Made by a program: the position numbers and the translations under genes
Shown: positions 1 to 64,000 of the stretch, piece after piece
Numbering within the stretch: the stretch's first letter is position 1
Layout of the letters: every line of letters begins with the position of its first letter
Notes under the pieces: model-generated
The model's database searches: none
Told to the model about the DNA's origin: nothing
Seen by the model: the letters and a program-made list of their open reading frames with translations, nothing else
Assembly: GCF_021531595.1 (NCBI RefSeq)
Contig: NZ_JADYUD010000003.1
Coordinates: 1-64,000, forward strand
DNA from: Fusobacterium perfoetens
GTDB taxonomy: Bacteria; Fusobacteriota; Fusobacteriia; Fusobacteriales; Fusobacteriaceae
Reading direction: 5' to 3'
Length of the DNA: 64,000 nucleotides

Positions 1-80
1 TTTCTACTTATTTTTGTCTATTTTCATATAAAAAATTAAAAAATTTTTATATAAAATCAATTTATAATTTCCTTAGAAAT

Positions 81-106
81 AAAAAAGCCAGTGGTTAAAC
101 TGGCTT
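81..106 (-). terminator. Rho-independent terminator of the leftward lysogeny operon
   Basis: An 8-bp perfect stem (AAGCCAGT paired with ACTGGCTT) has a 6-base loop. On the minus strand it is followed by a run of Ts. It lies 14 bases past the stop codon at 120, so it closes the repressor-to-membrane-protein operon. Confidence 0.8.
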
Positions 107-119
107 GTGGGTTGTTTTA

Positions 120-578
120 TTAATGATATTTAATTCTAAAGTCTTTATAATCATTTAATTCATATTCAAACAATGATTTTAAAAATATACTTTTCATTAC
201 TAATATATTTTCAGATTCCATATTAATATTGCTCATACATTCTTCTTCACAGGTATTTATAAAATTATTCAATTGCTTATATAAATCGTTATCAAAAAAT
301 TCAACTTTATAAAAAAATTCTCTTAAAGTATTAAACTTTTCTTTTAAAACAAGTAACTTATCTGTGTCTGACATATTATTATTTTTATAAATATCTAAAA
401 TATCTGAAAATATTTTCTCATAATCTTTTAAATCATTATTAAGTATATAATTTCTATACCAAAAATGCTTTGTGTCTGATTTCTTTGAATCTTTATATTG
501 TTTTATGACTAAATATATTGTGGCTAAAGCTGCTAACGAAGAAATGACTGTTGCTATGCTATTAGTTATTTCTATCAT
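120..578 (-). CDS. Small single-pass membrane protein, third gene of the GHKL/STAS cassette
   Basis: 152 residues. Residues about 5-26 are a hydrophobic helix (IATVISSLAALATIYLVI) followed by Lys-rich sequence, so the remaining ~125 residues, which are helical and acidic/basic, should face the cytoplasm. No family was recognised. The start at 578 has AGAGGA about 10 bases upstream and overlaps the end of the preceding gene by 17 bases, so translation is probably coupled. It is the last gene of the operon before the terminator at 81-106. Its position next to an ATPase and a STAS-like protein suggests a membrane output or anchor for that pair; this is inference. Confidence 0.6.
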   Translation of the reverse strand: MIEITNSIATVISSLAALATIYLVIKQYKDSKKSDTKHFWYRNYILNNDLKDYEKIFSDILDIYKNNNMSDTDKLLVLKEKFNTLREFFYKVEFFDNDLYKQLNNFINTCEEECMSNINMESENILVMKSIFLKSLFEYELNDYKDFRIKYH

Positions 579-945
579 TGTTGATATTTCCTCTTAATTT
601 ATCTAATAAATTTTCTGGATTTGTTTCTCTTAAAGCAGCTTTTATTCCATATTCTATATCTTTTTCAAATAATTTTTTAGTATCTTCATCTTCATATTCA
701 AAAATATATCTATTTTTAAAATCTTCCAATCCACACTTTAAAATAGTTTTACTAAATAAACCTAGAAAAAAAGAAACATTCATTCCTACTAATCCTTTAT
801 TAACAAAAAATGTAAGTTTTTCTTTTTTTTCATCTTTAATATCTAATTGTAGAGATATTCTTGTGTCTTTCCCTTCTGGTCTTCCGTTAAAGTAGTTATG
901 ATTTGATGTTGGCAAATATTTTTTTAAGTATATTAACTTTTCCAC
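562..945 (-). CDS. STAS-like (DUF4325-type) small protein
   Basis: About 127 residues from a GTG start at 945, chosen because AGGAGG lies 4-5 bases before it; an upstream ATG at 966 would place that site inside the gene. The stretch TFFVNKGLVGMNVSFFLGLF followed by an acidic helix resembles the strand/helix pattern of small STAS-like domains, which in other systems pair with GHKL ATPases as anti-anti-sigma-like partners. The assignment rests on pattern, not on a search. It overlaps the ATPase gene upstream (933-945) and the membrane-protein gene downstream (562-578), so the three genes form one unit. Confidence 0.45.
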   Translation of the reverse strand: MEKLIYLKKYLPTSNHNYFNGRPEGKDTRISLQLDIKDEKKEKLTFFVNKGLVGMNVSFFLGLFSKTILKCGLEDFKNRYIFEYEDEDTKKLFEKDIEYGIKAALRETNPENLLDKLRGNINNDRNN

Positions 946-2153
946 TTTTCCTCCTCTTCTATCCAAGAACTTTTTAATGTGAAATCTAAAGATATTATAG
1001 CTCCTGGGAAAAACTCTGATAAATTCATGATTTTATCATTATTTTGTTTCTCAAAAATATTTTTATTTTCGTTAAATATTAGTATACCTTCATTATAATA
1101 GCTTTTATCATTTATATCAAACTGTATTTTGGTATTACCACTTATTAAACAAAACTTAGGAACAAAATCGTTACTACTATTTTTTAAATCAAAAAACGAA
1201 TCAATTAATGAAACTGTCCCTGTTCCTCTTATGTCAAAACTATCTTTTTCATATTTTCTACTAATACTAGTTTGCAAAGCTAACTGTGTCCAAAACATTT
1301 CTTCAGTAAATTCTTCTGTAAAATCTCCATTTAATCTTTTATATATATGTGTATATTGGTTTAGTAATTCAAGCATATCTTCTGTTGAATTTTCTTTTAA
1401 GCCTTCATAAAATGTGTCTCCAAAGTTTATAAAAGCTAAATTTGCTTCTCCTACATCTCCATTTTTTTTAAAAAATCCAATTATAAAATATTGTGAAAAT
1501 CTTTTACCTAAATGTTCTTTTAGATTCGTTAATATTTCTCCTACTAATTTATTAACTGCATTTTTACCATTATCATTTAAAAAACAATTTGATTTTTGTA
1601 TGCAATTATCAAAAAAATTAGTAATATGACTTCCACAATCAAAAAAATAATCAAATTTAATTTCTTTAGAGATTGTTTCTATTCCTCTAAATTCTAAATC
1701 CGTTTGTCCACCAGCTACAAGTTGTAATATTTCTATTTTATCATTCATGCTTTCTACTTCTTCTAAAACAGGAGCATCCTTTCCATATCCTTGATATTTA
1801 AAAAAACCATTCTTCAGCAATAATATATTTACTTCATTGGTATCTGATATTACTCCTTGAGTGCAAATATCAATTTTCTCCTTTTTTGCTAAAGAATTTA
1901 TATTCATTAATATTAAACTTAAAACAGTGGAGGCACATAAATCTAGTTCTATGCAATCTACCCATTTTAAAAAGAGTGATTTCTTTTTCATTACTTCTTT
2001 AAAAAAAAGTATTTCTTTTAAAACTTTAATCGTTTCATCAGAGTTTTTTGTTAATGAAAATATTTTAGGTATTTCTATAAAATATTTTTTAGCTTTATTT
2101 TTATTATTTATTTTCCATTTTCTTTTATCTAAATATTCTAAAAAATTACTTAT
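933..2153 (-). CDS. GHKL-type ATP-binding protein with N-terminal STAS-like region
   Basis: The first in-frame ATG is at 1991 (352 residues), but the frame stays open to 2168 and GGAGAGAGG at 2160-2168 sits 6 bases before an ATA at 2151-2153, giving 406 residues. I take the longer form. The C-terminal half has the GHKL signatures in order: an N-box EILTNLKEH (about residues 206-214), an INFGD box (about 242-246) and a RGTG box (about 309-312). The N-terminal ~150 residues look like a STAS-type fold. In known families such ATPases switch partners by phosphorylating or sequestering STAS proteins; the next gene may be that partner. The operon also carries the phage repressor, so expression in the lysogen is likely. 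Confidence 0.6.
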   Translation of the reverse strand: MSNFLEYLDKRKWKINNKNKAKKYFIEIPKIFSLTKNSDETIKVLKEILFFKEVMKKKSLFLKWVDCIELDLCASTVLSLILMNINSLAKKEKIDICTQGVISDTNEVNILLLKNGFFKYQGYGKDAPVLEEVESMNDKIEILQLVAGGQTDLEFRGIETISKEIKFDYFFDCGSHITNFFDNCIQKSNCFLNDNGKNAVNKLVGEILTNLKEHLGKRFSQYFIIGFFKKNGDVGEANLAFINFGDTFYEGLKENSTEDMLELLNQYTHIYKRLNGDFTEEFTEEMFWTQLALQTSISRKYEKDSFDIRGTGTVSLIDSFFDLKNSSNDFVPKFCLISGNTKIQFDINDKSYYNEGILIFNENKNIFEKQNNDKIMNLSEFFPGAIISLDFTLKSSWIEEEEKWKS

Positions 2154-2210
2154 TTTTATCCTCTCTCCTTAATATCCCTACAAATTCCCCTCGTAAATAA
2201 ACTTCACTGT

Positions 2211-2618
2211 TTATTTTTTCATTTCTCTTATTTGTTCCAATAAATCTATATCAATATCTTTACATTCTTCATAATCTTCAGCTATTTCATCATAAAGTAA
2301 TTCTGCAGCAAATTGATTAGCTTCTCTTTCTAAATAACTTCTTCTTACAATCTTAGTATTATTTAGTAAAAAATTTATACTATCTAGTTGATGATATAAA
2401 CAATGTGCAAGCTCATGAGCACATACAAGCATTTTTGCAAAATCACTTAATTCTTCATTTATACAAATTAATTTTTTTCTTAGCCTTTTTATAGAATATC
2501 CTTTTATATCTCCTAAATCAGAATAAATAACTAATATGCCAAGATACTCACACAGTTTAAAAGGATTATTCGTACCATACTTTCTTTTTAAATTCCTAAC
2601 TCTTAATGGAATATTCAT
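2211..2618 (-). CDS. ImmA/IrrE-family metallopeptidase
   Basis: 135 residues with a zinc-protease motif HELAH at residues 68-72 and a downstream EREANQFA segment that supplies the third ligand in this family. ImmA-type peptidases cleave XRE repressors of integrative elements; the neighbouring upstream gene (2638-3099) is such a repressor, 19 bases away and in the same direction. The size is normal for the short phage form. It is likely a derepression switch for element 1. Confidence 0.85.
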   Translation of the reverse strand: MNIPLRVRNLKRKYGTNNPFKLCEYLGILVIYSDLGDIKGYSIKRLRKKLICINEELSDFAKMLVCAHELAHCLYHQLDSINFLLNNTKIVRRSYLEREANQFAAELLYDEIAEDYEECKDIDIDLLEQIREMKK

Positions 2619-2637
2619 AAGCTCCCACCCTTATAAA

Positions 2638-3099
2638 TTATTTTCTTTTATTGGCATATTTAATTTTAAAGAATGCATTTTGTAAAGACTCAAATAATTT
2701 TTGTTTATCTTCTTCTGATACTTTTTCATCTTGGAAATATAAAACAGCGTCATTCATAAAATCATCAAATTGTAATCTTTCTCTTTTATTTAAATTTAAA
2801 ATTCTAGGATCTAAATTTTCTTGTTTTGATTTTAGAACTTTATTTTCTTTTTCTAATTTTTTTAATTTATCCATTATTTTTTCAGGAACATCTTTATACT
2901 GTTCTGTCTCTCTTAAGATTTCTATATCGCTTGCAGGTAAAAAAGTTTCTAATTTTTTAAATAATTCTTCAGAAATTTTTCTCCTATCGTGTTCAAGATG
3001 AGTTAAAAATACTTGCGAAACACCTAACATTTCAGCAAATTTTGCAACAGTTAAACCTTTATTTTTTCTATAATTAATAAGGATTTCGCTACTTTTCAT
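2638..3099 (-). CDS. XRE-family phage repressor
   Basis: 153 residues. The N-terminal helix-turn-helix is clear: LTVAKFAEMLGVSQVFLTHLEHDRRKIS, residues about 16-43. The middle is a Lys/Glu coiled segment, and the C-terminus is acidic and helical. It is divergent from the early operon across a region with GTTAT/ATAAC inverted repeats, as expected for a lysogeny repressor that also controls itself. Ribosome site GGAGGA lies just before the ATG. Confidence 0.85.
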   Translation of the reverse strand: MKSSEILINYRKNKGLTVAKFAEMLGVSQVFLTHLEHDRRKISEELFKKLETFLPASDIEILRETEQYKDVPEKIMDKLKKLEKENKVLKSKQENLDPRILNLNKRERLQFDDFMNDAVLYFQDEKVSEEDKQKLFESLQNAFFKIKYANKRK

Positions 3100-3149
3100 A
3101 ATTGTTCCTCCTGCAAAGATTTTATATCCTTATTTTATAACAAAAAAAA

Positions 3150-3208
3150 GTTATTGACAAATAACTAAAAATAGTTATATAATAATAACGAAAACAAGTT
3201 ATTAACTT
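3150..3208. promoter_or_regulatory. Early promoter and operator repeats of element 1
   Basis: TTGACA at 3154-3159 and TATAAT at 3178-3183 (18-base spacer) face right toward the early genes. The region holds three inverted repeats built from GTTAT and ATAAC half sites: around 3150-3165, around 3174-3189 and around 3198-3206. One overlaps the -35 box and one overlaps the -10 box, as in a repressor-controlled phage switch. The binding protein is presumably the XRE product of 2638-3099. Confidence 0.65.
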
Positions 3209-3226
3209 TTATAGGAGGTTATAGAA

Positions 3227-3463
3227 ATGACAAAACAAGATGTTTTAAAGAACTTAAAAAAATTAATAGGATTTGAATTTAATGCAAATGATGTAATTTG
3301 TGCTTTTGAAGACTTTGAAGAAAATGGAAAAAATGAAGTTATAGTAAGTGAAAGTTCAAACAATGGATATGATTTTACAGCTTATATAAATGATTATGAT
3401 AGTACACAATTTTTATTTAAAGTGGATGAAAATAATTTTATAAATGATGTTTGGATTTCTTAA
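3227..3463 (+). CDS. Hypothetical early protein
   Basis: 78 residues, acidic. It is the first gene of the rightward operon, with TAGGAGG 9 bases upstream. There is no recognised domain. Its position right after the operator region is where a Cro-like or anti-repressor gene often lies, but no helix-turn-helix is visible. Confidence 0.6.
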   Translation: MTKQDVLKNLKKLIGFEFNANDVICAFEDFEENGKNEVIVSESSNNGYDFTAYINDYDSTQFLFKVDENNFINDVWIS

Positions 3464-3498
3464 AGGAGAGTAGAAAAGATAAACAGGAGGAAAGTTAA

Positions 3499-3777
3499 AT
3501 GAAAATAAATAAAAATGAAAAAGAAAAAAGAATAAACACATTAATAAAATTTTTAGGTAATTGGGATATTAAATTTATTGAAGAAATGATAACTTTTAGC
3601 TATTCATCATTATTTAATGAAAATCCTGTTTTCCCAGAATATAAAAAAGAAATAGAAATGTTTGTAATAGATGATAAAAATTTCAAATTTCAATCTAAAT
3701 CATTAACAGAATGTTATTTAACATTTTATAGATGGGTACTTTCAGAAAAAATTGATAAGGATTTTATAGTAATTTAA
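3499..3777 (+). CDS. Hypothetical early protein
   Basis: 92 residues with a good ribosome site (CAGGAGG, 8 bases). The composition is soluble and mixed charge, with several aromatic residues. It continues the early operon 35 bases after the previous gene. Not recognised. Confidence 0.6.
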   Translation: MKINKNEKEKRINTLIKFLGNWDIKFIEEMITFSYSSLFNENPVFPEYKKEIEMFVIDDKNFKFQSKSLTECYLTFYRWVLSEKIDKDFIVI

Positions 3778-3792
3778 AAGTGAGGCAAGAAA

Positions 3793-3987
3793 ATGAAAGA
3801 AGTTAGTATTTACAAAGGAAAAAATTGGTTTGAGAAAGTAGAAAAAGTAAATGGAGAATATGTATTCTTTGAAAAAGAAGAAGATAATGGAGAAACACCT
3901 AATATTAAATATTCTTTATCAGAACTAGATAAACAAGTAAAAGAATATAAAAAGAATGGATACAAAGTAAAAATATATGATTGCTAG
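3793..3987 (+). CDS. Hypothetical early protein
   Basis: 64 residues, Lys- and Glu-rich, in two short predicted strand/helix units. The ribosome site is weak (GTGAGG). The stop lies 14 bases before the apparent start of the next gene. Not recognised. Confidence 0.5.
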   Translation: MKEVSIYKGKNWFEKVEKVNGEYVFFEKEEDNGETPNIKYSLSELDKQVKEYKKNGYKVKIYDC

Positions 3988-4001
3988 TAAAGGAGAAGAA
4001 C

Positions 4002-4178
4002 ACGACAGGAGTAGAAAAAATAAAATTAAAAGCACAGAAAGAATTTTTAAATCAAATTATAGAAAGAGCAGAAGCATTAAAAGATTTTTGTGATGTAGAA
4101 GATTATGAAAATATAAAAGAGGTTTTACATATGATAAATAAAATCGGAGGAGTTAAAAAACATGAAAATAGGCGATAA
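4002..4178 (+). CDS. Hypothetical early protein with an apparent ACG start
   Basis: The reading frame beginning TGVEKIKLKAQKEF has AAAGGAG placed 6 bases before an ACG at 4002-4004. No ATG or GTG exists at a suitable place; the only alternative is a TTG at 3981, which lies before the ribosome site. A mutated ATG, a true ACG start or a base error are all possible. About 58 residues, helical, charged. It overlaps the next gene by 17 bases. Confidence 0.45.
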   Translation, partial: TTGVEKIKLKAQKEFLNQIIERAEALKDFCDVEDYENIKEVLHMINKIGGVKKHENRR

Positions 4179-4485
4179 ATTATCAAAATTCTTAGTAAAA
4201 AAACATTTTATAAAAAACTTTAATATTTTCTTATTATCTATATTTAGAGCTGACGGAAAATTAGAACATTTTACAATAGCAGTTAATGGAAATTATTTCA
4301 CAATGTCTAATGAGATAACATATCCGAGAGAAGAAGCAAGTCGTATTGAAAGAAAAATACATATTTCAAAGCTAGAGCAAATACTTTTAAGTTCTTTACA
4401 TAGTCTTAAAATATACGATTATAAAAGATTTTTCTTAGCTCAAGGAGAGGATAGTATCTGGTTAGATTTATACGAAAAAGATTAA
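4162..4485 (+). CDS. Hypothetical early protein
   Basis: 107 residues preceded by CGGAGG. It has a basic N-terminus, a mixed strand/helix middle and an aromatic, acidic C-terminus. No domain recognised. It sits within the early operon of element 1. Confidence 0.6.
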   Translation: MKIGDKLSKFLVKKHFIKNFNIFLLSIFRADGKLEHFTIAVNGNYFTMSNEITYPREEASRIERKIHISKLEQILLSSLHSLKIYDYKRFFLAQGEDSIWLDLYEKD

Positions 4486-4557
4486 TTATTAGGCTGATGT
4501 TCTTGAAAAATTAAGGACATCTACAAAATAATTAAAGGGTTCAAGGAGGTTTGTAAA

Positions 4558-4650
4558 ATGGTTGAATGGATTTTATGTATGTCTCAAATAGGTTTATTTA
4601 TGTATTTAATGTATGGACTATTTCAAGAATGTAAGGGAGATGATAAATAA
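4558..4650 (+). CDS. 30-residue membrane peptide
   Basis: It begins at an ATG 8 bases after AAGGAGG and encodes 30 residues, of which about 20 (WILCMSQIGLFMYLMYGLF) form one hydrophobic helix, followed by a charged tail. The stop overlaps the next start (TAATG). The strong ribosome site and coupling make it a credible tiny gene; the function is unknown. Confidence 0.55.
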   Translation: MVEWILCMSQIGLFMYLMYGLFQECKGDDK

Positions 4651-4808
4651 TGAAAAAGTATATGAATTTTAAATATATAAATGGAGAATGTTTAATTTCT
4701 TATAAAATAAAAGATTTTGCAGTTTCTATAAAAGGTAAAGGAGTATCTGAAACAGCTAAGGAAGTAGCAAGAATTACAAATGAAATATACAATGCAGAAT
4801 TTATTTAG
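4650..4808 (+). CDS. Hypothetical early protein
   Basis: 52 residues, translationally coupled to the 30-residue peptide through a TAATG overlap. Basic, with predicted strands followed by a helix (SETAKEVARITNEIYNAEF). Not recognised. Confidence 0.5.
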   Translation: MKKYMNFKYINGECLISYKIKDFAVSIKGKGVSETAKEVARITNEIYNAEFI

Positions 4809-4817
4809 GAGGAATAA

Positions 4818-5018
4818 ATGACAGTTGAAGAACTTGAAAAATATGTTTTTGATGTAATAGAAGAACATTATACTTTTTTAAATACAGATTTAGTTATTTC
4901 TAGGATAAATAAAGATATATGGAGAATTAAATTTCCTTATAAAGATTTAACAGGAGAAGGAGAAACAAAAGAAGAAGCTTTAAAAAATCTTTTAGTAAAA
5001 ATAAAAAATGTAGCATAA
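4818..5018 (+). CDS. Small HicB-like-fold protein
   Basis: 66 residues with TAGGAGG upstream. The ending GEGETKEEALKNLLVKI resembles the C-terminal part of HicB-type partial RNase-H folds, which carry a similar G-T-x-EEAL helix. No HicA gene lies beside it, so a toxin-antitoxin role is not supported. Confidence 0.5.
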   Translation: MTVEELEKYVFDVIEEHYTFLNTDLVISRINKDIWRIKFPYKDLTGEGETKEEALKNLLVKIKNVA

Positions 5019-5027
5019 GGAGAAAAA

Positions 5028-5333
5028 ATGACAAGTGAAGAAATGCTTATTAAAGCTGCTAAAAAATTAGAAAAATATAATATAGAACAAGGCATAGAAA
5101 TAAGATATTCCGACGATGTTTTCCAAGCTTATGTAATGGAAGAAGACTTGCAAGACAATATGTTCTATGGAGACGGATTTACACTAGAAGAAGCACTTAC
5201 ACATCTAATCTACGATGATGAAGGTATAGACAATATAGAAGAAATATTAAGAGAAAGAGCAGAGGAAGAAAAAAGAGAACTTGCATATAAGAATAAAGTC
5301 TATTGGGATAAGCAACTATATAGGAATGCTTAA
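5028..5333 (+). CDS. Hypothetical acidic protein
   Basis: 101 residues, rich in Glu and Asp. The central FTLEEALTHL echoes the EEAL helix of the preceding gene. The C-terminal third is a charged helix. It lies 9 bases after the previous stop with AAGGAG. Function unknown. Confidence 0.55.
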   Translation: MTSEEMLIKAAKKLEKYNIEQGIEIRYSDDVFQAYVMEEDLQDNMFYGDGFTLEEALTHLIYDDEGIDNIEEILRERAEEEKRELAYKNKVYWDKQLYRNA

Positions 5334-5344
5334 AGGAGTTGACT

Positions 5345-5647
5345 ATGAAATGTGCTATGTGTGGCAAAGAATTAGATGAAGATATTTTTGTGTATCGTAA
5401 ATTAATAGTATGTCATCAATGTGTGATGAAAGATTGCGAAAAAAATTTTGTTAATAATCTATATATAGACTCATATTTTAGAAATGTAGATAGATTTATG
5501 TGTGTTTATAATAGCTATTTAATGGTATACAAAAGAAAACTTAAAGATTCTTTAATAAAATATAATAAAACAAAGAATATGTTATATAAAATTGATATTA
5601 AATATTACAGTAAAAAAATAAAAGAATTAGAAAATTTAACAGAATAA
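5345..5647 (+). CDS. Small zinc-finger-like protein
   Basis: About 100 residues from the ATG at 5345, which has AAGGAG 6 bases upstream. The N-terminus carries CAMCGKEL and CHQCVMKDC, four to five cysteines arranged as a probable zinc site. The remainder is basic, with many Tyr and Lys residues, which suggests nucleic-acid contact. No named family. Confidence 0.6.
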   Translation: MKCAMCGKELDEDIFVYRKLIVCHQCVMKDCEKNFVNNLYIDSYFRNVDRFMCVYNSYLMVYKRKLKDSLIKYNKTKNMLYKIDIKYYSKKIKELENLTE

Positions 5648-5659
5648 AAGGAGTTGACT

Positions 5660-5797
5660 ATGGGATATGAATATGACCAATGGAAAACGATGTCTGATTT
5701 AGATTATGAAGAAAGTTTTAAAACAGAAATTAATGATACAGAAGAAGATTTAAAACTATTTATGGAGATTATAAATGGATATACGACAAGTAAGTAA
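5660..5797 (+). CDS. Hypothetical 45-residue protein
   Basis: ATG at 5660 follows AAAAGGAG. The product is acidic and Tyr-rich (YEYDQW start). Its end overlaps the start of the next gene (5775) in another frame. Not recognised. Confidence 0.5.
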   Translation: MGYEYDQWKTMSDLDYEESFKTEINDTEEDLKLFMEIINGYTTSK

Positions 5798-5960
5798 AGA
5801 AATGTTAGCAATAGCTGATATGATAGTTGAAATGAAAAAAAGGGGATTTAAAGAGCAATATCCAGTAGCTTATGAATTTGCAGATAAATCACTTGAAGAA
5901 AGAATTAAAAAACTTGAAGAAATGATAAAAGAAATAAGAGGAGATGAAAATGAAGATTAG
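5775..5960 (+). CDS. Hypothetical helical protein
   Basis: 61 residues; the second half is a charged amphipathic helix (ERIKKLEEMIKEIRG). Its 3' end overlaps the start of the annealing-protein gene, which indicates coupling. No domain recognised. Confidence 0.55.
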   Translation: MDIRQVSKEMLAIADMIVEMKKRGFKEQYPVAYEFADKSLEERIKKLEEMIKEIRGDENED

Positions 5961-6618
5961 AGACTTAAAAGCAAATGAAATTGATTGCAGAGTTCAAACA
6001 GTATCAGACAAAGGATTTTCACTTTTACTTTATAAGGACGCAAGAGTGGATATGGACATCTTAGATGAAACCTTTGGAATATTTGGTTGGCAGAGAATAC
6101 ATTCAAGAGATAATGCTAACTGTACAATTCTTATCTGGGACAAGGAAAATAAACAGTGGATTTCTAAAGAAGATACAGGTACTGAAAGTTTTACAGAAAA
6201 AGAAAAAGGACTTGCTTCTGATAGTTTTAAAAGAGCAGGATTTAATGTAGGAATAGGGAGAGAACTTTATACAGCACCTTTTATATGGATAAGTGATACA
6301 AGTTATCTAAAAGATAGAAACGGTAAAAAAACAGTATATGAGAAGTTTATAGTTAAAGATATTGAAATTGTAGATAAAGTTATTACAAAATTAACAATAT
6401 CTGATAGTAGAAATAAAGTTGTATTTGTTTATGATAAAACAGGTAAAAAACAGCTAAATTTAAGTGAAGAAGACAGAAGTAAAATAATAGCTTCTATCAT
6501 AAATAGAGTTACTGACCCTGATAATATGGAAAAAATATTAAAAGCATATGATGTAACAGGTTTAATACAACTTACAAATAGTCAATTAATAGAAGTAAAA
6601 ACAAAACTAAAATTATAA
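5950..6618 (+). CDS. Rad52-family single-strand annealing protein of phage type
   Basis: About 222 residues; the ATG at 5950 is chosen because GAGGAG lies 6-8 bases upstream. The core LLLYKDARVDMDILDETFG, then TGTESFTEKEKGLASDSFKRA and GIGRELYTAPFIW, is characteristic of phage Rad52/22-like recombination proteins, which anneal single strands during replication or repair of phage DNA. The length is usual for the phage form. Its early-operon context with HU and dUTPase fits DNA metabolism. Confidence 0.8.
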   Translation: MKIRDLKANEIDCRVQTVSDKGFSLLLYKDARVDMDILDETFGIFGWQRIHSRDNANCTILIWDKENKQWISKEDTGTESFTEKEKGLASDSFKRAGFNVGIGRELYTAPFIWISDTSYLKDRNGKKTVYEKFIVKDIEIVDKVITKLTISDSRNKVVFVYDKTGKKQLNLSEEDRSKIIASIINRVTDPDNMEKILKAYDVTGLIQLTNSQLIEVKTKLKL

Positions 6619-6628
6619 GTGATAGCCT

Positions 6629-6736
6629 ATGAAAAAATATATAACAGTTACAATACATCGTGGAATATTTGGTAAAAAGTTAAAAAAGTTCCGTATAGAA
6701 CTTGAAAATAAAAATAAAAAGGAGATTAGAAAATGA
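6629..6736 (+). CDS. Tiny basic protein upstream of HU
   Basis: 35 residues, strongly basic, starting at 6629 behind a weak AAGTGAT site and overlapping the HU start by 4 bases (ATGA). The overlap supports translation; nothing else is known. Confidence 0.4.
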   Translation: MKKYITVTIHRGIFGKKLKKFRIELENKNKKEIRK

Positions 6737-7017
6737 CAAAAAAAGAATTTGCAAAGGAATTATTTAAAAACTCAGGACTTACAACACTTACAGAAGCTGA
6801 AAGAGCAACAGAAGCTTTTATACAAACTGTAAAAGAACAAGTAGCAAAAGGAAATACTTTATTTTTTAGAGACTTTGGTATTTTTTCTATAAAAACTTCT
6901 AACAGAAAAGAAGGAAGAAATCCAAGAACAGGAGAAATTATTAAATTAAAACCTAAAAAATTTGTTAAGTTTAAAGCAGGTAAAGATTTTGCAAGAATGT
7001 TAAATGAAAAGAGATAG
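6733..7017 (+). CDS. HU-family DNA-binding protein
   Basis: 94 residues, the standard HU/IHF length. It shows the helical N-terminal dimer region and the beta-arm signature GRNPRTGEIIKLKPKKFVKFKAGK, with the Pro that intercalates into DNA. It bends and compacts DNA. It is phage-borne and placed after the annealing protein, with AAGGAG upstream. It is followed by a hairpin at 7044-7077. Confidence 0.92.
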   Translation: MTKKEFAKELFKNSGLTTLTEAERATEAFIQTVKEQVAKGNTLFFRDFGIFSIKTSNRKEGRNPRTGEIIKLKPKKFVKFKAGKDFARMLNEKR

Positions 7018-7043
7018 CATTTACTGGTAATAAATACTATCTC

Positions 7044-7077
7044 AAGGTGCTTATAGTTTGCCGACCGTAAGCACCTT
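7044..7077. repeat. 10-bp hairpin with TTTGCCGACC loop after HU
   Basis: AAGGTGCTTA pairs perfectly with TAAGCACCTT around a 14-base loop holding TTTGCCGACC (7057-7066). No T-run follows, so it is not a plain terminator. The loop motif recurs at 49,134-49,143 in element 2. Confidence 0.6.
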
Positions 7078-7102
7078 AATTATATCATAGAGAGGTGATT
7101 AT

Positions 7103-7243
7103 ATGCCATTCCTATATAACATAATTTGTGATGATATTATTATTTTAAGAAATTTAATTAAAGAAGAAGCAATGAAAATAGCTGATGAACATAATAAAAC
7201 ACAAAAAAAGACTAAAAGATTTTATTATGTAGTTTTAGCTTAG
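7103..7243 (+). CDS. Hypothetical 46-residue protein
   Basis: ATG at 7103 follows GAGAGGTGAT. It has a hydrophobic N-terminal part (PFLYNIICDDIIILRNLI) and a basic C-terminal helix. Not recognised. Confidence 0.5.
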   Translation: MPFLYNIICDDIIILRNLIKEEAMKIADEHNKTQKKTKRFYYVVLA

Positions 7244-7253
7244 GAGAAAATGT

Positions 7254-7337
7254 ATGAAAATAAAAATTAAAAAACAAGGCTCTTTCTTAGTTGGAAGATT
7301 GAGCCTGTGGGAAAGGATAAAGAGGTTATTTAGATGA
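7254..7337 (+). CDS. Hypothetical 27-residue basic peptide
   Basis: ATG at 7254 after TAGGAG. It is very basic, amphipathic (SLWERIKRLFR end) and overlaps the YopX-like start by 4 bases (ATGA). The overlap is the main support. Confidence 0.4.
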   Translation: MKIKIKKQGSFLVGRLSLWERIKRLFR

Positions 7338-7723
7338 AATATAGAGTTTGGGATAAAAAAGAAAAACAGTTTATTGAAAATGTTTTCGTTATGCCTAACG
7401 GAAGATTATTGATGTTTACAAATTATCACTCTTTTAATAGTGAATGGGATTTTATAGATGATGAAGGTAGATATATTATTTTAGAATGTTCTGGGTTTAA
7501 AGATAAAAATGGAAAATATATTTATAATGGAGATATTATTAAATATACATTTATCAAAAAGTCTTTTTTTTATGAAGTTGAATATAATGATTCTTGGTTA
7601 TTATCTAACAAATATGAAAATGTAAATATTTCATTTGCATTTAAGTCAAGACTTGAAATAATAGGAAATATTTATGAAAATCCTGAATTATTAGAAAATA
7701 TTAGAGGTGGTTTAAGTGATTAA
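7334..7723 (+). CDS. YopX-family phage protein
   Basis: 129 residues. The start MKYRVWDKKEKQF, the middle FKDKNGKYIYNGDIIKY and the end IIGNIYENPELL are typical of the YopX family, found in phages of low-GC bacteria with unknown function. The length is normal. It overlaps the next gene by 8 bases. Confidence 0.85.
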   Translation: MKYRVWDKKEKQFIENVFVMPNGRLLMFTNYHSFNSEWDFIDDEGRYIILECSGFKDKNGKYIYNGDIIKYTFIKKSFFYEVEYNDSWLLSNKYENVNISFAFKSRLEIIGNIYENPELLENIRGGLSD

Positions 7724-8000
7724 AAAATATAGGAAAAAACCAGTAGAAATTGAAGCAATAGAATTTATAGATACACCTGAAAGAATTGAAGAAATATTTA
7801 ACTTTATGGAAAATGAAACAATGAGAGTTGACTATTCTATGTATGGCAGACCTGCTGTATTAATAGAAACACTTGAAGGAACTATGAGAGCAGAGGTTGG
7901 AGATTATATTATAAAAGGAATTAATGGAGAGTTTTATCCTTGTAAACCTGATATTTTTGAAAAAACTTATGAAGAGGTGGAAGATGAGAGCATGGAATAA
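7716..8000 (+). CDS. Phage protein with PGDYG-like motif
   Basis: 94 residues. It starts KKYRKKPVEIEAI and ends VGDYIIKGINGEFYPCKPDIF, the pattern of a common small phage family with a GDY-G motif. The biochemical role is unknown. AGAGGTGG lies before the start (GTG at 7716), and the gene overlaps both neighbours. Confidence 0.75.
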   Translation: MIKKYRKKPVEIEAIEFIDTPERIEEIFNFMENETMRVDYSMYGRPAVLIETLEGTMRAEVGDYIIKGINGEFYPCKPDIFEKTYEEVEDESME

Positions 8001-8337
8001 AAGAAGAAGACCAAAACATCATACTAAAACTAAAGTTATATATTGTTGGATAATAGATAGAAATATATTTTATAGTCGTAATATAAAAAATAAAGAAATA
8101 ATATTTAAGGTTTTGTTTAACGATACTACAGCTAAGATACTTGGAATACTTAAAGTACCTAGCTTTATAGTCTATAAAAAATCTGAAAAAAGAAGAAAAG
8201 TAGACATAAGATTTTTAAAAGAAAGGGCAGGAAATAAATGTAAAGAGAGATATTATAAAAGCAAAACATTTAATAAACTTTGTCGTATGTTAGCATTGGA
8301 AAAAAAGAAAAAAGGAGAAATAAATGTGGAAATGTAA
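7984..8337 (+). CDS. Hypothetical basic phage protein
   Basis: 117 residues from an ATG at 7984 placed directly after GAGGTGGA. A start further upstream at 7924 would read through the ribosome site and is less likely. Strongly basic, with Cys and Tyr-rich middle segments. It overlaps the previous and next genes by about 15 bases each. Not recognised. Confidence 0.55.
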   Translation: MRAWNKRRRPKHHTKTKVIYCWIIDRNIFYSRNIKNKEIIFKVLFNDTTAKILGILKVPSFIVYKKSEKRRKVDIRFLKERAGNKCKERYYKSKTFNKLCRMLALEKKKKGEINVEM

Positions 8338-8539
8338 AGAATGTGGTAAAGAAGTTACTGTTTTAGCAGTAACTCCAGTATTGTATGAAGTATTTTTAGA
8401 TAAAAATAAAAAAATATTTGATTATGAAGATTACAGAAAAATAGATTTAAAGAATGCAAAAATAAAAGAAATACTTTGCGAACATTGTGGTAATGAAGGA
8501 AATTTAGAAGATATAGCAGAGTGGGAGGAAGATAAATAA
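8324..8539 (+). CDS. Zinc-ribbon phage protein, paralogue A
   Basis: 71 residues with CKECGK at the N-terminus and CEHCGN near residue 52, a two-knuckle zinc ribbon. The ending LEDIAEWEED matches the ending RIEDIAYWEEN of the gene at 8832, so the two are paralogues. Role unknown; nucleic-acid or protein binding is possible. Confidence 0.65.
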   Translation: MWKCKECGKEVTVLAVTPVLYEVFLDKNKKIFDYEDYRKIDLKNAKIKEILCEHCGNEGNLEDIAEWEEDK

Positions 8540-8820
8540 TGAATATTAATGAAGTGATATTTTGGTTAATAATATTCTTTTGTATAGCTTCTAGATGTGT
8601 CTTAATAATAGCATTTTACCATGAATATACTCATAATTTAAGAGCTAAAATAGAATTATATTCTGCGATAATAGCAGTTTTATTATCTTCAGAATTTTTT
8701 ATGTTGTATATACTTTTTAGTTTTTTAGAATGTATCTTTGCAGTTACATCAAATAAAATTGAAAACTTTATTATATTTATAGAATCAAAAATAAAAAAAT
8801 TTATAAAAATGTTTTTTTAG
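8539..8820 (+). CDS. Small membrane protein
   Basis: 93 residues with two hydrophobic helices (about 5-25 and 38-65) and a basic amphipathic C-terminus. Its start overlaps the zinc-ribbon stop by one base. It could be a holin-like or exclusion protein, but no family signature is seen. Confidence 0.55.
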   Translation: MNINEVIFWLIIFFCIASRCVLIIAFYHEYTHNLRAKIELYSAIIAVLLSSEFFMLYILFSFLECIFAVTSNKIENFIIFIESKIKKFIKMFF

Positions 8821-8831
8821 AGGTGGAATAA

Positions 8832-9047
8832 ATGGCTTGGAAATGTAAAAGATGTGATAGTGAAAGTTTTATTTTAACAAAAATTGAAGCTGAAGAAAGC
8901 TTTGTTAAATTTAATAAAAAAGGAATTAGAGAGGAAATTAAAAAGACTAATTCTATTTTTAAGGAACAATTACAATGTGCAGATTGTGGAAACAAAGCAA
9001 GTGTTTATAAAAGAATAGAAGATATAGCTTATTGGGAGGAAAATTAA
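8832..9047 (+). CDS. Zinc-ribbon phage protein, paralogue B
   Basis: 71 residues with CKRCDS at residues 4-9 and CADCGN around residue 50, plus the IEDIAYWEE ending shared with the gene at 8324. AGAGGTGG precedes the ATG. The tandem copies are split by a membrane-protein gene, so a duplication followed by insertion, or swapping, is likely. Confidence 0.65.
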   Translation: MAWKCKRCDSESFILTKIEAEESFVKFNKKGIREEIKKTNSIFKEQLQCADCGNKASVYKRIEDIAYWEEN

Positions 9048-9410
9048 ATGGAGTTTAAAGACGCTCTAAAACTAATAAGAAAGAAAAGAAAATTATCTCA
9101 ACCTGAACTTGCTAAACTAATCGGAAAAGAAAGACAGAGTATACTTAGATATGAAAATGGTGTAACTAAACCGTCTGTTGCAACTGTTGAACTTTTATGT
9201 AAAGTATTAGAAGTTCCTATATATACATTAATGGGAGAAGTGGATATTTCTGAAATAAAAGATATTAAAAAACATTCAAAAGAATTAGATGATGTTTTTA
9301 GTAAGTCTAAAGAAATATTGGCTATTATAAAAGATTATAGAATTGAAGAACAGGAAGCAATATTAAATATTACTAAAGAAAGTTTAAAATTTTATAAAGA
9401 GGTGAAATAA
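9048..9410 (+). CDS. XRE-family regulator (second, rightward)
   Basis: 120 residues. The helix-turn-helix LSQPELAKLIGKERQSILRYENG (about residues 17-39) is canonical. The C-terminal ~45 residues are a charged helix. It abuts the previous gene's stop with GGAGG. It sits in the late part of the early operon, so it may control later genes or act as antirepressor partner. Confidence 0.85.
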   Translation: MEFKDALKLIRKKRKLSQPELAKLIGKERQSILRYENGVTKPSVATVELLCKVLEVPIYTLMGEVDISEIKDIKKHSKELDDVFSKSKEILAIIKDYRIEEQEAILNITKESLKFYKEVK

Positions 9411-9965
9411 ATGCAGATTAAAAAACCTGAAACTTTTGAAGAATTATTAGAATTACAAAGAATATTAGATGAAAATACAACTAAAACAAGAGAAAATGGA
9501 TTTACACCTAGACAAAGAAATGAAATTGATATAATTTTATCACTTGATGATGAATTACAGGAATGGCTAAAAGAATTACCAAGCGAATTAAATTTTAAAA
9601 CTTGGAAGCAGAAAGAATATAGTAGAGATAAGGAACACGAAGAAATTACAGATATTTTATTCTTTATTCTACAATTAACAAATTATGAAGAATTTTATAA
9701 AATACCTTTTAAAAAATCTTTTGATGATTGGGTAGAGCCTAAAATAAAAACAGTGTACGAAACAGAACTAGAAGCTAGAAAAATAATAGTTTATTTTTTC
9801 AAAAAAGATTTATACCATGAACAATTTAGAGATGATATTTTAGAAGATTATAAAATGTTGTGTAATTGGAGAAAATTTTCTAAGCAGGATATTTTAGATA
9901 AGTATTTTGAAAAATGGCAGAAAAATATGGAAAGAATTAATAAAGATTGGACTTTGAAAAAATAA
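9411..9965 (+). CDS. dUTPase of the all-alpha dimeric (dUTPase_2/MazG-like) type
   Basis: 184 residues, helical. DELQEWLKELP, FKTWKQKE and EEITDILFFILQL match the metal-binding helices of the dimeric dUTP/dCTP pyrophosphatase family, in which Glu and Asp residues coordinate magnesium. It would hydrolyse dUTP to dUMP during phage replication. GAGGTGAAA precedes the ATG. Confidence 0.7.
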   Translation: MQIKKPETFEELLELQRILDENTTKTRENGFTPRQRNEIDIILSLDDELQEWLKELPSELNFKTWKQKEYSRDKEHEEITDILFFILQLTNYEEFYKIPFKKSFDDWVEPKIKTVYETELEARKIIVYFFKKDLYHEQFRDDILEDYKMLCNWRKFSKQDILDKYFEKWQKNMERINKDWTLKK

Positions 9966-9981
9966 AAAAGTGAGGTAATAT

Positions 9982-10152
9982 ATGAATGATAAGATGTTAC
10001 GAGTCAAAGAGGTCATGGAGATTTCTGGGTATTCTTTAAATAAATCTTATGGCATAATTAAAGACATTAAAAAGAAATACAAATTAAAATATCCTGAAGC
10101 ATTTGTGCCGGAGAAAATTTTTAAAGAATATTTAGGACTAGATAAGGTGTAG
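9982..10152 (+). CDS. Excisionase-like small helix-turn-helix protein
   Basis: 56 residues: a short MerR/Xis-like segment LRVKEVMEISGYSLNKSYGIIKDIKKKY followed by a VPEKIF stretch. It lies 43 bases before the integrase gene, as does a similar 59-residue gene in element 2 (52,423). It should direct excision with the integrase. Confidence 0.6.
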   Translation: MNDKMLRVKEVMEISGYSLNKSYGIIKDIKKKYKLKYPEAFVPEKIFKEYLGLDKV

Positions 10153-10195
10153 AAATGCACCTTTATTTTTTCATTAGATTTTACAGGAGGTAAGA

Positions 10196-11206
10196 ATGAA
10201 AAATCCAAACGGCTTTGGCACTGTATATAAAATGTCAGGTAAAAGAAGAAAAAAATGGAGAGCTGTTAAGACTATAAGATGGGAAGAAGGAAAGCAAAAA
10301 AGAATAACAATAGGATATTATGAAAGTAAACAGGAAGCAATGGAAGCATTAGGAAAATATATATACAATCCTAATGCAAAGCTAAAATTAAAAGATGTTT
10401 ATGAAATGTGGAGCAAAACACATTATGAAAAAATATCTCCTAGAAGTAAACTAAATATGCAATCAAGGTATAATGTTTATGTTTCTAAATTAGATGATAA
10501 ATATATATCTGAAATTACACTACAACAATTACAAAATTTTTTTAATAGTATAAATGCTTCTTCAAGTATATTAAATCACATAAAAGCATTATTAAGTATG
10601 ATTTTTAATTATGCCGTAAAAAATGATTTTATTGAAAAAAATCCTATTAAATATATAGAAATAGGAAAATATAAAAAAGTATATGAGAAAAAAGAATTTA
10701 CAGAAGAAGAAATACAAATTTTATGGAATAATTTAGATAAGCCTTTTGTAGATACTATTCTTATTCTTATTTATACAGGTATGAGAGTAGGAGAAATGTT
10801 AAATTTAAAACTAGAAAATATAAATCTTGAAAACAAAACAATATTTATTTCAGAAAGTAAGACAAGTGCAGGGATAAGATATATCCCAATAAATAATAAA
10901 ATATTCCCTATAATTATTAAAAGAATGTACAATCAAAAATATTTAATAACAAATTCAAAAGGAGTGAATTACAGTTATATTTCTTATAAATATAATTTTA
11001 AAGCTACTTTAAAAAATATTGGAATACAGCCACATACTCCTCATGAGTGTAGACATACAACAGCTACTCTATTAAGTAATGCTGGAGCAAATCCTATAAG
11101 TATTGCAAAAATTATGGGGCACACTGATTACAATGGAATGACAGCTAAAGTTTATACACATAAAAATGAAATAGAGCTTCAAAAAGCTATGAGTACATTA
11201 AGCTAA
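10196..11206 (+). CDS. int: Tyrosine recombinase integrase of element 1
   Basis: 336 residues. The N-terminal MKNPNGFGTVYK segment resembles an AP2-type arm-binding domain, followed by a SAM-like core-binding domain. The catalytic residues are visible: Arg in YTGMRVGEML, HECRH box, GHTD and the Tyr in AKVYTH. The enzyme recombines attP with attB. The element 2 integrase is about the same length and close in sequence, so the two elements use related recombinases. AGGAGG precedes the ATG. Confidence 0.93.
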   Translation: MKNPNGFGTVYKMSGKRRKKWRAVKTIRWEEGKQKRITIGYYESKQEAMEALGKYIYNPNAKLKLKDVYEMWSKTHYEKISPRSKLNMQSRYNVYVSKLDDKYISEITLQQLQNFFNSINASSSILNHIKALLSMIFNYAVKNDFIEKNPIKYIEIGKYKKVYEKKEFTEEEIQILWNNLDKPFVDTILILIYTGMRVGEMLNLKLENINLENKTIFISESKTSAGIRYIPINNKIFPIIIKRMYNQKYLITNSKGVNYSYISYKYNFKATLKNIGIQPHTPHECRHTTATLLSNAGANPISIAKIMGHTDYNGMTAKVYTHKNEIELQKAMSTLS

Positions 11207-11212
11207 AAAAGA

Positions 11213-11231
11213 GTGCTACTTGTGTGCTATC
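11213..11231. other. Candidate attachment-site core of element 1 (right end)
   Basis: A GCTACTTGTGTGCTAT stretch begins 7-8 bases after the integrase stop. It aligns with 12 of 16 bases of the element 2 repeat segment GTTATTTGTTTGCTAC. Without the left end in the window it cannot be confirmed. Confidence 0.4.
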
Positions 11232-11385
11232 TATTGTAAAAAATACAAAAAATATGTAAAATTTAAAAAAGAACAAAATTATAAAACTATTATTTTTTAA
11301 TGCATATTTATTTTCAAGGAATTTCAATATAAGACAATTTATAAAAAAAAATTATAAGTAAACAGTAAAAGGAGATTTTTAAAAT

Positions 11386-12300
11386 ATGACCATTAAACAA
11401 CTGACATATCTTCTTGAAATTTCAAAATGCGGTTCTTTAAATAAAGCTGCTCAATCCCTTTATGTAACACAGCCAAACATTACAAAAGCTATTAAAGAAC
11501 TTGAAAATGAGTTAAATACAACCCTGTTTTACAGAAATACTAAAAGTAAAAGTATTACATTTACACCAGAAGGAATAGAACTTCTATGGTATGCAAAAAG
11601 CCTTACAGAACAATTCAATATTATTGAAAACAGATTTATAAAAAAATTAAATTCTAATTATCAAAAATTTTCAGTTTCTACACAGCATTACTCTTTTGTT
11701 GTTGCAGGCTTTATTAATTTTATACAAAATAAAATGAGTAATAACTTTGAATTTATTTTAAGAGAGGAAAAAACACATGAAGTAATAGAAGATGTAAGGA
11801 CACAGAAAAGCAGTTTAGGAATACTTTTTATTTCTGAGGAAGCACAGCCTTTTACAAAAAATTATCTCAATGCAAAAAATATAGAATTTTTCTCATTAAA
11901 AAAATTTAATCCTCATGTTTTTGTAAGGAAAGATCATCCTCTTACAAAATATAAAAGTGTTACTATGGAAGATTTAAAAAATTATCCAGCAGTATTTTTT
12001 GAACAAGAAGTAAATGCTGTAAACTTTTATGAAGAACTTTTAAACCTTAAAAGTTATACTAAATTAATAAAAGTTACTGACAGAGGAACTATTTATAATA
12101 TCATACAGCACACAGATGCTTATAATATCGGAACAGGAAATATTGTAAAAGAAATAGGAAATGACAGTATAGTTACTATTCCTATATCAGAAAATATCCC
12201 TAAAATAGATATTGGTTGGATAAAATTAAAAAATGTAGCTCTTGATGAAAATATGAAATTTTTTATTAATGTCTGCAAAGATTATTTAAAATCAGAATAA
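11386..12300 (+). CDS. LysR-family transcriptional regulator
   Basis: 304 residues, the usual length. The N-terminal winged helix MTIKQLTYLLEISKCGSLNKAAQSLYVTQPNITKAI is standard, and the rest is a periplasmic-binding-protein-like effector domain. It stands alone beside element 1 and convergent to hcp, so no target can be assigned. AGGAG lies 10 bases before the ATG. Confidence 0.9.
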   Translation: MTIKQLTYLLEISKCGSLNKAAQSLYVTQPNITKAIKELENELNTTLFYRNTKSKSITFTPEGIELLWYAKSLTEQFNIIENRFIKKLNSNYQKFSVSTQHYSFVVAGFINFIQNKMSNNFEFILREEKTHEVIEDVRTQKSSLGILFISEEAQPFTKNYLNAKNIEFFSLKKFNPHVFVRKDHPLTKYKSVTMEDLKNYPAVFFEQEVNAVNFYEELLNLKSYTKLIKVTDRGTIYNIIQHTDAYNIGTGNIVKEIGNDSIVTIPISENIPKIDIGWIKLKNVALDENMKFFINVCKDYLKSE

Positions 12301-12303
12301 TTA

Positions 12304-12370
12304 GAGCTGTTGCATTTTCTAATTTATAAAAATAAAATTTTATTTTCGTAGATTTGCAACAGCTCCTTTT
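12304..12370. terminator. Long-loop bidirectional terminator between lysR and hcp
   Basis: GAGCTGTTGCA (12,304-12,314) pairs perfectly with TGCAACAGCTC (12,355-12,365), with a T-run after it on the plus strand. The 40-base AT loop is unusual. The arms contain the same TGTTGCA/TGCAACA half sites as the palindromes near the hcp regulator. Confidence 0.65.
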
Positions 12371-12400
12371 AAAATTTTTTGTTAAAAATAATATAATTTT

Positions 12401-14029
12401 CTATGATACAAAAAATTTTTCTATATCTTCTTGGACATTTCCTATTCCACTAATTCCAAAATTTTTCATTAAAATTTTCACTATGTTTGGAGATAAAAAA
12501 GCTGGTAAAGTAGGTCCTAAATGAATATTTTTTACTCCTAAATAAAGTAAACTTAAAAGTACAATTACTGCTTTTTGTTCATACCAAGCTATATTATAAA
12601 TAATAGGAAGCTTATTAATATCATCTAAATTAAATGCTTCTTTTAATTTTAAAGCTATTAGTGCTAAGGAATAAGAATCATTGCATTGTCCTGCATCCAG
12701 TACTCTTGGGATACCATTTATTTCTCCAAGCTCTAACTTATTATATCTATATTTTGCACAGCCTGCTGTAAGAATAATAGTATCTTTTGGAAGATTCTTT
12801 GCAAACTCTGTATAGTATTCTCTTTTTAAACTTCTTCCGTCACAGCCTCCCATTACAACAAATTTCTTTATATCTCCATTTTTTACAGCTTCTACTATTT
12901 TATCTGCTAACTGAAAAACTTGATTGTGAGCAAAACCTCCTACTATTTCTCCTGTCTCAATTTCTTTTGGAGGCAGGCATTTTTTTGCTAAATTAATAAT
13001 CTCAGAAAAGTCTTTTTCTTTTCCACTTATATGTCTGCAGCCTTCAAATGCAACAAGTCCTGTTGTAAAAATTCTGTTTTTATATGACTCCTTTGGAGGA
13101 ACTATACAATTTGTTGTCATTAAAATAGGTCCATTGAAACTTTCAAACTCTTCCTGTTGTTTCCACCAAGCATTTCCATAATTTCCAACAAAATTTTTAT
13201 ATTTTTTAAATTTAGGATAGTAATGAGCAGGAAGCATTTCAGAGTGAGTATATACATCAATGCCTGTTTCCTGAGTTTGCTCTAATAACATTTCCAAATC
13301 TTTTAAATCATGTCCTGAAATAAGAATTCCTGGATTTTTACCAACACCAATATTAACTTTAGTAACTTCAGGATTTCCATAATTCTTAGTATTGGCTTTA
13401 TCTAGCAATTCCATTCCCATTACCCCGTATTTTCCTGTTTCCAATACTAAAGCTGTTAGTTCTTCTGCAGAAATATTTTTATCCAAAGTTTTTGCCAAAG
13501 AATATTCTATAAAAATATTAATATCTTCATTTATTTCTTCTAAAACTTCAGCATGTTTAACATAAGCAGCTAATCCTTTTAAACCATAAGTTATCATTTC
13601 TTTCAAGCTTCTTTTATCTTCATCTTTTTCTGATAAAATACTTACTTCACTAATTTTTTTCAAATAATCATCTTTCTTAATAAAAATTAAAGCTGCTTCA
13701 GACAACTCTTTTTTATCTGATAATTTTAATAGAAGTTTCTCTTTTATTATTAAAGATTTTTCTATTTTATTTTTTAAATCTTCCTCGTAAAAATTTACAT
13801 TTGTTATTGTAGTAAAAAGATTTTCTATTACTAAAGTATCAATTTTTTTAGAAACCTCTTTATTTTCTCTCCTTAACTTTGAAGCTATTTCAGATATTCC
13901 TTTTGTTATATATATTAAAAGATCTTGTAAATAAGCAATTTCTGAAGTTTTTCCACACACTCCTATCATTTTGCACCCTGTACAGCCTGCTGTTTCTTGA
14001 CATTGATAACAAAACATTTTATTTTCCAT
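12401..14029 (-). CDS. hcp: Hydroxylamine reductase (hybrid-cluster/prismane protein)
   Basis: 542 residues. The N-terminal [21 protein letters not shown] carries the four cysteines of the first Fe-S cluster in the anaerobe-type spacing. Later [24 protein letters not shown] and AGCAKYRYN segments carry ligands of the hybrid Fe-S-O cluster. It reduces hydroxylamine and nitric oxide, giving nitrosative-stress protection in the cytoplasm. It is divergent from a Crp-type regulator, with a palindrome between them. Confidence 0.95.
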
Positions 14030-14129
14030 ATTTTTTCTTGTATGATAAATATATAAAAATATTTATCTATACAACCTCCTTCTGTTGTGATTTTGTGTTT
14101 GTATTGTAACTTATTTTATTGTATTTTTA

Positions 14130-14145
14130 TGTTGCACATGCAACA
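14130..14145. promoter_or_regulatory. Palindromic operator between hcp and its regulator
   Basis: TGTTGCA-CA-TGCAACA is a perfect 7-bp inverted repeat with a 2-base spacer. The same palindrome, TGTTGCA-TC-TGCAACA, lies at 14,846-14,861 before the next gene. It is the likely site of the Crp/Fnr protein encoded in between. Confidence 0.7.
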
Positions 14146-14186
14146 GATAAATATGATATAATTTATTTAAAAATCAGGAGGATTTC

Positions 14187-14843
14187 ATGGAAAAATTAGA
14201 ATTTTTAAAAAAATTACCTATCTTTTTTAATTTAAAAGATGAGGAAATCATTTCTGTATTAAAATTTTTTAAATATTATGAAGAATCATTTAAAAAAAAT
14301 GATTTTATCTTTGAAATAGAAAAAAAGATAGATAAAATAGGAATAATTATATTTGGAGAAATAAATATTATAAAAGAAGACTTTTGGGGAAATAGAAATA
14401 TTCTAAATAAATTTAGAGAGGGAGAAATTTTTGGTGAAGTTTTTGCTCTTTCTAAAGCTTCATCAAATATAATGGTAGAGGCTTCACAAGATTGCAGAAT
14501 TTTATTTTTAGATTTAAAAAATTTCTCTATAGAAAATAAAAAAAATTCTGAAGAAATTACAAAATTTTTATCTAATATTTTTAAAATTTCATTAAAAAAG
14601 AATATATTATTTACAGAAAAACTGGAACATATTAGTAAGAAATCTATAAGAGAAAAAATAATCTCCTATCTTTCAACAGAAGCTCAAAAAAATAAAACAA
14701 ATTCTTTTTTAATAAAATTTGATAGACAGGAATTAGCAGATTATCTTTTTGTTGAAAGAAGTGCTTTATCCCGTGAACTTAGTTCTATGAAAAAAGATAG
14801 ATTGATTGATTACAAAAAAAATCATTTTACTTTAATAAAATAG
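14187..14843 (+). CDS. Crp/Fnr-family regulator, HcpR-like
   Basis: 218 residues: an N-terminal cyclic-nucleotide-binding-type barrel (FGEINII, FREGEIFGEVFALSKA) and a C-terminal winged helix with DRQELADYLFVERSALSRELSSM. It has no N-terminal cysteine cluster, so it is not an FNR-type oxygen sensor. It is divergent from hcp and flanked by two copies of one palindrome; by analogy with HcpR it should sense nitrosative stress and activate hcp and the downstream gene. Confidence 0.85.
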   Translation: MEKLEFLKKLPIFFNLKDEEIISVLKFFKYYEESFKKNDFIFEIEKKIDKIGIIIFGEINIIKEDFWGNRNILNKFREGEIFGEVFALSKASSNIMVEASQDCRILFLDLKNFSIENKKNSEEITKFLSNIFKISLKKNILFTEKLEHISKKSIREKIISYLSTEAQKNKTNSFLIKFDRQELADYLFVERSALSRELSSMKKDRLIDYKKNHFTLIK

Positions 14844-14845
14844 TG

Positions 14846-14861
14846 TGTTGCATCTGCAACA
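14846..14861. promoter_or_regulatory. Second palindromic operator, before the Fe-S protein gene
   Basis: TGTTGCA-TC-TGCAACA, differing from the hcp site only in the spacer. It starts 3 bases after the regulator's stop and 59 bases before the Fe-S protein start. Confidence 0.7.
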
Positions 14862-14919
14862 TATTTTTATTTCTTTTTTATTTATAATATTCTTAAATTA
14901 AAGTTCAAGGAGGAATATT

Positions 14920-15615
14920 ATGATAAGAAAAATTATAAAAATAGATGAAAAAAAATGTGATGGCTGTGGAGCTTGTGTAAAAGCTTGCCATGAAGGAGCA
15001 ATAGAAATTATTAATGGAAAAGCTAAACTTTTAAGAGATGATTATTGTGATGGACTTGGAGATTGTCTTCCAAGCTGTCATACTGGAGCAATAACTTTTG
15101 AAGAGAGAGAAGCACTTCCATATGATGAAAAAGCTGTTATGGCTAAATCTAACAGTAACTTAAAACCTTCTTGTATGGGACATAAAATTGAAGTTTTTAA
15201 AAATAATTCTGAAGATAATATACAAGATGAATTTTATACAAGTAATTTTTTAAAAAGTAAACTTAGTCAATGGCCTGTTCAAATAAAACTAGTTCCAGTT
15301 AATGCTGAATTTTTTCAAGGAGCTAATCTTTTAATAGCTGCTGATTGCACAGCCTTTGCCTATGGAAATTTCCATAATGAGTTTATAAAAAATCACATAA
15401 CTCTTATAGGATGCCCAAAATTAGATTCTGTTGACTACACAGAAAAATTAACAGAAATTTTAAGATTAAATGATATAAAATCTTTAACTGTTGTAAAAAT
15501 GGAAGTACCTTGCTGTAATGGTATTGAAAGAGCTTGTACAGAAGCATTAAAAGCCAGTGGAAAATTTATTCCTTGGCAGATTGTAACTATTACAAGAGAT
15601 GGAAGAAAAAAATAA
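14920..15615 (+). CDS. 4Fe-4S dicluster ferredoxin-like protein
   Basis: 231 residues. The N-terminal CDGCGACVKACHEGAIEI and YCDGLGDCLPSCHTGAI make two ferredoxin-type sites, the second with a shifted cysteine pattern. The C-terminal ~130 residues have a GCPKLD segment and CCNGIERACTEAL, perhaps another metal site. Proteins of this type often accompany hcp and may donate electrons to it. The shared palindrome supports co-regulation. CAAGGAGG precedes the ATG. Confidence 0.8.
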   Translation: MIRKIIKIDEKKCDGCGACVKACHEGAIEIINGKAKLLRDDYCDGLGDCLPSCHTGAITFEEREALPYDEKAVMAKSNSNLKPSCMGHKIEVFKNNSEDNIQDEFYTSNFLKSKLSQWPVQIKLVPVNAEFFQGANLLIAADCTAFAYGNFHNEFIKNHITLIGCPKLDSVDYTEKLTEILRLNDIKSLTVVKMEVPCCNGIERACTEALKASGKFIPWQIVTITRDGRKK

Positions 15616-15625
15616 GTATAATGAC

Positions 15626-15667
15626 AAAAGGATTAATTTCTGCATTTTACAGAAATTAATCCTTTTT
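15626..15667. terminator. Bidirectional terminator
   Basis: A 17-bp perfect stem (AAAAGGATTAATTTCTG and its complement) ends in T-runs on both strands. It serves the convergent Fe-S protein and aldolase genes. Confidence 0.9.
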
Positions 15668-15694
15668 GGTAGTATAATAAATTCTATACAATTA

Positions 15695-16654
15695 TTACTT
15701 TGTTTTAAAAACAGAATTTATTTTTTTCTTATAAAATTCTTTCATTTCTTCTCTAGGATATTCAAGAATTTTTTTCAAATCCATTTCTTTTGGATTCTCA
15801 GCAAGAGTTTTTCTCATGCTACTTACAAAAACAAGTCTTCCATCTGTGTCTACATTTATTTTTGTAACAGTTGATTTTGAAGCTTTTCTTAATTCTTCAT
15901 CAGGAATTCCTATAGCATCTTTTATTTCTCCTCCAAATTCTCTGAATCTTTTTACATAGTCTTGAGGAACTGATGAAGATCCGTGAAGTACTATTGGGAA
16001 GTTTCCTATTTTTTCTTTTATAGCTTCTAGGATATCAAGTCTTAATTTAGGATCTTCTCCTGGTTTAAATTTATGAGCTCCATGAGCTGTTCCTATTGCT
16101 ATTGCTAAAGAATCTACTCCTGTTCTTTCTATAAATTCAACTGCTTCATGAGGTTTTGTGAAAAGACTGTCATCTGAAGTATGTTCATCCTCTGTTCCAC
16201 TGATTACTCCAATTTCTCCTTCAACAGAAGCTCCATATTCTTTTGCCATTTCTACTACTGATTTTGTAATTTCTATATTTTTTTCAAAGTCATATTTTGA
16301 AGCATCTATCATAACTGAAGAGAATCCATAATCAAGACAATCTTTTATCATGTCAATTTCTTTTCCGTGATCAAGGTTAAGAGCTACTGATATTTTTGAT
16401 CCTTGTTCTCTTATTTCGTTTATAGCTCCTTTAATCATTAAAGGAAGTGTTTCTTTTCCTATATATTTTCTTGCACTTGCTGAAATTTGAAGAATTACAT
16501 CACTTTCTGCTTCTACACAAGCTGCAAGGATTGCTTGAAGTTGTTCCATATTACAAAAGTTAAATGCTGGAACTGAATATCCACTTTCATTTGCTCTTTT
16601 AAACATTTCTCTAGTATTTTCCAGACCTAATTCTTTAAAATCATATTTTCTCAT
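15695..16654 (-). CDS. Class II fructose-bisphosphate-type aldolase
   Basis: 319 residues. LNLDHGKEID supplies the first zinc histidine, GEIGVISGTED the acidic loop, GTAHG and LHGSSSVP further metal and phosphate contacts. It cleaves a ketose bisphosphate to two triose phosphates. It is the last gene of the PTS operon (19,756 to 15,695), 5 bases after the PfkB kinase gene. Whether the substrate is fructose- or tagatose-type bisphosphate cannot be read from the sequence. Confidence 0.88.
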   Translation of the reverse strand: MRKYDFKELGLENTREMFKRANESGYSVPAFNFCNMEQLQAILAACVEAESDVILQISASARKYIGKETLPLMIKGAINEIREQGSKISVALNLDHGKEIDMIKDCLDYGFSSVMIDASKYDFEKNIEITKSVVEMAKEYGASVEGEIGVISGTEDEHTSDDSLFTKPHEAVEFIERTGVDSLAIAIGTAHGAHKFKPGEDPKLRLDILEAIKEKIGNFPIVLHGSSSVPQDYVKRFREFGGEIKDAIGIPDEELRKASKSTVTKINVDTDGRLVFVSSMRKTLAENPKEMDLKKILEYPREEMKEFYKKKINSVFKTK

Positions 16655-16659
16655 CTTTA

Positions 16660-17556
16660 TTAACCTCTTTTTATTCTTTCTAAAACATCTTTAATTTCAG
16701 GGATTGAATTTCTTCCTCCAAGTTTTTCTACAGAAAGAGAAGCGCAAGCAGAAGCAAATTCTATATTTTTTTCAATAGAAAAATTATTACTTAATCCATA
16801 TACAAACGCTCCATGGAATATATCTCCAGCTCCAGTAGTATCCACAGCTTTTGCTTTAAAAGCTTTGAATCTTTCTACTTTTCCATCTTTTTCCATTATA
16901 GAGCCTCTTTCACCCAGTGTAACTATTACTGTGTTTTTATTAAGTTCTTTTAATTTCTTTAGAACATATTCAAAATCTTTTTCTTCTATTTTTTCTAAGC
17001 CACAATAATCTCTTGCAAAATCTTCAGAACATACAAGGTAATCAACAATTGCCCCAAGAACCCTTGTTCCCTCTTTATATGTTCCTGCATCAAGAACTTT
17101 TATTGCTTCAGGGAATCTTTCAACAGCTTGCATTGCAAGTTCTAATTCATGCCCATCAAAAAGAATTATCTCAGGTTTATTTTCATATTGAAATTCTACT
17201 CCGTCAACTTTTCTTTCTTCTCTATAGTTTATAATTGTTCTTGAACCATTGCTTCCATTTGCAATTATAATGCTGCATGGAGTTACAAATTCATCTCTTA
17301 TAACTATATTTTTAGTGTCTACTCCTATTTCATTAAGGTCATGTAAAATTTCACGACCATAGACATCATTTCCAAGAGTTGTAATATATGAAACTTGTTC
17401 TCCATATTTTCCTAACAGGTAAGAAGCGTTCCCAGCAGGACCGCCACTTACCATTATTCTATCTTCAGCTTTATATTTTCTATTTTCTATAGGGAAATTA
17501 GGTAAAAGATAAGTTATATCATATGCCGAATGCCCTACACAAAGTATTTTTTTCAT
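16660..17556 (-). CDS. PfkB-family sugar kinase
   Basis: 298 residues of the ribokinase fold. The N-terminal GGPAGNASYLLGKYG and C-terminal DTTGAGDIFHGAFVYGL (with the catalytic Asp) are clear. It phosphorylates a sugar or sugar phosphate with ATP. Placed between a PTS permease and an aldolase, it likely makes the bisphosphate that the aldolase splits; this is inference from order. Confidence 0.88.
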   Translation of the reverse strand: MKKILCVGHSAYDITYLLPNFPIENRKYKAEDRIMVSGGPAGNASYLLGKYGEQVSYITTLGNDVYGREILHDLNEIGVDTKNIVIRDEFVTPCSIIIANGSNGSRTIINYREERKVDGVEFQYENKPEIILFDGHELELAMQAVERFPEAIKVLDAGTYKEGTRVLGAIVDYLVCSEDFARDYCGLEKIEEKDFEYVLKKLKELNKNTVIVTLGERGSIMEKDGKVERFKAFKAKAVDTTGAGDIFHGAFVYGLSNNFSIEKNIEFASACASLSVEKLGGRNSIPEIKDVLERIKRG

Positions 17557-17583
17557 AATTTATCCTTTCTGTTAATTCAGAAA

Positions 17584-18954
17584 TTAATATTCATCCTTAG
17601 CATTTATAACATGAGATTTTGTTTTTATAAAGTTAGGAACAATTAAAACTACAAGAAGGACTGCAATTATTGCATATATTCCTATTTCTCCAATATTTTC
17701 AACTGTTTTACCTATTAATATTCCAAGAACTGCGAAGTCAAAATCTCCAAATGTTGTATTTTGGAATCCAATACTTCCAAGTACTGGAAGAAGTGCTGCT
17801 GGAAGGAAAGCAAGTAAAAGTCCATTTATAAATGCTCCTATTATAGCTCCTCTTTTTCCTCCTGTAGCATTTCCATAAATTCCTGCTGTTGCTCCACAGA
17901 AGAAGTGAGGTACAAGTCCAGGAATAATTAAAACTGCTCCAGCTGCTCCAAGAATTACCATTCCTATTACTCCACCAATGAATGAAGAAATAAATCCGAT
18001 AAGTACTGCATTTGGTGCATATGTAAAGAATACTGCACAGTCAACTGCAGGGATTGCATTAGGAATAAGTTTTTGAGAAACACCTTGGAATGCAGGAATA
18101 AGTTCTGAAAGAATCATTCTAACACCATTGTAAACTATTGTAACTCCAACAGCGAAACTTAAAGCTGATGTAAGTGCAAAAACAATATAGTTAGTTCCAT
18201 TTGATAAGTTAGTTTGAACATATTCAGGACCTGCTGCAAGTGCTGCTATCATATAGAATACAATCATAGTTATTGCTGTAGAAATTGTACTGTCTCTTAA
18301 GAAGTTTACTTTTTCAGGAATAACAATATCTTCTGTACTGTCTTCTTTATTTCCAACTTTTGATCCAATGAAAGCTGATAGATAATATCCTAAAGAACCA
18401 AAGTGTCCCATAGCAATTCCATCATCATCTGTTACTAAATCTGTATATTTTTGACCGATACTAGGAGATATTGCTGACCATGCTCCAAGTAAGAATCCTC
18501 CTACAAGTATTAACATTCCACCTTTTAATCCAGAAGTAGATAAAACTGCTGAGAACATACAAGCCATAAAGAAGCTATGGTGTCCTGTTAAAAAGATATA
18601 TTTAAATTTAGTTACTCTTGCAATTATTATATTAATTACAAGTCCTGTTACAAGAATAAACATTGTTTCTTTACCTAAAAGATTTTGAGCTATTGAAGTT
18701 ATAGCTTCGTTATTTGGCACAACTCCAGTTATTCCAAATCCATTTTCAATCATTTTTCCAAGTGGATCAAGGTTTGATACGATAAAACTTGCTCCAGCCC
18801 CTAACATTATATAACCTAAAATAGGTTTTAATGTTCCTGTTATAAGTTTGTTAAAAGGTTTTTTCAGAGCTAAAAGTCCAAAAAGTGATATAAGTCCCAT
18901 TAAGAAAGCAGGGCTTGTTAAAATATCATTAGCAATTATTTTTAAAAAGTTCAT
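17584..18954 (-). CDS. PTS EIIC permease, UlaA/SgaT type
   Basis: 456 residues with about 10-12 hydrophobic segments. The N-terminus, FLMGLISLFGLLALKKPF, and the SGLKGGMLILVGGFLLGAWSAISPSIGQKYTD region follow the ascorbate-type (UlaA) EIIC family. It moves a sugar or acid across the membrane with phosphorylation by EIIA/EIIB, which are the next genes upstream. The substrate may not be ascorbate, because the following genes are a kinase and an aldolase rather than ula enzymes. Confidence 0.85.
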   Translation of the reverse strand: MNFLKIIANDILTSPAFLMGLISLFGLLALKKPFNKLITGTLKPILGYIMLGAGASFIVSNLDPLGKMIENGFGITGVVPNNEAITSIAQNLLGKETMFILVTGLVINIIIARVTKFKYIFLTGHHSFFMACMFSAVLSTSGLKGGMLILVGGFLLGAWSAISPSIGQKYTDLVTDDDGIAMGHFGSLGYYLSAFIGSKVGNKEDSTEDIVIPEKVNFLRDSTISTAITMIVFYMIAALAAGPEYVQTNLSNGTNYIVFALTSALSFAVGVTIVYNGVRMILSELIPAFQGVSQKLIPNAIPAVDCAVFFTYAPNAVLIGFISSFIGGVIGMVILGAAGAVLIIPGLVPHFFCGATAGIYGNATGGKRGAIIGAFINGLLLAFLPAALLPVLGSIGFQNTTFGDFDFAVLGILIGKTVENIGEIGIYAIIAVLLVVLIVPNFIKTKSHVINAKDEY

Positions 18955-18998
18955 AATTTTCTCCTCCTTAAAGTTAAAACAATTTTTTTAATTTAATT

Positions 18999-19274
18999 TT
19001 ATTTTACTAACTCTTTAATTCTGTCTAGTACATCTTCTTTTATTTTCTTTTTATTAGTGTAGCTTCTTATTTCAGCAACATTATAATCTTTTAATTGATC
19101 TGCAAGTTGTTTTACTGTAACAATAAGATCTGCTCCTTTTCCTGCTACAGAGTTAAAATCTGAAGAAGCTACTTCAGCTTGAATTCCCTCTTCTTTACAA
19201 ATTTCTTCAATTTTCATAGCACACATTAAGCTACTTCCTATTCCATTTCCACATACTGTTAAAATTTTTATCAT
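18999..19274 (-). CDS. PTS EIIB component
   Basis: 91 residues, a stand-alone EIIB with the phosphocysteine loop CGNGIGSSLMC at residues 8-18, as in lactose/ascorbate-type EIIB. It accepts phosphate from the EIIA encoded just upstream and passes it to the sugar. AAGGAGG precedes the ATG. Confidence 0.9.
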   Translation of the reverse strand: MIKILTVCGNGIGSSLMCAMKIEEICKEEGIQAEVASSDFNSVAGKGADLIVTVKQLADQLKDYNVAEIRSYTNKKKIKEDVLDRIKELVK

Positions 19275-19318
19275 TTGATTTCCTCCTTAAAAAATTCTGT
19301 TATATTATTTTATTTTAA

Positions 19319-19756
19319 TTAAATTAACTCCATAATTTCATTTATTGATTCAGCTTTTACCATAGCATCTATTTTATCTTCATCATCTATTATATCCATA
19401 AGCTGTGTCAAAGTTTCTATATGTGATCCATTGTCAACTGCTCCAAGAACAAATATAAAATATACTTTTTCATCTTCATCTGTTTCATCTCCAAAAAATA
19501 CTCCTTCATTTATTTTTAGAAGAGCAAGACAATTTTTATTAACACCATCTTCGGGTCTTGAGTGTGGCATTGCTACCTTTGGAGCAACCACTATATATGT
19601 ACCAAATTTCTTCACATTGTTTATCATTGCTTCTACATAATGATTTGTAATTGACATATCAGCTAATAAAGGTTTAGCTGCTGTTCTTATGGCATCTTCC
19701 CAGTCTTTTACATTATCAACTATGTTAATTTTGTTTTCTAAAACTTTTTTTAACAT
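19319..19756 (-). CDS. PTS EIIA component (fructose/mannitol type)
   Basis: About 145 residues. The phosphohistidine lies in VAMPHSRPEDG. The ATG at 19,756 follows GGAG by 9 bases; an ATG at 19,771 exists but overlaps the ribosome site. It is the first gene of the PTS-kinase-aldolase operon. The same EIIA type forms the C-terminal domain of the regulator upstream. Confidence 0.88.
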   Translation of the reverse strand: MLKKVLENKINIVDNVKDWEDAIRTAAKPLLADMSITNHYVEAMINNVKKFGTYIVVAPKVAMPHSRPEDGVNKNCLALLKINEGVFFGDETDEDEKVYFIFVLGAVDNGSHIETLTQLMDIIDDEDKIDAMVKAESINEIMELI

Positions 19757-19834
19757 TTTTATCATCTCCATTATTTTTGTTCAATTTTATTATATTTCAT
19801 TTATAAAAAAAACGAAAGATTCTATTTAATTCAC

Positions 19835-19866
19835 AAAAAAAAGAGAGGTGTCAATCTCTCTTTTTT
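19835..19866 (-). terminator. Terminator after the PRD regulator
   Basis: AAAAAAGAGAG and CTCTCTTTTTT arms with a short loop, T-run on the minus strand. It begins inside the regulator's stop codon, so the PTS operon needs its own promoter in 19,757-19,834. Confidence 0.8.
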
Positions 19867-21889
19867 AATTTGTGAAGTATTTTATTACTTCTTTTGGATT
19901 TTTTATCTTCATTAATTTTTCTTTAAGATTATTTTCTTCAATCTTATCTATTATATTTATCAACCCATCAAGATGTTCTCTTTCATCTTTTGAACAGAAA
20001 GATATTACCATATCTATCTTTTCTCCATCTATAAAATCTATTTTTTCATCATACATAACTATTGAAAATGCAGTCTTTTTTACTTTAGTTCTAGCTTTAG
20101 CATGAGGAAAAATTACATTAGGAACTAACAGAATATAGCTTCCAAATTCTTCAACTACCTTAATCATATCCTCAATATAGTCAGGTTCTATACATTCATC
20201 TTTTAAAAGAAGCTCTCCTGCTTCACTTATAGCTTCTTTCCAATTCTTTGCTTTTCCTTTTAACTTAATTCTCTGCTCTGATAACAGGTCAAAAATTGTA
20301 ATTTTTTTGTGAAAAATATCATCTATTAATCTCGTATCAAGAAAATTTTTCAATCCTATTTTTAATTTATCTGAAACTTTTTCACCTGTATTTTTTTCAA
20401 TAACATCTATAAGTTCAGAAAATAATATTTTTTTACTATCTCTTGGAATCGGATAACTGTCTAATTTTAAAAGATCTTCTTTTGTTAAAAGAGGACTGAC
20501 TTTTATTATTTGTCTGTCTGTTTTAAAATTTTCAATAGGAACAGTTGTTAATATTACATCTATATCTGTCCTTTTATTAACTTTTTCTAAAAGATATCTT
20601 GGAATTGTATCTATGATTTCCACTCTGTAAATATCTTTTATTTGCTGTGCAAGAAGTCTTGAGCTTCCGTACCCAGAACCACACACAATTAAGACTTTTA
20701 TTTTTTCTCTTTTCTTTTTAACATTTCTGTCTATAGCTGCTTTAAAATGAATTGTTATAAATGCAATCTCATCATTAGTAAATTTATTATTTATAAATTT
20801 TTCTAATTCTCCCACACTGCTTTTAACAAGAGAGAAAAGTTTTGGATAACTTTCAGCTACCTCTTCATAAATTGTGTTTTCAAGTTCTATTCCATTTTTT
20901 ATTCTATAAATAGTAGGTTTTATATGATTCACAAGCCCTAAAATAAGAGTTTCATCATTTGAAATATCAACATCTAATTCTTTATTTACTTTTTCAATGA
21001 AATTTCTTACAATTATTTCTATCTCTACCCAATTTTCATAATATGAATATGAAATATTATATGTATGACTTCCTAAAAAGTAATCTGTTATTTTCAAATA
21101 TTCTGCTTCAGAAAATTCAGTTTCATAGTATCCTTCAAGAAGGGCTTTTGATTTCTGTACAGATTCATATTCCTTAGTTCCCTTTAAAAAGTTTTCATTT
21201 TTAATAGATTTTATAACATAACCTTTTTTATTAAAATAAATTACCATTGTAAGATATCTCAAAATAATTCCATAAGCTTCATCTGAAATTATCTTATTCA
21301 TCAGTTTCTGGCAATAATTTATAAAAAGTTTTAAACCTTCTTTATCAATATTTTTCAAATAACCAAAAATAATATCATCTAAAAATTTACTTTTCTGTTT
21401 TTTAGAAAGATATACAGCCTTTAAAGTGCATTGGCGTAACTGTTCTTCATCTCCTTTTATAATAAGCCCCTTTTTAGGAAGAAGATCAAGCTCTAAATTA
21501 TATACCTCTAAAATCTTTCTTATGTCACGAAGATGAGTTTTTACAGTACTTTTACTTATTTCCAGTTCATCAGAAATTATAGTCTGATTTATTTCTCTTT
21601 CAAAACATATTTTTAAAAGTATATACAATTCTCTTTCTTTAGGAGAAGGAACATAACCACTATTATTTTTTAAAAAGTTTTCAAGAAATTCATAATTTTC
21701 AATCCAGCATTCACCTTTATTAAGAATAACTTTAAAATTTTCAGTTTCTGTTTCTTCTTTTATTTTTTCTATTTCATATCTTATACTTCTTTCACTGAGA
21801 TTAAAATGCTCAGCAGCTTCTTTCAATAATATTTTATCTTTTTTATCCAATAAGAATTTTAATAGTTCTATAGATTTACTTGTTAGCAT
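19865..21889 (-). CDS. PRD-containing PTS-dependent transcriptional activator
   Basis: 674 residues with domain order HTH (residues ~1-45, AAEHFNLSERSIRYEI), a second HTH (~100-125), two PRDs, an EIIB-like domain with CGSGYGSSRLL (~400) and a C-terminal EIIA-like domain with FPHAKARTKVK (~600). The PTS phosphorylates such proteins on His and Cys, tying activation to substrate supply and carbon status. It lies directly upstream of, and parallel to, the PTS operon it presumably controls. Confidence 0.92.
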   Translation of the reverse strand: MLTSKSIELLKFLLDKKDKILLKEAAEHFNLSERSIRYEIEKIKEETETENFKVILNKGECWIENYEFLENFLKNNSGYVPSPKERELYILLKICFEREINQTIISDELEISKSTVKTHLRDIRKILEVYNLELDLLPKKGLIIKGDEEQLRQCTLKAVYLSKKQKSKFLDDIIFGYLKNIDKEGLKLFINYCQKLMNKIISDEAYGIILRYLTMVIYFNKKGYVIKSIKNENFLKGTKEYESVQKSKALLEGYYETEFSEAEYLKITDYFLGSHTYNISYSYYENWVEIEIIVRNFIEKVNKELDVDISNDETLILGLVNHIKPTIYRIKNGIELENTIYEEVAESYPKLFSLVKSSVGELEKFINNKFTNDEIAFITIHFKAAIDRNVKKKREKIKVLIVCGSGYGSSRLLAQQIKDIYRVEIIDTIPRYLLEKVNKRTDIDVILTTVPIENFKTDRQIIKVSPLLTKEDLLKLDSYPIPRDSKKILFSELIDVIEKNTGEKVSDKLKIGLKNFLDTRLIDDIFHKKITIFDLLSEQRIKLKGKAKNWKEAISEAGELLLKDECIEPDYIEDMIKVVEEFGSYILLVPNVIFPHAKARTKVKKTAFSIVMYDEKIDFIDGEKIDMVISFCSKDEREHLDGLINIIDKIEENNLKEKLMKIKNPKEVIKYFTN

Positions 21890-22011
21890 TCTTATCCCCT
21901 TTCAAAATATGAACAACAAATTAAAGTACTTATTTTTGTAAAATAATTATACATATTCATATTATACCCTATTCTCTTTTTTTGGGAAATAATTTTTTAT
22001 TTTTTAAATAC

Positions 22012-22038
22012 AAAAGGCAGATATAAAATCTGCCTTTT
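22012..22038 (-). terminator. Terminator of ald
   Basis: AAAAGGCAGA and TCTGCCTTTT form a 10-bp stem with a 7-base loop, T-run leftward, just past the ald stop. Confidence 0.85.
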
Positions 22039-22047
22039 ATCTATTCT

Positions 22048-23154
22048 TTAGAATCCTACTCCTACATAATCAAGAGCTAAACTGTCTGCTACTTTTCTGC
22101 ATGTAACTCTTCCATTCATAATATTTATTCCTCTAAGAAGTTCAGGATAAGTACCGCAGGCATCTCTAAGTCCCATATTTGCAATAGCTCTTGCATATTT
22201 TAAAGTTGCATTTTCAAGAGCAATAGTTGCTGTTATAGGATAAGCTCCTGGCATATTCCCTACACAATAATGAAGAACACCATTTACTATATAAGTAGGT
22301 TTTTCATGTGATGTAACTTTTGAAGTTTCAAAGCAACCTCCTTGGTCTATTGCCACATCAACAATTACACTTCCCTTTTGCATATTTGCAATATATTTTT
22401 TAGTAACAAGGCATGGTGTTTTCCCTCCAGGAATAAGAACAGTCCCAATAAGAAGGTCTGCTTTTTCTACTGCTTTTTCAATGTTTCTAGGTGTAGAATA
22501 AAGGGTAGTAACCTGACTTCTATATGTATCATCTAAATATCTAAGTTTGCTTACATCTATGTCAATGGCAATAACTTCTGCACCAAGACCAACTGCTGCT
22601 TTTATAGCACTTTGACCTGCCACTCCAGCACCTAAAACTACAACTTTTCCTCTTTCAACTCCAGGAACTCCTCCAAGTACAATTCCTTTTCCCCCAGTGT
22701 TCTTCTGTAAATAAAAGCTTCCAACCTGTACAGCCATTCTTCCTGCTACTTCAGACATTGGTGTAAGAAGAGGGATAGAACCATCATCAAGAACTATAGT
22801 TTCATATGCAATACATGTTGCTCCAGATTCAACAAGATCTAAAGTAGTTTCTTTATCTGCTGCAAGGTGCAGATAAGAATATAAAATGTGATGAGGTTTT
22901 ATAAATTTTCTTTCTTCTTTTTGAAATTTTTCAACTTTTATAATAAGAGTAGCTTCTTCAAAAACTTCCTCAGCAGTGTCAACCATTTTTGCACCACTTG
23001 AAATATAATCTTCATCTAAGACTCCTGCACCAAGTCCGGCTCCTTTTTGTACATAGACTTCATTCCCATCAAGAACAAGCTGCCCTACTCCTGCAGCAGT
23101 TAACCCAACCCTGTTCTCATTATTTCTTATTTCTTTTGGAATACCTATCTTCAT
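22048..23154 (-). CDS. ald: Alanine dehydrogenase
   Basis: 368 residues. It starts MKIGIPKEIRNNENRVGLT and has the NAD-binding VVLGAGVAGQSAIKAAVGLGAEV and the GVPGVERGK segment typical of alanine dehydrogenase. It interconverts L-alanine and pyruvate with ammonia release, in the cytoplasm. It is monocistronic, with its own terminator. AGGAGG is 8-9 bases before the ATG. Confidence 0.95.
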   Translation of the reverse strand: MKIGIPKEIRNNENRVGLTAAGVGQLVLDGNEVYVQKGAGLGAGVLDEDYISSGAKMVDTAEEVFEEATLIIKVEKFQKEERKFIKPHHILYSYLHLAADKETTLDLVESGATCIAYETIVLDDGSIPLLTPMSEVAGRMAVQVGSFYLQKNTGGKGIVLGGVPGVERGKVVVLGAGVAGQSAIKAAVGLGAEVIAIDIDVSKLRYLDDTYRSQVTTLYSTPRNIEKAVEKADLLIGTVLIPGGKTPCLVTKKYIANMQKGSVIVDVAIDQGGCFETSKVTSHEKPTYIVNGVLHYCVGNMPGAYPITATIALENATLKYARAIANMGLRDACGTYPELLRGINIMNGRVTCRKVADSLALDYVGVGF

Positions 23155-23444
23155 ACAATCCTCCTATGTCCAGTTCAATTCAGTGTCATTTTAATTATAT
23201 ATAATTTTTAAAAAATAGGCAAATTTTAAAACTGTTAAATAAAAAATCTAAATAAGTTTAATGTCAAAAATTTATACTTCTTTTTTAATTTTTATACATT
23301 TTAAAATTTTAATTATGAATTACATATGTTTTTTTGATTTTTTTTATTAATTGAAGTATAATTTAGTTAACTTAAAAAGTCTTATATCTTTAATATATAA
23401 AGATATAACAAACTTAAAAATTTTCTGAAAAAGGAGGGATAATT

Positions 23445-23813
23445 ATGCTGAAAAAAAATAATAAAGTATCACTTTATATAATACCTTTTATTATTTCGTT
23501 TGTATTTATTGTTTTCATGCAAAGCTTAAATATAAATAACAGCAGAGTAAATATTCCTCTGAAAGCTGAAAAAGAAAGTGCTATTTTCTTTGAAAGATCA
23601 AATGGATCAGAAAATTATATTTCTATGAGAATTTCAAGAACTGGTGTTTTTGAAATTTTTATGGGAAGAGATACTCTTCCAAGTTTTGTCAAAAAAGTAG
23701 AAGAGTATACATTTTTTAAAAAAGTAATCAGATTATCAGAAAGAAATGCAGGAGAAATAGCTGCTGTATGTTCTATTCTGCAAAGATATAAAGAACGGAT
23801 TCTCCTTATTTGA
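23445..23813 (+). CDS. Small membrane-anchored protein
   Basis: 122 residues: a Lys-rich start, one hydrophobic helix at residues 10-27 (LYIIPFIISFVFIVFMQS), then an extracytoplasmic domain of ~95 residues. This could be an uncleaved signal anchor. No family recognised. AAGGAGG precedes the ATG. It lies 66 bases before the giant activase gene in the same direction, possibly in one transcript. Confidence 0.65.
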   Translation: MLKKNNKVSLYIIPFIISFVFIVFMQSLNINNSRVNIPLKAEKESAIFFERSNGSENYISMRISRTGVFEIFMGRDTLPSFVKKVEEYTFFKKVIRLSERNAGEIAAVCSILQRYKERILLI

Positions 23814-23879
23814 TAAATTTTATTTTTGTAATTTTAAAAAATACAATTAAATAAAATTTATACAAGGAGAACTGCCAAA

Positions 23880-26800
23880 ATGAAAAAATTATTTGTGGGA
23901 ACTGATGTAGGTTCAACTACTGTAAAAATCGTCTGCCTTGACGAAGAAAACAATGTTGTTTATTCAGTTTACCAAAGGCATTTTTCTAATGTAAGAGAAA
24001 CTTCAAAAGACCTTTTTGAAGATTTTTTTGCTTACATTGAAAAAACTTATGGAACTGATATTAGTTTTAAAGTAAGCATCACTGGTTCCGGAGGGCTTGG
24101 AGTATCAAAATGGATTGATGTAGATTTTGTTCAGGAGGTAATTGCTTGTATAAAAGCAATTGAAACTATTATTCCTGAAACTGATGTTGCTATTGAGCTT
24201 GGTGGAGAAGATGCAAAAATAACATATCTTAAAAATGATATGGAACAAAGAATGAATGGAAGCTGTGCAGGGGGAACAGGAGCTTTTGTAGATCAAATTG
24301 CTTCTCTTCTTGATACTGATGCTGCGGGACTTAATGAATTAGCAAAAGGGTATGATACAATTTATCCAATAGCTTCAAGATGTGGAGTTTTTGCTAAAAC
24401 AGATATTCAGCCACTTATAAACGAAGGAGTAAGAAAAGAAAATATAGCAGTTTCTGTTTTTCAGGCTGTTGTAAATCAAACCATTACAGGTCTAGCATGT
24501 GGTAAAAAAATAACAGGAAAAGTTGCCTTTTTGGGAGGGCCTCTTTTCTTTTTAAGTGAACTTAGAAAGAGATTTATAGAAACACTTAAACTTACTCCTG
24601 AAAACATTATATTTCCTAAAGATTCTCAGCTTTTTGTCGCTCAAGGAGCTTGTATTCTCTCAAAAGAAAATACAAAAGAATTATCTTTTGAAGAATTAAA
24701 AAATAAAATAAAAATTCTTAACAACCAAGGGCTTCCAGAAACAACAAGTCTGCCTCCTCTTTTTGAAAATGAAAAAGAGCTTAAAGACTTTATGGAAAGA
24801 CATGAAAAAGAGACTGTTGAATCAAAAGATATTGAAAGTTATGAAGGAAATGCTTATCTTGGAATAGATGCAGGTTCTACAACAATAAAACTTGTACTTG
24901 TTTCTGAAAATAATGAAATTCTTTATTCTCATTATTCGCACAACAAAGGAAATCCACTTGATAACATTATTTCAAACTTGAAAGTTCTTTATTCAAAACT
25001 TTCAGATAAAATTACAATTAGAAGTTCTTGTGTCACTGGATATGGAGAAAATCTTATTAAAGCTGCTCTTAATGTAGATGTAGGAATTGTTGAAACAATG
25101 GCACACTATAAAGGTGCAAAATTTTTCTCTCCTGATGTTGATTTCATTCTTGATATTGGAGGTCAAGACATGAAATGTTTAAAAATAAAAGATGGTGTAA
25201 TAACATCTATTCTTTTAAATGAAGCTTGCTCATCAGGATGCGGATCATTTCTTGAAACTTTTGCAGGAAGTTTAGGAATGAAAATACAAGAATTTGCAGA
25301 GCTTGGAATGAAAGCAAAAGCACCTTCAGACTTAGGTACAAGATGTACTGTATTTATGAATTCAAAAGTTAAACAAGCTCAGAAAGATGGAGCAGATGTA
25401 GGAGATATTTCTGCTGGTCTTTCTTATTCTGTTGTAAAAAATACTTTATTCAAAGTTATTAAAATGAAAAACAAAGAAGAATTCGGAAATAAAATTGTAG
25501 TACAGGGAGGAACTTTCCTTAACAACTGTGTTCTTCGTGCCTTTGAGTTAATTTCAGAAAGAGAAGCAATAAGACCTAATATAGCTGGGCTTATGGGAGC
25601 TTTTGGAGCTGCTCTGATTTCAAAAGAATATGCTGAAGAACATTCTCTTGAAAAGTCTTCAATTTTAACTGAAAAAGACTTGTATAGTTTTTCTGCTGCT
25701 ACAAATCTTACAAGATGTGGTATTTGTGGAAATAACTGTCTTTTAACTATTCATAAGTTTCAAAATGGAGAAAGATTTATTTCAGGAAACAGATGTGAAA
25801 AACCTCTTGGAAAAGGAAAAAAAGATTCTGCCCCTAATATGTTTGAATATAAATATAACAGACTTTTTAACTACCAGCCTCTTGAACCTTCAAAAGCTGT
25901 AAGAGGAGAAATAGGAATACCTAGAGTTCTTAATATTTATGATTCTTATCCATTCTGGTTTACTTTGCTTACAAAATTAGGATTCAGAGTCATAATTTCT
26001 GATGATTCATCAAAGAAAATTTATGAAAAAGGAATTGATACTATTTCATCAGATTCTATTTGTTATCCTGCTAAAATGGTTCATGGACACATTATTAATC
26101 TGATTGAAAAAGGAGTAAAAACCATTTTTTATCCTTGTGTTATTTTTGAGGAAAAAGAAGATAAGAAAGCTCAAAATCAGTTCAACTGCCCAATTGTAAT
26201 TTCTTATCCTGAAGTTATAAAAAATAATCTTGATATCCTTAAAGAAAAACATATTGATATGATGATTCCATTCTTCTCAATGGCAAGCAAAGAAGTTCTT
26301 TATAAAACAGTTTATGAAGAATTCCAAAAATATGGAGTTGATAAAAAAGAAGCTCAAGATGCTGTTGATGCAGCTTGGGAAGAGAGATATAATTTCAGAA
26401 AAGATATGCAGAATAAAGCAAAAGAGGTTATGGAATGGCTTGAAAAAACAGGAAAAACAGGAATTGTTCTTTGTGGAAGACCTTACCATAACGATAAAGA
26501 AATTCACCATGGAATACCAAATATTATAAATTCTTTTGGAATCGCTGTTCTTACTGGAGATGCTGTTGCAAGTCTTACTTCACTTGAAGATGGACTTAGA
26601 GTTATTGATCAGTGGACTTACCATTCAAGACTTTACAGAGCTGCTACATTTGTAGGAAAACACCCTAACCTTGAACTTGTTGAGCTTAACAGTTTCAGTT
26701 GCGGACTTGATGCTGTTACAACTGATCAGGTTGAGGAAATATTATCAAATTATGGAAAGGTTCACACTCTTCTTAAAATTGATGAAGTAAGCAATATGGG

Positions 26801-28136
26801 AGCTGTAAGAATAAGAATAAGAAGTCTTTTAGCTGCTCTTCAAGATAAAAAGAAAGCTGTAAAAAAGATTGTTAAAAATAAAATAGAATACAGAAAAAAT
26901 TTATTTACAGCTAAAATGAGAGAAGAATATACAATTCTTGCACCTCAGATGTCTCCTATCCATTTTGGACTTCTAAAAGATGCTTTTTCTGCTGAAGGAT
27001 ATAAATTGGAAGTTTTAGAAGAAACAAAAGAAGCTTTAAATGCAGGACTTCAATTTGTAAATAATGATGCTTGTTATCCTTCAATTCTTGTAATTGGAGA
27101 ATTAATTTCAGCCCTTAAATCTGGAAAATATGATATACATAAAACTGCTGTTCTTATTTCTCAAACTGGAGGAAGTTGCCGTGCTACAAACTATATAGGA
27201 TTTCTAAAAAAAGCATTAAGAGATAGTGGGTTTGCAAATGTTCCTGTGCTTTCTCTTAACTCAATGGGATATGAAGCACAAGAAGGATTTAAAATTACTA
27301 TGAAGCTTGCTCATAAAACACTTATGGCTGTTTCATATGGGGATATTCTTATGAAATTACTTTATCGTACAAGACCTTATGAAAAAATAAAAGGTATGAC
27401 AAATAAAATTTTTGATAAATGGTACGAACTTGTAAGACCAAATATCAGAAATGGAAAACTTTTACAGTTTAGAAATAATCTAAATAATATAGTAAAAGAT
27501 TTTTCACAAATAGCTATAAATCAAGAAGAAAAAATAAAAGTAGGAGTCGTAGGAGAAATACTTGTTAAATTCAGTCCTTTTGCAAACAACCATCTTGTTG
27601 ATTTTATTGAAAGTGAAGGAGGAGAAGCTCGTACTTCAAGCCTTATGAGTTTCGTAAACTATTGTATTTACAGTGAACAATTTCTTCAGGAAAGATTTCA
27701 CGGAAGATTTTCTTCTTTAAAACAAAAAGCAGCTCTTGCTGTAACAGGATTCTATACAGGATTTGTAAACAGAGCTTTAAGCAAATGCGAAAGATTTAGA
27801 CAAGAAGATTTTATTGGAAATATTGCTGATAAAACTTCAAAATATATTTCAATAGGACATCAATCTGGAGAAGGATGGTTTCTTCTTGGAGAAATGATAG
27901 AACTTATAGAACACGGCGTACCAAACATCGTATGTGTTCAGCCTTTTGGATGTCTTCCTAATCATATAACTGGAAAAGGAATGATAAAAAAATTAAAAGA
28001 AGAATATTCTTACTCAAATATTGTTTCAATAGATTATGATCCTGCTTATTCTGAAGTTAATCAAATAAACAGAATAAAACTTATGCTTTCTGTAGCTAAG
28101 AAAAATCTTTTGACTCATAACTTACAAAAAGCATAA
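23880..28136 (+). CDS. Giant fused 2-hydroxyacyl-CoA dehydratase activase-related protein
   Basis: 1418 residues. Two BadF/BcrA-type ASKHA ATPase domains lie in tandem (about 1-290 with GTDVGSTTVK and NGSCAGGTGAF, and about 325-600 with GIDAGSTTIK and NEACSSGCGSF). Next come a Cys cluster CGICGNNC (~625), a DUF2229-like part and a dehydratase-subunit-like C-terminus with NNDACYPS. Activases normally dimerise around one 4Fe-4S cluster and fire electrons into the dehydratase using ATP; this fusion could form both halves in one chain. The substrate is unknown. Confidence 0.88.
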   Translation: MKKLFVGTDVGSTTVKIVCLDEENNVVYSVYQRHFSNVRETSKDLFEDFFAYIEKTYGTDISFKVSITGSGGLGVSKWIDVDFVQEVIACIKAIETIIPETDVAIELGGEDAKITYLKNDMEQRMNGSCAGGTGAFVDQIASLLDTDAAGLNELAKGYDTIYPIASRCGVFAKTDIQPLINEGVRKENIAVSVFQAVVNQTITGLACGKKITGKVAFLGGPLFFLSELRKRFIETLKLTPENIIFPKDSQLFVAQGACILSKENTKELSFEELKNKIKILNNQGLPETTSLPPLFENEKELKDFMERHEKETVESKDIESYEGNAYLGIDAGSTTIKLVLVSENNEILYSHYSHNKGNPLDNIISNLKVLYSKLSDKITIRSSCVTGYGENLIKAALNVDVGIVETMAHYKGAKFFSPDVDFILDIGGQDMKCLKIKDGVITSILLNEACSSGCGSFLETFAGSLGMKIQEFAELGMKAKAPSDLGTRCTVFMNSKVKQAQKDGADVGDISAGLSYSVVKNTLFKVIKMKNKEEFGNKIVVQGGTFLNNCVLRAFELISEREAIRPNIAGLMGAFGAALISKEYAEEHSLEKSSILTEKDLYSFSAATNLTRCGICGNNCLLTIHKFQNGERFISGNRCEKPLGKGKKDSAPNMFEYKYNRLFNYQPLEPSKAVRGEIGIPRVLNIYDSYPFWFTLLTKLGFRVIISDDSSKKIYEKGIDTISSDSICYPAKMVHGHIINLIEKGVKTIFYPCVIFEEKEDKKAQNQFNCPIVISYPEVIKNNLDILKEKHIDMMIPFFSMASKEVLYKTVYEEFQKYGVDKKEAQDAVDAAWEERYNFRKDMQNKAKEVMEWLEKTGKTGIVLCGRPYHNDKEIHHGIPNIINSFGIAVLTGDAVASLTSLEDGLRVIDQWTYHSRLYRAATFVGKHPNLELVELNSFSCGLDAVTTDQVEEILSNYGKVHTLLKIDEVSNMGAVRIRIRSLLAALQDKKKAVKKIVKNKIEYRKNLFTAKMREEYTILAPQMSPIHFGLLKDAFSAEGYKLEVLEETKEALNAGLQFVNNDACYPSILVIGELISALKSGKYDIHKTAVLISQTGGSCRATNYIGFLKKALRDSGFANVPVLSLNSMGYEAQEGFKITMKLAHKTLMAVSYGDILMKLLYRTRPYEKIKGMTNKIFDKWYELVRPNIRNGKLLQFRNNLNNIVKDFSQIAINQEEKIKVGVVGEILVKFSPFANNHLVDFIESEGGEARTSSLMSFVNYCIYSEQFLQERFHGRFSSLKQKAALAVTGFYTGFVNRALSKCERFRQEDFIGNIADKTSKYISIGHQSGEGWFLLGEMIELIEHGVPNIVCVQPFGCLPNHITGKGMIKKLKEEYSYSNIVSIDYDPAYSEVNQINRIKLMLSVAKKNLLTHNLQKA

Positions 28137-28156
28137 TAAAAAATATATTATAAAAG

Positions 28157-28190
28157 CAACCTCGTTTAATTATATACGAGGTTGTTTTTT
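28157..28190 (+). terminator. Terminator of the activase gene
   Basis: CAACCTCGT and ACGAGGTTG arms, about 10-base AT loop, followed by TTTTTT. It probably also serves the convergent MATE gene. Confidence 0.85.
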
Positions 28191-28198
28191 ATTTATAT

Positions 28199-29521
28199 TT
28201 AATTTTTTTGAAAAACAGGATTTTTTATTATTCTTACTATTAGAGGAATTACCATTATTATCCATACAATGGGTTCTGAAATAATTATTCCAAAATATTT
28301 AGTATAAGGTACAATAAAAATAACAACTGCTGCTTTTCCTGCAAGTTCAAGAAAACTTGAAATAACAGGAGTAACTCTGTCTCCTATTCCTTGCATCGCA
28401 TTTCTTAAAACACTTATTGCACCTGGAATGAAATAAAAAATTGTATTTAATTTTAAATAATTTTCAGCTGTATCTAAAATTTCTTGTATTTTACTTCCTG
28501 TTACCATATAAATAAGTTTTGGAGCTATACTATAACTCATAATAATTACTATTAAACTCCAAACTGAAGTTATTATAAGTGCACTTATAATTCCTTTTTT
28601 TATTCTTTCATTTTTTCCAGCACCCTTATTTTGCCCACAGTATGTAGCCATAGTAATTCCCAAAACTGCGAAAGGAAGCATAAAAAATTCTGTAATTTTT
28701 CTTGCTGCTGTATGAGCAACTATTGTATTTGTTCCAAAAGTATTTATTGCTGTCTGGAGTATAAGTGTTCCGAAAAATACAAGAGACATCATAAGTGCCA
28801 TTGAAATTCCAGAAAAATAAAGATTTTTTAAGAATTTTATTTTAAAATTAAAATCTTTTCTTTTTATCCTGAACATTGGATATTTTAACCACATATAAGC
28901 AAAGCAAAGGAAAACAGAAATACTTTGTGAAATTACTGTAGCCCAAGCTGCTCCTGATGTTCCTGTTCTAAGAACAAGAATAAAATAAAAATCAAGAAAA
29001 ATATTTAATACACATGATAGTACTAAAAAAATTAAAGGAGCACCAGTATCTCCAACTGCTCTTAATATTCCTGCAGAAGCATTATAAAGCATTGTAACTG
29101 TTATTCCAAAAAGAATGACTTTTATATATGCTTTTGATTGTAAATAAAGAGCATCTGAAACATTTAATAAATTTAAAATATTATCAAGAAAAAATATGCT
29201 TATAACTGTAATTATTACTGTTGTTAAAATTCCAAGAAAAATTGTCCCTGCAACCGTTTTTTTTATTTCATTTTCATTTTTTTCTCCAAATTTTTGAGCT
29301 GCTACTATTGCAAAACCATTTGTAAGCCCAAGGAGAAACCCTATTAGCAAAGTACTTATGGAAGTAGTTGTTCCCACTGCTGCAAGAGAAGTTTCCCCTA
29401 ATGTACTTCCTACTATTCTTGTATCAGCAAGACTGTAAAAAAGCTGAAAAATATTTCCAAGACACACAGGAAGAGCAAATTTTAACATCTTTTTTGTTGG
29501 ATTTCCATTAGTTAAGTCTAT
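28199..29521 (-). CDS. MATE-family multidrug/sodium exporter, apparent ATA start
   Basis: 429 residues from the first ATG (29,488) or 440 from an in-frame ATA at 29,519-29,521. The longer form adds DLTNGNPTKK, which matches the usual D-L-T-x-G-N-P start of MATE proteins just before FALPVCLGNIFQLFY, so the gene truly begins upstream of the ATG. GAGGG lies 10 bases before the ATA. Twelve hydrophobic helices are expected. It exports cationic compounds using sodium or protons. It is monocistronic. Confidence 0.85.
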   Translation of the reverse strand: MDLTNGNPTKKMLKFALPVCLGNIFQLFYSLADTRIVGSTLGETSLAAVGTTTSISTLLIGFLLGLTNGFAIVAAQKFGEKNENEIKKTVAGTIFLGILTTVIITVISIFFLDNILNLLNVSDALYLQSKAYIKVILFGITVTMLYNASAGILRAVGDTGAPLIFLVLSCVLNIFLDFYFILVLRTGTSGAAWATVISQSISVFLCFAYMWLKYPMFRIKRKDFNFKIKFLKNLYFSGISMALMMSLVFFGTLILQTAINTFGTNTIVAHTAARKITEFFMLPFAVLGITMATYCGQNKGAGKNERIKKGIISALIITSVWSLIVIIMSYSIAPKLIYMVTGSKIQEILDTAENYLKLNTIFYFIPGAISVLRNAMQGIGDRVTPVISSFLELAGKAAVVIFIVPYTKYFGIIISEPIVWIIMVIPLIVRIIKNPVFQKN

Positions 29522-29608
29522 CGTTTTAAATCCCTCTTTTCTGTTTTAAAATATATTGTTAAAAACAGTAAGATTATATCATAAAACAATTCTTTTTTCC
29601 TTCAATTT

Positions 29609-30487
29609 TTATTTTTCTTTGTTTTCATCATAATTATAAAAATGAACATCCAATTTATTGTATGGAATTTCAATATTCTTTTCTGCAAATCTTTTTATAA
29701 TATATTGCATAAGATCTCCACGAACATTATAATAATCATGATATCCTTTATTTTCTGTCCATACAAGATATTCTATATTCACTGAAGAACTTCCATAAGA
29801 CATTATATTTATAAAAGGTATTCTGTCATTTTCTATCCCTTTAAATGTCTTTGTGATATCCTGAAGTTCTAATACAGCAGCTCTTGGATCTGCTTCATAT
29901 GCAATAGGAACAGTAAGCTGTATCCTTCTGTATTTATTGGCATCATAATTTGTAATATTTTTACTTATAACAACATTATTAGGAATTATTATTTTTCTGC
30001 TGTCAAGAGTATTAATACATGTAGAAAATACACCTATTTCACTTACTTCTCCAACTGCATCATTCATCTCTATGAAATTTCCCACAGTAAATGGTCTTGA
30101 AAATAAAATTACGACTCCCCCTGCAAAATTTGAAAGAAATTCTTTTAAAGAAATACCTATACCTAAACTTATAGCACTTATCATTGTTATAATTGACTGC
30201 TCTTTAAATCCAAACATAAGCATAGCAAAAAGAAAAAATATTCCATATATTCCAAGTTTTACAAAAGATTTTGTAAATTGTTTTGCCCCTGCATCTATTT
30301 TATTTATAGATATTTTATCTACATATTTATCAACTGCATTCACAAAAAATTTACCTACATACATTATAATAATGAAAGAAATAATTTTTATAAGCAGAAT
30401 AACTGCATCTGTTACAAAAATTTGGAAGATAAGATTTCCATTCTTATCCTCTACATTTTTAATAATGCTTAAAATATTATTATTCAT
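29609..30487 (-). CDS. MscS-family mechanosensitive channel
   Basis: 292 residues from the ATG at 30,487, chosen for GGAGGG 4 bases upstream; an ATG at 30,538 has no ribosome site. Three hydrophobic helices end in the pore helix ISAISLGIGISLKEFLSNFAGGVVILF; then comes the beta domain with RPFTVGNFIEM and the IPNNVVISKNITNY segment. It releases solutes on hypo-osmotic shock. Confidence 0.92.
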   Translation of the reverse strand: MNNNILSIIKNVEDKNGNLIFQIFVTDAVILLIKIISFIIIMYVGKFFVNAVDKYVDKISINKIDAGAKQFTKSFVKLGIYGIFFLFAMLMFGFKEQSIITMISAISLGIGISLKEFLSNFAGGVVILFSRPFTVGNFIEMNDAVGEVSEIGVFSTCINTLDSRKIIIPNNVVISKNITNYDANKYRRIQLTVPIAYEADPRAAVLELQDITKTFKGIENDRIPFINIMSYGSSSVNIEYLVWTENKGYHDYYNVRGDLMQYIIKRFAEKNIEIPYNKLDVHFYNYDENKEK

Positions 30488-30625
30488 AGCACCCTCCAAA
30501 AAGATAAATTTATCTCTCCACTTTATAGTATATACCATAATTAAAAAAAACCAAAGCTTACCTTTTAATTATCTATTTTTTATGATAATATATATCTGTA
30601 AATATTTTTAAAAAAGGAGTAATAA

Positions 30626-31680
30626 ATGCCAAGAGTTATTCTTCATTATGACATGGATGCCTTCTATGCTTCTGTAGAAATAAGAGATAATAAAAGTTTA
30701 AAGAACAAACCTTTGGTTGTAGGAGAAAGCATTGTCACTACAGCAAGCTATGCTACTAGAAAATATGGAATACATTCTGCTATGAGCACAGCTGAAGCAA
30801 AAAGACTTTGCCCTTCACTTATTATTCTTCCATGTAACAAAAAAAATACGCAGCTGAATCTAATCATATTCATACTCTTGTAGAAAAAGTAACTGATAAA
30901 GTTGAATATATCGCTTTTGATGAAGGATTTCTTGATGTTACAAGTATTATAGAAAATTATCCTTCTAAAGAATATTTTGCAAAAAAATTTAAAGAAAGAA
31001 TTTTTAAAAATACAGGACTTACATGTTCTGTAGGAATCGGTTATAACAAGCTCACTGCTAAAATAGCAAGTGACTGTAATAAACCCAATGGATTCTATAT
31101 ATTTAATTCTCCAAAAGAATTCACAGCTTATATTTCTAATAAAAGTATAAGTATAATTCCAGGAGTTGGTAAAAAATTTATTCCTATACTTGAAAAAAAC
31201 AATATTTTTAAACCTAAAGATATATATAACTTTTCTCTTCATGAACTTATTTCTCTTTTTGGATTATCAAGAGGTTCTCTTTTATATTATTATTCTAGAG
31301 GACTTGATGACAGGCCTGTAAAAAAAGAGCGAAAAGCAGCTTCTGTTGGAAATGAAAATACATATAGATTTTCTCTCCAAACAGATGAAGATTTAAAAAG
31401 AGAATATACTGCAGTTTTTGAAAAAAGTTACAAAAGACTTAAAGAAAAAAATTTCTTATGTTCATGTGTTAATATAAAAATAAAATATAAAGATTTTAGT
31501 TCTATTACAAGATCTAAACATCTTTCTACTCCCACTGACAATAAGACAGACCTTTTTGAAATCGTAGTTAATCTTATAGAAAATATTGAATACAGAAATG
31601 AAATAAGACTTGTGGGAGTTTCTTTTTCCCATTTAATTAAAAAAAATATTCTTAAAACTCAATTATCCTTTAAATTTTAG
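30626..31680 (+). pseudogene. dinB: DNA polymerase IV with one-base frameshift
   Basis: The first 77 codons encode a normal Y-family start (HYDMDAFYASVE with the catalytic Asp, then ATRKYGIHSAMS). At a run of eight As (30,839-30,846) the frame shifts: one more A would restore 351 residues including FDEGFLDVT and GIGYNKLTAKIASD, the palm and finger motifs. All other sequence is intact. Sequencing error, recent mutation or transcriptional slippage at the A-run are all possible. Function if intact: translesion synthesis. Confidence 0.88.
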
Positions 31681-31917
31681 AAGGAAAAATGAAATAAAAT
31701 ATGAATTATAAATTCATTTTTTCAAAAATTTTAAAAATTTTTTTGAAAAAATAATTTAACAAAAAGTGTTGTTTTACAATAGTTTTCTGCTACTTTCTGT
31801 ACATTTTTTATAAAAGGTGCCTAAATTATGCTTGCTTTTTTTCTATTTTAAAGTAAAATAAAGTATAGGTAGTATATTTATAAAAATTCTATAATTTAAC
31901 TTTGAGGAGGAAATTTT

Positions 31918-33383
31918 ATGTTTGGTTATTTACAAAAAATTGGTAAAGCCTTAATGGTTCCAGTTGCAGTTCTTCCAGCTGCTGCTATTCTAATGGGTAT
32001 TGGATATTGGATTGACCCTACTGGTTGGGGAGGAAACAGCCAACTTGCTGCATTCTTAATTAAAGCAGGAGCTGCTATAATAGACAATATGCCTATATTA
32101 TTTGCTGTTGGTGTTGCTTTTGGACTATCTAAGGACAAAAATGGAGCTGCTGCTCTTGCTGGGTTAGTTGCTTTTGAAGTAGTTACTACTTTACTTTCTG
32201 CTGGTGCTGTTGCACAAATGACTGGTGTTTCTCCTGATCAGGTTTCTCCTGCATTTGGAAAAATAAACAACCAGTTCGTTGGAATCCTTTGTGGGGTTAT
32301 AGCTGGAGAATTATATAACAGATTCCATAGCTTAGAACTTCCTAAATTCCTTGCTTTCTTCAGTGGAAAAAGATTTGTTCCTATCATTACATCAGTTGTA
32401 ATGCTTGTTGTATCTTTTATTCTTTTATATATATGGCCTGTTATTTACAGTGGACTTGTTACTTTCGGAGAAGGAATTGCTAAATTAGGACCTGTAGGAG
32501 CTGGAGTTTATGGATTCTTTAACAGACTTCTTATTCCTGTTGGATTACACCATGCTCTTAACTCTGTATTCTGGTTTAATGTTGCTGGAATTAACGACAT
32601 TGGAAGATTCTGGGGAGACCCTGCAGCAGCATATGCAGATCTTCCTGCAGCGGTAGCTGGTTCTTACCATGTTGGAATGATCAAGCTGGATTCTTCCCAA
32701 TCATGATGTTTGGATTATTAGGAGCTTGTTTTGCATTTATTAAAACTGCTAAACCTGAAAACAGAGCTAAAATCAAATCTATCATGTTAGTTGCTGGATT
32801 TGCAAGTTTCTTTACAGGAGTTACTGAACCTATTGAATTTGCTTTCATGTTCGTTGCTCCAGTATTATATCTTCTTCATGCTGTTTTAACTGGTATAGCT
32901 GTATTCCTTGCTGCTTCATTTAACTGGATGGCTGGATTTGGATTCTCTGCAGGATTTGTTGATTTCTTCTTATCACTTCGTAATCCAAATGCAAATCAAC
33001 CATATATGTTAATAGTTCTTGGAATTATTTTCTTTGTTCTATACTATGTAATATTTAGCTTTGCTATTTCTAAATTCAACATCAAAACTCCTGGTAGAGA
33101 AGAGGCTGATTTAGAAGAAGCTGAAAATACAGTTTCTGGAAATGCATCACACGCTGAACTTGCTGCAGCACTTCTTCTTCTTTTAGGTGGAAAAGAAAAT
33201 ATTGTAAGTGTTGATAACTGTACTACAAGATTAAGACTTGAAGTAAAAGACAGCTCTTTAGTTAATGATGCTGAAATCAAAAAACTTGTACCTGGTGTTT
33301 TAAAACCTAATAAAACAAATGTTCAAGTTATAGTTGGTACTCAAGTAGAATTCGTTGCTGATGAAATGAAAAAACTTGTTTAA
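31918..33383 (+). pseudogene. ptsG: Glucose-type PTS EIICB with one-base frameshift
   Basis: The first part (262 codons) starts MFGYLQKIGKALMVPVAVLPAAAILMGIGYW, typical of glucose/GlcNAc EIIC, and the second part (from 32,703) completes EIIC and carries EIIB with the phosphocysteine in NCTTRLRLEV. Around 32,678-32,684 the expected GMFQAGFFPIMMFG is broken by a missing base; restoring it gives 488 residues, the usual length. No EIIA domain. Gene is otherwise clean, so the lesion is recent or an assembly error. AGGAGG precedes the ATG. Confidence 0.88.
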
Positions 33384-33455
33384 TTAAAAAGTAAATAATT
33401 AAAAAATAAGAACTGTTGTAAATTAGTAACTTAAAATTATTAATTTACACGGTTA

Positions 33456-34830
33456 GTGTAATAAATTTTGTGTAAATAAAAATCTCTCTTGATTATTAAT
33501 GAATTATAAATATAATTTAATTAATATTAAGGGAGGTTTTTTTATGTCTTTATTACCAAAAGAACTTATCAAAGAGATTGTTAGAAAAGGAAATTTTAAG
33601 TCTGCTACTGATATCCAGGAAGCTCTTAAAGATTTAATGAAAGAGTTTATACAAGAATCGCTTGAAGCTGAATTGAACAATCAATTAGGATATGAAAAAT
33701 ACGAGAAAAAAGAGAATTGTGATAACTCTAGAAATGGATATTCTAAAAAGAAAGTTAAATCTTCTTTTGGAGAAATAGAACTTGATATTCCACGCGATAG
33801 AAACAGTGAGTTTGAACCTAAAATAGTTCCAAAATATTCGCGTGATATCTCTAACTTGGAAGAAAAAGTTATCTCTATGTATGGATTAGGTATGTCTACA
33901 AGAGATATTAACAAACATATCCAAGAGATTTATGGTGTTGATGTTTCTGCTGAAATGGTAAGCAAAATTACTGATAAAATTATTCCTTTAAGTGAAGAAT
34001 GGCAAAATAGACCTCTTGAAGAAGTATATTATTTTACTTTTTTAGATGCAATCCATTTTCATGTGAAAGAAGATAAAGCAATAGTAAAAAAAGCTGCTTA
34101 CATAGTTTTAGGAGTTAATTCTGAAGGAAAAAAAGATGTATTAGGAATCTATATAGGTGGAAATGAATCAGCTAAATTCTGGTTATCTGTTTTAAATCAT
34201 TTAAGAAATAGAGGAGTAAAAGATATTTTGATAGCTTCTGTAGATGGTTTAACAGGATTTTCGGAGGCTATTAAAACAGTATTTCCTTATGTAGATATTC
34301 AAAGATGCATTATTCATCAAATTAGATATACTTTAAGTTTTATTAGTTACAAAGAGAAAAAAGAATTTGCAAAAGATTTAAAAGAAATATATACAGCTCC
34401 TAATGAAGAAACAGGGTTTTCTGCGCTGGAGGAATTAAAAGAAAAATGGTCTAAAAAATATCCTTATGCGCTGAAAAGTTGGGAGAATAACTGGAGTGAA
34501 TTAAGAACATTTTTTAAATTTAGTCCAGAGATTAGAAGAATTATGTATACAACAAACGCAATTGAAAATTTAAATAGAATATACAGAAAAGTAACAAAAA
34601 CAAGAAGTAGTTTTCCAACAGATATGGCTCTAATGAAATTATTATATTTATCAACAATTAATTTAACAGAAAAATGGAAAACAGGTTATGCGAAAGATTG
34701 GCATTTGATAAAAGGACAATTGGCAATAGAATATGAAGAAAGACTGAAAGGTTTTTAATTTCCTTTCAGCCTTTAAAGTAATTTAAAAATTAATAATCAA
34801 GAGATGATAAATACACAAAATTATTTACAT
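33456..34830. mobile_element. IS256-family insertion sequence
   Basis: The transposase gene is flanked by imperfect inverted repeats: left 33,456-33,498 and right 34,788-34,830. Shared segments are AATTTTGTGTA and TCTCTTGATTATTA. I see no matching target duplication outside the repeats. The element lies exactly between ptsG and the methyltransferase island. Confidence 0.8.
33544..34758 (+). CDS. IS256/Mutator-family transposase
   Basis: 404 residues from the ATG at 33,544 with GGGAGG upstream. The DDE triad can be seen: Asp in FLDAIHFHV, Asp in ASVDGLTGF and Glu in NAIENLNR. QRCIIHQIR is the family's conserved C/H block. Full length and apparently intact. Confidence 0.95.
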   Translation: MSLLPKELIKEIVRKGNFKSATDIQEALKDLMKEFIQESLEAELNNQLGYEKYEKKENCDNSRNGYSKKKVKSSFGEIELDIPRDRNSEFEPKIVPKYSRDISNLEEKVISMYGLGMSTRDINKHIQEIYGVDVSAEMVSKITDKIIPLSEEWQNRPLEEVYYFTFLDAIHFHVKEDKAIVKKAAYIVLGVNSEGKKDVLGIYIGGNESAKFWLSVLNHLRNRGVKDILIASVDGLTGFSEAIKTVFPYVDIQRCIIHQIRYTLSFISYKEKKEFAKDLKEIYTAPNEETGFSALEELKEKWSKKYPYALKSWENNWSELRTFFKFSPEIRRIMYTTNAIENLNRIYRKVTKTRSSFPTDMALMKLLYLSTINLTEKWKTGYAKDWHLIKGQLAIEYEERLKGF

Positions 34831-34877
34831 TCTCAGTATCTAAGAAAATTGGTTCACTACACCCATCGCACTATTTT

Positions 34878-35939
34878 TTACTCTTTAATATTTGCTTCTA
34901 TATATTCATAATCTATATGAGCGAAACTTCTCAGTATAGCCTCAAATATGATTTGAACTCCTTTACATGGAATAGCCATCCCAATCTGTTTACGAACTTT
35001 TTCTTTAGAACCAAAGAATTTATATGAATCTGGAAAAGTTTGTAGCCTTGCTCTTTCTCTGTTAGTTAATGCCCTATGTTCAGACCAATGGTAGATATGA
35101 GTTCCACCACCACCACTTCCAGTAACAGTGTATGCAGGTTTATTTGGGTCTAATCTTTTATAAATCTGGCTAATTTTTGCTCCTTTAACATTTAATTGCA
35201 ACTCTTCAGGAATATTTGCAGTAAAAGCATTTTCCCCCGGATTTATATATTTAAGTCTTTTTATAACTTTTTCAGATTGTCTTGTAGGCTCATTGTTTAA
35301 AGCATTAACAGGAATAGGTGGAATTTCTATAGCTGTTTTACAAGTATTATCTAAGCTACTATATGGTACAGGTGATGGAACACGATAAATAACATCTAAA
35401 TCATTACGGATTCCGACGATAATAATTCTGTGTCTAGCTTGAGGAACACCATATTCTTCAAATTTATATAAATGAGGTGTAACAGTATAGCCTGCATTTT
35501 CCATTTCTTTAAGAATTTTTTTGAATGTATTTCCAGCATTAGCACTTCTTAATCCGCCAACATTTTCAGCTAAAAACCATAAAGGACGATATAAATTTAA
35601 AGCTTTAATCCCATAAGAATATAAAGGTCCATAAAGCCCTCCTATTCCTTTCTGCTCTCCTACAATACTATAATCATTGCAGGGAAAACCAAAAGCTAAA
35701 GCATTTATTGGAGCAAGATTTGACAAATCAAAATGCCTTATATCTGCATGATAGACTGTGTCTGGTTTATCAGGACAAATATTAAATCTATATGTTTCAC
35801 ATGTGTCAGCATCATAGTCATTTGCCCATTGATGTACTATTTTGAATAAAGGATTCTCAATAGAAGCATTTATTGCACCGTAGGCAAGTCCTCCCGGTCC
35901 ACAGAAAAGTTCACCTAATTTAAATATCATTATTTTCAT
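34878..35939 (-). CDS. DNA (cytosine-5-)-methyltransferase
   Basis: 353 residues with all key motifs: I (LFCGPGGLAYG, residues 11-21), IV with catalytic Cys (GFPCNDYS, Cys ~87), VI (ENV, 125-127), VIII (QARHR, 167-171) and the C-terminal TVTGSGGGG and RQIGMAIP segments. It transfers a methyl group from SAM to cytosine. The target recognition region (~175-270) is of moderate size, so one short site. Its start overlaps a frameshifted XRE gene. It lies convergent-free beside a MORC-like ATPase operon on the same strand, which suggests a self-protection role. Confidence 0.94.
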   Translation of the reverse strand: MKIMIFKLGELFCGPGGLAYGAINASIENPLFKIVHQWANDYDADTCETYRFNICPDKPDTVYHADIRHFDLSNLAPINALAFGFPCNDYSIVGEQKGIGGLYGPLYSYGIKALNLYRPLWFLAENVGGLRSANAGNTFKKILKEMENAGYTVTPHLYKFEEYGVPQARHRIIIVGIRNDLDVIYRVPSPVPYSSLDNTCKTAIEIPPIPVNALNNEPTRQSEKVIKRLKYINPGENAFTANIPEELQLNVKGAKISQIYKRLDPNKPAYTVTGSGGGGTHIYHWSEHRALTNRERARLQTFPDSYKFFGSKEKVRKQIGMAIPCKGVQIIFEAILRSFAHIDYEYIEANIKE

Positions 35940-36232
35940 CTCCTTTATTTTTTAAAAGTAAATTGATTAAATTTTGGATATGCTCAGAAAAATATTGTTG
36001 ATACTTTTCTAAATCGCTTTCCTGCAAATATCCACAAGAAATATAAAGGGGAATAATGCTACTTTTATAAAAATCTGCTAATTTTTTTATAATTTTAATG
36101 GAAGGTCTTGTAATCTTCTCTTGTTCTATTCTGCTTAATGTAGAATCAGGAATTCCTGTTGCGTATTGAACTTGTTTTAAACTTAAATTTTTTCAAACGC
36201 TCTTTATTTAATAATTTCCCAACATATTTCAT
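35920..36232 (-). pseudogene. XRE regulator of the methyltransferase, frameshifted
   Basis: After ATG at 36,232 the frame reads MKYVGKLLNKERLKK and then breaks at a run of six As (36,188-36,193 on the plus strand as Ts). Removing one A restores 103 residues with a helix-turn-helix (LSLKQVQYATGIPDSTLSRIEQ). Its stop lies 18-20 bases inside the methyltransferase gene, so the two were translationally coupled. This is the controller-protein arrangement of many restriction systems. Loss could deregulate the methylase, unless the shift is a sequencing error. Confidence 0.75.
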
Positions 36233-36302
36233 AAAACTGCACTTCTAAATGCAGCATATCATATTTGTTGCTAAAAATCAAATATTTTTCTTTAAAAATA
36301 AA

Positions 36303-36331
36303 AAAAATACCGAAAAATTTTTTCGGTATTT
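36303..36331 (-). terminator. Terminator of the MORC-like operon
   Basis: AAAATACCGAAAAA and TTTTCGGTATTTT arms; T-rich on the minus strand. It separates the four-gene operon from the XRE-methyltransferase pair. Confidence 0.85.
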
Positions 36332-36346
36332 TATAGATTTAACTTT

Positions 36347-37084
36347 TTAAGAAGTTTGACATATTTCTATTGCTTTAATAAGGATTTTATCGTGAATACG
36401 TTCTTCTGGAAGACAATCCAGAATATATGTACCACCTAATAAATTTAAGTATTTAGCTAACTCACCAACGACATCTGTATTGATACTCAGTCCTTGTTCT
36501 CTAGCTTCTATTACAGCACCAAGAAAAGGACGGATAATAGAAGGGTTGTTTGATGTATTACGTTCTAAAATGTGCATAATATAGTCAGAATTTTCACAGA
36601 CAAATTCAGTAAGTTCCCAAGGATTAGAACGATTTTTATCATAGGTAAGGCGTCCAATCCACCACAGCCTTGCAAGGGCATTTCTTGTTAAAGAACGTCT
36701 GTTTCCGAAATCAAAGAAGAAATGCTGCAACACATTAGAAACTGTACAATTTTTATCAATATTCCATCTATATTTTACATAATTCCAAAAAGTTCCAAGA
36801 CATAATCCAGCCCATAAACGTTCATCAGATGCCTGAGAATCAGATAAAAAATGTAGATTTTCATAAATACGTTTAACATTTTCAGGCTCTGTAAGAAAAG
36901 GTTTATCAGCACTCATATCTAAGCCAAAGTCATGAACTTCAGGGAACTTTGTATCAATGAATAATGTATTATTGAATTCTTCCTGCAGCCAATCAGAAGA
37001 ATCTTTTTTAAAATTATCAACCCAGCTGTTAATATTAGTTTTAATAATATCGATATTGTCATAGCTTATAAATTGAAGCTTCAT
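36347..37084 (-). CDS. DUF6339-like protein of the defence island
   Basis: 245 residues, helical and Trp-rich. The conserved-looking core runs from DERLWAGLCLGTFWNYVKYRW to NRRSLTRNALARLWWIGRLTYD. I recall this pattern from proteins labelled DUF6339 found near cytosine methyltransferases; that label needs a search. No nuclease, helicase or membrane motif is visible. Its start codon abuts the stop of the upstream 294-residue gene, so the two are coupled. Confidence 0.6.
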   Translation of the reverse strand: MKLQFISYDNIDIIKTNINSWVDNFKKDSSDWLQEEFNNTLFIDTKFPEVHDFGLDMSADKPFLTEPENVKRIYENLHFLSDSQASDERLWAGLCLGTFWNYVKYRWNIDKNCTVSNVLQHFFFDFGNRRSLTRNALARLWWIGRLTYDKNRSNPWELTEFVCENSDYIMHILERNTSNNPSIIRPFLGAVIEAREQGLSINTDVVGELAKYLNLLGGTYILDCLPEERIHDKILIKAIEICQTS

Positions 37085-37968
37085 TATTCATCACCTCCGC
37101 CGGCTATACCAAAACTGCTTGTCAAGAATGTAAAAGCGTCTGTAATAGGATTATTTATTAATTTTTGAGCAAGTTCAAGACAATTTTGACTATTAAATTC
37201 TTCACTTTCAATATTGCATTCAAACTGTGTCTGTAAGACCTTTGATAAGACTTTATACCATAGTGTATCAGAATACTCACTTCTTTCATGGATAGATAAA
37301 GATTTTAATTCTTCCAAAACAAATACAAGTGCAGGTATAACAGTAAGAGAGTTAAGAATATACTGTGCTGACGGAGTAGAACTCAAAACTTTATAGCTGT
37401 AAAAATCACTAAGTGGTAGCTTAATAATAATCTTACGTTGTGACATATCAACTAACATTTGTCTGCAGCTTTCATCAGGATTTTTACTGATATTAAAAAT
37501 GGAAGGTGTATCTGCAATCTCATCAATATCTTTAGAAATATTTACAGTTACCATTTTACCTACAGCCATAACACACCCTGCTTCTATATTAAAAGTAATT
37601 CCTTGATAATCTTCATGAAAATTAGGGCTTGTATAAGAATTTAAATCATCAACTGCTACGATAAATGGACATATTTGTAATTTTCCATTTACAGTTCTAC
37701 TTAGCAAAGTATATTTTTCTTTTAATTTATCTGTTTGAACAACTGTACGAAACCCTGTCTGTGAGCATTCTAAATGATAAACAAACTTAGCTGTACCCTG
37801 ATTTATACAATCTTGAAGACTTTGACAGGTAAGAGATGCAGAGAAATTAATACATAAATCGTATCCATCGCGAATAACATTAACAGATGTCTCAAAACTA
37901 CCGGAACTATAGTCATTAGAATAAAAAGTTAAGACAGGATAGGGATATAATTTATATTTGATTTCCAT
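37084..37968 (-). CDS. Uncharacterised beta-rich protein of the defence island
   Basis: 294 residues with no recognised motif. The first half looks beta-rich with alternating hydrophobics; the second half is helical. There is no nuclease signature such as D-ExK, HNH or GIY-YIG. It overlaps the MORC-like gene by 17 bases and touches the next gene at 37,084, so it is a fixed part of the operon, perhaps a structural or recognition subunit. Confidence 0.55.
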   Translation of the reverse strand: MEIKYKLYPYPVLTFYSNDYSSGSFETSVNVIRDGYDLCINFSASLTCQSLQDCINQGTAKFVYHLECSQTGFRTVVQTDKLKEKYTLLSRTVNGKLQICPFIVAVDDLNSYTSPNFHEDYQGITFNIEAGCVMAVGKMVTVNISKDIDEIADTPSIFNISKNPDESCRQMLVDMSQRKIIIKLPLSDFYSYKVLSSTPSAQYILNSLTVIPALVFVLEELKSLSIHERSEYSDTLWYKVLSKVLQTQFECNIESEEFNSQNCLELAQKLINNPITDAFTFLTSSFGIAGGGDE

Positions 37969-39847
37969 ATGCTTTTACCTCCAGAGAACAATAATCATAA
38001 TAATCAAGCTGAATATTAACTCGAAGAGCTTTTTTTTCTGTAAATATTAGATTAAATATTTTATTTTTTTTGAATTTTAATTTAGGGCATTCAGAACAGG
38101 AAGCTGCAATAATAGAAGCTTCATAACTTTGTGATTCAGCTGACATAAATATTTCTAAAATACCATTTACAGCAGAAGAATCAGGGGTAAATACAATAGT
38201 GTATTCTCCGGTATCTTTGTTACGAACAACATTACGGGCATTAATTATAGGAATTTCTGATATTTTTTTATAATTCTCTGCAGGAATGTTTTCTTCTTTA
38301 GTCCTGTGATTATTTCCATTGTTGCTTTTTCCTTTATGATTAAGACTAATATCTTCACCAGAAAAATCATCATCAACAAAATCTTCTTCCTCTTCGTCTA
38401 TAAGAGAAGTACTAAATTCTTCACTCTTAGGATTTGAAGGTTTTGATATAACTTCAGATACACGAATTTTAATGTCTTTGACAGTATCTCGTAGAGCTTC
38501 TGCACATTCTTGATTAGAAGAATCCTCAAAATCATTAGCAGAAAGATATTCTCCTACAGTTGGGTCAAGTGCTTCTTCACTGTCATCATTTTTCATTTCA
38601 TCTAATGATGTTTTAATAAAACGTGTTAATGATTGAAGAAGATGTTTTGCTTTACTTTTATTTTCTGCACGTTCTATTTCCCATTCAAGGTGCTGTGGAT
38701 TTTCTAGATTACGAAGATATGAATTTATTGCATTTCCTTCAATGAATAAAGTTCCAGCGAAAGGAATTAATCCATTAATATTTCCTTTATCTTTAATTTT
38801 CATTCCTGTCTGGCGAATCATTGCAACACGCCTGCTGAAAGAAGGCATAATCATCAGTTTTAAAGTAACTTTACCAGCAGTTTCAGGGTCATCTGTAAAT
38901 TCTTTAACAAAAGTTCTGGCAGACACTGAATCTGTAAGTGTCTGAAAATATTCATCAGCATGTTCTTTAAAATAATTTTTATACAAAGTTATCAAATCTG
39001 AAAGACTCTCTTTGTTAATAATAATTCCATCAACATTTACTTCTAATGTTTCATTGTAAACTGCATGAAGGAAACCGTCTAAAACAGAAGCTGTCATCTG
39101 TTCTTTCCAGTCGCTGTCACCAGTAAAGCCGATGATATAAATATCAGTACCGGAAGTTTCAACACTGCGAAAATAATCAGGGTCTAAAGAAAATTGTTTA
39201 TACATAGGACTGTTATGTTTATTGCCATAGAAACCAATTCCCTGAGTGATTTCATTTTCTCTATTTTTAAAAGAAGTTAATCTTGAAACACCTTGAGAAG
39301 CACAAATACCATCTTTATCACAAGTACTGTAAAAAATTGTTCTCAAAACTGAGCAGGCATATGGTGCAAATTTACCAATTCCAAAAGAACCACCGTTGCT
39401 GCCGGATTTATCTGATGTTCCTGAAGATTTTATTAAGTTGCACCAAGGTGAATTATACTCTTCATGAGAACCTGTTAGACCTGAAGTATTAAAATCACTA
39501 ATTCTTAAACATGTGATTGTAGATTTATTCATTTCTTTCAATGCTTGCTTAAAAAAATTTTTTGCCTTATTAGATTTCTGCTCTGAACAAAAATCTAAAG
39601 AACGTTTAAGAGAGTCTTTTAAGCTTAGATAATCTGGAATTTTATCTGGAGAAATTTCAAAGGTTTTGAATTCAATACGAGTAGGTTTTCCATTTTCAAG
39701 TGTAGCATCTAAGGAGTTCTGGCAAATTTCTCTTGCAAGTGATTTAATAGGATTTCCTTTGAAAGTTTCAACACCAGAATCAGAAATACCAAAAATTTGT
39801 CCATAATTATTTGAAGGAAAGTTCCATTCTTGTGTAAAACTAAACAT
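37952..39847 (-). CDS. MORC-like (paraMORC-type) GHKL ATPase
   Basis: About 631 residues from an ATG at 39,847, with GAGGTG 6-8 bases upstream. The GHKL motifs are in order: N-box REICQNSLDA (residues 39-48), G1 ISDFNTSGLTG (116-126) and G2 GGSFGIGKFAP (152-162). A TGMKIKDKG segment follows, then a long acidic linker (about 470-520) and a C-terminal domain. GHKL ATPases of the MutL/MORC type occur in restriction-modification operons, where they are thought to clamp or loop DNA. Here it is partnered by a 5-methylcytosine methylase. Confidence 0.78.
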   Translation of the reverse strand: MFSFTQEWNFPSNNYGQIFGISDSGVETFKGNPIKSLAREICQNSLDATLENGKPTRIEFKTFEISPDKIPDYLSLKDSLKRSLDFCSEQKSNKAKNFFKQALKEMNKSTITCLRISDFNTSGLTGSHEEYNSPWCNLIKSSGTSDKSGSNGGSFGIGKFAPYACSVLRTIFYSTCDKDGICASQGVSRLTSFKNRENEITQGIGFYGNKHNSPMYKQFSLDPDYFRSVETSGTDIYIIGFTGDSDWKEQMTASVLDGFLHAVYNETLEVNVDGIIINKESLSDLITLYKNYFKEHADEYFQTLTDSVSARTFVKEFTDDPETAGKVTLKLMIMPSFSRRVAMIRQTGMKIKDKGNINGLIPFAGTLFIEGNAINSYLRNLENPQHLEWEIERAENKSKAKHLLQSLTRFIKTSLDEMKNDDSEEALDPTVGEYLSANDFEDSSNQECAEALRDTVKDIKIRVSEVISKPSNPKSEEFSTSLIDEEEEDFVDDDFSGEDISLNHKGKSNNGNNHRTKEENIPAENYKKISEIPIINARNVVRNKDTGEYTIVFTPDSSAVNGILEIFMSAESQSYEASIIAASCSECPKLKFKKNKIFNLIFTEKKALRVNIQLDYYDYCSLEVKAYGNQI

Positions 39848-39852
39848 ATATA

Positions 39853-40104
39853 TCACCTCTTATTCTTACTTAATGAAAATCTTGAAATCTTCTCAGGCTC
39901 AGGCTTTGTAAATTTTTTTTTAGCTTCATGTAACTCTTGTTCTATTGCTTTAAAGACTTCTTCAACTTCGTCTTGAGTATATTCATAGATAGAAGTATTT
40001 GAACAGTTGCCAAGAAGCTTTAAAGTATCAATTATTTTATTAGTCCTAGCTTCTACAAGCCTGATAAATTTATCATGTTTACTTTCATCAGCTTGTTTTT
40101 TCAT
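39853..40104 (-). CDS. Small helical protein, first gene of the MORC-like operon
   Basis: 83 residues, helical and charged: HDKFIRLVEARTNKIIDTLKLLGNCSN, then EYTQDEVEEVFKAIEQELHEAKKKF. Similar small proteins occur upstream of restriction-type operons in my recollection. A structural or accessory subunit, or a DNA-binding regulator, is possible. AGGAGG lies before the ATG and its stop is a few bases before the ATPase start. Confidence 0.6.
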   Translation of the reverse strand: MKKQADESKHDKFIRLVEARTNKIIDTLKLLGNCSNTSIYEYTQDEVEEVFKAIEQELHEAKKKFTKPEPEKISRFSLSKNKR

Positions 40105-40271
40105 ATTTTACCTCCTTTTTATGTTCTGTTATATATAAAGAAATTAAAATATTAAATATTATTTTTAATATATTATATAATATTTTTAAAATATTATCAA
40201 TTAAATAGAAAATAATATTTTAAATATATAATAATATTTTAATTATAATTTGAAATTATTTAAAAATATAA

Positions 40272-40682
40272 GAAAATATAAAATTTTATGGTATATTCTT
40301 TGAAGATATTCAAAAGATAAGAGACTCTAAAGGTAATACAGTAGATTATCCTCATTTTTCAAGTGATGAAAAAGTTATGGAAATAGCAAAAACTATTGAC
40401 TATAAAAATGGAAAAGTAGTAGTAGGAACTATTGGAACAGCAGACCAATGGAACAGAGAACTTGAAAGAATTAAATTTATCCATGAAAGATATGGAACAT
40501 CAGCAGAAGAAATGGAAACAGTAGCAGCAGCTCAAGTAGCAAAAGCATTTAATGTTCCTTTTATGGGAGTAAGAATACTTTCAAACACAGATGTACATAA
40601 TGAAGATTTTAATCCTGAAACAGCAATTTGGTGTCAAGAATATACTGTTGAACTAATAAAAAAATTAGATTTAAAAAAATAA
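40272..40682 (+). pseudogene. 5'-truncated MTA/SAH nucleosidase
   Basis: The open frame from 40,272 (after TAA at 40,269) encodes about 136 residues matching only the C-terminal half of the family: GKVVVGTIGTADQWNRE, EMETVAAAQVAKAFNVPFMGVRILSNT with the substrate-binding Glu and the catalytic Asp region replaced by NTD. About 115 N-terminal residues are missing. An ATG at 40,377 could start 101 residues but has no good ribosome site. The gene was cut where the methyltransferase/MORC island begins, so the island or a linked deletion removed its 5' half. Confidence 0.8.
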
Positions 40683-40690
40683 ATCTTATA

Positions 40691-40725
40691 AAACTATCTT
40701 AGAAAATTCTAAGGCAGTTTTCTTA
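40691..40725 (+). terminator. Terminator after the nucleosidase remnant
   Basis: AAACT-CTTAGA pairs with TCTAAG-AGTTT, with TTTTCTT after it. A separate hairpin at 40,739-40,767 serves the convergent ABC operon. Confidence 0.7.
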
Positions 40726-40738
40726 TATACAACAAAAA

Positions 40739-40767
40739 AAGAAAACTGCAATCTTACAGTTTCCTTC
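40739..40767 (-). terminator. Terminator of the amino-acid ABC operon
   Basis: GAAAACTG and CAGTTTCC arms with a T-run on the minus strand, 20 bases past the stop of the binding-protein gene. Confidence 0.75.
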
Positions 40768-40786
40768 TTTATTCTTTAATAAAATA

Positions 40787-41530
40787 TTAGTTAAAATGCT
40801 TTTCTATTATTTCACTGAAAGTACCATCTGCTTTAATTTTATCTATAGCAGCATTAATTTCTTCAAGAAGCTGAGAATCTTCTTTTCTTACAGCAATAGC
40901 ATAATCTTCTGATTCTCCTTTTCCTTCAGCTATTTTTAATCCACTGTTTTTAGCAACATAATTATTTGCTGTCTCAGAATCTAAAACAACAGCATCAACT
41001 TTTCCTGACTGAAGAGCCATAATACCTGCATAAGCTGCATTGAATCTTTCTACTTCAACACCAGGCATTTCACTTACAACAACATCTCCTGTAAATCCAA
41101 GCATAACTGCTACTTTCTTTCCATTTAAATCATTAAAATCTGCTATAGTTGTATTTCCTTCTGGCACAATTATAACTTGATTTGCTGAATAATAAGGCTG
41201 AGAAAAATTAACAGTTTTTTGTCTCTCTTCTGTTGCAGTCATTCCTGCTACAACAACATCAACTTTTTTAGTTTGTAAAGCTGGAAGAAGTCCATCAAAG
41301 CTCATATCTTTTACAATAATTTCTCTTCCCATTTCTTTACCTATAGCATTGATAAAATCAATATCAAAACCTACTATTTTATCTCCGTCAAGATATTCAA
41401 ACGGAGGAAACTCAGCATTAGTTCCTACATAAATAGGAGCTTTTTCTTCTGCAGCTTTCTTTTCTCCCCCACATGCCACAAAAACTAACATTAACATTAA
41501 AATACTTAATACCTTCAGTGCTTTTTTCAT
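40787..41530 (-). CDS. Amino-acid ABC transporter substrate-binding lipoprotein
   Basis: 247 residues. A type II signal peptide ends LVFVACGG, with lipobox Cys at residue 20, followed by a Lys/Glu-rich linker. The body is SBP_bac_3: YVGTNAEFPPFEYLDGDKIVGFDIDF, then YYSANQVIIVP and GFTGDV. It captures an amino acid outside the membrane for the permease encoded upstream. The FPPFEY start is shared by arginine and glutamine binders; the Arg-rich leader peptide of the operon favours a basic amino acid (inference). Confidence 0.9.
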   Translation of the reverse strand: MKKALKVLSILMLMLVFVACGGEKKAAEEKAPIYVGTNAEFPPFEYLDGDKIVGFDIDFINAIGKEMGREIIVKDMSFDGLLPALQTKKVDVVVAGMTATEERQKTVNFSQPYYSANQVIIVPEGNTTIADFNDLNGKKVAVMLGFTGDVVVSEMPGVEVERFNAAYAGIMALQSGKVDAVVLDSETANNYVAKNSGLKIAEGKGESEDYAIAVRKEDSQLLEEINAAIDKIKADGTFSEIIEKHFN

Positions 41531-41582
41531 TTCATGCCTCCTAAATAATAATATTTATTTTTATAAAATAACTTACAAAATT

Positions 41583-42311
41583 TTAACGGTTTAAAACTTT
41601 ATTTAAAAATTCTTTAGTTCTTTCATGTTTTGGAGAACTAAAAAGTTCTTCAGGAGTTGTATCTTCAAGAATATTTCCTCTGTCCATAAAGAAAACTCTA
41701 TCTGCAACATTTTTCGCAAATCCCATTTCATGAGTAACAATTATCATTGTCATTCCTTCTTCAGCAAGGTCCTTCATAACATCAAGGACTTCTTTAATCA
41801 TTTCTGGATCAAGTGCTGATGTAGGTTCATCAAAAAGAATTACCTCAGGATCCATTGCAAGAGCTCTTGCAATAGCTATTCTTTGTTTCTGTCCTCCTGA
41901 AAGCTGATTAGGATATGCAGAAGCCTTTTCTCTAAGTCCAACTTTTTCAAGAAGCATAAATGCTTTCTTTTCTATATCTCCTTGCTTCATATTTTTTACT
42001 TTCATTGGAGCAAGAGTTAAATTTTCTAAAACTGTTTTATGTGGAAAAAGATTAAAATGCTGAAATACCATTCCTACATTTCTTCTTACAAGGTTAATGT
42101 CTGTTTTATCATCCATAAGATTTTTATCTTTAATATATATTGCTCCCCCTGTAGGTTCTTCAAGAAGATTTAAACATCTTAAGAAAGTTGATTTTCCACT
42201 TCCTGAAGGTCCTATTATTGCAATAACTTCACCTTTTTTTATATTTACTGATATATCTTTTAAAACTTCAAGCTGTCCAAAACTTTTATATAAATGCTCT
42301 ACTCTAATCAC
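41583..42311 (-). CDS. Amino-acid ABC transporter ATPase
   Basis: 242 residues, the standard size for the GlnQ/ArtP family. Walker [10 protein letters not shown] (~33-41), signature LSGGQKQR, Walker [13 protein letters not shown] and the switch His in IVTHEM are all intact. It powers uptake by the permease whose gene it overlaps by 8 bases. Confidence 0.95.
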
Positions 42312-43014
42312 TTACCTTCATCCCCTTTTCCACTCTTCTCATAAATTTAGTAAATAAACCTGTCATAATAAGATAAATAATACCTACAGCAAGAAGAGGT
42401 TCTACTCCTCTATAAGTTTGGCTTGTTATAATATTTGCTGAACGAAGAAGATCTACTCCTCCAATAAATCCTACTATTGAAGTTTCTTTTAAAAGTGTTA
42501 TAAACTCACTTACAAGAGCTGGAAGAATCTTTTTTACAGCCTGAGGAATAATAACTTCTTTCATGGCAGTTCCATAAGGCATTCCTAATGCTCTTGCTGC
42601 TTCCATCTGTCCTTTATCAAGTCCTTCTATACCTGCTCTTATAATTTCAGAAACATAAGCTCCAGAGTTTATTCCAAATGACATACTTGCTATAAGAAAA
42701 ACTGGCATATCTCTGAATCCTGCAAAAATAACATTAGCAAGAATCATAAGCTGAACAACTGCTGGTGTTCCTCTTATAATATCAGTATACCATATTGCAA
42801 GCCATTCTAGAGGATTAAAATCTTTAAATCTTTTAGAATGTTTTAAAGGGTAAAATCTTGAAATTCTCATAAGTGCAAAAAGTATTCCTAAAATAATTCC
42901 GATTACTGCTGAGAAAAATGTTACTCCCACAGAAAAAATAAGCCCTTGAATAATATAATTATATCTGGCTCCATCAATAAAAATTTCTTTTAATGTATCA
43001 AGATACTGAAACAT
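42304..43014 (-). CDS. Amino-acid ABC transporter permease
   Basis: 236 residues with about five membrane helices and the EAA loop [24 protein letters not shown] near residue 140-165. HisM/GlnP family. It is the first structural gene of the operon (permease, ATPase, binding protein), 220 bases after the leader peptide. AGGAGG precedes the ATG. Confidence 0.93.
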
Positions 43015-43066
43015 TTTTTTCCTCCTTAAAATCTATGCTAAATTTTTTTATTAAACTAAAATAAAA

Positions 43067-43093
43067 AGGTCTAGCTTTTGACAAGCTAAACCT
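43067..43093 (-). terminator. Leader terminator hairpin 2 of the ABC operon
   Basis: AGGTTTAGCTT and AAGCTAGACCT arms followed by TTTTTATTTT on the minus strand, 53 bases before the permease ATG. A terminator between promoter and first gene implies attenuation. Confidence 0.75.
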
Positions 43094-43114
43094 GTAATAA
43101 CCATAAAATAAAAA

Positions 43115-43133
43115 CCAATAGTGAAACTATTGG
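43115..43133 (-). terminator. Leader terminator hairpin 1 of the ABC operon
   Basis: CCAATA and TATTGG arms around a 7-base loop, followed by TTTTTATTTT on the minus strand. It lies upstream of hairpin 2 in the same leader, so the transcript meets two stops before the genes. Confidence 0.7.
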
Positions 43134-43236
43134 CTAATAAATCAATCTATGCTCATGGAAAAATTTCCAATCTTTACAAAAGAATAAAGTCATTATTCAG
43201 CCATATCAAAAGAAACCGGTATATTAAATTATATAA

Positions 43237-43272
43237 TTATCTGTTCCTGTTTCTCCTAATAATAAATAACAT
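43237..43272 (-). CDS. Arg-rich leader peptide of the ABC operon
   Basis: Reads MLFIIRRNRNR and stop: 11 residues, four Arg codons (AGG, AGA, AGG, AGA) in the last six. GGAGG lies 6 bases before its ATG, a strong ribosome site. It begins about 32 bases after the predicted transcription start. With the two hairpins downstream it looks like a ribosome-stalling attenuator that reads charged tRNA-Arg. Such leaders are known for amino-acid operons in enterics; here it is inferred from sequence only. Confidence 0.6.
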   Translation of the reverse strand: MLFIIRRNRNR

Positions 43273-43310
43273 CTTCTTCCTCCGAAATAATTTCATATTA
43301 TATTAAGACA

Positions 43311-43339
43311 ATAGTAACAGATAAATATATAAATGTCAA
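43311..43339 (-). promoter_or_regulatory. Promoter of the ABC operon leader
   Basis: On the minus strand: TTGACA (43,334-43,339), 17-base spacer, TACTAT (43,311-43,316). The expected start is near 43,304, placing the leader peptide in the 5' transcript. Confidence 0.75.
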
Positions 43340-43441
43340 TTTATTTTTTATTTAATTATATTTTGTTTTGATAAAATTGTTAAATTTTATTAGTTTATAT
43401 TTCTTTTATTTTTATAAAGTTATAAAAACTATGAATAAACC

Positions 43442-43463
43442 TTGTTTGTTATTTGTTTGCTAC
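43442..43463. other. Left attachment repeat of element 2
   Basis: A 22-bp sequence beginning TTGTTTGTTATTTG and ending TTTGCTAC, identical to 53,723-53,744. It lies about 100 bases upstream of the ABC leader promoter, so insertion was intergenic and spared that operon. Confidence 0.88.
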
Positions 43464-43493
43464 CGTAATATTAAAGATTTTTCATATAACATG

Positions 43494-43531
43494 AAGAGAG
43501 GGAGTGAAAATATACCCTCTTTTCTCTTTTT
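43494..43531 (+). terminator. Boundary terminator of element 2
   Basis: AGAGGG and CCCTCT arms with TTTTCTCTTTTTT after them, 30 bases inside the left end. No element gene precedes it, so it may block transcripts entering from the chromosome. Confidence 0.65.
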
Positions 43532-43583
43532 TATACTATAACTTAGTTATGATATAATTTTTATAAAATATTATTAAGTATTT

Positions 43584-43709
43584 GACACTTTTAAGCAGTT
43601 GTAAAAGTTGCTTGATACTTTATACCTAAAAACAAAACGACGAGCCAAAAACATCAAATAAGTGGGGTATTTTGACCTTAAAATTCATTTTACAGGATAG
43701 AGCAGAGGG
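43584..43709. repeat. Dispersed noncoding repeat, copy A
   Basis: Shares ordered blocks with copy B (51,949-52,066): GACACTT, then the identical 19-mer GATACTTTATACCTAAAAA (43,614-43,632), AACGA, GACCTTAAAATTCATTTTA and ATAGAGCAGAG. It lies in the gene-free left end of element 2, 230 bases before the first gene. Confidence 0.7.
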
Positions 43710-43781
43710 AAAGAAAAATGAATTCAATTTTTCCTACTTGGTTTTATAAAAATAGACACAGGACAGACAAAACATAAAAAC

Positions 43782-43865
43782 GGTTAGGTAAAAATAGAAA
43801 TTTTTCACAATAGCATAAATTTAAAAAGTTAATAACGGTTAGGTTAAAAGGCAAAATGGTTAGGT
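43782..43865. repeat. Three GGTTAGGT direct repeats
   Basis: GGTTAGGT occurs at 43,782, 43,837 and 43,858, twice as CGGTTAGGT. Spacings are 55 and 21 bases. They lie just upstream of the first gene of element 2 and could be protein-binding sites. Confidence 0.55.
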
Positions 43866-43937
43866 GGTTATAAACTATTAGTTGACTACCACAGAACAGA
43901 ATTGAAAAGAAATGAAAGGATTTAAGGAGATGATAAA

Positions 43938-44309
43938 ATGGCGAATAAATATAACAGGGAGCAAATAGCATTAGATTTACTGTTATGCTCTTCAAATATA
44001 GAAGTTTGTAAAAAGAATAAAATCAGTGAAGCCACTTTATACAGGCTTAGAAAAGAAGATGACTTCATAAAAATTTTAAACGAGCAGAAAGAAAAGTTAT
44101 TCAGTAATACTATGACCAAAGCCCAAGCATACAGCTTGGAAGCCTTAGAAATATTAATGAACATTGCAAGAGATGAAGAAGCACCGCACAATAGTAGAGT
44201 GAGTGCAAGCTGTAAAATGATAGAGTTCGGGCAATCTATGTTTGACCAAGAAGTTATTTTGAAGAAATTGGAAGCATTGGAAAGAGAGATGAACCAAGAT
44301 GAAGAGTAA
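43938..44309 (+). CDS. Helix-turn-helix protein, phBC6A51-like
   Basis: 123 residues. The N-terminal part NREQIALDLLLCSSNIEVCKKNKISEATLYRLRKEDDFIKIL is a resolvase/terminase-small-subunit-like HTH. The rest is helical: LEALEILMNIARDEEAPHNSRVSASCKMIEFG resembles small HTH proteins common in plasmids and phages. AAGGAG precedes the ATG. It could bind the repeats upstream. Confidence 0.6.
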   Translation: MANKYNREQIALDLLLCSSNIEVCKKNKISEATLYRLRKEDDFIKILNEQKEKLFSNTMTKAQAYSLEALEILMNIARDEEAPHNSRVSASCKMIEFGQSMFDQEVILKKLEALEREMNQDEE

Positions 44310-44700
44310 TTATAAGCTGATTTTAAAAAGAATGGATAAAATAAAAATCCCAGAGAGCAACAAAACACCTATAATTATAATAGCTGAAAAGTTAGAAAAT
44401 GGAAGTTATCAGATAGCTGAAACCTTTGAGAACTATAAAAGAAAAGATTTTATTATAGAGGGCGAGGAAAAATTCAATAATTTTCTTGAAAAAATAGATG
44501 AAAATAAATGTACTGTTATAATTGACGATATTTTAAACTGTATCCCTAAAGAAATGGCAAGTAAAGTTTTAATTACTTCCACAGATGAGGAACTTTATAA
44601 GATATTGAACGAAGAAGAGGGACAAGAAAAAGAAATCGGGCAAATATTAAAAAGAAATCTTGAAGAGTTGACAGAGAAAAAAGGCGATATTTTAAAATAA
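44299..44700 (+). CDS. Hypothetical protein, paralogue of the next gene
   Basis: 133 residues. Its middle (PIIIIAEKLENGSYQIAETF and DENKCTVIIDDIL) parallels the 81-residue product of 44,727 in order and spacing. It has a Glu-rich C-terminal helix absent from the shorter protein. It overlaps the HTH gene by 11 bases. Function unknown. Confidence 0.6.
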   Translation: MKSNYKLILKRMDKIKIPESNKTPIIIIAEKLENGSYQIAETFENYKRKDFIIEGEEKFNNFLEKIDENKCTVIIDDILNCIPKEMASKVLITSTDEELYKILNEEEGQEKEIGQILKRNLEELTEKKGDILK

Positions 44701-44726
44701 TAAATTTGGAAAAGTAGGTTGAATGT

Positions 44727-44972
44727 ATGAAAAGAAAAAGAATTAATTATGATGAGATTATAAATAGATTAGATGAGTATTTGAAAAAGAAAAATGATAA
44801 ATATATGCTTATAGTGATTTACCCAAATGGAACAGGATATAAAGTTCAAGAAAGCGATGGTTTTACTCCTAAAGACCTTTATTTCAACAATGAAAATGAA
44901 TTAAAAGAGTATTTAAAAGACAAGGAAGATAATAAAAATTGTGTTGTAATAAATTGTAATATTATAAAATAA
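44727..44972 (+). CDS. Hypothetical protein, short paralogue
   Basis: 81 residues. YMLIVIYPNGTGYKVQESDGF and NKNCVVINCNII match the same regions of the 133-residue neighbour. The pair looks like a local duplication with loss of the C-terminal helix. Ribosome site weak. Function unknown. Confidence 0.55.
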   Translation: MKRKRINYDEIINRLDEYLKKKNDKYMLIVIYPNGTGYKVQESDGFTPKDLYFNNENELKEYLKDKEDNKNCVVINCNIIK

Positions 44973-45088
44973 AAGAAAAATAGACTTGTCAAATACTTTT
45001 TTTATATAAATATATTAACATTATATTGACAATGTAATTATATAGCGTTATAATATTAATATAAAATATAAAAAAATGAGGTGTTATC

Positions 45089-45391
45089 ATGGGACAAACA
45101 AATATTAATATCAGATTAGATGAAGACCTAAAAAAAGAATTTAATCTATTATGTGATGATTTAGGGATGAATGTTACAACAGCTATTAATATTTTTATTA
45201 AAAAAGCTGTTAAAGAATGGGGTATACCTTTTGAAGTTAAAGGGCAAAAACCAAGTAAAGAAAATTTTTTAAAAGCTCTTGAAAATGCGGAAGTATGCGA
45301 CGACCAAGAAAACCAAGAATTACTACAAGCCCTAAACTCTATGAGCGAGGAAGATAAAAAGATAGTTAAATCAGAAGTGGTTACATGGTAA
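45089..45391 (+). CDS. relB: RelB/DinJ-family antitoxin
   Basis: 100 residues. The ribbon-helix-helix start INIRLDEDLKKEFNLLCDDLGMNVTTAINIFIKKAV is typical of RelB/DinJ. It represses its own promoter and neutralises the toxin whose gene overlaps its end by 7 bases. TGAGGTG precedes the ATG. Confidence 0.9.
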   Translation: MGQTNINIRLDEDLKKEFNLLCDDLGMNVTTAINIFIKKAVKEWGIPFEVKGQKPSKENFLKALENAEVCDDQENQELLQALNSMSEEDKKIVKSEVVTW

Positions 45392-45657
45392 ATGTTAAAT
45401 TTGAATATTCAAACCAAGCTAATAAATTTTTATCAAAACATAAAGCTGTAAAAAGCAAATTTGAAAAAACTATCTATTCACTTTATGCAGGCGAGAAAGT
45501 AGACATTAAGAAAATGCAAGGAACTAAAAAGCCTATTTATAGAATAAGGGTAAATGATTACAGAATACTTTTTGAAATAGTAGACGGCAAAATAATTATA
45601 ATTAATACTATCCTAGCAGGAAACAGAGGCGAAATATACAAGCAATTTAAAAGATAA
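45385..45657 (+). CDS. relE: RelE/ParE-superfamily toxin
   Basis: 90 residues with the RelE fold pattern FEYSNQANKFLSKH, KMQGTKKPIYRIRVNDYRILFEI and a basic C-terminus. RelE-type toxins cut mRNA on the ribosome. The RIRVNDYRILFE strand with its arginines is the usual catalytic/binding face. Its start lies inside the antitoxin gene. A terminator follows at 45,659-45,684. Confidence 0.9.
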   Translation: MVNVKFEYSNQANKFLSKHKAVKSKFEKTIYSLYAGEKVDIKKMQGTKKPIYRIRVNDYRILFEIVDGKIIIINTILAGNRGEIYKQFKR

Positions 45658-45658
45658 A

Positions 45659-45684
45659 GGGACGGTGTAAGCCGTTCTTTTTTT
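45659..45684 (+). terminator. Terminator of the relBE pair
   Basis: ACGG and CCGT arms with flanking pairs, then TTCTTTTTTT. It begins just after the toxin's stop. Confidence 0.7.
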
Positions 45685-46140
45685 CTTTCCCTCTTCTTAT
45701 TACATTTTTCCCTATAAAAAAACAATAAGGCTGTATCTGATTAAAAACTTATTTTTTAAGTGGACCACTAAAAAACATAATATTTTCAATACTTTTCTTA
45801 TTCTGACTATTACACTTTTTTATTAATTCCAGATACAAGAAGAACAGTTTTATATTTTGGATATTTAAAAAATAGGGGGGTATCTTGCACGCATTTTTTA
45901 AGATATATTTAAAAATCTTATAATTTTTATAATTTTTTTAATGTTTTTTCATGTCCTATTTAATCATTTTTCATACTTCTAATAACTTCTTAATAGTTTT
46001 TATCAAGTAAATAGGAACAAAAGAAAAAAAGCCACAGTTGTGAGCCTATACAACTATGACTTTTTAGAGATTGATATAATGAACTTCAAATAATAAAAAA
46101 TGAAGTCTTGGAACAGATATATTATATCATAACTAAGTTA
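45685..46140. other. Gene-free AT-rich stretch of element 2
   Basis: No coding frame with a ribosome site is seen. It holds a long hairpin (about 46,024-46,065, CACAGTTGT with ACAACTATG and T-runs on both sides), likely a bidirectional terminator, and an isolated GGGGGG TATCTTGCACGC at 45,875-45,892 discussed as a possible nick-site-like motif. Confidence 0.5.
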
Positions 46141-46159
46141 TATATATAATAAAAAATAT

Positions 46160-46198
46160 AGAATAAAAGCCCCCAATATATGAGGGCTGATATTCTAA
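46160..46198 (-). terminator. Terminator of the small toxin gene (copy 1)
   Basis: On the minus strand AGCCCTC pairs with GGGGGCT, then TTTTATT. The flanking AGAAT/ATTCT extend the stem. A near copy lies at 46,387-46,425. Confidence 0.7.
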
Positions 46199-46251
46199 GC
46201 TAAAACAATTCATAACATTTTCTATTCAGGTTGCCCCTAAGGGCTGGGCTA

Positions 46252-46341
46252 CTATTTTCTAGTACACCACCACCATATAAAAATACATAGAATTATAATA
46301 AATCCTGTATCAATATTGATGTTCTGAATGTAAATACTCAT
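46252..46341 (-). CDS. 29-residue hydrophobic peptide, candidate type I toxin
   Basis: It begins MSIYIQNINI and has one membrane-type segment, GFIIILCIFIWWWC, followed by a charged TRK end: the pattern of type I toxins (Fst, Ldr, TisB class). GGGGG lies 7 bases before the ATG. A segment ~95 bases upstream on the same strand is complementary for 14 bases to the start region. No similarity to a named toxin was recognised, so this is inference from architecture. Confidence 0.5.
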   Translation of the reverse strand: MSIYIQNINIDTGFIIILCIFIWWWCTRK

Positions 46342-46386
46342 AGTAAAGCCCCCTTTTAAGATTAGAATGTTCTGTCCGGTCAAAGA

Positions 46387-46425
46387 CAGAATAAAAGCTC
46401 CCAATTTCTTGAGAGCTAATATTCT
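46387..46425 (-). terminator. Terminator-like hairpin (copy 2), upstream of the toxin
   Basis: On the minus strand AGCTCTC pairs with GGGAGCT, then TTTATT; outer AGAAT and ATTCT also pair. It would end a short RNA made upstream of the toxin gene. Confidence 0.6.
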
Positions 46426-46572
46426 GACCTTGAGTATTTACATTCCAATCTTAAAGGTTGCCCTTAAGGGTTGTACCTTATATCAAAAGTATATCAAAAA
46501 TATATAAAAATGTCAAAAAAAGATAAGTAAAGGATATTAAAGCAATATTAAAATTAAAAAATTTTTATAAAT

Positions 46573-46767
46573 TCATTCAAAAATAGATATTATAATTATT
46601 ATTGCTAATATAAGAATAAAAAAATAAACTACTAATAAAAATAAATTCTGAAAAACTCTAGATATAAAAACCATAAAAGAAAATATCTTTTCTAGAACAT
46701 CACTACAAAATATAAGTAATATAATACCAATTATAACAAGACTAAAAAATATTAATAATACTGACAT
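46573..46767 (-). CDS. Small membrane protein
   Basis: 64 residues, nearly all hydrophobic, two membrane helices (about 2-20 and 38-62). AAGGGG is 6-7 bases before the ATG. It lies downstream of the repressor gene on the same strand, where phages often keep exclusion proteins. Function unknown. Confidence 0.5.
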   Translation of the reverse strand: MSVLLIFFSLVIIGIILLIFCSDVLEKIFSFMVFISRVFQNLFLLVVYFFILILAIIIIISIFE

Positions 46768-46847
46768 ATAAGCCCCTTATATCTATAACAGAGTATAAAC
46801 GATATTATATTTATCTCTCTTCCATGCAAGAAGAGGGAAAGTAAATA

Positions 46848-47477
46848 TTATTTTTTATCATCTTCTTTTAAAATTTCATGCCCTAATTCATGTGCAACAT
46901 TAAAGTTTTCTTTATAGTCTGACATTAGAAAGAAGTAATATTTTTTTAAATCTTCTAGTATTTTCAATCTATCATCATGACTTATATTATTATGATTTTC
47001 TATAAGGTCATATCTAAGCATTAAGGAAAAATCATGAATAAAATTTTTTATATCTGCTTTATTTTCAAATAATTTTGAAAAATCGTAGTTTTCTACTTGC
47101 TTGTTAATTTCATCCCATATTTTTTTACTTGAAATAGTGATGTGAAAGGCATGATTTTCATCAGCATTTTTTATTATATTTTGGTTTTCAATTTCAGATG
47201 AATTTTTATGAATTATTTCATTTCTTTTATTTTTTAACATTTTTTCAATTTCTTCAAAACTATATTTTTTATTTTTGTATTCAATATTCATTAAAATTTC
47301 AATAGGTTCAATATTAAAAACCTTACAAATTTCTTTTAAAGTTTTATTTGTCGGGAAAATAGCACCGTTTTCATATCGGCTTATAGTTAATAAAGTTTTA
47401 TTTATTGATTTTCCAAATTCTTCTTGTGTCATTCCTTTTGACTTTCTTAACATTTTCAAATTTTCTTTAAAGCCCAT
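46848..47477 (-). CDS. XRE-family repressor of element 2
   Basis: 209 residues. HTH: MTQEEFGKSINKTLLTISRYENGAIFPTNKTLKEICKVF (about 17-55). The C-terminal end FNVAHELGHEILKE holds an HELGH zinc-type motif like that of ImmA peptidases, but the domain is cut short (the gene ends 9 residues later), so catalysis is doubtful. It is divergent from a Cro-like gene across AATCTTTT/AAAAGATAAA repeats. Confidence 0.8.
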   Translation of the reverse strand: MGFKENLKMLRKSKGMTQEEFGKSINKTLLTISRYENGAIFPTNKTLKEICKVFNIEPIEILMNIEYKNKKYSFEEIEKMLKNKRNEIIHKNSSEIENQNIIKNADENHAFHITISSKKIWDEINKQVENYDFSKLFENKADIKNFIHDFSLMLRYDLIENHNNISHDDRLKILEDLKKYYFFLMSDYKENFNVAHELGHEILKEDDKK

Positions 47478-47539
47478 TTTGCCCCCTTTCTAATATTGAA
47501 TAGTATAAATAAAATATATCATATTATCATAAAAAAGAC

Positions 47540-47620
47540 AAAAAAAGATAAATTTATTTGACAATTAATCTTTTTTGTGATAAAAAATATATAAATTAAT
47601 CTTTTAAAAGATAAATTTAA
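47540..47620. promoter_or_regulatory. Divergent promoter/operator region of element 2
   Basis: TTGACA (47,558-47,563) and TAAAAA (47,581) with a 17-base spacer point right. Operator-like repeats surround it: AAAAGATAAATT at 47,544, AATTAATCTTTT at 47,563, and a palindrome AATCTTTTAAAAGAT at 47,598-47,612. Confidence 0.65.
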
Positions 47621-47639
47621 TTAAATGAGAGGTGAAAAA

Positions 47640-47843
47640 ATGAAAATAAATAAAAATAACTTAGATACAGCATTAGCAAAAAACTGTATGACATTAAAAG
47701 AACTTTCTAAAAAATCCAAAGTTGCAACAGCTGTTTTATATAAAATTGGAAAGGAAAACAGTAATTTAAGAACTGTTACAGTTGGAAAAATTGCTAAAGC
47801 TTTAAATGTAGATGTAACAGAACTACTGGAAAAGGAAAATTAA
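47640..47843 (+). CDS. Cro-like XRE regulator
   Basis: About 67 residues from the ATG at 47,640; AGAGGTG lies 7 bases upstream. It is little more than an HTH: MTLKELSKKSKVATAVLYKIGKENSNLRTVTVGKIAKAL. It is divergent from the repressor gene, the usual Cro position. Confidence 0.8.
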   Translation: MKINKNNLDTALAKNCMTLKELSKKSKVATAVLYKIGKENSNLRTVTVGKIAKALNVDVTELLEKEN

Positions 47844-47912
47844 TAAAATATGTTGGTACGGTTGAGGTTGACAACTGAAAACAACCAAATATATAAAAAT
47901 GGAGTTGAGAAA

Positions 47913-48644
47913 ATGACCAAAGCTATTATGAATAAACAAACAATAACAAGCCTTGAATTACTAGAACAGATTAATTTTTTTAGAAAAGAAGAGGGAAACA
48001 AAAAACCACTACAACATAAAACATTATTAGAAATAATCAGAAATGAATTTGAAGAAGAAATTAACGAGCAAAAAATTTTGCCCGTTACTTATAAAGATAA
48101 AAAGGGAGAACTTAGACCAATGTATATACTGACTATTTCACAAGGAAAACAGGTATTAACTCGTGAAAGCAGATTTGTAAGAAAAGCAGTGATACACAAA
48201 TTGGAAGAGTTAGAGAATGGACAACCTAAACAAAAGATATTAAGTACATCAGAGTTTTTATTGGAACAAGCAAAATTAATGGTTGAATATGAAAAAAGAC
48301 TTGATGATATAGAAAACAGAATTGATAACCTAGAAAAAAATAATAATTTTATTGGATATAATCAAACTTGTATTACTGTTTCAGAATTTGCAGAAAGTAA
48401 GCATTTAAATAATTGGGAGTATATACCTAAAGTTTTAGGAATAAAAGCGACTACAATTTCAAAAAAATTAAATCTTCCTATTGGGAGAATATACAAACAC
48501 AACATTAAAAAAGGGAAAGTCAAAGGGAGATACTTTATAAATACATACCATATAAAAGCCCTAGAGAAAGCATATGCAGAATTAAAACAAAAAGAATTTG
48601 ATAATATGGTTATTACTTGTACAAGACCATTTAAAGAGGTGTAA
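47913..48644 (+). CDS. Rha-like phage regulatory protein
   Basis: About 243 residues from the ATG at 47,913 (GGAG 8 bases upstream). The N-terminal LELLEQINFFRKEEG, then YKDKKGELRPMYILTISQGKQVL, is the pattern of pRha/KilA-type regulators. A coiled helix (LEYEKRLDDIENRIDNLEK) links to a C-terminal domain resembling phage antirepressor DNA-binding ends (GRIYKHNIKKGKVKGRYFINTY). It may switch element 2 gene expression. Confidence 0.65.
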   Translation: MTKAIMNKQTITSLELLEQINFFRKEEGNKKPLQHKTLLEIIRNEFEEEINEQKILPVTYKDKKGELRPMYILTISQGKQVLTRESRFVRKAVIHKLEELENGQPKQKILSTSEFLLEQAKLMVEYEKRLDDIENRIDNLEKNNNFIGYNQTCITVSEFAESKHLNNWEYIPKVLGIKATTISKKLNLPIGRIYKHNIKKGKVKGRYFINTYHIKALEKAYAELKQKEFDNMVITCTRPFKEV

Positions 48645-48647
48645 GAC

Positions 48648-48938
48648 ATGGAAGAGAAAAAAAGATTAAATCGCAGTATATCAATTAGAAAATATTGTAC
48701 AGAATGTTGTGGTGGTAACCGTGAAGAAGTAAAAAATTGTATTTCTGTTAATTGTAGTTTATATGAGTATAGAAGGGGTAAAAATCCAAATAAACCAAAG
48801 CTGACTAAATCAAAAGCAATTAGACAAAGATGTTTAAATTGTAGTGGATTTTATAGTCCTGATGTAAGAAATTGTGAATTTAAAGAGTGTTATCTATACC
48901 GTTACAGAATGGGAGCAGAAAACAGAGGGAAAATATAA
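48648..48938 (+). CDS. Double zinc-finger-like phage protein
   Basis: 96 residues with two similar Cys units: YCTECCGGNREEVKNCISVNC then RCLNCSGFYSPDVRNCEFKEC, each followed by LYxYRxG. Related proteins are common in phages and satellites with unknown function. It lies 3 bases after the Rha-like gene. Confidence 0.7.
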   Translation: MEEKKRLNRSISIRKYCTECCGGNREEVKNCISVNCSLYEYRRGKNPNKPKLTKSKAIRQRCLNCSGFYSPDVRNCEFKECYLYRYRMGAENRGKI

Positions 48939-49089
48939 AGCTATTTAACGAATATTTGAAGAGGAATTTATCACTTGAGTATTTTATCGTGAGAAAGAAA
49001 CGAAGTTATCAAAACTATAAAATAGATATAGCTAGAAAGATTAAAATTGATTTTAAGATACAGAAGAGGGAGAAAAAAAATAAAAAAAT

Positions 49090-49165
49090 CGTTAGCAGTT
49101 TAACCTACTAACGACCAAAAGGAAAATTTAATATTTGCCGACCAAAGCTATTTTAAATATTCCTA
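49090..49165. repeat. Hairpin region with TTTGCCGACC motif
   Basis: CGTTAG/CTAACG arms (49,090-49,113) are followed by AATATTT-AAATATT arms enclosing TTTGCCGACC (49,134-49,143), the same 10-mer as in the element 1 hairpin loop at 7,057-7,066. Confidence 0.5.
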
Positions 49166-49221
49166 GATTTATTTTTATTATATTATAAAGCCCTTTTATA
49201 GTCAAGAAAGGAGAATTTAAA

Positions 49222-49332
49222 ATGAAAGTTAAAACTTTAAAAGATAATAATTTAAATTGTATAGATTTTATAAATTGTTTAATTGCCCTAGGGTATACAA
49301 CAGTAAAACAAGCAATGGAGATGACAAAATAA
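49222..49332 (+). CDS. 36-residue hypothetical protein
   Basis: ATG at 49,222 after AAAGGAG. The product includes IDFINCLIALGYTTVKQAMEM, probably one helix. Its stop is directly followed by the next start. Not recognised. Confidence 0.5.
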   Translation: MKVKTLKDNNLNCIDFINCLIALGYTTVKQAMEMTK

Positions 49333-49854
49333 ATGGAAAATAGAAATATATCAGAGCAAAGAAAAGGAATGATTGAATTTAACAGAGATTATTACAAAGG
49401 AATAAAAGAATTAAGATTTAATTTTTTCAAAATACATGGCCTTATAAAAGTTATGGGTTATAACTTCAAAGAAGATGACACAATATCCGTTGAATTTTGT
49501 GGAGTGGCTGATATTTTAAAGAACGAACTTGAAACACTAATTGAAGAGTTAGAAGCATTAAAAAATGACATTAACAATATAAACGGCGATGATAAATTGG
49601 AGACATTAAAAGAAAAATTAAAAGATAACCTTAACGAAAGATTAAATAAAATCGTTTTAATTTCTTCATTAGCAACAACTTTATTAAATGGAATGATAAG
49701 CCAAAACAAGCCCGGAACAGATGAAGAAATAAATTATTATCATATAGGAACAGCCGAAGTTTTAAAAAATAATTGTGAGATATTAGAGAATACTATAATA
49801 AAACTTATAAAAAATATTAATTTTTATGGAGATGACAAAATAAATGGAAGATAA
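49333..49854 (+). CDS. Hypothetical helical protein
   Basis: 173 residues, acidic, with a helical middle (ELETLIEELEALKNDINNI). No domain recognised. GGAG is 7 bases before the ATG inside the previous gene. It overlaps the next gene by 11 bases. Confidence 0.6.
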   Translation: MENRNISEQRKGMIEFNRDYYKGIKELRFNFFKIHGLIKVMGYNFKEDDTISVEFCGVADILKNELETLIEELEALKNDINNINGDDKLETLKEKLKDNLNERLNKIVLISSLATTLLNGMISQNKPGTDEEINYYHIGTAEVLKNNCEILENTIIKLIKNINFYGDDKINGR

Positions 49855-50248
49855 AACACAGTTACCAAGAAGTATTTTATTAATGCTTGAAGTAAAAGCC
49901 AAACAAACAGGTAAAAATCTTAATGAAGTTATAGAAGAGTATAAAAAAACCATAGAAGAGGGAAATAGACAAACATCATATAAATATGTTAAGGCTCTAA
50001 CAAGCTATAAAACCATTAATAAAGATGACCTTTTAATATTTGATAAAAATAAAACAGAATTAAGAAATAAAAATATCTATCTTTTACAAATAAACTCAAG
50101 AAATAAAGCTATTCACTTGTATGGAGAATATAACCAAGAGTTTGACTGTTTTATATTAGATGACAAATTGAAAAGGGTACTAAAAAGAAAAAATAATATA
50201 AAAATCTTGGGTGTATTGGTAAAAGTTCAAAAAGAAATTGATTTATAA
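49844..50248 (+). CDS. Hypothetical protein before the iteron region
   Basis: 134 residues: a helical N-terminus (LPRSILLMLEVKAKQTGKNLNEVIEEYKK) resembling ribbon-helix-helix or partition-type small proteins, then a basic strand-rich part. The origin-like repeats follow directly. It may be replication- or copy-control-related (inference). Confidence 0.55.
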   Translation: MEDKTQLPRSILLMLEVKAKQTGKNLNEVIEEYKKTIEEGNRQTSYKYVKALTSYKTINKDDLLIFDKNKTELRNKNIYLLQINSRNKAIHLYGEYNQEFDCFILDDKLKRVLKRKNNIKILGVLVKVQKEIDL

Positions 50249-50261
50249 ATCAGTAGTACAT

Positions 50262-50390
50262 AATACTGTACTAGTATAAAAGACTGTACTAGTGCAGTAA
50301 ACTGTACTTTACTAGTAAAGACTTATTTTATAAAGGATACCACCTACATCAGATGTTACTACCTATACAAAATGTATGTACATTGGATGT
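50262..50390. repeat. ACTGTACTAGT repeats and CCTACATC hairpin
   Basis: ACTGTACTAGT at about 50,265 and 50,283 and an interrupted copy at 50,300 form three tandem units about 18 bases apart. A hairpin with CCTACATC and GATGTAGG arms (50,341-50,391) follows. Part of the probable origin. Confidence 0.55.
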
Positions 50391-50437
50391 AGGTACTAAA
50401 ATTAAAAAGCATTGGAAACAAAGGATTTATTATAAAA

Positions 50438-50616
50438 ATGTTAAAATTCTTGTTTGTGGAATGTCAAAATTCTTATTTGTGGTATGTTAAATTTTACCGA
50501 TATGGTGTTAAATTTTACCGATGTGGTTAAAATCATAAATGCTGAAAAAATAAATAAATATAAAAATTTAAATGTTAAATTTTACCGATGTGGATGTTAA
50601 ATTTTACCGTTATAAT
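50438..50616. repeat. Iteron array, probable replication origin
   Basis: Six copies of a ~22-bp repeat, consensus ATGTTAAATTTTACCGATG, start near 50,438, 50,461, 50,484, 50,505, 50,572 and 50,594. The first two are degenerate. The 21-23-base spacing keeps the copies on one DNA face. Copies 4 and 5 are 67 bases apart (three periods). A replication-initiator candidate starts 130 bases later. Confidence 0.75.
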
Positions 50617-50745
50617 ATAAACACTATATATAAATATATAAACACTAATATAAACACTGATGATAAACACACCTTTCAGGTGTTGGAGTGTTCGCCTGAC
50701 GGCTCATCAATCAATCATTTTGTTTTTTTAAAGAGGTATAAAAAT

Positions 50746-51639
50746 ATGGAAGATAAAAAAGAACAAGGTATATTTATACCTTTTGAAATATGGACTATAA
50801 AGAATTTAAATATCAATGAAAAATTAGTTTTGTCTGATATTTATAATAAAGAAATTCATTCCGGAAGAACTGAATATAATGCAAAAGCTGAAACATTATC
50901 AGAAATTTTATCTTTAAATACTTATATGATAAAAATAATTTTTGAGAATTTAAAAAGAAAAAAATATATTTCATGCAATCCAGAAAGGTTTACAGACGGA
51001 AAAGGAAGATTTAAAACAGGAATTTCACGAAGATATATAAATTATGAAAACTTTAAAAATGCAGAAAGATTTATTATTCCTGAAAACAATATATTTTTAA
51101 GAAATGGAGAAAAAGGAATATATCTTAATATTTCAGACTTATATTTTTTAAATGCTTGGAGTAAAACAAAAACAAATGAAGAAAATGAAAAAATAAAACT
51201 TAGGGCTAAAATCACAAACAAACATTTAATATTATTTCTAATCATTAAGAAAATAGCTTTCTTCCATGGAGAACTATATAATAATTTATTTGCTAGGTTT
51301 AATATTAAAGATATAGTTGAGTTCACAGGAATGGTGCGACAGACAATAAGTCCATATATAAAAGCCTTAACAGAAAAAGATTTATATAATAAAAAACAGA
51401 TAAGATTTTTATATGACTTAAGCAAAGAACATATTTATAATGAACTTTTTAATAAATTGGAAGATACAACAGTATTAACAGATTATAAAAAAAATACAAA
51501 AGAAATTGAAGTTACTACAATAGATGGAGAAATTGAAACAATAAGCATAGGAAATATGGAAAATCTTTATTATATCAATATTGAAGATATGGAAGAGGTA
51601 GGAATAAATGTATTTGATTTATTAAAAAATAAAAAATAG
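50746..51639 (+). CDS. Replication-initiator-like winged-helix protein
   Basis: 297 residues from the ATG at 50,746 with AGAGG upstream; an earlier ATG at 50,572 lies inside an iteron and is unlikely. IPFEIWTIKNLNINEKLVLSDIY and ETLSEILSLNTYMIKIIFENLKRKKYIS form a winged helix; IVEFTGMVRQTISPYIKALTEKDL forms a second HTH. No named Rep family was recognised, but two winged helices plus the iterons are the arrangement of theta-type initiators. Confidence 0.55.
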   Translation: MEDKKEQGIFIPFEIWTIKNLNINEKLVLSDIYNKEIHSGRTEYNAKAETLSEILSLNTYMIKIIFENLKRKKYISCNPERFTDGKGRFKTGISRRYINYENFKNAERFIIPENNIFLRNGEKGIYLNISDLYFLNAWSKTKTNEENEKIKLRAKITNKHLILFLIIKKIAFFHGELYNNLFARFNIKDIVEFTGMVRQTISPYIKALTEKDLYNKKQIRFLYDLSKEHIYNELFNKLEDTTVLTDYKKNTKEIEVTTIDGEIETISIGNMENLYYINIEDMEEVGINVFDLLKNKK

Positions 51640-51652
51640 GAGTGATGACAAA

Positions 51653-51922
51653 ATGAAAAAAATCAAAATAAAAAACATTGACCATTTTAATAAAAATAAC
51701 AACTCTATAGAATTTGACCTAGATAATACAGCAATAGGAATTGTAAGAAGTGAAAAGTATTTACAACTTGTACAAGATATGAGTGATTTTATAAATACCT
51801 TAGAAATGCCTTTAGCTGAAAAAGAAAGATTAATAAGTAAGTTAGTGGAATATGACAAAGCCGTCAGAATAGATGCAATGGTACAAACTTTATTAAAAAA
51901 TATTTATGTTGAAGAAATATAA
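51653..51922 (+). CDS. Hypothetical protein
   Basis: 89 residues: a basic N-terminus (KKIKIKNIDHF) and a helical acidic rest (VQDMSDFINTLEMPLAEKERLISKLVEYDKAV). AGGAG is 10 bases before the ATG. It follows the initiator gene by 13 bases. Not recognised. Confidence 0.6.
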   Translation: MKKIKIKNIDHFNKNNNSIEFDLDNTAIGIVRSEKYLQLVQDMSDFINTLEMPLAEKERLISKLVEYDKAVRIDAMVQTLLKNIYVEEI

Positions 51923-51948
51923 AAATAATTAAAAAAAGTGGGGTTTTA

Positions 51949-52066
51949 GACACTTGGAAAGTTTAGCCCGATACTTTATACCTAAAAAGTAAACGATGAT
52001 AAAAAAACAGGTGTATAGGCTTACTTTCTGACCTCAAAATTGATTTTATAAAATAGAGTAGAGAGA
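51949..52066. repeat. Dispersed noncoding repeat, copy B
   Basis: Contains the 19-mer GATACTTTATACCTAAAAA at 51,970-51,988 and the same ordered blocks as copy A at 43,584-43,709. It lies in the gap before the gene at 52,097. Confidence 0.7.
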
Positions 52067-52096
52067 GAAAAAACAAAATAAGGAAGTGAGAAAAGA

Positions 52097-52405
52097 ATGT
52101 TATTATTTATAAACTTAGAAAACCGTAATAATATAAATCTTTATGTTATTGGAAATGAAAAAATTGTATTTTCTAGAAATTGCAACGGATACAAAGAACT
52201 AATAAAAAAGATAAATAGGGCTGCTGAAAATTACAAAATTGATAAATACACTATTGTAAAATATGATACCAACATCACTGTATTATTAAATTCTATATTT
52301 GAGTTTAAGAAAGATTTAAAAATGATTTTCAATGATATACAGGAAGTGGGAAAAGCTATAAAAACAAAAACTGAATTTATTAAAAAACCAGTAACTATTT
52401 TATAA
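52097..52405 (+). CDS. Hypothetical protein
   Basis: 102 residues beginning with a strand-rich MLLFINLENRNNINLYVIG, then a helix. No domain recognised. It follows repeat copy B by 30 bases, so that repeat may be its leader; GGAAGTG is upstream of the ATG. Confidence 0.55.
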   Translation: MLLFINLENRNNINLYVIGNEKIVFSRNCNGYKELIKKINRAAENYKIDKYTIVKYDTNITVLLNSIFEFKKDLKMIFNDIQEVGKAIKTKTEFIKKPVTIL

Positions 52406-52422
52406 ATGGGAGTTGATAACAT

Positions 52423-52602
52423 ATGAGTAAAGATATATTTTTAAGAGCCGAAGATGTAAGTAAAATTTGTGATGTATCAGTTACTAAAGCATATAACATT
52501 ATTAGAGCCTTAAATGATGAACTAAAAGAAAAAGGATATTATATCCTAAGTGGAAGAGTAAGCAAGGTTTATTTATATGAACGATTAAATATAAAAGAAT
52601 AA
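52423..52602 (+). CDS. Excisionase-like helix-turn-helix protein
   Basis: 59 residues. RAEDVSKICDVSVTKAYNIIRAL is a MerR/Xis-type HTH, followed by a Lys/Tyr-rich wing. It lies 69 bases before int, in the same relative place as the 56-residue gene of element 1. Xis would steer int toward excision. Confidence 0.65.
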   Translation: MSKDIFLRAEDVSKICDVSVTKAYNIIRALNDELKEKGYYILSGRVSKVYLYERLNIKE

Positions 52603-52670
52603 CAACAGTGGAGAGTACAGGAAGAGGGACAAAATAAAAATCCCTCTTCTTTTAGAAAGTGAGGTAAAAA

Positions 52671-53699
52671 ATGAAAAATCCTAACGGTTTTGGAAGTGTT
52701 TACAAGCTATCAGGAAAAAGGCGAAAACCTTATATAGCAGTTATAACAGTAGGCTATACCATTGACGGAAAACAAAAAAGAAAAACTTTAGGAAGTTTTG
52801 AAACAAAAGTACAAGCAATAGAAAAATTAACGGAGTATTATAAAAATCCTGACAAACTTAATACAGATAAGTTGACCTTTAAAAACATATATGAAATGTG
52901 GAGCAAAGAGCATTATAAAAGAGTATCTGAAAAAAGAATAAAGATATTAATTTCAATCTATGACAATCATTTATCATTTTTTAATAAATTCATTTTTAAA
53001 GATATAAAGCTAATCATTATACAAGATTTTTTTAATAATATAAATTTATCTACTGGATTTATCAAAGAAATAAAAGCAATGCTAAATATGATATATTTGT
53101 TTGCCGTTAAAAATGACATAGTAGAAAAAAATATTATTGAGTTTGTAGAACTAAGAAAGCATAAACCAAAAATACAAAGAAGAATTTTTACAAATGAAGA
53201 AATAAACATATTATGGAATAATATTGAATTTGAATTTGTAGATACTATTTTAATAATGATTTATACAGGTTTAAGAATAAATGAACTTTTAAATCTTAAA
53301 ATAAATGATATTGACCTAGAAAATAAAAAATTGTTTGTTACAAAAAGTAAGACTGAGGCTGGAATAAGAACTATACCAATAAACAGTCAGATTTTAAAAT
53401 TAATAACTGACAGAATGAAAAATAATAATAGTGAATATCTAATAACACACAAAAAGAAAAAAGTTCTTTATAACTTATTCCGTGTGGCTTTTAAAAATGT
53501 TTTGGAAAAAATAGGTATAAATGACCATACAATCCATGATTGTAGACATACAACAGCCACTCTATTAAGTAATGCAGGTGCTAATCCTGTAAGCATTGCT
53601 AATATTTTAGGACATACAGATTATGCCAAAATGACTGCTAAGGTATACACTCATAAGAGTGAAACTGAATTAAAAAAAGCTATGGATTTAATACAATAA
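52671..53699 (+). CDS. int: Tyrosine recombinase integrase of element 2
   Basis: 342 residues. It begins MKNPNGFGSVYK like the element 1 enzyme. Catalytic residues: Arg in YTGLRINELL, HDCRH box, GHTD and Tyr in AKVYTH. The attachment repeat lies 24 bases after the stop. AGTGAGG precedes the ATG. Confidence 0.93.
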   Translation: MKNPNGFGSVYKLSGKRRKPYIAVITVGYTIDGKQKRKTLGSFETKVQAIEKLTEYYKNPDKLNTDKLTFKNIYEMWSKEHYKRVSEKRIKILISIYDNHLSFFNKFIFKDIKLIIIQDFFNNINLSTGFIKEIKAMLNMIYLFAVKNDIVEKNIIEFVELRKHKPKIQRRIFTNEEINILWNNIEFEFVDTILIMIYTGLRINELLNLKINDIDLENKKLFVTKSKTEAGIRTIPINSQILKLITDRMKNNNSEYLITHKKKKVLYNLFRVAFKNVLEKIGINDHTIHDCRHTTATLLSNAGANPVSIANILGHTDYAKMTAKVYTHKSETELKKAMDLIQ

Positions 53700-53722
53700 C
53701 ATAACAAAAAAAAGAAAAAAAT

Positions 53723-53744
53723 TTGTTTGTTATTTGTTTGCTAC
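53723..53744. other. Right attachment repeat of element 2
   Basis: Identical over 22 bases to 43,442-43,463. Excision between them would leave one copy and join the ABC-operon promoter region to the HAD gene. Confidence 0.88.
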
Positions 53745-53923
53745 AACAAAAAAAATGCCTAAAATTAAGGTAAAAATAAGAGAACAAAAAAAATATAAGA
53801 AAAGGTATTTACATAACATATTGATTTTAAAGGAAAATATTTTTTTAATTACTTATTTTGTTTTAATAAAATCAAATTAATGTTAAAATAGTATCAGAAC
53901 ATTTAGAATAATTGGAGGAGTTT

Positions 53924-54703
53924 ATGAAATTAGTAGTATCAGATTTAGACGGAACACTTCTAAACCAAAACAGCCAAATTTCTGATGAGACAAGAAATGC
54001 TATAAGAAAACTTATAGAAAATGGTGTAGACTTTGCTATTGCAACAGGAAGAGGAATAGGTTCTGTAAGAGCTTTCAAAGAAAGAATAGGACATGATATT
54101 TATCTTATCTGCAATAATGGAGCTAATATATATAATAAAAATGAAGAAGTTATTTTTGAAAGAGTAATGAGCAGTGAAGTTATAGAAAAACTTATAAAAT
54201 ATTTCAGAGAAAAAAAAGTTACTTACAATGGTTTTTATCAAAAAAATCTTTTCACAGATGAAGGAACAAAAGAATCTGTTCTTACAATAGAAACAGGATT
54301 TAATTTTGTAAAACTAAAAGAAGCAGAAACATTTCCTTTTATGACAAAGATGATTGTTAAAGATGATCCTGAAGTAATAAGACATCTTCGTGATGATATG
54401 AAAGATCAATTTTCTCATTTAGTTGATATTACCATTTCACAGCCAAGATGTCTTGATATAGTTGATAAAGACTGTAGTAAAGGAAAAGGAATAAAACTTA
54501 TCTCTCAAAAATTAAATATACCTTTAGAAAATATTATGGCTTTTGGAGATGGAGAAAATGACTTTGATATGCTTCAAGCAGTAGGACATCCTGTTGTAAT
54601 GGAAAATGGACTTGATTCTTTAAAAGAAAAAATAAAGAACAGAGCTCCTAAAAATACAGACAATGGTGTTGCAAAATATCTTGAAGAGTTTTTCAGCCTT
54701 TAG
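53924..54703 (+). CDS. HAD-superfamily Cof-type phosphatase
   Basis: 259 residues from the ATG at 53,924 (GGAGG 6-7 bases upstream). Motif I DLDGTLL, II ATGRG, III Lys-containing KGKGIKLIS, IV GDGENDFDML are intact. Cof/YwpJ family enzymes hydrolyse sugar phosphates or cofactor phosphates; the substrate is unknown. Confidence 0.9.
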   Translation: MKLVVSDLDGTLLNQNSQISDETRNAIRKLIENGVDFAIATGRGIGSVRAFKERIGHDIYLICNNGANIYNKNEEVIFERVMSSEVIEKLIKYFREKKVTYNGFYQKNLFTDEGTKESVLTIETGFNFVKLKEAETFPFMTKMIVKDDPEVIRHLRDDMKDQFSHLVDITISQPRCLDIVDKDCSKGKGIKLISQKLNIPLENIMAFGDGENDFDMLQAVGHPVVMENGLDSLKEKIKNRAPKNTDNGVAKYLEEFFSL

Positions 54704-54799
54704 AGTTTAGAATTCTATTTTTAAAACAGATTGAAGTTTTATAAAAAATAAATTATAATCAATAGAGAGATACTTTATCAATAATGGAGGTTTTGTCTG

Positions 54800-55516
54800 A
54801 TGGGATTATTAGAGGGTTTATTCAAAGACAAAGATAGCAACATTAATAAAGAAATTGAAAAGTTAAATGTTATAATTAAAGAAAAAGAAGTTGAGATACA
54901 AAGGCTTAAAATTGAAACACAGGTTATAAAAGATACATATATGCCTCCTAAGCAAGTTGAACTTCTTGAAAAAAATCTTAAGGCATTAAGAGAAGAAAAT
55001 AATAAATTAAAAAAAGAAAAAGATGAATTTCTTAATAAAATTAACTCTTTTGAAAAAGAAGATTCTGAAAAAGAAAAAACATTTTCTTTAGATAAATTTT
55101 TATACAAACTTCCAATAGATGAATTTTTTTCAGCTGCAAAATTCAATCTTGTTAAAGATTTTCTGACAAAATCAGGCATAGTATTTATTCAGGAACTTGA
55201 ATCTGTAATTAACCTTCCTGAATTTATAAAAATAAAAAATTATACTGCTGCAAAGAAAAAATACATTGCTTTCCGTGATAAAAATGAAGTGTCATGGGAT
55301 AACCGTATATTATTATGCAGAGGAGAAAGAATACAAAAAATATTTAAAAAAAGCAGAAAATTTGTAAATTATCTTTCAGATAACAACATAGAATTTATGG
55401 ATGAAATGGCATCTTTTAATTTTGAAACTCTATCTGTTAAAGGTGGATTTACAAAGGCGATGGTTGAAGAATTAAAAAAAATAACTGAAGATTACTTCAG
55501 AACTTATAAAATTTAG
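54800..55516 (+). CDS. Coiled-coil protein of unknown function
   Basis: 238 residues. Residues ~12-95 are a Lys/Glu coiled coil (IEKLNVIIKEKEVEIQRLKIE, LEKNLKALREENNKLKKEK). The C-terminal ~130 residues are a compact helical domain (KFLYKLPIDEFFSAAKFNLVKDFL). No family recognised. GGAGG-type site before the ATG; 10 bases before coaBC, probably one transcript. Confidence 0.65.
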   Translation: MGLLEGLFKDKDSNINKEIEKLNVIIKEKEVEIQRLKIETQVIKDTYMPPKQVELLEKNLKALREENNKLKKEKDEFLNKINSFEKEDSEKEKTFSLDKFLYKLPIDEFFSAAKFNLVKDFLTKSGIVFIQELESVINLPEFIKIKNYTAAKKKYIAFRDKNEVSWDNRILLCRGERIQKIFKKSRKFVNYLSDNNIEFMDEMASFNFETLSVKGGFTKAMVEELKKITEDYFRTYKI

Positions 55517-55526
55517 GAGTATAATA

Positions 55527-56714
55527 ATGAAAAATATTCTAATAGGTGTCTGTGGCGGTATTGCTGCATATAAAACTGCAAATATAATTTCAAAACTTAA
55601 GAAAAAAGGGCATAATGTAAAAATTATTATGACTGAAAATGCAACAAAAATTATTACCCCTCTTACTCTTGAAACTCTTTCAAGAAATAAAGTTGTTGTA
55701 GATATGTGGGATATAAACAGAGGGTATGAAGTTGAGCATATCTCTTTGGCTGATTGGGCAGATGTAATGCTTATTGCTCCTGCAACTTATAATATTGTAG
55801 GAAAAGTTGCAAATGGAATAGCTGACGATATGCTTTCTACTGTTATATCAGCATGTACAAAACCAAAATACTTTGCTCTTGCTATGAATGTTAATATGTA
55901 TGAGAATCCAATATTAAAAGAAAATATAGAAAAATTAAAAAAATATGAAAACTATCACTTTATAGAAGCTGATGAAGGATTTTTAGCTTGTAATGTAAAT
56001 GCAAAAGGGCGTCTTAAAAATGAAGATGATATCGTTGAAATTTTAGAAGACTCTTTTATTGAGACAGAAAAAACTCTTGAAGGAAAAACAATTTTAATAA
56101 CAGCTGGAAGAACAGAAGAACCTATTGATCCTGTAAGATACTTAAGTAATAATTCAAGTGGGCAAATGGGATATGCTCTTGCTGAGCAAGCAATAAAATT
56201 AGGAGGAAATGTTATCCTTGTTTCAGGGCCTACAAATCTTCCTGTTCCAAAAGGTCTTAAAGAATTTGTTCAGACAAGAACAGCTATCCAAATGTATGAA
56301 GCTGTTATGGAAAGATTTAATAGTGTTGATATTGCGATTGCATGCGCAGCTGTAGCTGATTACAAACCTAAAGTATGTGCTAAAGAAAAAATTAAAAAGA
56401 AAGAAGGAGATCTTATCATTGAATTAGATAGAAATCCAGATATTCTTTTTAATATGGGGCAGAAAAAAACTCATCAGTTTTTAATAGGTTTTGCTGCTGA
56501 AACTGAAAATATCTTAGAAAATGCTCTTGGAAAATTAAAAAAGAAAAACTTAGATATGATTGTTGCAAATGATGCTCATGTTATGAGAAGCAGTAATAAT
56601 GCTGCAACTATCATCAGAAAAGATACAACTCAAATTTCTACTGGTGAAAAGAGTAAAAAAGAGTTGGCTCTTGATATTCTAAATGAAGCAGTAAATATTT
56701 TAAATAAAAATTAA
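55527..56714 (+). CDS. coaBC: Bifunctional phosphopantothenoylcysteine decarboxylase / synthase
   Basis: 395 residues. The CoaC half begins GVCGGIAAYKTANII (flavin site), has the active His in EVEHISLADWAD, the NVNMYENP clamp and a Cys in FLACNVNAKGR. The CoaB half (from ~190) has ILITAGRTEEPIDPVRYLSNNSSG and the KIKKKEGD loop with NPDIL. It makes 4'-phosphopantetheine for CoA from phosphopantothenate and cysteine. Confidence 0.95.
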   Translation: MKNILIGVCGGIAAYKTANIISKLKKKGHNVKIIMTENATKIITPLTLETLSRNKVVVDMWDINRGYEVEHISLADWADVMLIAPATYNIVGKVANGIADDMLSTVISACTKPKYFALAMNVNMYENPILKENIEKLKKYENYHFIEADEGFLACNVNAKGRLKNEDDIVEILEDSFIETEKTLEGKTILITAGRTEEPIDPVRYLSNNSSGQMGYALAEQAIKLGGNVILVSGPTNLPVPKGLKEFVQTRTAIQMYEAVMERFNSVDIAIACAAVADYKPKVCAKEKIKKKEGDLIIELDRNPDILFNMGQKKTHQFLIGFAAETENILENALGKLKKKNLDMIVANDAHVMRSSNNAATIIRKDTTQISTGEKSKKELALDILNEAVNILNKN

Positions 56715-56736
56715 GCTTAAATATTATTAGAATAAA

Positions 56737-56835
56737 AAACTCTCTTTGTAATTAGCTTTACTGGAGAGTTTTATTTTTATGAAAATATTAAAATGAAAAT
56801 ATAAGAAAAAAGAGAGTAATTTATACTCTCTTTTT
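56737..56835. terminator. Pair of terminators between coaBC and nhaC
   Basis: First hairpin 56,737-56,772 (AAACTCTC/GAGAGTTT, plus strand). Second 56,806-56,835 (AAAAAGAGAGT/ACTCTCTTTTT, T-runs both ways). They end the convergent transcripts. Confidence 0.85.
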
Positions 56836-56865
56836 ATATAATATACAATTTTTTATTAGCTTATT

Positions 56866-58218
56866 TTAATCAAGATCAAGTTCTTCTTTGCTCCAGTCCC
56901 AAGGATTTTTATTAATATAATAATCAGCAAATGGGATAAAGAAAGATAAAATTGATAATATTAGAAGCATTCCTTGATACCATAATAATGGGAATACATC
57001 TAAGAAGCTTACTGCACCTTGAGTAAATCCTAAAAGAATAAGCATTTGAGCTCCGTAAGGGATAGCACCTTGAGCTATACAAGAGAATACATCAAGAACT
57101 GTAGCTGTTTTTCTAGGGTCTATCTTATATTGATTACTAATTTTTTTAGCAATAGGTCCACTTATAATAATAGCAACTGTATTATTTGCAACTGCCATAT
57201 CTATAAGTCCAACTAAAAGACCTACACCTAAAATAGCACTTTTCTTACCTGTCATAATTTTTTGTATTTTTTCTATAAGCCAGTCTATACCTCCAGCTTC
57301 TCTTACCATTACTGCAAGTCCACCTGTTAATAATGATAACAAGAAGATTTCTGTCATTCCAGTAAATCCAGCATATATTCCTTGTGCATATTTAAGGAAT
57401 GTAAATTCACCATAAGCAAATCCTATAACTCCTGAAACAGCAATTCCTAATGTCAATACAACGAAAACATTCATTCCAGCAAGAGATAATCCAAGTACAA
57501 GAATATATGGCAATACTTTAATTATACTGTAGCTATATTCTTGAACTTCAGGTATAACTTCTGGTTTTCCAAATATTAATAATAATATTACTGTAACAAC
57601 TGCTGCTGGTAATGCCAATGTTAAGTTTACTCTGAATTTGTCTCTCATTTCAACACCTTGAGTTCTTGTTGCAGCTATAGTTGTATCTGAAATAACTGAT
57701 AAGTTATCACCAAACATTGCTCCACCCATAAGAGCAGCAAGAATTATTGGCATACTGATTCCACCTTTTTCTGCAAGACCAATAGCTATTGGACCTAAAG
57801 CAACTACAGCACCTACTGAAGTTCCTGTTGCTGTTGCAATGAAGGCAGCTATAATAAACATACCTGCAGTTACATATTGAGCTGGAATATAAGTTAATCC
57901 AAAGTTAACTGTTGCATCAACACCACCCATTGATTTTGAAACGCTAGCAAAAGCACCTGCAAGAAGATAAATAATACACATTATAATAATATTTTCTTCT
58001 CCACATCCTTTTAAGAAAGAATCAAACTTATGAGTTATGCTTCCTTTAAATAGTGCAAATGCAGCTATGATTCCAATAAATATCGCAACTGGTGCTGGAA
58101 GTTGATAGAATGCCATTTCTACACCTTTAGCTTGGAAATACATTCCACTTCCTAAATAAACTAAAATAAAAATTATAAATGGTACCAATCCTATGAAGCT
58201 ACTTTTTTTGTTTTCCAT
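56866..58218 (-). CDS. nhaC: NhaC-family sodium/proton antiporter
   Basis: 450 residues, about 11 membrane helices. ATATGTSVGAVVALGPIAIGLAEKGG and GGAMFGDNLSVISDTTIAATRTQGVEM are typical of the NhaC superfamily, with the buried Asp residues of the latter loop. It exports sodium or exchanges organic anions in the membrane. A 499-base gap lies upstream. Confidence 0.88.
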   Translation of the reverse strand: MENKKSSFIGLVPFIIFILVYLGSGMYFQAKGVEMAFYQLPAPVAIFIGIIAAFALFKGSITHKFDSFLKGCGEENIIIMCIIYLLAGAFASVSKSMGGVDATVNFGLTYIPAQYVTAGMFIIAAFIATATGTSVGAVVALGPIAIGLAEKGGISMPIILAALMGGAMFGDNLSVISDTTIAATRTQGVEMRDKFRVNLTLALPAAVVTVILLLIFGKPEVIPEVQEYSYSIIKVLPYILVLGLSLAGMNVFVVLTLGIAVSGVIGFAYGEFTFLKYAQGIYAGFTGMTEIFLLSLLTGGLAVMVREAGGIDWLIEKIQKIMTGKKSAILGVGLLVGLIDMAVANNTVAIIISGPIAKKISNQYKIDPRKTATVLDVFSCIAQGAIPYGAQMLILLGFTQGAVSFLDVFPLLWYQGMLLILSILSFFIPFADYYINKNPWDWSKEELDLD

Positions 58219-58717
58219 ACATTCCCCCTTTAATAAGTTTTATTCCCTACAAGTATGAATGTTATTCACTACTATAAAAAACAAGTTTCTTGACTTTTTT
58301 TAAAAGTCATTTAATCAGTATCTTATTATAAGAATACCCCATGTCATACATTTTAGCAATATTTTTTTGTTGTGGAAAAAAATATTTTATCAGAAATTTA
58401 GAATTTTCAATACTTTTTTAATAAAAAATTTTTTCAAATTAATCTTTAATTTTTGTGTCTTGAAAAAATATTTTTAATATTAAATCCGAATACTGTAAAC
58501 TAATTTATTCCACTATCTATATAATAATATATAGTATTTTATTTCAAATTTGTCAAATTTTATTCTTAAGAAACTGTTATAGAACAGTTTCTTAAGAATA
58601 AATATTTACACGATAATTTTTCTACCCAACAATTTTCTTATTTAAGTATTTTTTATGTATTTCTTGAAAATATGATATAATAAATTACACATATAAATTT
58701 CAAAAAGGAGTGTTACT
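58219..58717. other. Gene-free 499-bp region between nhaC and the peroxidase gene
   Basis: AT-rich spacer between divergent genes. Its one obvious structure is a 20-bp perfect inverted repeat at 58,559-58,602. I see no coding frame with a ribosome site. Confidence 0.7.
58559..58602. repeat. 20-bp perfect inverted repeat
   Basis: Arms containing ATTCTTAAGAAACTGTT and its complement around a 4-base ATAG loop. It lies between divergent genes, about 115 bases before the peroxidase start, so it is not the terminator of either gene. Confidence 0.8.
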
Positions 58718-59260
58718 ATGACTATCTACGATTTTAAAGTAAAAGATTCAAAAGGAAATGAAGTTTTAATGTCAGATTATAAAGATAAAGTTCTTCTTAT
58801 TGTAAATACAGCTACAGGATGTGGATTTACTCCACAATATGATGGACTTGAAGCTCTGTATGAAAAATATAAAGACATGGGATTTGAAATTTTAGATTTT
58901 CCATGTAACCAATTTTTAAACCAAGCTCCAGGAACAAATGAAGAAATAATTCAGTTCTGTCAGCTTAAATTTGGAACTAAATTTAAAACTTTCAGTAAAA
59001 TAAAAGTAAATGGAAAAGATGCAGAACCTTTATACACATTTTTAAAAGAAAAAGCTCAGGAAGAAATTAAAAATGAAAAAACTACTTCTTTTAAAGAAAA
59101 ACTTGAAAAATTAGGACATGCTATAATGGGAAAAGAAATTAAATGGAATTTTACAAAATTCCTTGTTGATAAAAACGGAAATGTAGTAAAAAGATATTCT
59201 CCTACAGTTACTCCTGAGGAAATAGCTCCTAAAATTGAAGAACTTTTAGCTGAAAAATAA
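58718..59260 (+). CDS. Glutathione peroxidase family protein
   Basis: 180 residues. The active-site segment NTATGCGFTPQYDGLE carries the catalytic Cys, FPCNQFLNQAPG the Gln and KWNFTKFLVDK the Trp. It is a cysteine-type, probably thioredoxin-dependent, peroxidase in the cytoplasm. AAGGAGTG precedes the ATG. Confidence 0.93.
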   Translation: MTIYDFKVKDSKGNEVLMSDYKDKVLLIVNTATGCGFTPQYDGLEALYEKYKDMGFEILDFPCNQFLNQAPGTNEEIIQFCQLKFGTKFKTFSKIKVNGKDAEPLYTFLKEKAQEEIKNEKTTSFKEKLEKLGHAIMGKEIKWNFTKFLVDKNGNVVKRYSPTVTPEEIAPKIEELLAEK

Positions 59261-59267
59261 AATTTAT

Positions 59268-59294
59268 TTGACATTTTAACTAAAATGTTATAAC
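59268..59294 (+). promoter_or_regulatory. Promoter of the asnA leader
   Basis: TTGACA (59,268-59,273), 15-base spacer, TATAAC (59,289-59,294). The predicted start near 59,300 leaves the leader peptide in the transcript. Confidence 0.6.
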
Positions 59295-59327
59295 CTATAA
59301 ACATGAAATTATTCTGGAGGAAAAAAA

Positions 59328-59396
59328 ATGAAAGTTATTATTGCATCAATCATAAATAATAATAATGGCAATCTAAAGGGGTTTGAACTCATATAA
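59328..59396 (+). CDS. Asn-rich leader peptide of asnA
   Basis: 22 residues; residues 9-15 read INNNNGN, four consecutive AAT codons, a GGC and a fifth AAT. The ribosome site CTGGAGG is 8 bases before the ATG. It sits 149 bases before the asparagine synthetase gene, followed by hairpins and a terminator. The codon content matches the product of the operon, the hallmark of ribosome-mediated attenuation. No homologous leader is known to me. Confidence 0.65.
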   Translation: MKVIIASIINNNNGNLKGFELI

Positions 59397-59445
59397 TTCA
59401 AATGAGGGCAAATCCATTTTGACATGTTAATTATGATTTATGCCC
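59382..59445 (+). promoter_or_regulatory. Alternative RNA hairpins of the asnA attenuator
   Basis: TTTGAA (59,382-59,387) pairs with TTCAAA (59,397-59,402), overlapping the leader stop; CTCAT with ATGAG (59,402-59,406) excludes it. GGGCAAATC (59,406-59,414) pairs with GATTTATGCCC (59,435-59,445). Ribosome position on the Asn codons would decide which forms. Confidence 0.5.
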
Positions 59446-59470
59446 TTTCTCCAATAACAAAGTATAATTG

Positions 59471-59503
59471 AAGTCATCTGGGTATAAATCAGATGACTTT
59501 TTT
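59471..59503 (+). terminator. Attenuator terminator before asnA
   Basis: AAGTCATCTG and CAGATGACTT arms, 9-base loop, then TTTTTT. It lies between the leader peptide and the asnA start, so read-through is needed for expression. Confidence 0.85.
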
Positions 59504-59544
59504 AATTTCAGAATATAAAAAATTATTTATAAAGAGGTGGAATT

Positions 59545-60552
59545 ATGGAAGATGTATTAGTACCAGAAGGATATGAAAACAAATTAAGCCTTCTTGAAAC
59601 AGAGGTAAGTATTAAAAAAGTAAAGGATTTCTTTGAAAGAGCACTATCTTATGAATTAAATCTAACAAGAGTTTCTGCTCCGTTATTTGTAAGAGAAGAT
59701 TCAGGTCTTAACGACAACTTAAGTGGTTATGAAAAACCAGTATCTTTTACAACTAAACTTGAAGATGGAAATTATCACATTGTCCATTCTCTTGCTAAAT
59801 GGAAAAGAATGGCTCTTTACAAATATCAGTTCCCTATGCATACAGGGCTTTATACAGATATGAATGCTATAAGAAGAGAGGAAGATCTTTCAAATATCCA
59901 CTCTCTTTATGTTGACCAATGGGACTGGGAACTTATTATAAAAAAAGAAGAAAGAACTACTAAAACTTTACAACATATTGTAAGAAATATTTTCAGAGCT
60001 TTCAAAAAAACAGAAGAATATATTTTAAGAGAATATCCTCAACTTTCTAAAAAACTTCCTGAAGAAATTACTTTCATTACTTCTCAGGAACTTGAAGACA
60101 GATATCCTAATCTTACTCCAAAAGAAAGAGAACATGCAATAGCAAAAGAATATAAAGCTGTATTTATTTCTCAGATTGGAAAAACTTTAAACTCAGGAGA
60201 AAAACATGATGGAAGAGCTCCTGACTATGATGACTGGGAACTAAATGGAGATATTTTATTCTGGTATCCTCCTTTAAACAGATCTGTTGAACTTTCTTCA
60301 ATGGGAATAAGAGTAAGTGAAGAAAGTCTTGCAAAACAATTAAAACTTGCAAATGCTGAAGAAAGAAAAGAATTTCCTTTCCATAAAGCATTATTAGAAG
60401 GAAAACTTCCATACACAATTGGAGGAGGAATTGGACAATCAAGAATTTGTCTTTTCTTCCTTGATAAAGTTCATATTGGAGAAGTTCAAGCATCTATATG
60501 GCCTAAAGAAATGGTTGAAGCATATGAAAAACATGGAGTTCATTTCTTATAA
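59545..60552 (+). CDS. asnA: Aspartate--ammonia ligase
   Basis: 335 residues, the standard length. SLLETEVSIKKVKDFFERAL, the substrate loop RVSAPLFVREDSGLNDNLSG and the QWDWE segment are the AsnA core of the class II synthetase fold. It makes asparagine from aspartate, ammonia and ATP. Control by the Asn leader is inferred. AGAGGTGG precedes the ATG. Confidence 0.96.
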   Translation: MEDVLVPEGYENKLSLLETEVSIKKVKDFFERALSYELNLTRVSAPLFVREDSGLNDNLSGYEKPVSFTTKLEDGNYHIVHSLAKWKRMALYKYQFPMHTGLYTDMNAIRREEDLSNIHSLYVDQWDWELIIKKEERTTKTLQHIVRNIFRAFKKTEEYILREYPQLSKKLPEEITFITSQELEDRYPNLTPKEREHAIAKEYKAVFISQIGKTLNSGEKHDGRAPDYDDWELNGDILFWYPPLNRSVELSSMGIRVSEESLAKQLKLANAEERKEFPFHKALLEGKLPYTIGGGIGQSRICLFFLDKVHIGEVQASIWPKEMVEAYEKHGVHFL

Positions 60553-60568
60553 AATTAAATTCTAAAAT

Positions 60569-60606
60569 AAAAAGAGAGGGAAATTTATTTCAATTCCTCT
60601 CTTTTT
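60569..60606. terminator. Bidirectional terminator after asnA
   Basis: AAAAAGAGAGG and CCTCTCTTTTT arms with flanking AT; ends asnA and the convergent DUF2023 gene. Confidence 0.85.
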
Positions 60607-60643
60607 ATAATTTATATATTCAGGTATTAATGGAATATTTTAT

Positions 60644-60985
60644 TTATCCAGCTTTTCTTGTAAGATATCTTTTACATTGCTGGTTTGTATTATATCCTAA
60701 AAGAATTCCAAGAATAAAATCTTCCTCAGGAGTAAAATCTTTAAGAGAATTCTTCTTAAATTTTTTTAAAACATCTATAGGCTCTTTTATTCCAAAGAAA
60801 ATATTGATGTATCCAGATTTAAGCTCTTCTATTATACATTCATAACCACATTTTTCAAGCCTGTCTTCTATAAGCTCTCTATTTTCCACAGTAGTTGTTA
60901 AAAGGGCAAGATTTCTTAATCCTTTATTAAGTTCATACAGCATATGGAAAAATACACTTAATTCATTTCTTTTTTCACTGCTCAT
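60644..60985 (-). CDS. DUF2023-family protein
   Basis: 113 residues. EKRNELSVFFHMLYELNKGLRNLALLTT at the start and FILGILLGYNTNQQCKRYL near the end match the DUF2023 family, small proteins regularly next to flavodoxin genes. Function unknown; a partner or regulator of flavodoxin is a guess. It is 3 bases after the flavodoxin gene. Confidence 0.8.
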   Translation of the reverse strand: MSSEKRNELSVFFHMLYELNKGLRNLALLTTTVENRELIEDRLEKCGYECIIEELKSGYINIFFGIKEPIDVLKKFKKNSLKDFTPEEDFILGILLGYNTNQQCKRYLTRKAG

Positions 60986-60988
60986 AAT

Positions 60989-61465
60989 TTATCTTACCTT
61001 CTCTACCCAAAGCTTAATTCTTTCATCTGTTAATTCACTTTGGTTATTTTCATCAATTACAAGACCTATAAATTCACCATCTTCTACTGCTTTTGAATCA
61101 GAAAAAGAATATCCATCAACTGATGTCTTTCCTACAAGAGTTATTCCTTTATCTTTTATTTCATTGTAAATAATTCCTATTCCATCAACAAATGTATCTC
61201 CAAAAGAAGCTTGGTCACCTACTCCTATAAAACCTACTTTTTTTCCTGAAAGATTTTTAGATACAAGAATCTCTAAAGCTCCCTGCCAATCATCTTGAAG
61301 ATCTCCCATTCCCCAAGTTGATGTTGCAAAAATTACAAAATCATAATCTTCAACTTTCTCAATTTCAGCAGCTGGCATTACATCTGCTCCAAGTAAAGCA
61401 CCTATTTTTTCTGCAATACTTTCTGTTGTTCCTGTTGTACTTCCATAAAAAATTCCTGTTTTCAT
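60989..61465 (-). CDS. Flavodoxin
   Basis: 158 residues. FYGSTTGTTESIAEKIG is the phosphate-binding loop for FMN; STWGMGDLQDDW and GVGDQASFGDTFVDGIG form the isoalloxazine contacts. It carries electrons in low-potential reactions. Divergent from the sulfite reductase gene and perhaps its donor, by position. Confidence 0.94.
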   Translation of the reverse strand: MKTGIFYGSTTGTTESIAEKIGALLGADVMPAAEIEKVEDYDFVIFATSTWGMGDLQDDWQGALEILVSKNLSGKKVGFIGVGDQASFGDTFVDGIGIIYNEIKDKGITLVGKTSVDGYSFSDSKAVEDGEFIGLVIDENNQSELTDERIKLWVEKVR

Positions 61466-61703
61466 AATTTTCCTCCATCTCTTATATTTATTTTTAATTT
61501 ATATATTTTTCTTATTTCTGAACTTATTATATTCTATTTTATTTTGATTGTCAAATATTTTTATTTTTATATTTTTTAAATTACTTATAAATTAGTTTTT
61601 TTTATCGTTTTATAAAAAAAAATAATATCTTTAAATCTGTTTTTTCTAGAATTTATGCTGTATAATTAAGATGATAATTAAATGACATATCAGGAGGTCA
61701 AAT

Positions 61704-63260
61704 ATGGAAAATTATAATGAAATGCTTAAATCTGAAATAAGCAGTTTCCGTGAATTAGGACATAGATTTTTTAACAAAGAAGTTTCTGTGGGAGATTTCA
61801 AAGGAGCTTCTGGAGGAATGGGAGTATATGCTCAAAGAGGAGGACAAAGTTTTATGATAAGACTTCGTACTTCTTCAGGTGTTATTTCCAAAGAACATAT
61901 GAGACTTATCTCATCTTTTGCAGAACAATATAAAGTAGAAAACATACATCTTACTACAAGACAAGCTGTACAACTTCATAACCTTGGAATTGATGATGTG
62001 TGTGACATTATGGAAACAGCTATTGATCATGGATTATATACTCGTGGAGGAGGAGGAAACTTCCCTAGAAATGTTTCTCTTTCTGTTTTATCTGGAGTAG
62101 AAAAAAATGAGTATTTTGATGTGACTGATTTTGCTCTTAAAACTGGAGAATATTTAATGAGTCAAATCACATCTTATAAACTTCCTAGAAAATTAAAAAT
62201 TGCATTTTCTTCAAGTGACAAAGATGATTCAAATGCGACTTTAAATGATCTTGGATTTATGGCTACTATAAAAGACGGAAAACCATATTTCAGAGTCTTT
62301 CTTGCTGGAGGACTTGGAGCAAATCCTGGAGTCTCTCTTCATTATAATAACCTTATAGAACCTAAAGATATACTTCACCATGTTGAAGCTATGACACAAC
62401 TTTTCATGGCAGAAGGAGATTATAAAAATAAAGCCAAAGCAAGAACAAGATATATTCCAAGAAGAATGGGAACTGATGCTTTCCTTGAATGTTATGAAAA
62501 ACATCTTGCACAAGTAAAAGCAGAAAGAAATCTTGATGTAAACATTCCTGTTGTTTTATCTGAAACTTTAGAAAGTTACTCACATAAACTTCCTGAAACA
62601 GTTTGTCTTATTCATCAAAGACAAGATAATATGTACACAGTTGTTATACATCCATTAAATGGACAACTTCCTAAAAAAGATTTTGAAAATATAACAGCTT
62701 TTCTTGAAAAATATGATATCAAAGAAGTAAGATTAAGTATGAATGAAAGTATGTATGTAAGAAATCTTAATGAAAAACAAGCTGAAGAACTTCTTGATAT
62801 TACAAAAGATATAAGAATGAAATCAAAAGTTCAACAAAGTGTAAGTTGTATTGGTATACCAACATGTCAAATGGGTATAGAACAAAGTCAAAAACTTCTT
62901 TCAGAAATTCTTGCATACCTTAAAGAAAATAATACTCCTGATGAATATCTTCCTTCTATTCATATTTCAGGTTGTCAAAACTCATGTAGCAGACATCAAA
63001 TTAATGAAATAGGATTTGCAGGAGGAAAAAGAAAAATAGGAGATGCCCTTGAAGATGTCTTTGATTTATATATAGGAGGAATATTCAGCAGAGAAAAAAC
63101 TGAACTTGGAAAAAAAGTTGGAACTCTTATCATGAGACAGATTCCTGAATTTATAAATAACCTTGCTATTGAACTTAATAAAAATGAAATGCCTTTCAGA
63201 GAATATATAAGTACAAAAGAGGACGAATTTAATAAAATTGTTTCTCCATACTTAGTATAA
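61704..63260 (+). CDS. Siroheme sulfite/nitrite reductase
   Basis: 518 residues in two ferredoxin-like halves. VSCIGIPTCQMGIEQSQ and HISGCQNSCSRHQINEIGF give Cys-X5-Cys and Cys-X3-Cys ligands of the 4Fe-4S/siroheme site. It reduces sulfite or nitrite by six electrons; the substrate cannot be fixed from sequence. GGAGG precedes the ATG. Confidence 0.9.
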   Translation: MENYNEMLKSEISSFRELGHRFFNKEVSVGDFKGASGGMGVYAQRGGQSFMIRLRTSSGVISKEHMRLISSFAEQYKVENIHLTTRQAVQLHNLGIDDVCDIMETAIDHGLYTRGGGGNFPRNVSLSVLSGVEKNEYFDVTDFALKTGEYLMSQITSYKLPRKLKIAFSSSDKDDSNATLNDLGFMATIKDGKPYFRVFLAGGLGANPGVSLHYNNLIEPKDILHHVEAMTQLFMAEGDYKNKAKARTRYIPRRMGTDAFLECYEKHLAQVKAERNLDVNIPVVLSETLESYSHKLPETVCLIHQRQDNMYTVVIHPLNGQLPKKDFENITAFLEKYDIKEVRLSMNESMYVRNLNEKQAEELLDITKDIRMKSKVQQSVSCIGIPTCQMGIEQSQKLLSEILAYLKENNTPDEYLPSIHISGCQNSCSRHQINEIGFAGGKRKIGDALEDVFDLYIGGIFSREKTELGKKVGTLIMRQIPEFINNLAIELNKNEMPFREYISTKEDEFNKIVSPYLV

Positions 63261-63285
63261 TCTTCTTTTCACTAAATAAAACAGC

Positions 63286-63327
63286 AAAAAATCTCTTCTT
63301 AAGTTATTTTTTAAGGGGAGATTTTTT
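63286..63327 (+). terminator. Terminator of the sulfite/nitrite reductase
   Basis: AAAAAATCTC and GAGATTTTTTT arms with an internal CTTAA/TTAAG pair. Confidence 0.8.
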
Positions 63328-63411
63328 TATTGACTAAATAAGATTTCTGGTATACAATCCTACTTATCATGTATATAAAAACAATATATCATTTCAAGGA
63401 GATTAAACACC

Positions 63412-64000
63412 ATGCTTGACAATAAAAACCGTAGCTTACTTCAAATACATTTTGCTGTCCTTCTTTTTGGACTTACTGGAGTATTTGGAAAACTTATTAC
63501 TCTGCCAAGTACAATTTTAGTTTTAGGAAGACTTATTTCTTCTTCATTTTCAATTTTTGCTTATATGAAAATCACAAAGAAAAATATCAGCTTAAAAGAC
63601 AGAAAACATTATCTTTCTTTTTTATTTTTAGGATTTCTTCTAGCTGTGCATTGGACAACATTTTACGAATCAATAAAGCTTTCAACTGTAGCAATAGGAC
63701 TTTTAACATTTTCAACTTTTCCTGTCTTTGTTACTTTTATTGAACCATATTTTTTCAAAGAAAAAATACAGATTTCTGATATTATAACTGCCATTGTTAC
63801 ATTCGTAGGAATATTTTTTGTTGTTCCAGAATTTGAATTTGGAAATGAAATGACCATAGGAGCTCTTCTTGGAATACTTTCTGGATTTACATATGCTTTT
63901 CTTTCTGTACTTAATAGAAAATTTACAAAAGATTATAGTGGAGCTATGATTGCTTTTTATGAACAAAGCATGGCTGCATTATTTTTAATTCCATGTTATT
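63412..64000 (+). CDS. EamA-family (DMT) transporter, 5' part
   Basis: The first 196 residues are present; the gene runs off the window. About six membrane helices are visible (LLQIHFAVLLFGLTGVFGKL, LSFLFLGFLLAVHWTTFY, VAIGLLTFSTFPVFVTFIEP and more). EamA proteins export or import small metabolites; substrate unknown. CAAGGAG lies before the ATG. Confidence 0.85.
   Translation, partial: MLDNKNRSLLQIHFAVLLFGLTGVFGKLITLPSTILVLGRLISSSFSIFAYMKITKKNISLKDRKHYLSFLFLGFLLAVHWTTFYESIKLSTVAIGLLTFSTFPVFVTFIEPYFFKEKIQISDIITAIVTFVGIFFVVPEFEFGNEMTIGALLGILSGFTYAFLSVLNRKFTKDYSGAMIAFYEQSMAALFLIPCY

Follow-up and report, generated by a model that had tools for sequence, protein, structure and literature searches.

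Leader-peptide attenuation is a textbook example of regulation by translation. In the classical leaders (trp, his, leu, thr and pheA), a leader ORF is combined with alternative helices and a terminator, and in the trp layout the control codons lie inside the first RNA segment, which a stalled ribosome masks. To our knowledge, each of the known amino-acid leaders has its own RNA. The nearest published items that we found are computed uORF attenuator candidates, namely cysS with Cys codons in Rhodobacterales and aroF with Phe codons in Acholeplasma (PMC8632094). These candidates resemble the leader described here in being leader-peptide attenuators before amino-acid genes, but they occur in other taxa, concern other amino acids and are separate motifs; neither asnA nor asparagine appears in the main text. 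A preliminary description of the DNA analysed here had proposed a leader peptide rich in Asn codons before asnA, of a kind not known to its author, and we likewise found no published Asn leader or Fusobacteriota attenuator family in the open-licence literature, although earlier predictions elsewhere are possible.

The leader lies between the end of a glutathione peroxidase gene, at position 59260 of the window (the whole stretch of 64,000 nucleotides that was analysed), and the only copy of asnA in this genome (Table 1). In particular, the 22-codon ORF with five AAT codons, four of them consecutive, that the preliminary description had placed before asnA is present, as are the strong ribosome site, for which relatives have similar sequences, and the downstream asparagine synthetase gene. 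The proposed promoter needed correction: the TTGACA element stands, but the TATAAC element with its 15-nt spacer does not, as by-eye comparison with relatives, whose promoters read TTGAC(A/T)-17-TAT(C/T)CT (with TATCCT and TATTCT as variants of the −10 box), moves the −10 box two bases downstream. The 10-bp terminator stem (AAGTCATCTG/CAGATGACTT) was also recovered; it belongs to the only terminator-like site detected within 59000–60800. The folding energy of the leader RNA is −53.8 kcal/mol (z = −5.6 relative to dinucleotide shuffles).

Table 1. Positions of the asnA leader features in the window, and of further leaders elsewhere in the same genome
Feature	Position	Strand	Basis
Promoter (−35 TTGACA, 17-nt spacer, −10 TAACCT)	−35, 59268–59273; −10, 59291–59296	+	Sequence and by-eye comparison, no experiment
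Expected transcription start	~59303	+	Predicted
Shine-Dalgarno GGAGGA	about 59316–59321	+	Sequence; GGAGG-type sites before relatives' leaders
Leader peptide ORF MKVIIASIINNNNGNLKGFELI*, 22 codons	59328–59396 (ATG 59328; stop TAA 59394–59396)	+	Sequence and conservation
Control codons: AAT x4, GGC, AAT (AAT at codons 10–13 and 15)	59355–59372	+	Sequence
Segment 1, GGGTTTG, within ORF, 15 nt 5' of stop codon	59379–59385	+	Covarying helix 1:2
Segment 2, GAGGGCAAATCC (core CAAATCC)	59404–59415 (core 59409–59415)	+	Partner of 1 or 3
Segment 3, TGATTTATGCCC	59434–59445	+	Partner of 2 or 4
Segment 4, GGGTATAAATCA, 12-bp antiterminator with segment 3	59480–59491	+	Cognate versus non-cognate duplex test
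Intrinsic terminator	59471–59503 (arms 59471–59480 and 59490–59499; T-run to 59503)	+	Compensatory changes in relatives
asnA, aspartate-ammonia ligase (asparagine synthetase)	59545–60552	+	TIGR00669, E 3.7e-101, above curated cut-off
His leader before amino-acid-binding protein gene	L194:278-428 (G000:C2:163178-163332)		Window's genome, outside window
Pro leader MIKKVLLSITLNPMVP* before putP	L293 (G000:C5:141270-141391)		Window's genome, outside window
Trp leader MKINYYAISYWWC* before trpS	L294:1501-1628 (G000:C5:143224-143351)		Window's genome, outside window

In relatives, the regions upstream of asnA keep the Asn codons as well as the alternative hairpins and the terminator, an outcome that favours the preliminary description on the one refuting condition open to sequence analysis. 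The asnA gene is present in 47 of the 61 family genomes, and by our count 32 of these carry an Asn-rich leader ORF before it, the leader being absent or unreadable in the other 15. It is found in all seven genomes of the window's genus, in six of the twelve g5 genomes (in one of them displaced upstream), in the sole g13 genome, in six genomes of g14 and ten of g3, and in one genome each of g2 and g11. No Asn leader was found in the other six g5 genomes, in g4, in g6 or in three others, and one split gene was unreadable; nor was any found at the asnA loci of Leptotrichiaceae that we examined or at the other asnA loci examined, mostly from Bacillota. The Asn runs are of unequal length and use both AAT and AAC codons (291 to 35 over 30 leaders), variation which argues that it is the amino acid, rather than a DNA repeat, that is conserved.

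Several individual loci depart from this arrangement. In G018 (C8, locus L203) the Asn leader and its terminator lie ~700 bp 5' of asnA, with extra DNA between, and here the attenuator may no longer act on asnA. In a g14 genome (L125, G055:C38) the Asn-rich ORF is retained, while the downstream RNA segments and the terminator are gone, as if deleted. Two genomes of the window's genus, G031 (C16:43334-44338, L112) and G034, contain two copies of asnA each, and every copy has its own Asn leader; one of the G031 copies has a single in-frame TGA in the matched stretch. The g3 group has an Asn-rich leader of a different type (MFINFNNNN...). A long, second type of Asn leader (MFINFNNNNYNC...) precedes asnA at L100, L105, L106, L109, L114–L116, L118, L122, L123 and L126; leaders of this type have a terminator and lack the sequence motifs of the five segments.

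In relatives, the leader RNA is organized as a chain of four mutually exclusive helices: 1:2 (GGRTTTG/CAAATCC), 2:3 (GGTACAAATC/GATTTGTACC), 3:4 (GTACCC/GGGTAC; in the window this helix has 12 bp) and the terminator. The terminator loop contains segment 4, which also spans the beginning of the terminator 3' arm, and helix 2:3 does not overlap the terminator. Compensatory changes occur at several pairs of the terminator stem and in helix 1:2, and the alternative hairpins and terminator of the preliminary description are therein upheld. RNAalifold returned only 1:2 and the terminator, because the register of 2:3 differs in part of the genus, and a duplex-swap test was therefore used. By permutation (p ≤ 0.004), pairing within genomes exceeded pairing between genomes for helices 1:2, 2:3 and 3:4 and for the terminator. 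Among 51 non-redundant leaders, the cognate duplex was better than swapped segments in all 5000 permutations both for 2:3 (−15.8 versus −10.1 kcal/mol) and for 3:4 (−10.0 versus −7.1 kcal/mol), whereas cognate 2:4 pairing was not above that of swapped segments. The alternative pairings 1:3, 1:4 and 2:4 were all rejected in this way, despite the same relatedness. The permutation tests ignore phylogeny, and the procedure that picked ORFs favoured residue runs, so the certainty is somewhat overstated.

The position of segment 1 relative to the ORF is similarly constrained. In a set of 88 leaders in which the start of segment 1 was allowed to fall anywhere from −45 to +25 nt of the leader stop codon, it fell only between −17 and +7 nt, and the first control codon lies 16–41 nt upstream of segment 1 (21 to 32 nt for the first Asn codon of type A leaders, and 24 nt in the window, too far for a ribosome stalled there to cover the segment). 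A ribosome at the stop codon, whose reach past it is given as up to 12 nt (PMC4833913), overlaps segment 1 in all 88 leaders. In masked folding, the stalled state contained 1:2 plus 3:4 and the stop state contained more 2:3. In particular, 2:3 was higher in the stop state in 42 of the 51 leaders, and 3:4 was higher when the ribosome was stalled in 30, with the reverse in 9.

On the strength of the anatomy, the conservation, the co-evolution of four helices, the placement of segment 1 under the terminating ribosome and the match between codons and gene, all of them computed, we think it very likely that the leader is a ribosome-mediated transcription attenuator that ties asnA expression to charged tRNA-Asn and hence to free asparagine. 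Attenuation by the ribosome, as proposed in the preliminary description, is supported by the comparative RNA analysis; its wiring is refined here to five segments, with the first masked by the terminating ribosome. When asparagine is plentiful, the ribosome would reach the stop codon and mask segment 1; segment 2 would then pair with 3, segment 4 would be left free and the terminator would form. When asparagine is scarce, the ribosome would stall on the first AAT codons, upstream of segment 1, such that 1:2 would form, 3 would pair with 4, and this antiterminator would block the terminator and permit transcription of asnA. It is inferred that the promoter is active, that the ORF is translated, that the ribosome stalls on Asn codons when tRNA-Asn is uncharged, and that the choice of structure is kinetic.

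Folding places demands on this model. The terminator usually wins at equilibrium in the full-length RNA, so the choice must be kinetic, and the model needs kinetic trapping. In the window, the GGG of segment 2 falls under the footprint of a ribosome on the stop codon, as a result of which 2:3 is weak (2.1 pairs) and 3:4 still high in the partial transcript; in the full-length fold of the window, the polarity of the stall and stop states is correct. The Shine-Dalgarno region (59315–59322) is predicted to be able to pair with about 59447–59454, just 3' of segment 3. Without a ribosome, this pairing lowers 3:4 in the folded window RNA but not in most relatives, and an untranslated leader in the window may, by this modelling, terminate. 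All seven genomes of the genus have AsnS, and the charging of tRNA-Asn is therefore expected to track free asparagine; because gatB occurs as well, an indirect route to Asn-tRNA is not excluded. The leader would raise asnA expression as asparagine falls, a prediction for which there are no transcript, ribosome-profiling or expression data.

The wiring also bears on whether the leader instead works as the trp leader does, with a ribosome stalled in the Asn run masking the first segment and the next two segments forming the antiterminator. The last Asn codon (in the NGN part of the run) is only 9 nt from segment 1, within reach of a ribosome stalled there, yet the outcome would have the wrong sign: segments 2 and 4 compete for 3, so masking segment 1 favours 2:3, frees segment 4 and therefore favours the terminator, and a productive stall must leave segment 1 free. 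Furthermore, helix 2:3 does not itself overlap the terminator, in 88 of 88 leaders 16 nt or more separate the first control codon from the downstream segment 1, and it is the ribosome at the stop codon that always overlaps segment 1. A trp-type arrangement thus appears unlikely to us.

The putative attenuator at asnA does not stand alone. A first covariance model, built from Asn leaders alone and searched against the family genomes, matched leaders with His, Met and mixed aromatic runs before genes for an amino-acid-binding protein, metN/metG and DAHP synthase, respectively. In a second model, built from the matches of the first, 4 of the 7 pairs of helix 1:2 are changed on both sides, with 98% of cells paired, and the overall structure is well above slid and shuffled controls. 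At E 0.01 or better, the second model matched 51 of the 61 genomes, and in nearly all of 60 matches that we fetched, selected for diversity, the codon run fits the gene behind the leader. Thus, a Pro leader precedes putP; His leaders precede hisZ or transport genes; Met leaders precede metN, metG or the genes for O-acetylhomoserine sulfhydrylase, aspartate kinase or homoserine dehydrogenase; Thr leaders precede thrS or asd; Tyr leaders precede tyrS, agcS or a gene for a TrpX-like binding protein; and Trp leaders precede genes for NSS-type transporters or that for DAHP synthase. The training set contained no Pro, Thr, Tyr or pure Trp leaders. A negative control of 79 asnA loci from outside the fusobacteria (445 kb) gave a single weak match (E 0.06). 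The window's genome has four members of the family, with Asn, His, Pro and Trp runs before asnA, an amino-acid-binding protein gene, putP and trpS, respectively, and in Leptotrichiaceae (L301–L305, L307 and L308) His leaders on the scaffold precede an amino-acid-binding protein gene or a hisZ-like gene. The comparisons support the view that the Asn leader belongs to a predicted scaffold family covering at least seven amino-acid specificities.

Two matches deserve separate mention. The match at L238 looks spurious. At L263 (G005:C1:1362550-1362680), an aromatic-rich leader, MSLRNFRAIFWFTYYFKTKVYI*, occurs on the scaffold before a gene without an NCBIfam match, which is possibly an unrecognised aromatic amino-acid transporter.

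These matches bear in turn on the idea that asparagine is sensed by other means, through direct binding of RNA or tRNA or through arrest by the nascent peptide, with the Asn-rich ORF being secondary. T-boxes control asnA in many Bacillota, and we detected one at 10 of the 20 loci tested among the other asnA loci, mostly Bacillota. At the window's locus, in agreement with the preliminary description, and genome-wide, the T-box covariance model (RF00230) detected none; no Rfam family reached its gathering score in the window, where nothing related was found up to E 10, and searches of phage records gave no match. The peptide tail GFEL/GFGL is conserved across the genus, a point in favour of this idea, but the tail is encoded by segment 1, so its conservation is explained as that of the RNA. 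Moreover, the amino acid of the run switches with the downstream gene while the scaffold is unchanged, and we therefore give such sensing very little credence. That the leader is a chance triplet repeat in an AT-rich spacer of an AT-rich genome, next to a terminator belonging to the upstream gene that ends at 59260, is excluded by the conserved location of the Asn-rich ORF in 32 of the 47 asnA-bearing genomes, by AAC and other in-frame codons within runs whose reading frame is kept across genera, by related leaders in which His, Pro, Thr, Trp or Met codons suit the gene behind, and by covariation of the terminator and helices.

Taken with the family to which it belongs, the ribosome-mediated attenuator that we favour at asnA suggests that Fusobacteriota probably sense amino acids in general through one conserved leader-peptide scaffold, which changes of the codon run re-program for Asn, His, Met, Pro, Thr, Tyr or Trp. 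The scaffold would fill the role that T-boxes have in Bacillota, and its logic would be inverted, with the first segment masked by the terminating ribosome and not by the stalled one. If so, asparagine, and possibly proline and others, would join the amino acids that are read by leader peptides, and amino-acid control would be explained in a phylum about whose regulation little is known. With an RNA that stays the same while the codons change with the gene behind it, such a scaffold would be a natural modular sensor, and its logic could be tested with a few codon changes in a reporter.

Like the T-box (RF00230), the proposed scaffold would read tRNA charging and control the same kinds of genes, which for T-boxes include asnA in Bacillota; unlike the scaffold, a T-box binds tRNA directly, without translation, and it is undetected in this genome and at this locus. 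Like the trp, his, leu, thr and pheA leaders of E. coli, the asnA leader has a short ORF with a run of end-product codons, alternative helices and an intrinsic terminator, and leaders of both kinds precede a biosynthetic, transport or aminoacyl-tRNA synthetase gene. It passes the membership tests of a short translatable ORF with a ribosome site and clustered control codons, of an intrinsic terminator placed after the leader ORF and ahead of the structural gene and, by computation, of mutually exclusive conserved helices that tie ribosome position to the terminator. The trp-type layout does not apply, as the control codons lie outside segment 1 and a ribosome stalled in the run could reach that segment from the last Asn codon only. 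The asnA leader is thus, as judged from sequence, a member of the broad class of ribosome-mediated attenuators, yet it fails the trp-type layout. It differs from the classical leaders in matching no Rfam leader family, in sensing asparagine, in having five segments with the control codons 5' of segment 1, in the predicted masking of that segment by the terminating ribosome, and in its use of a single RNA scaffold for several amino acids.
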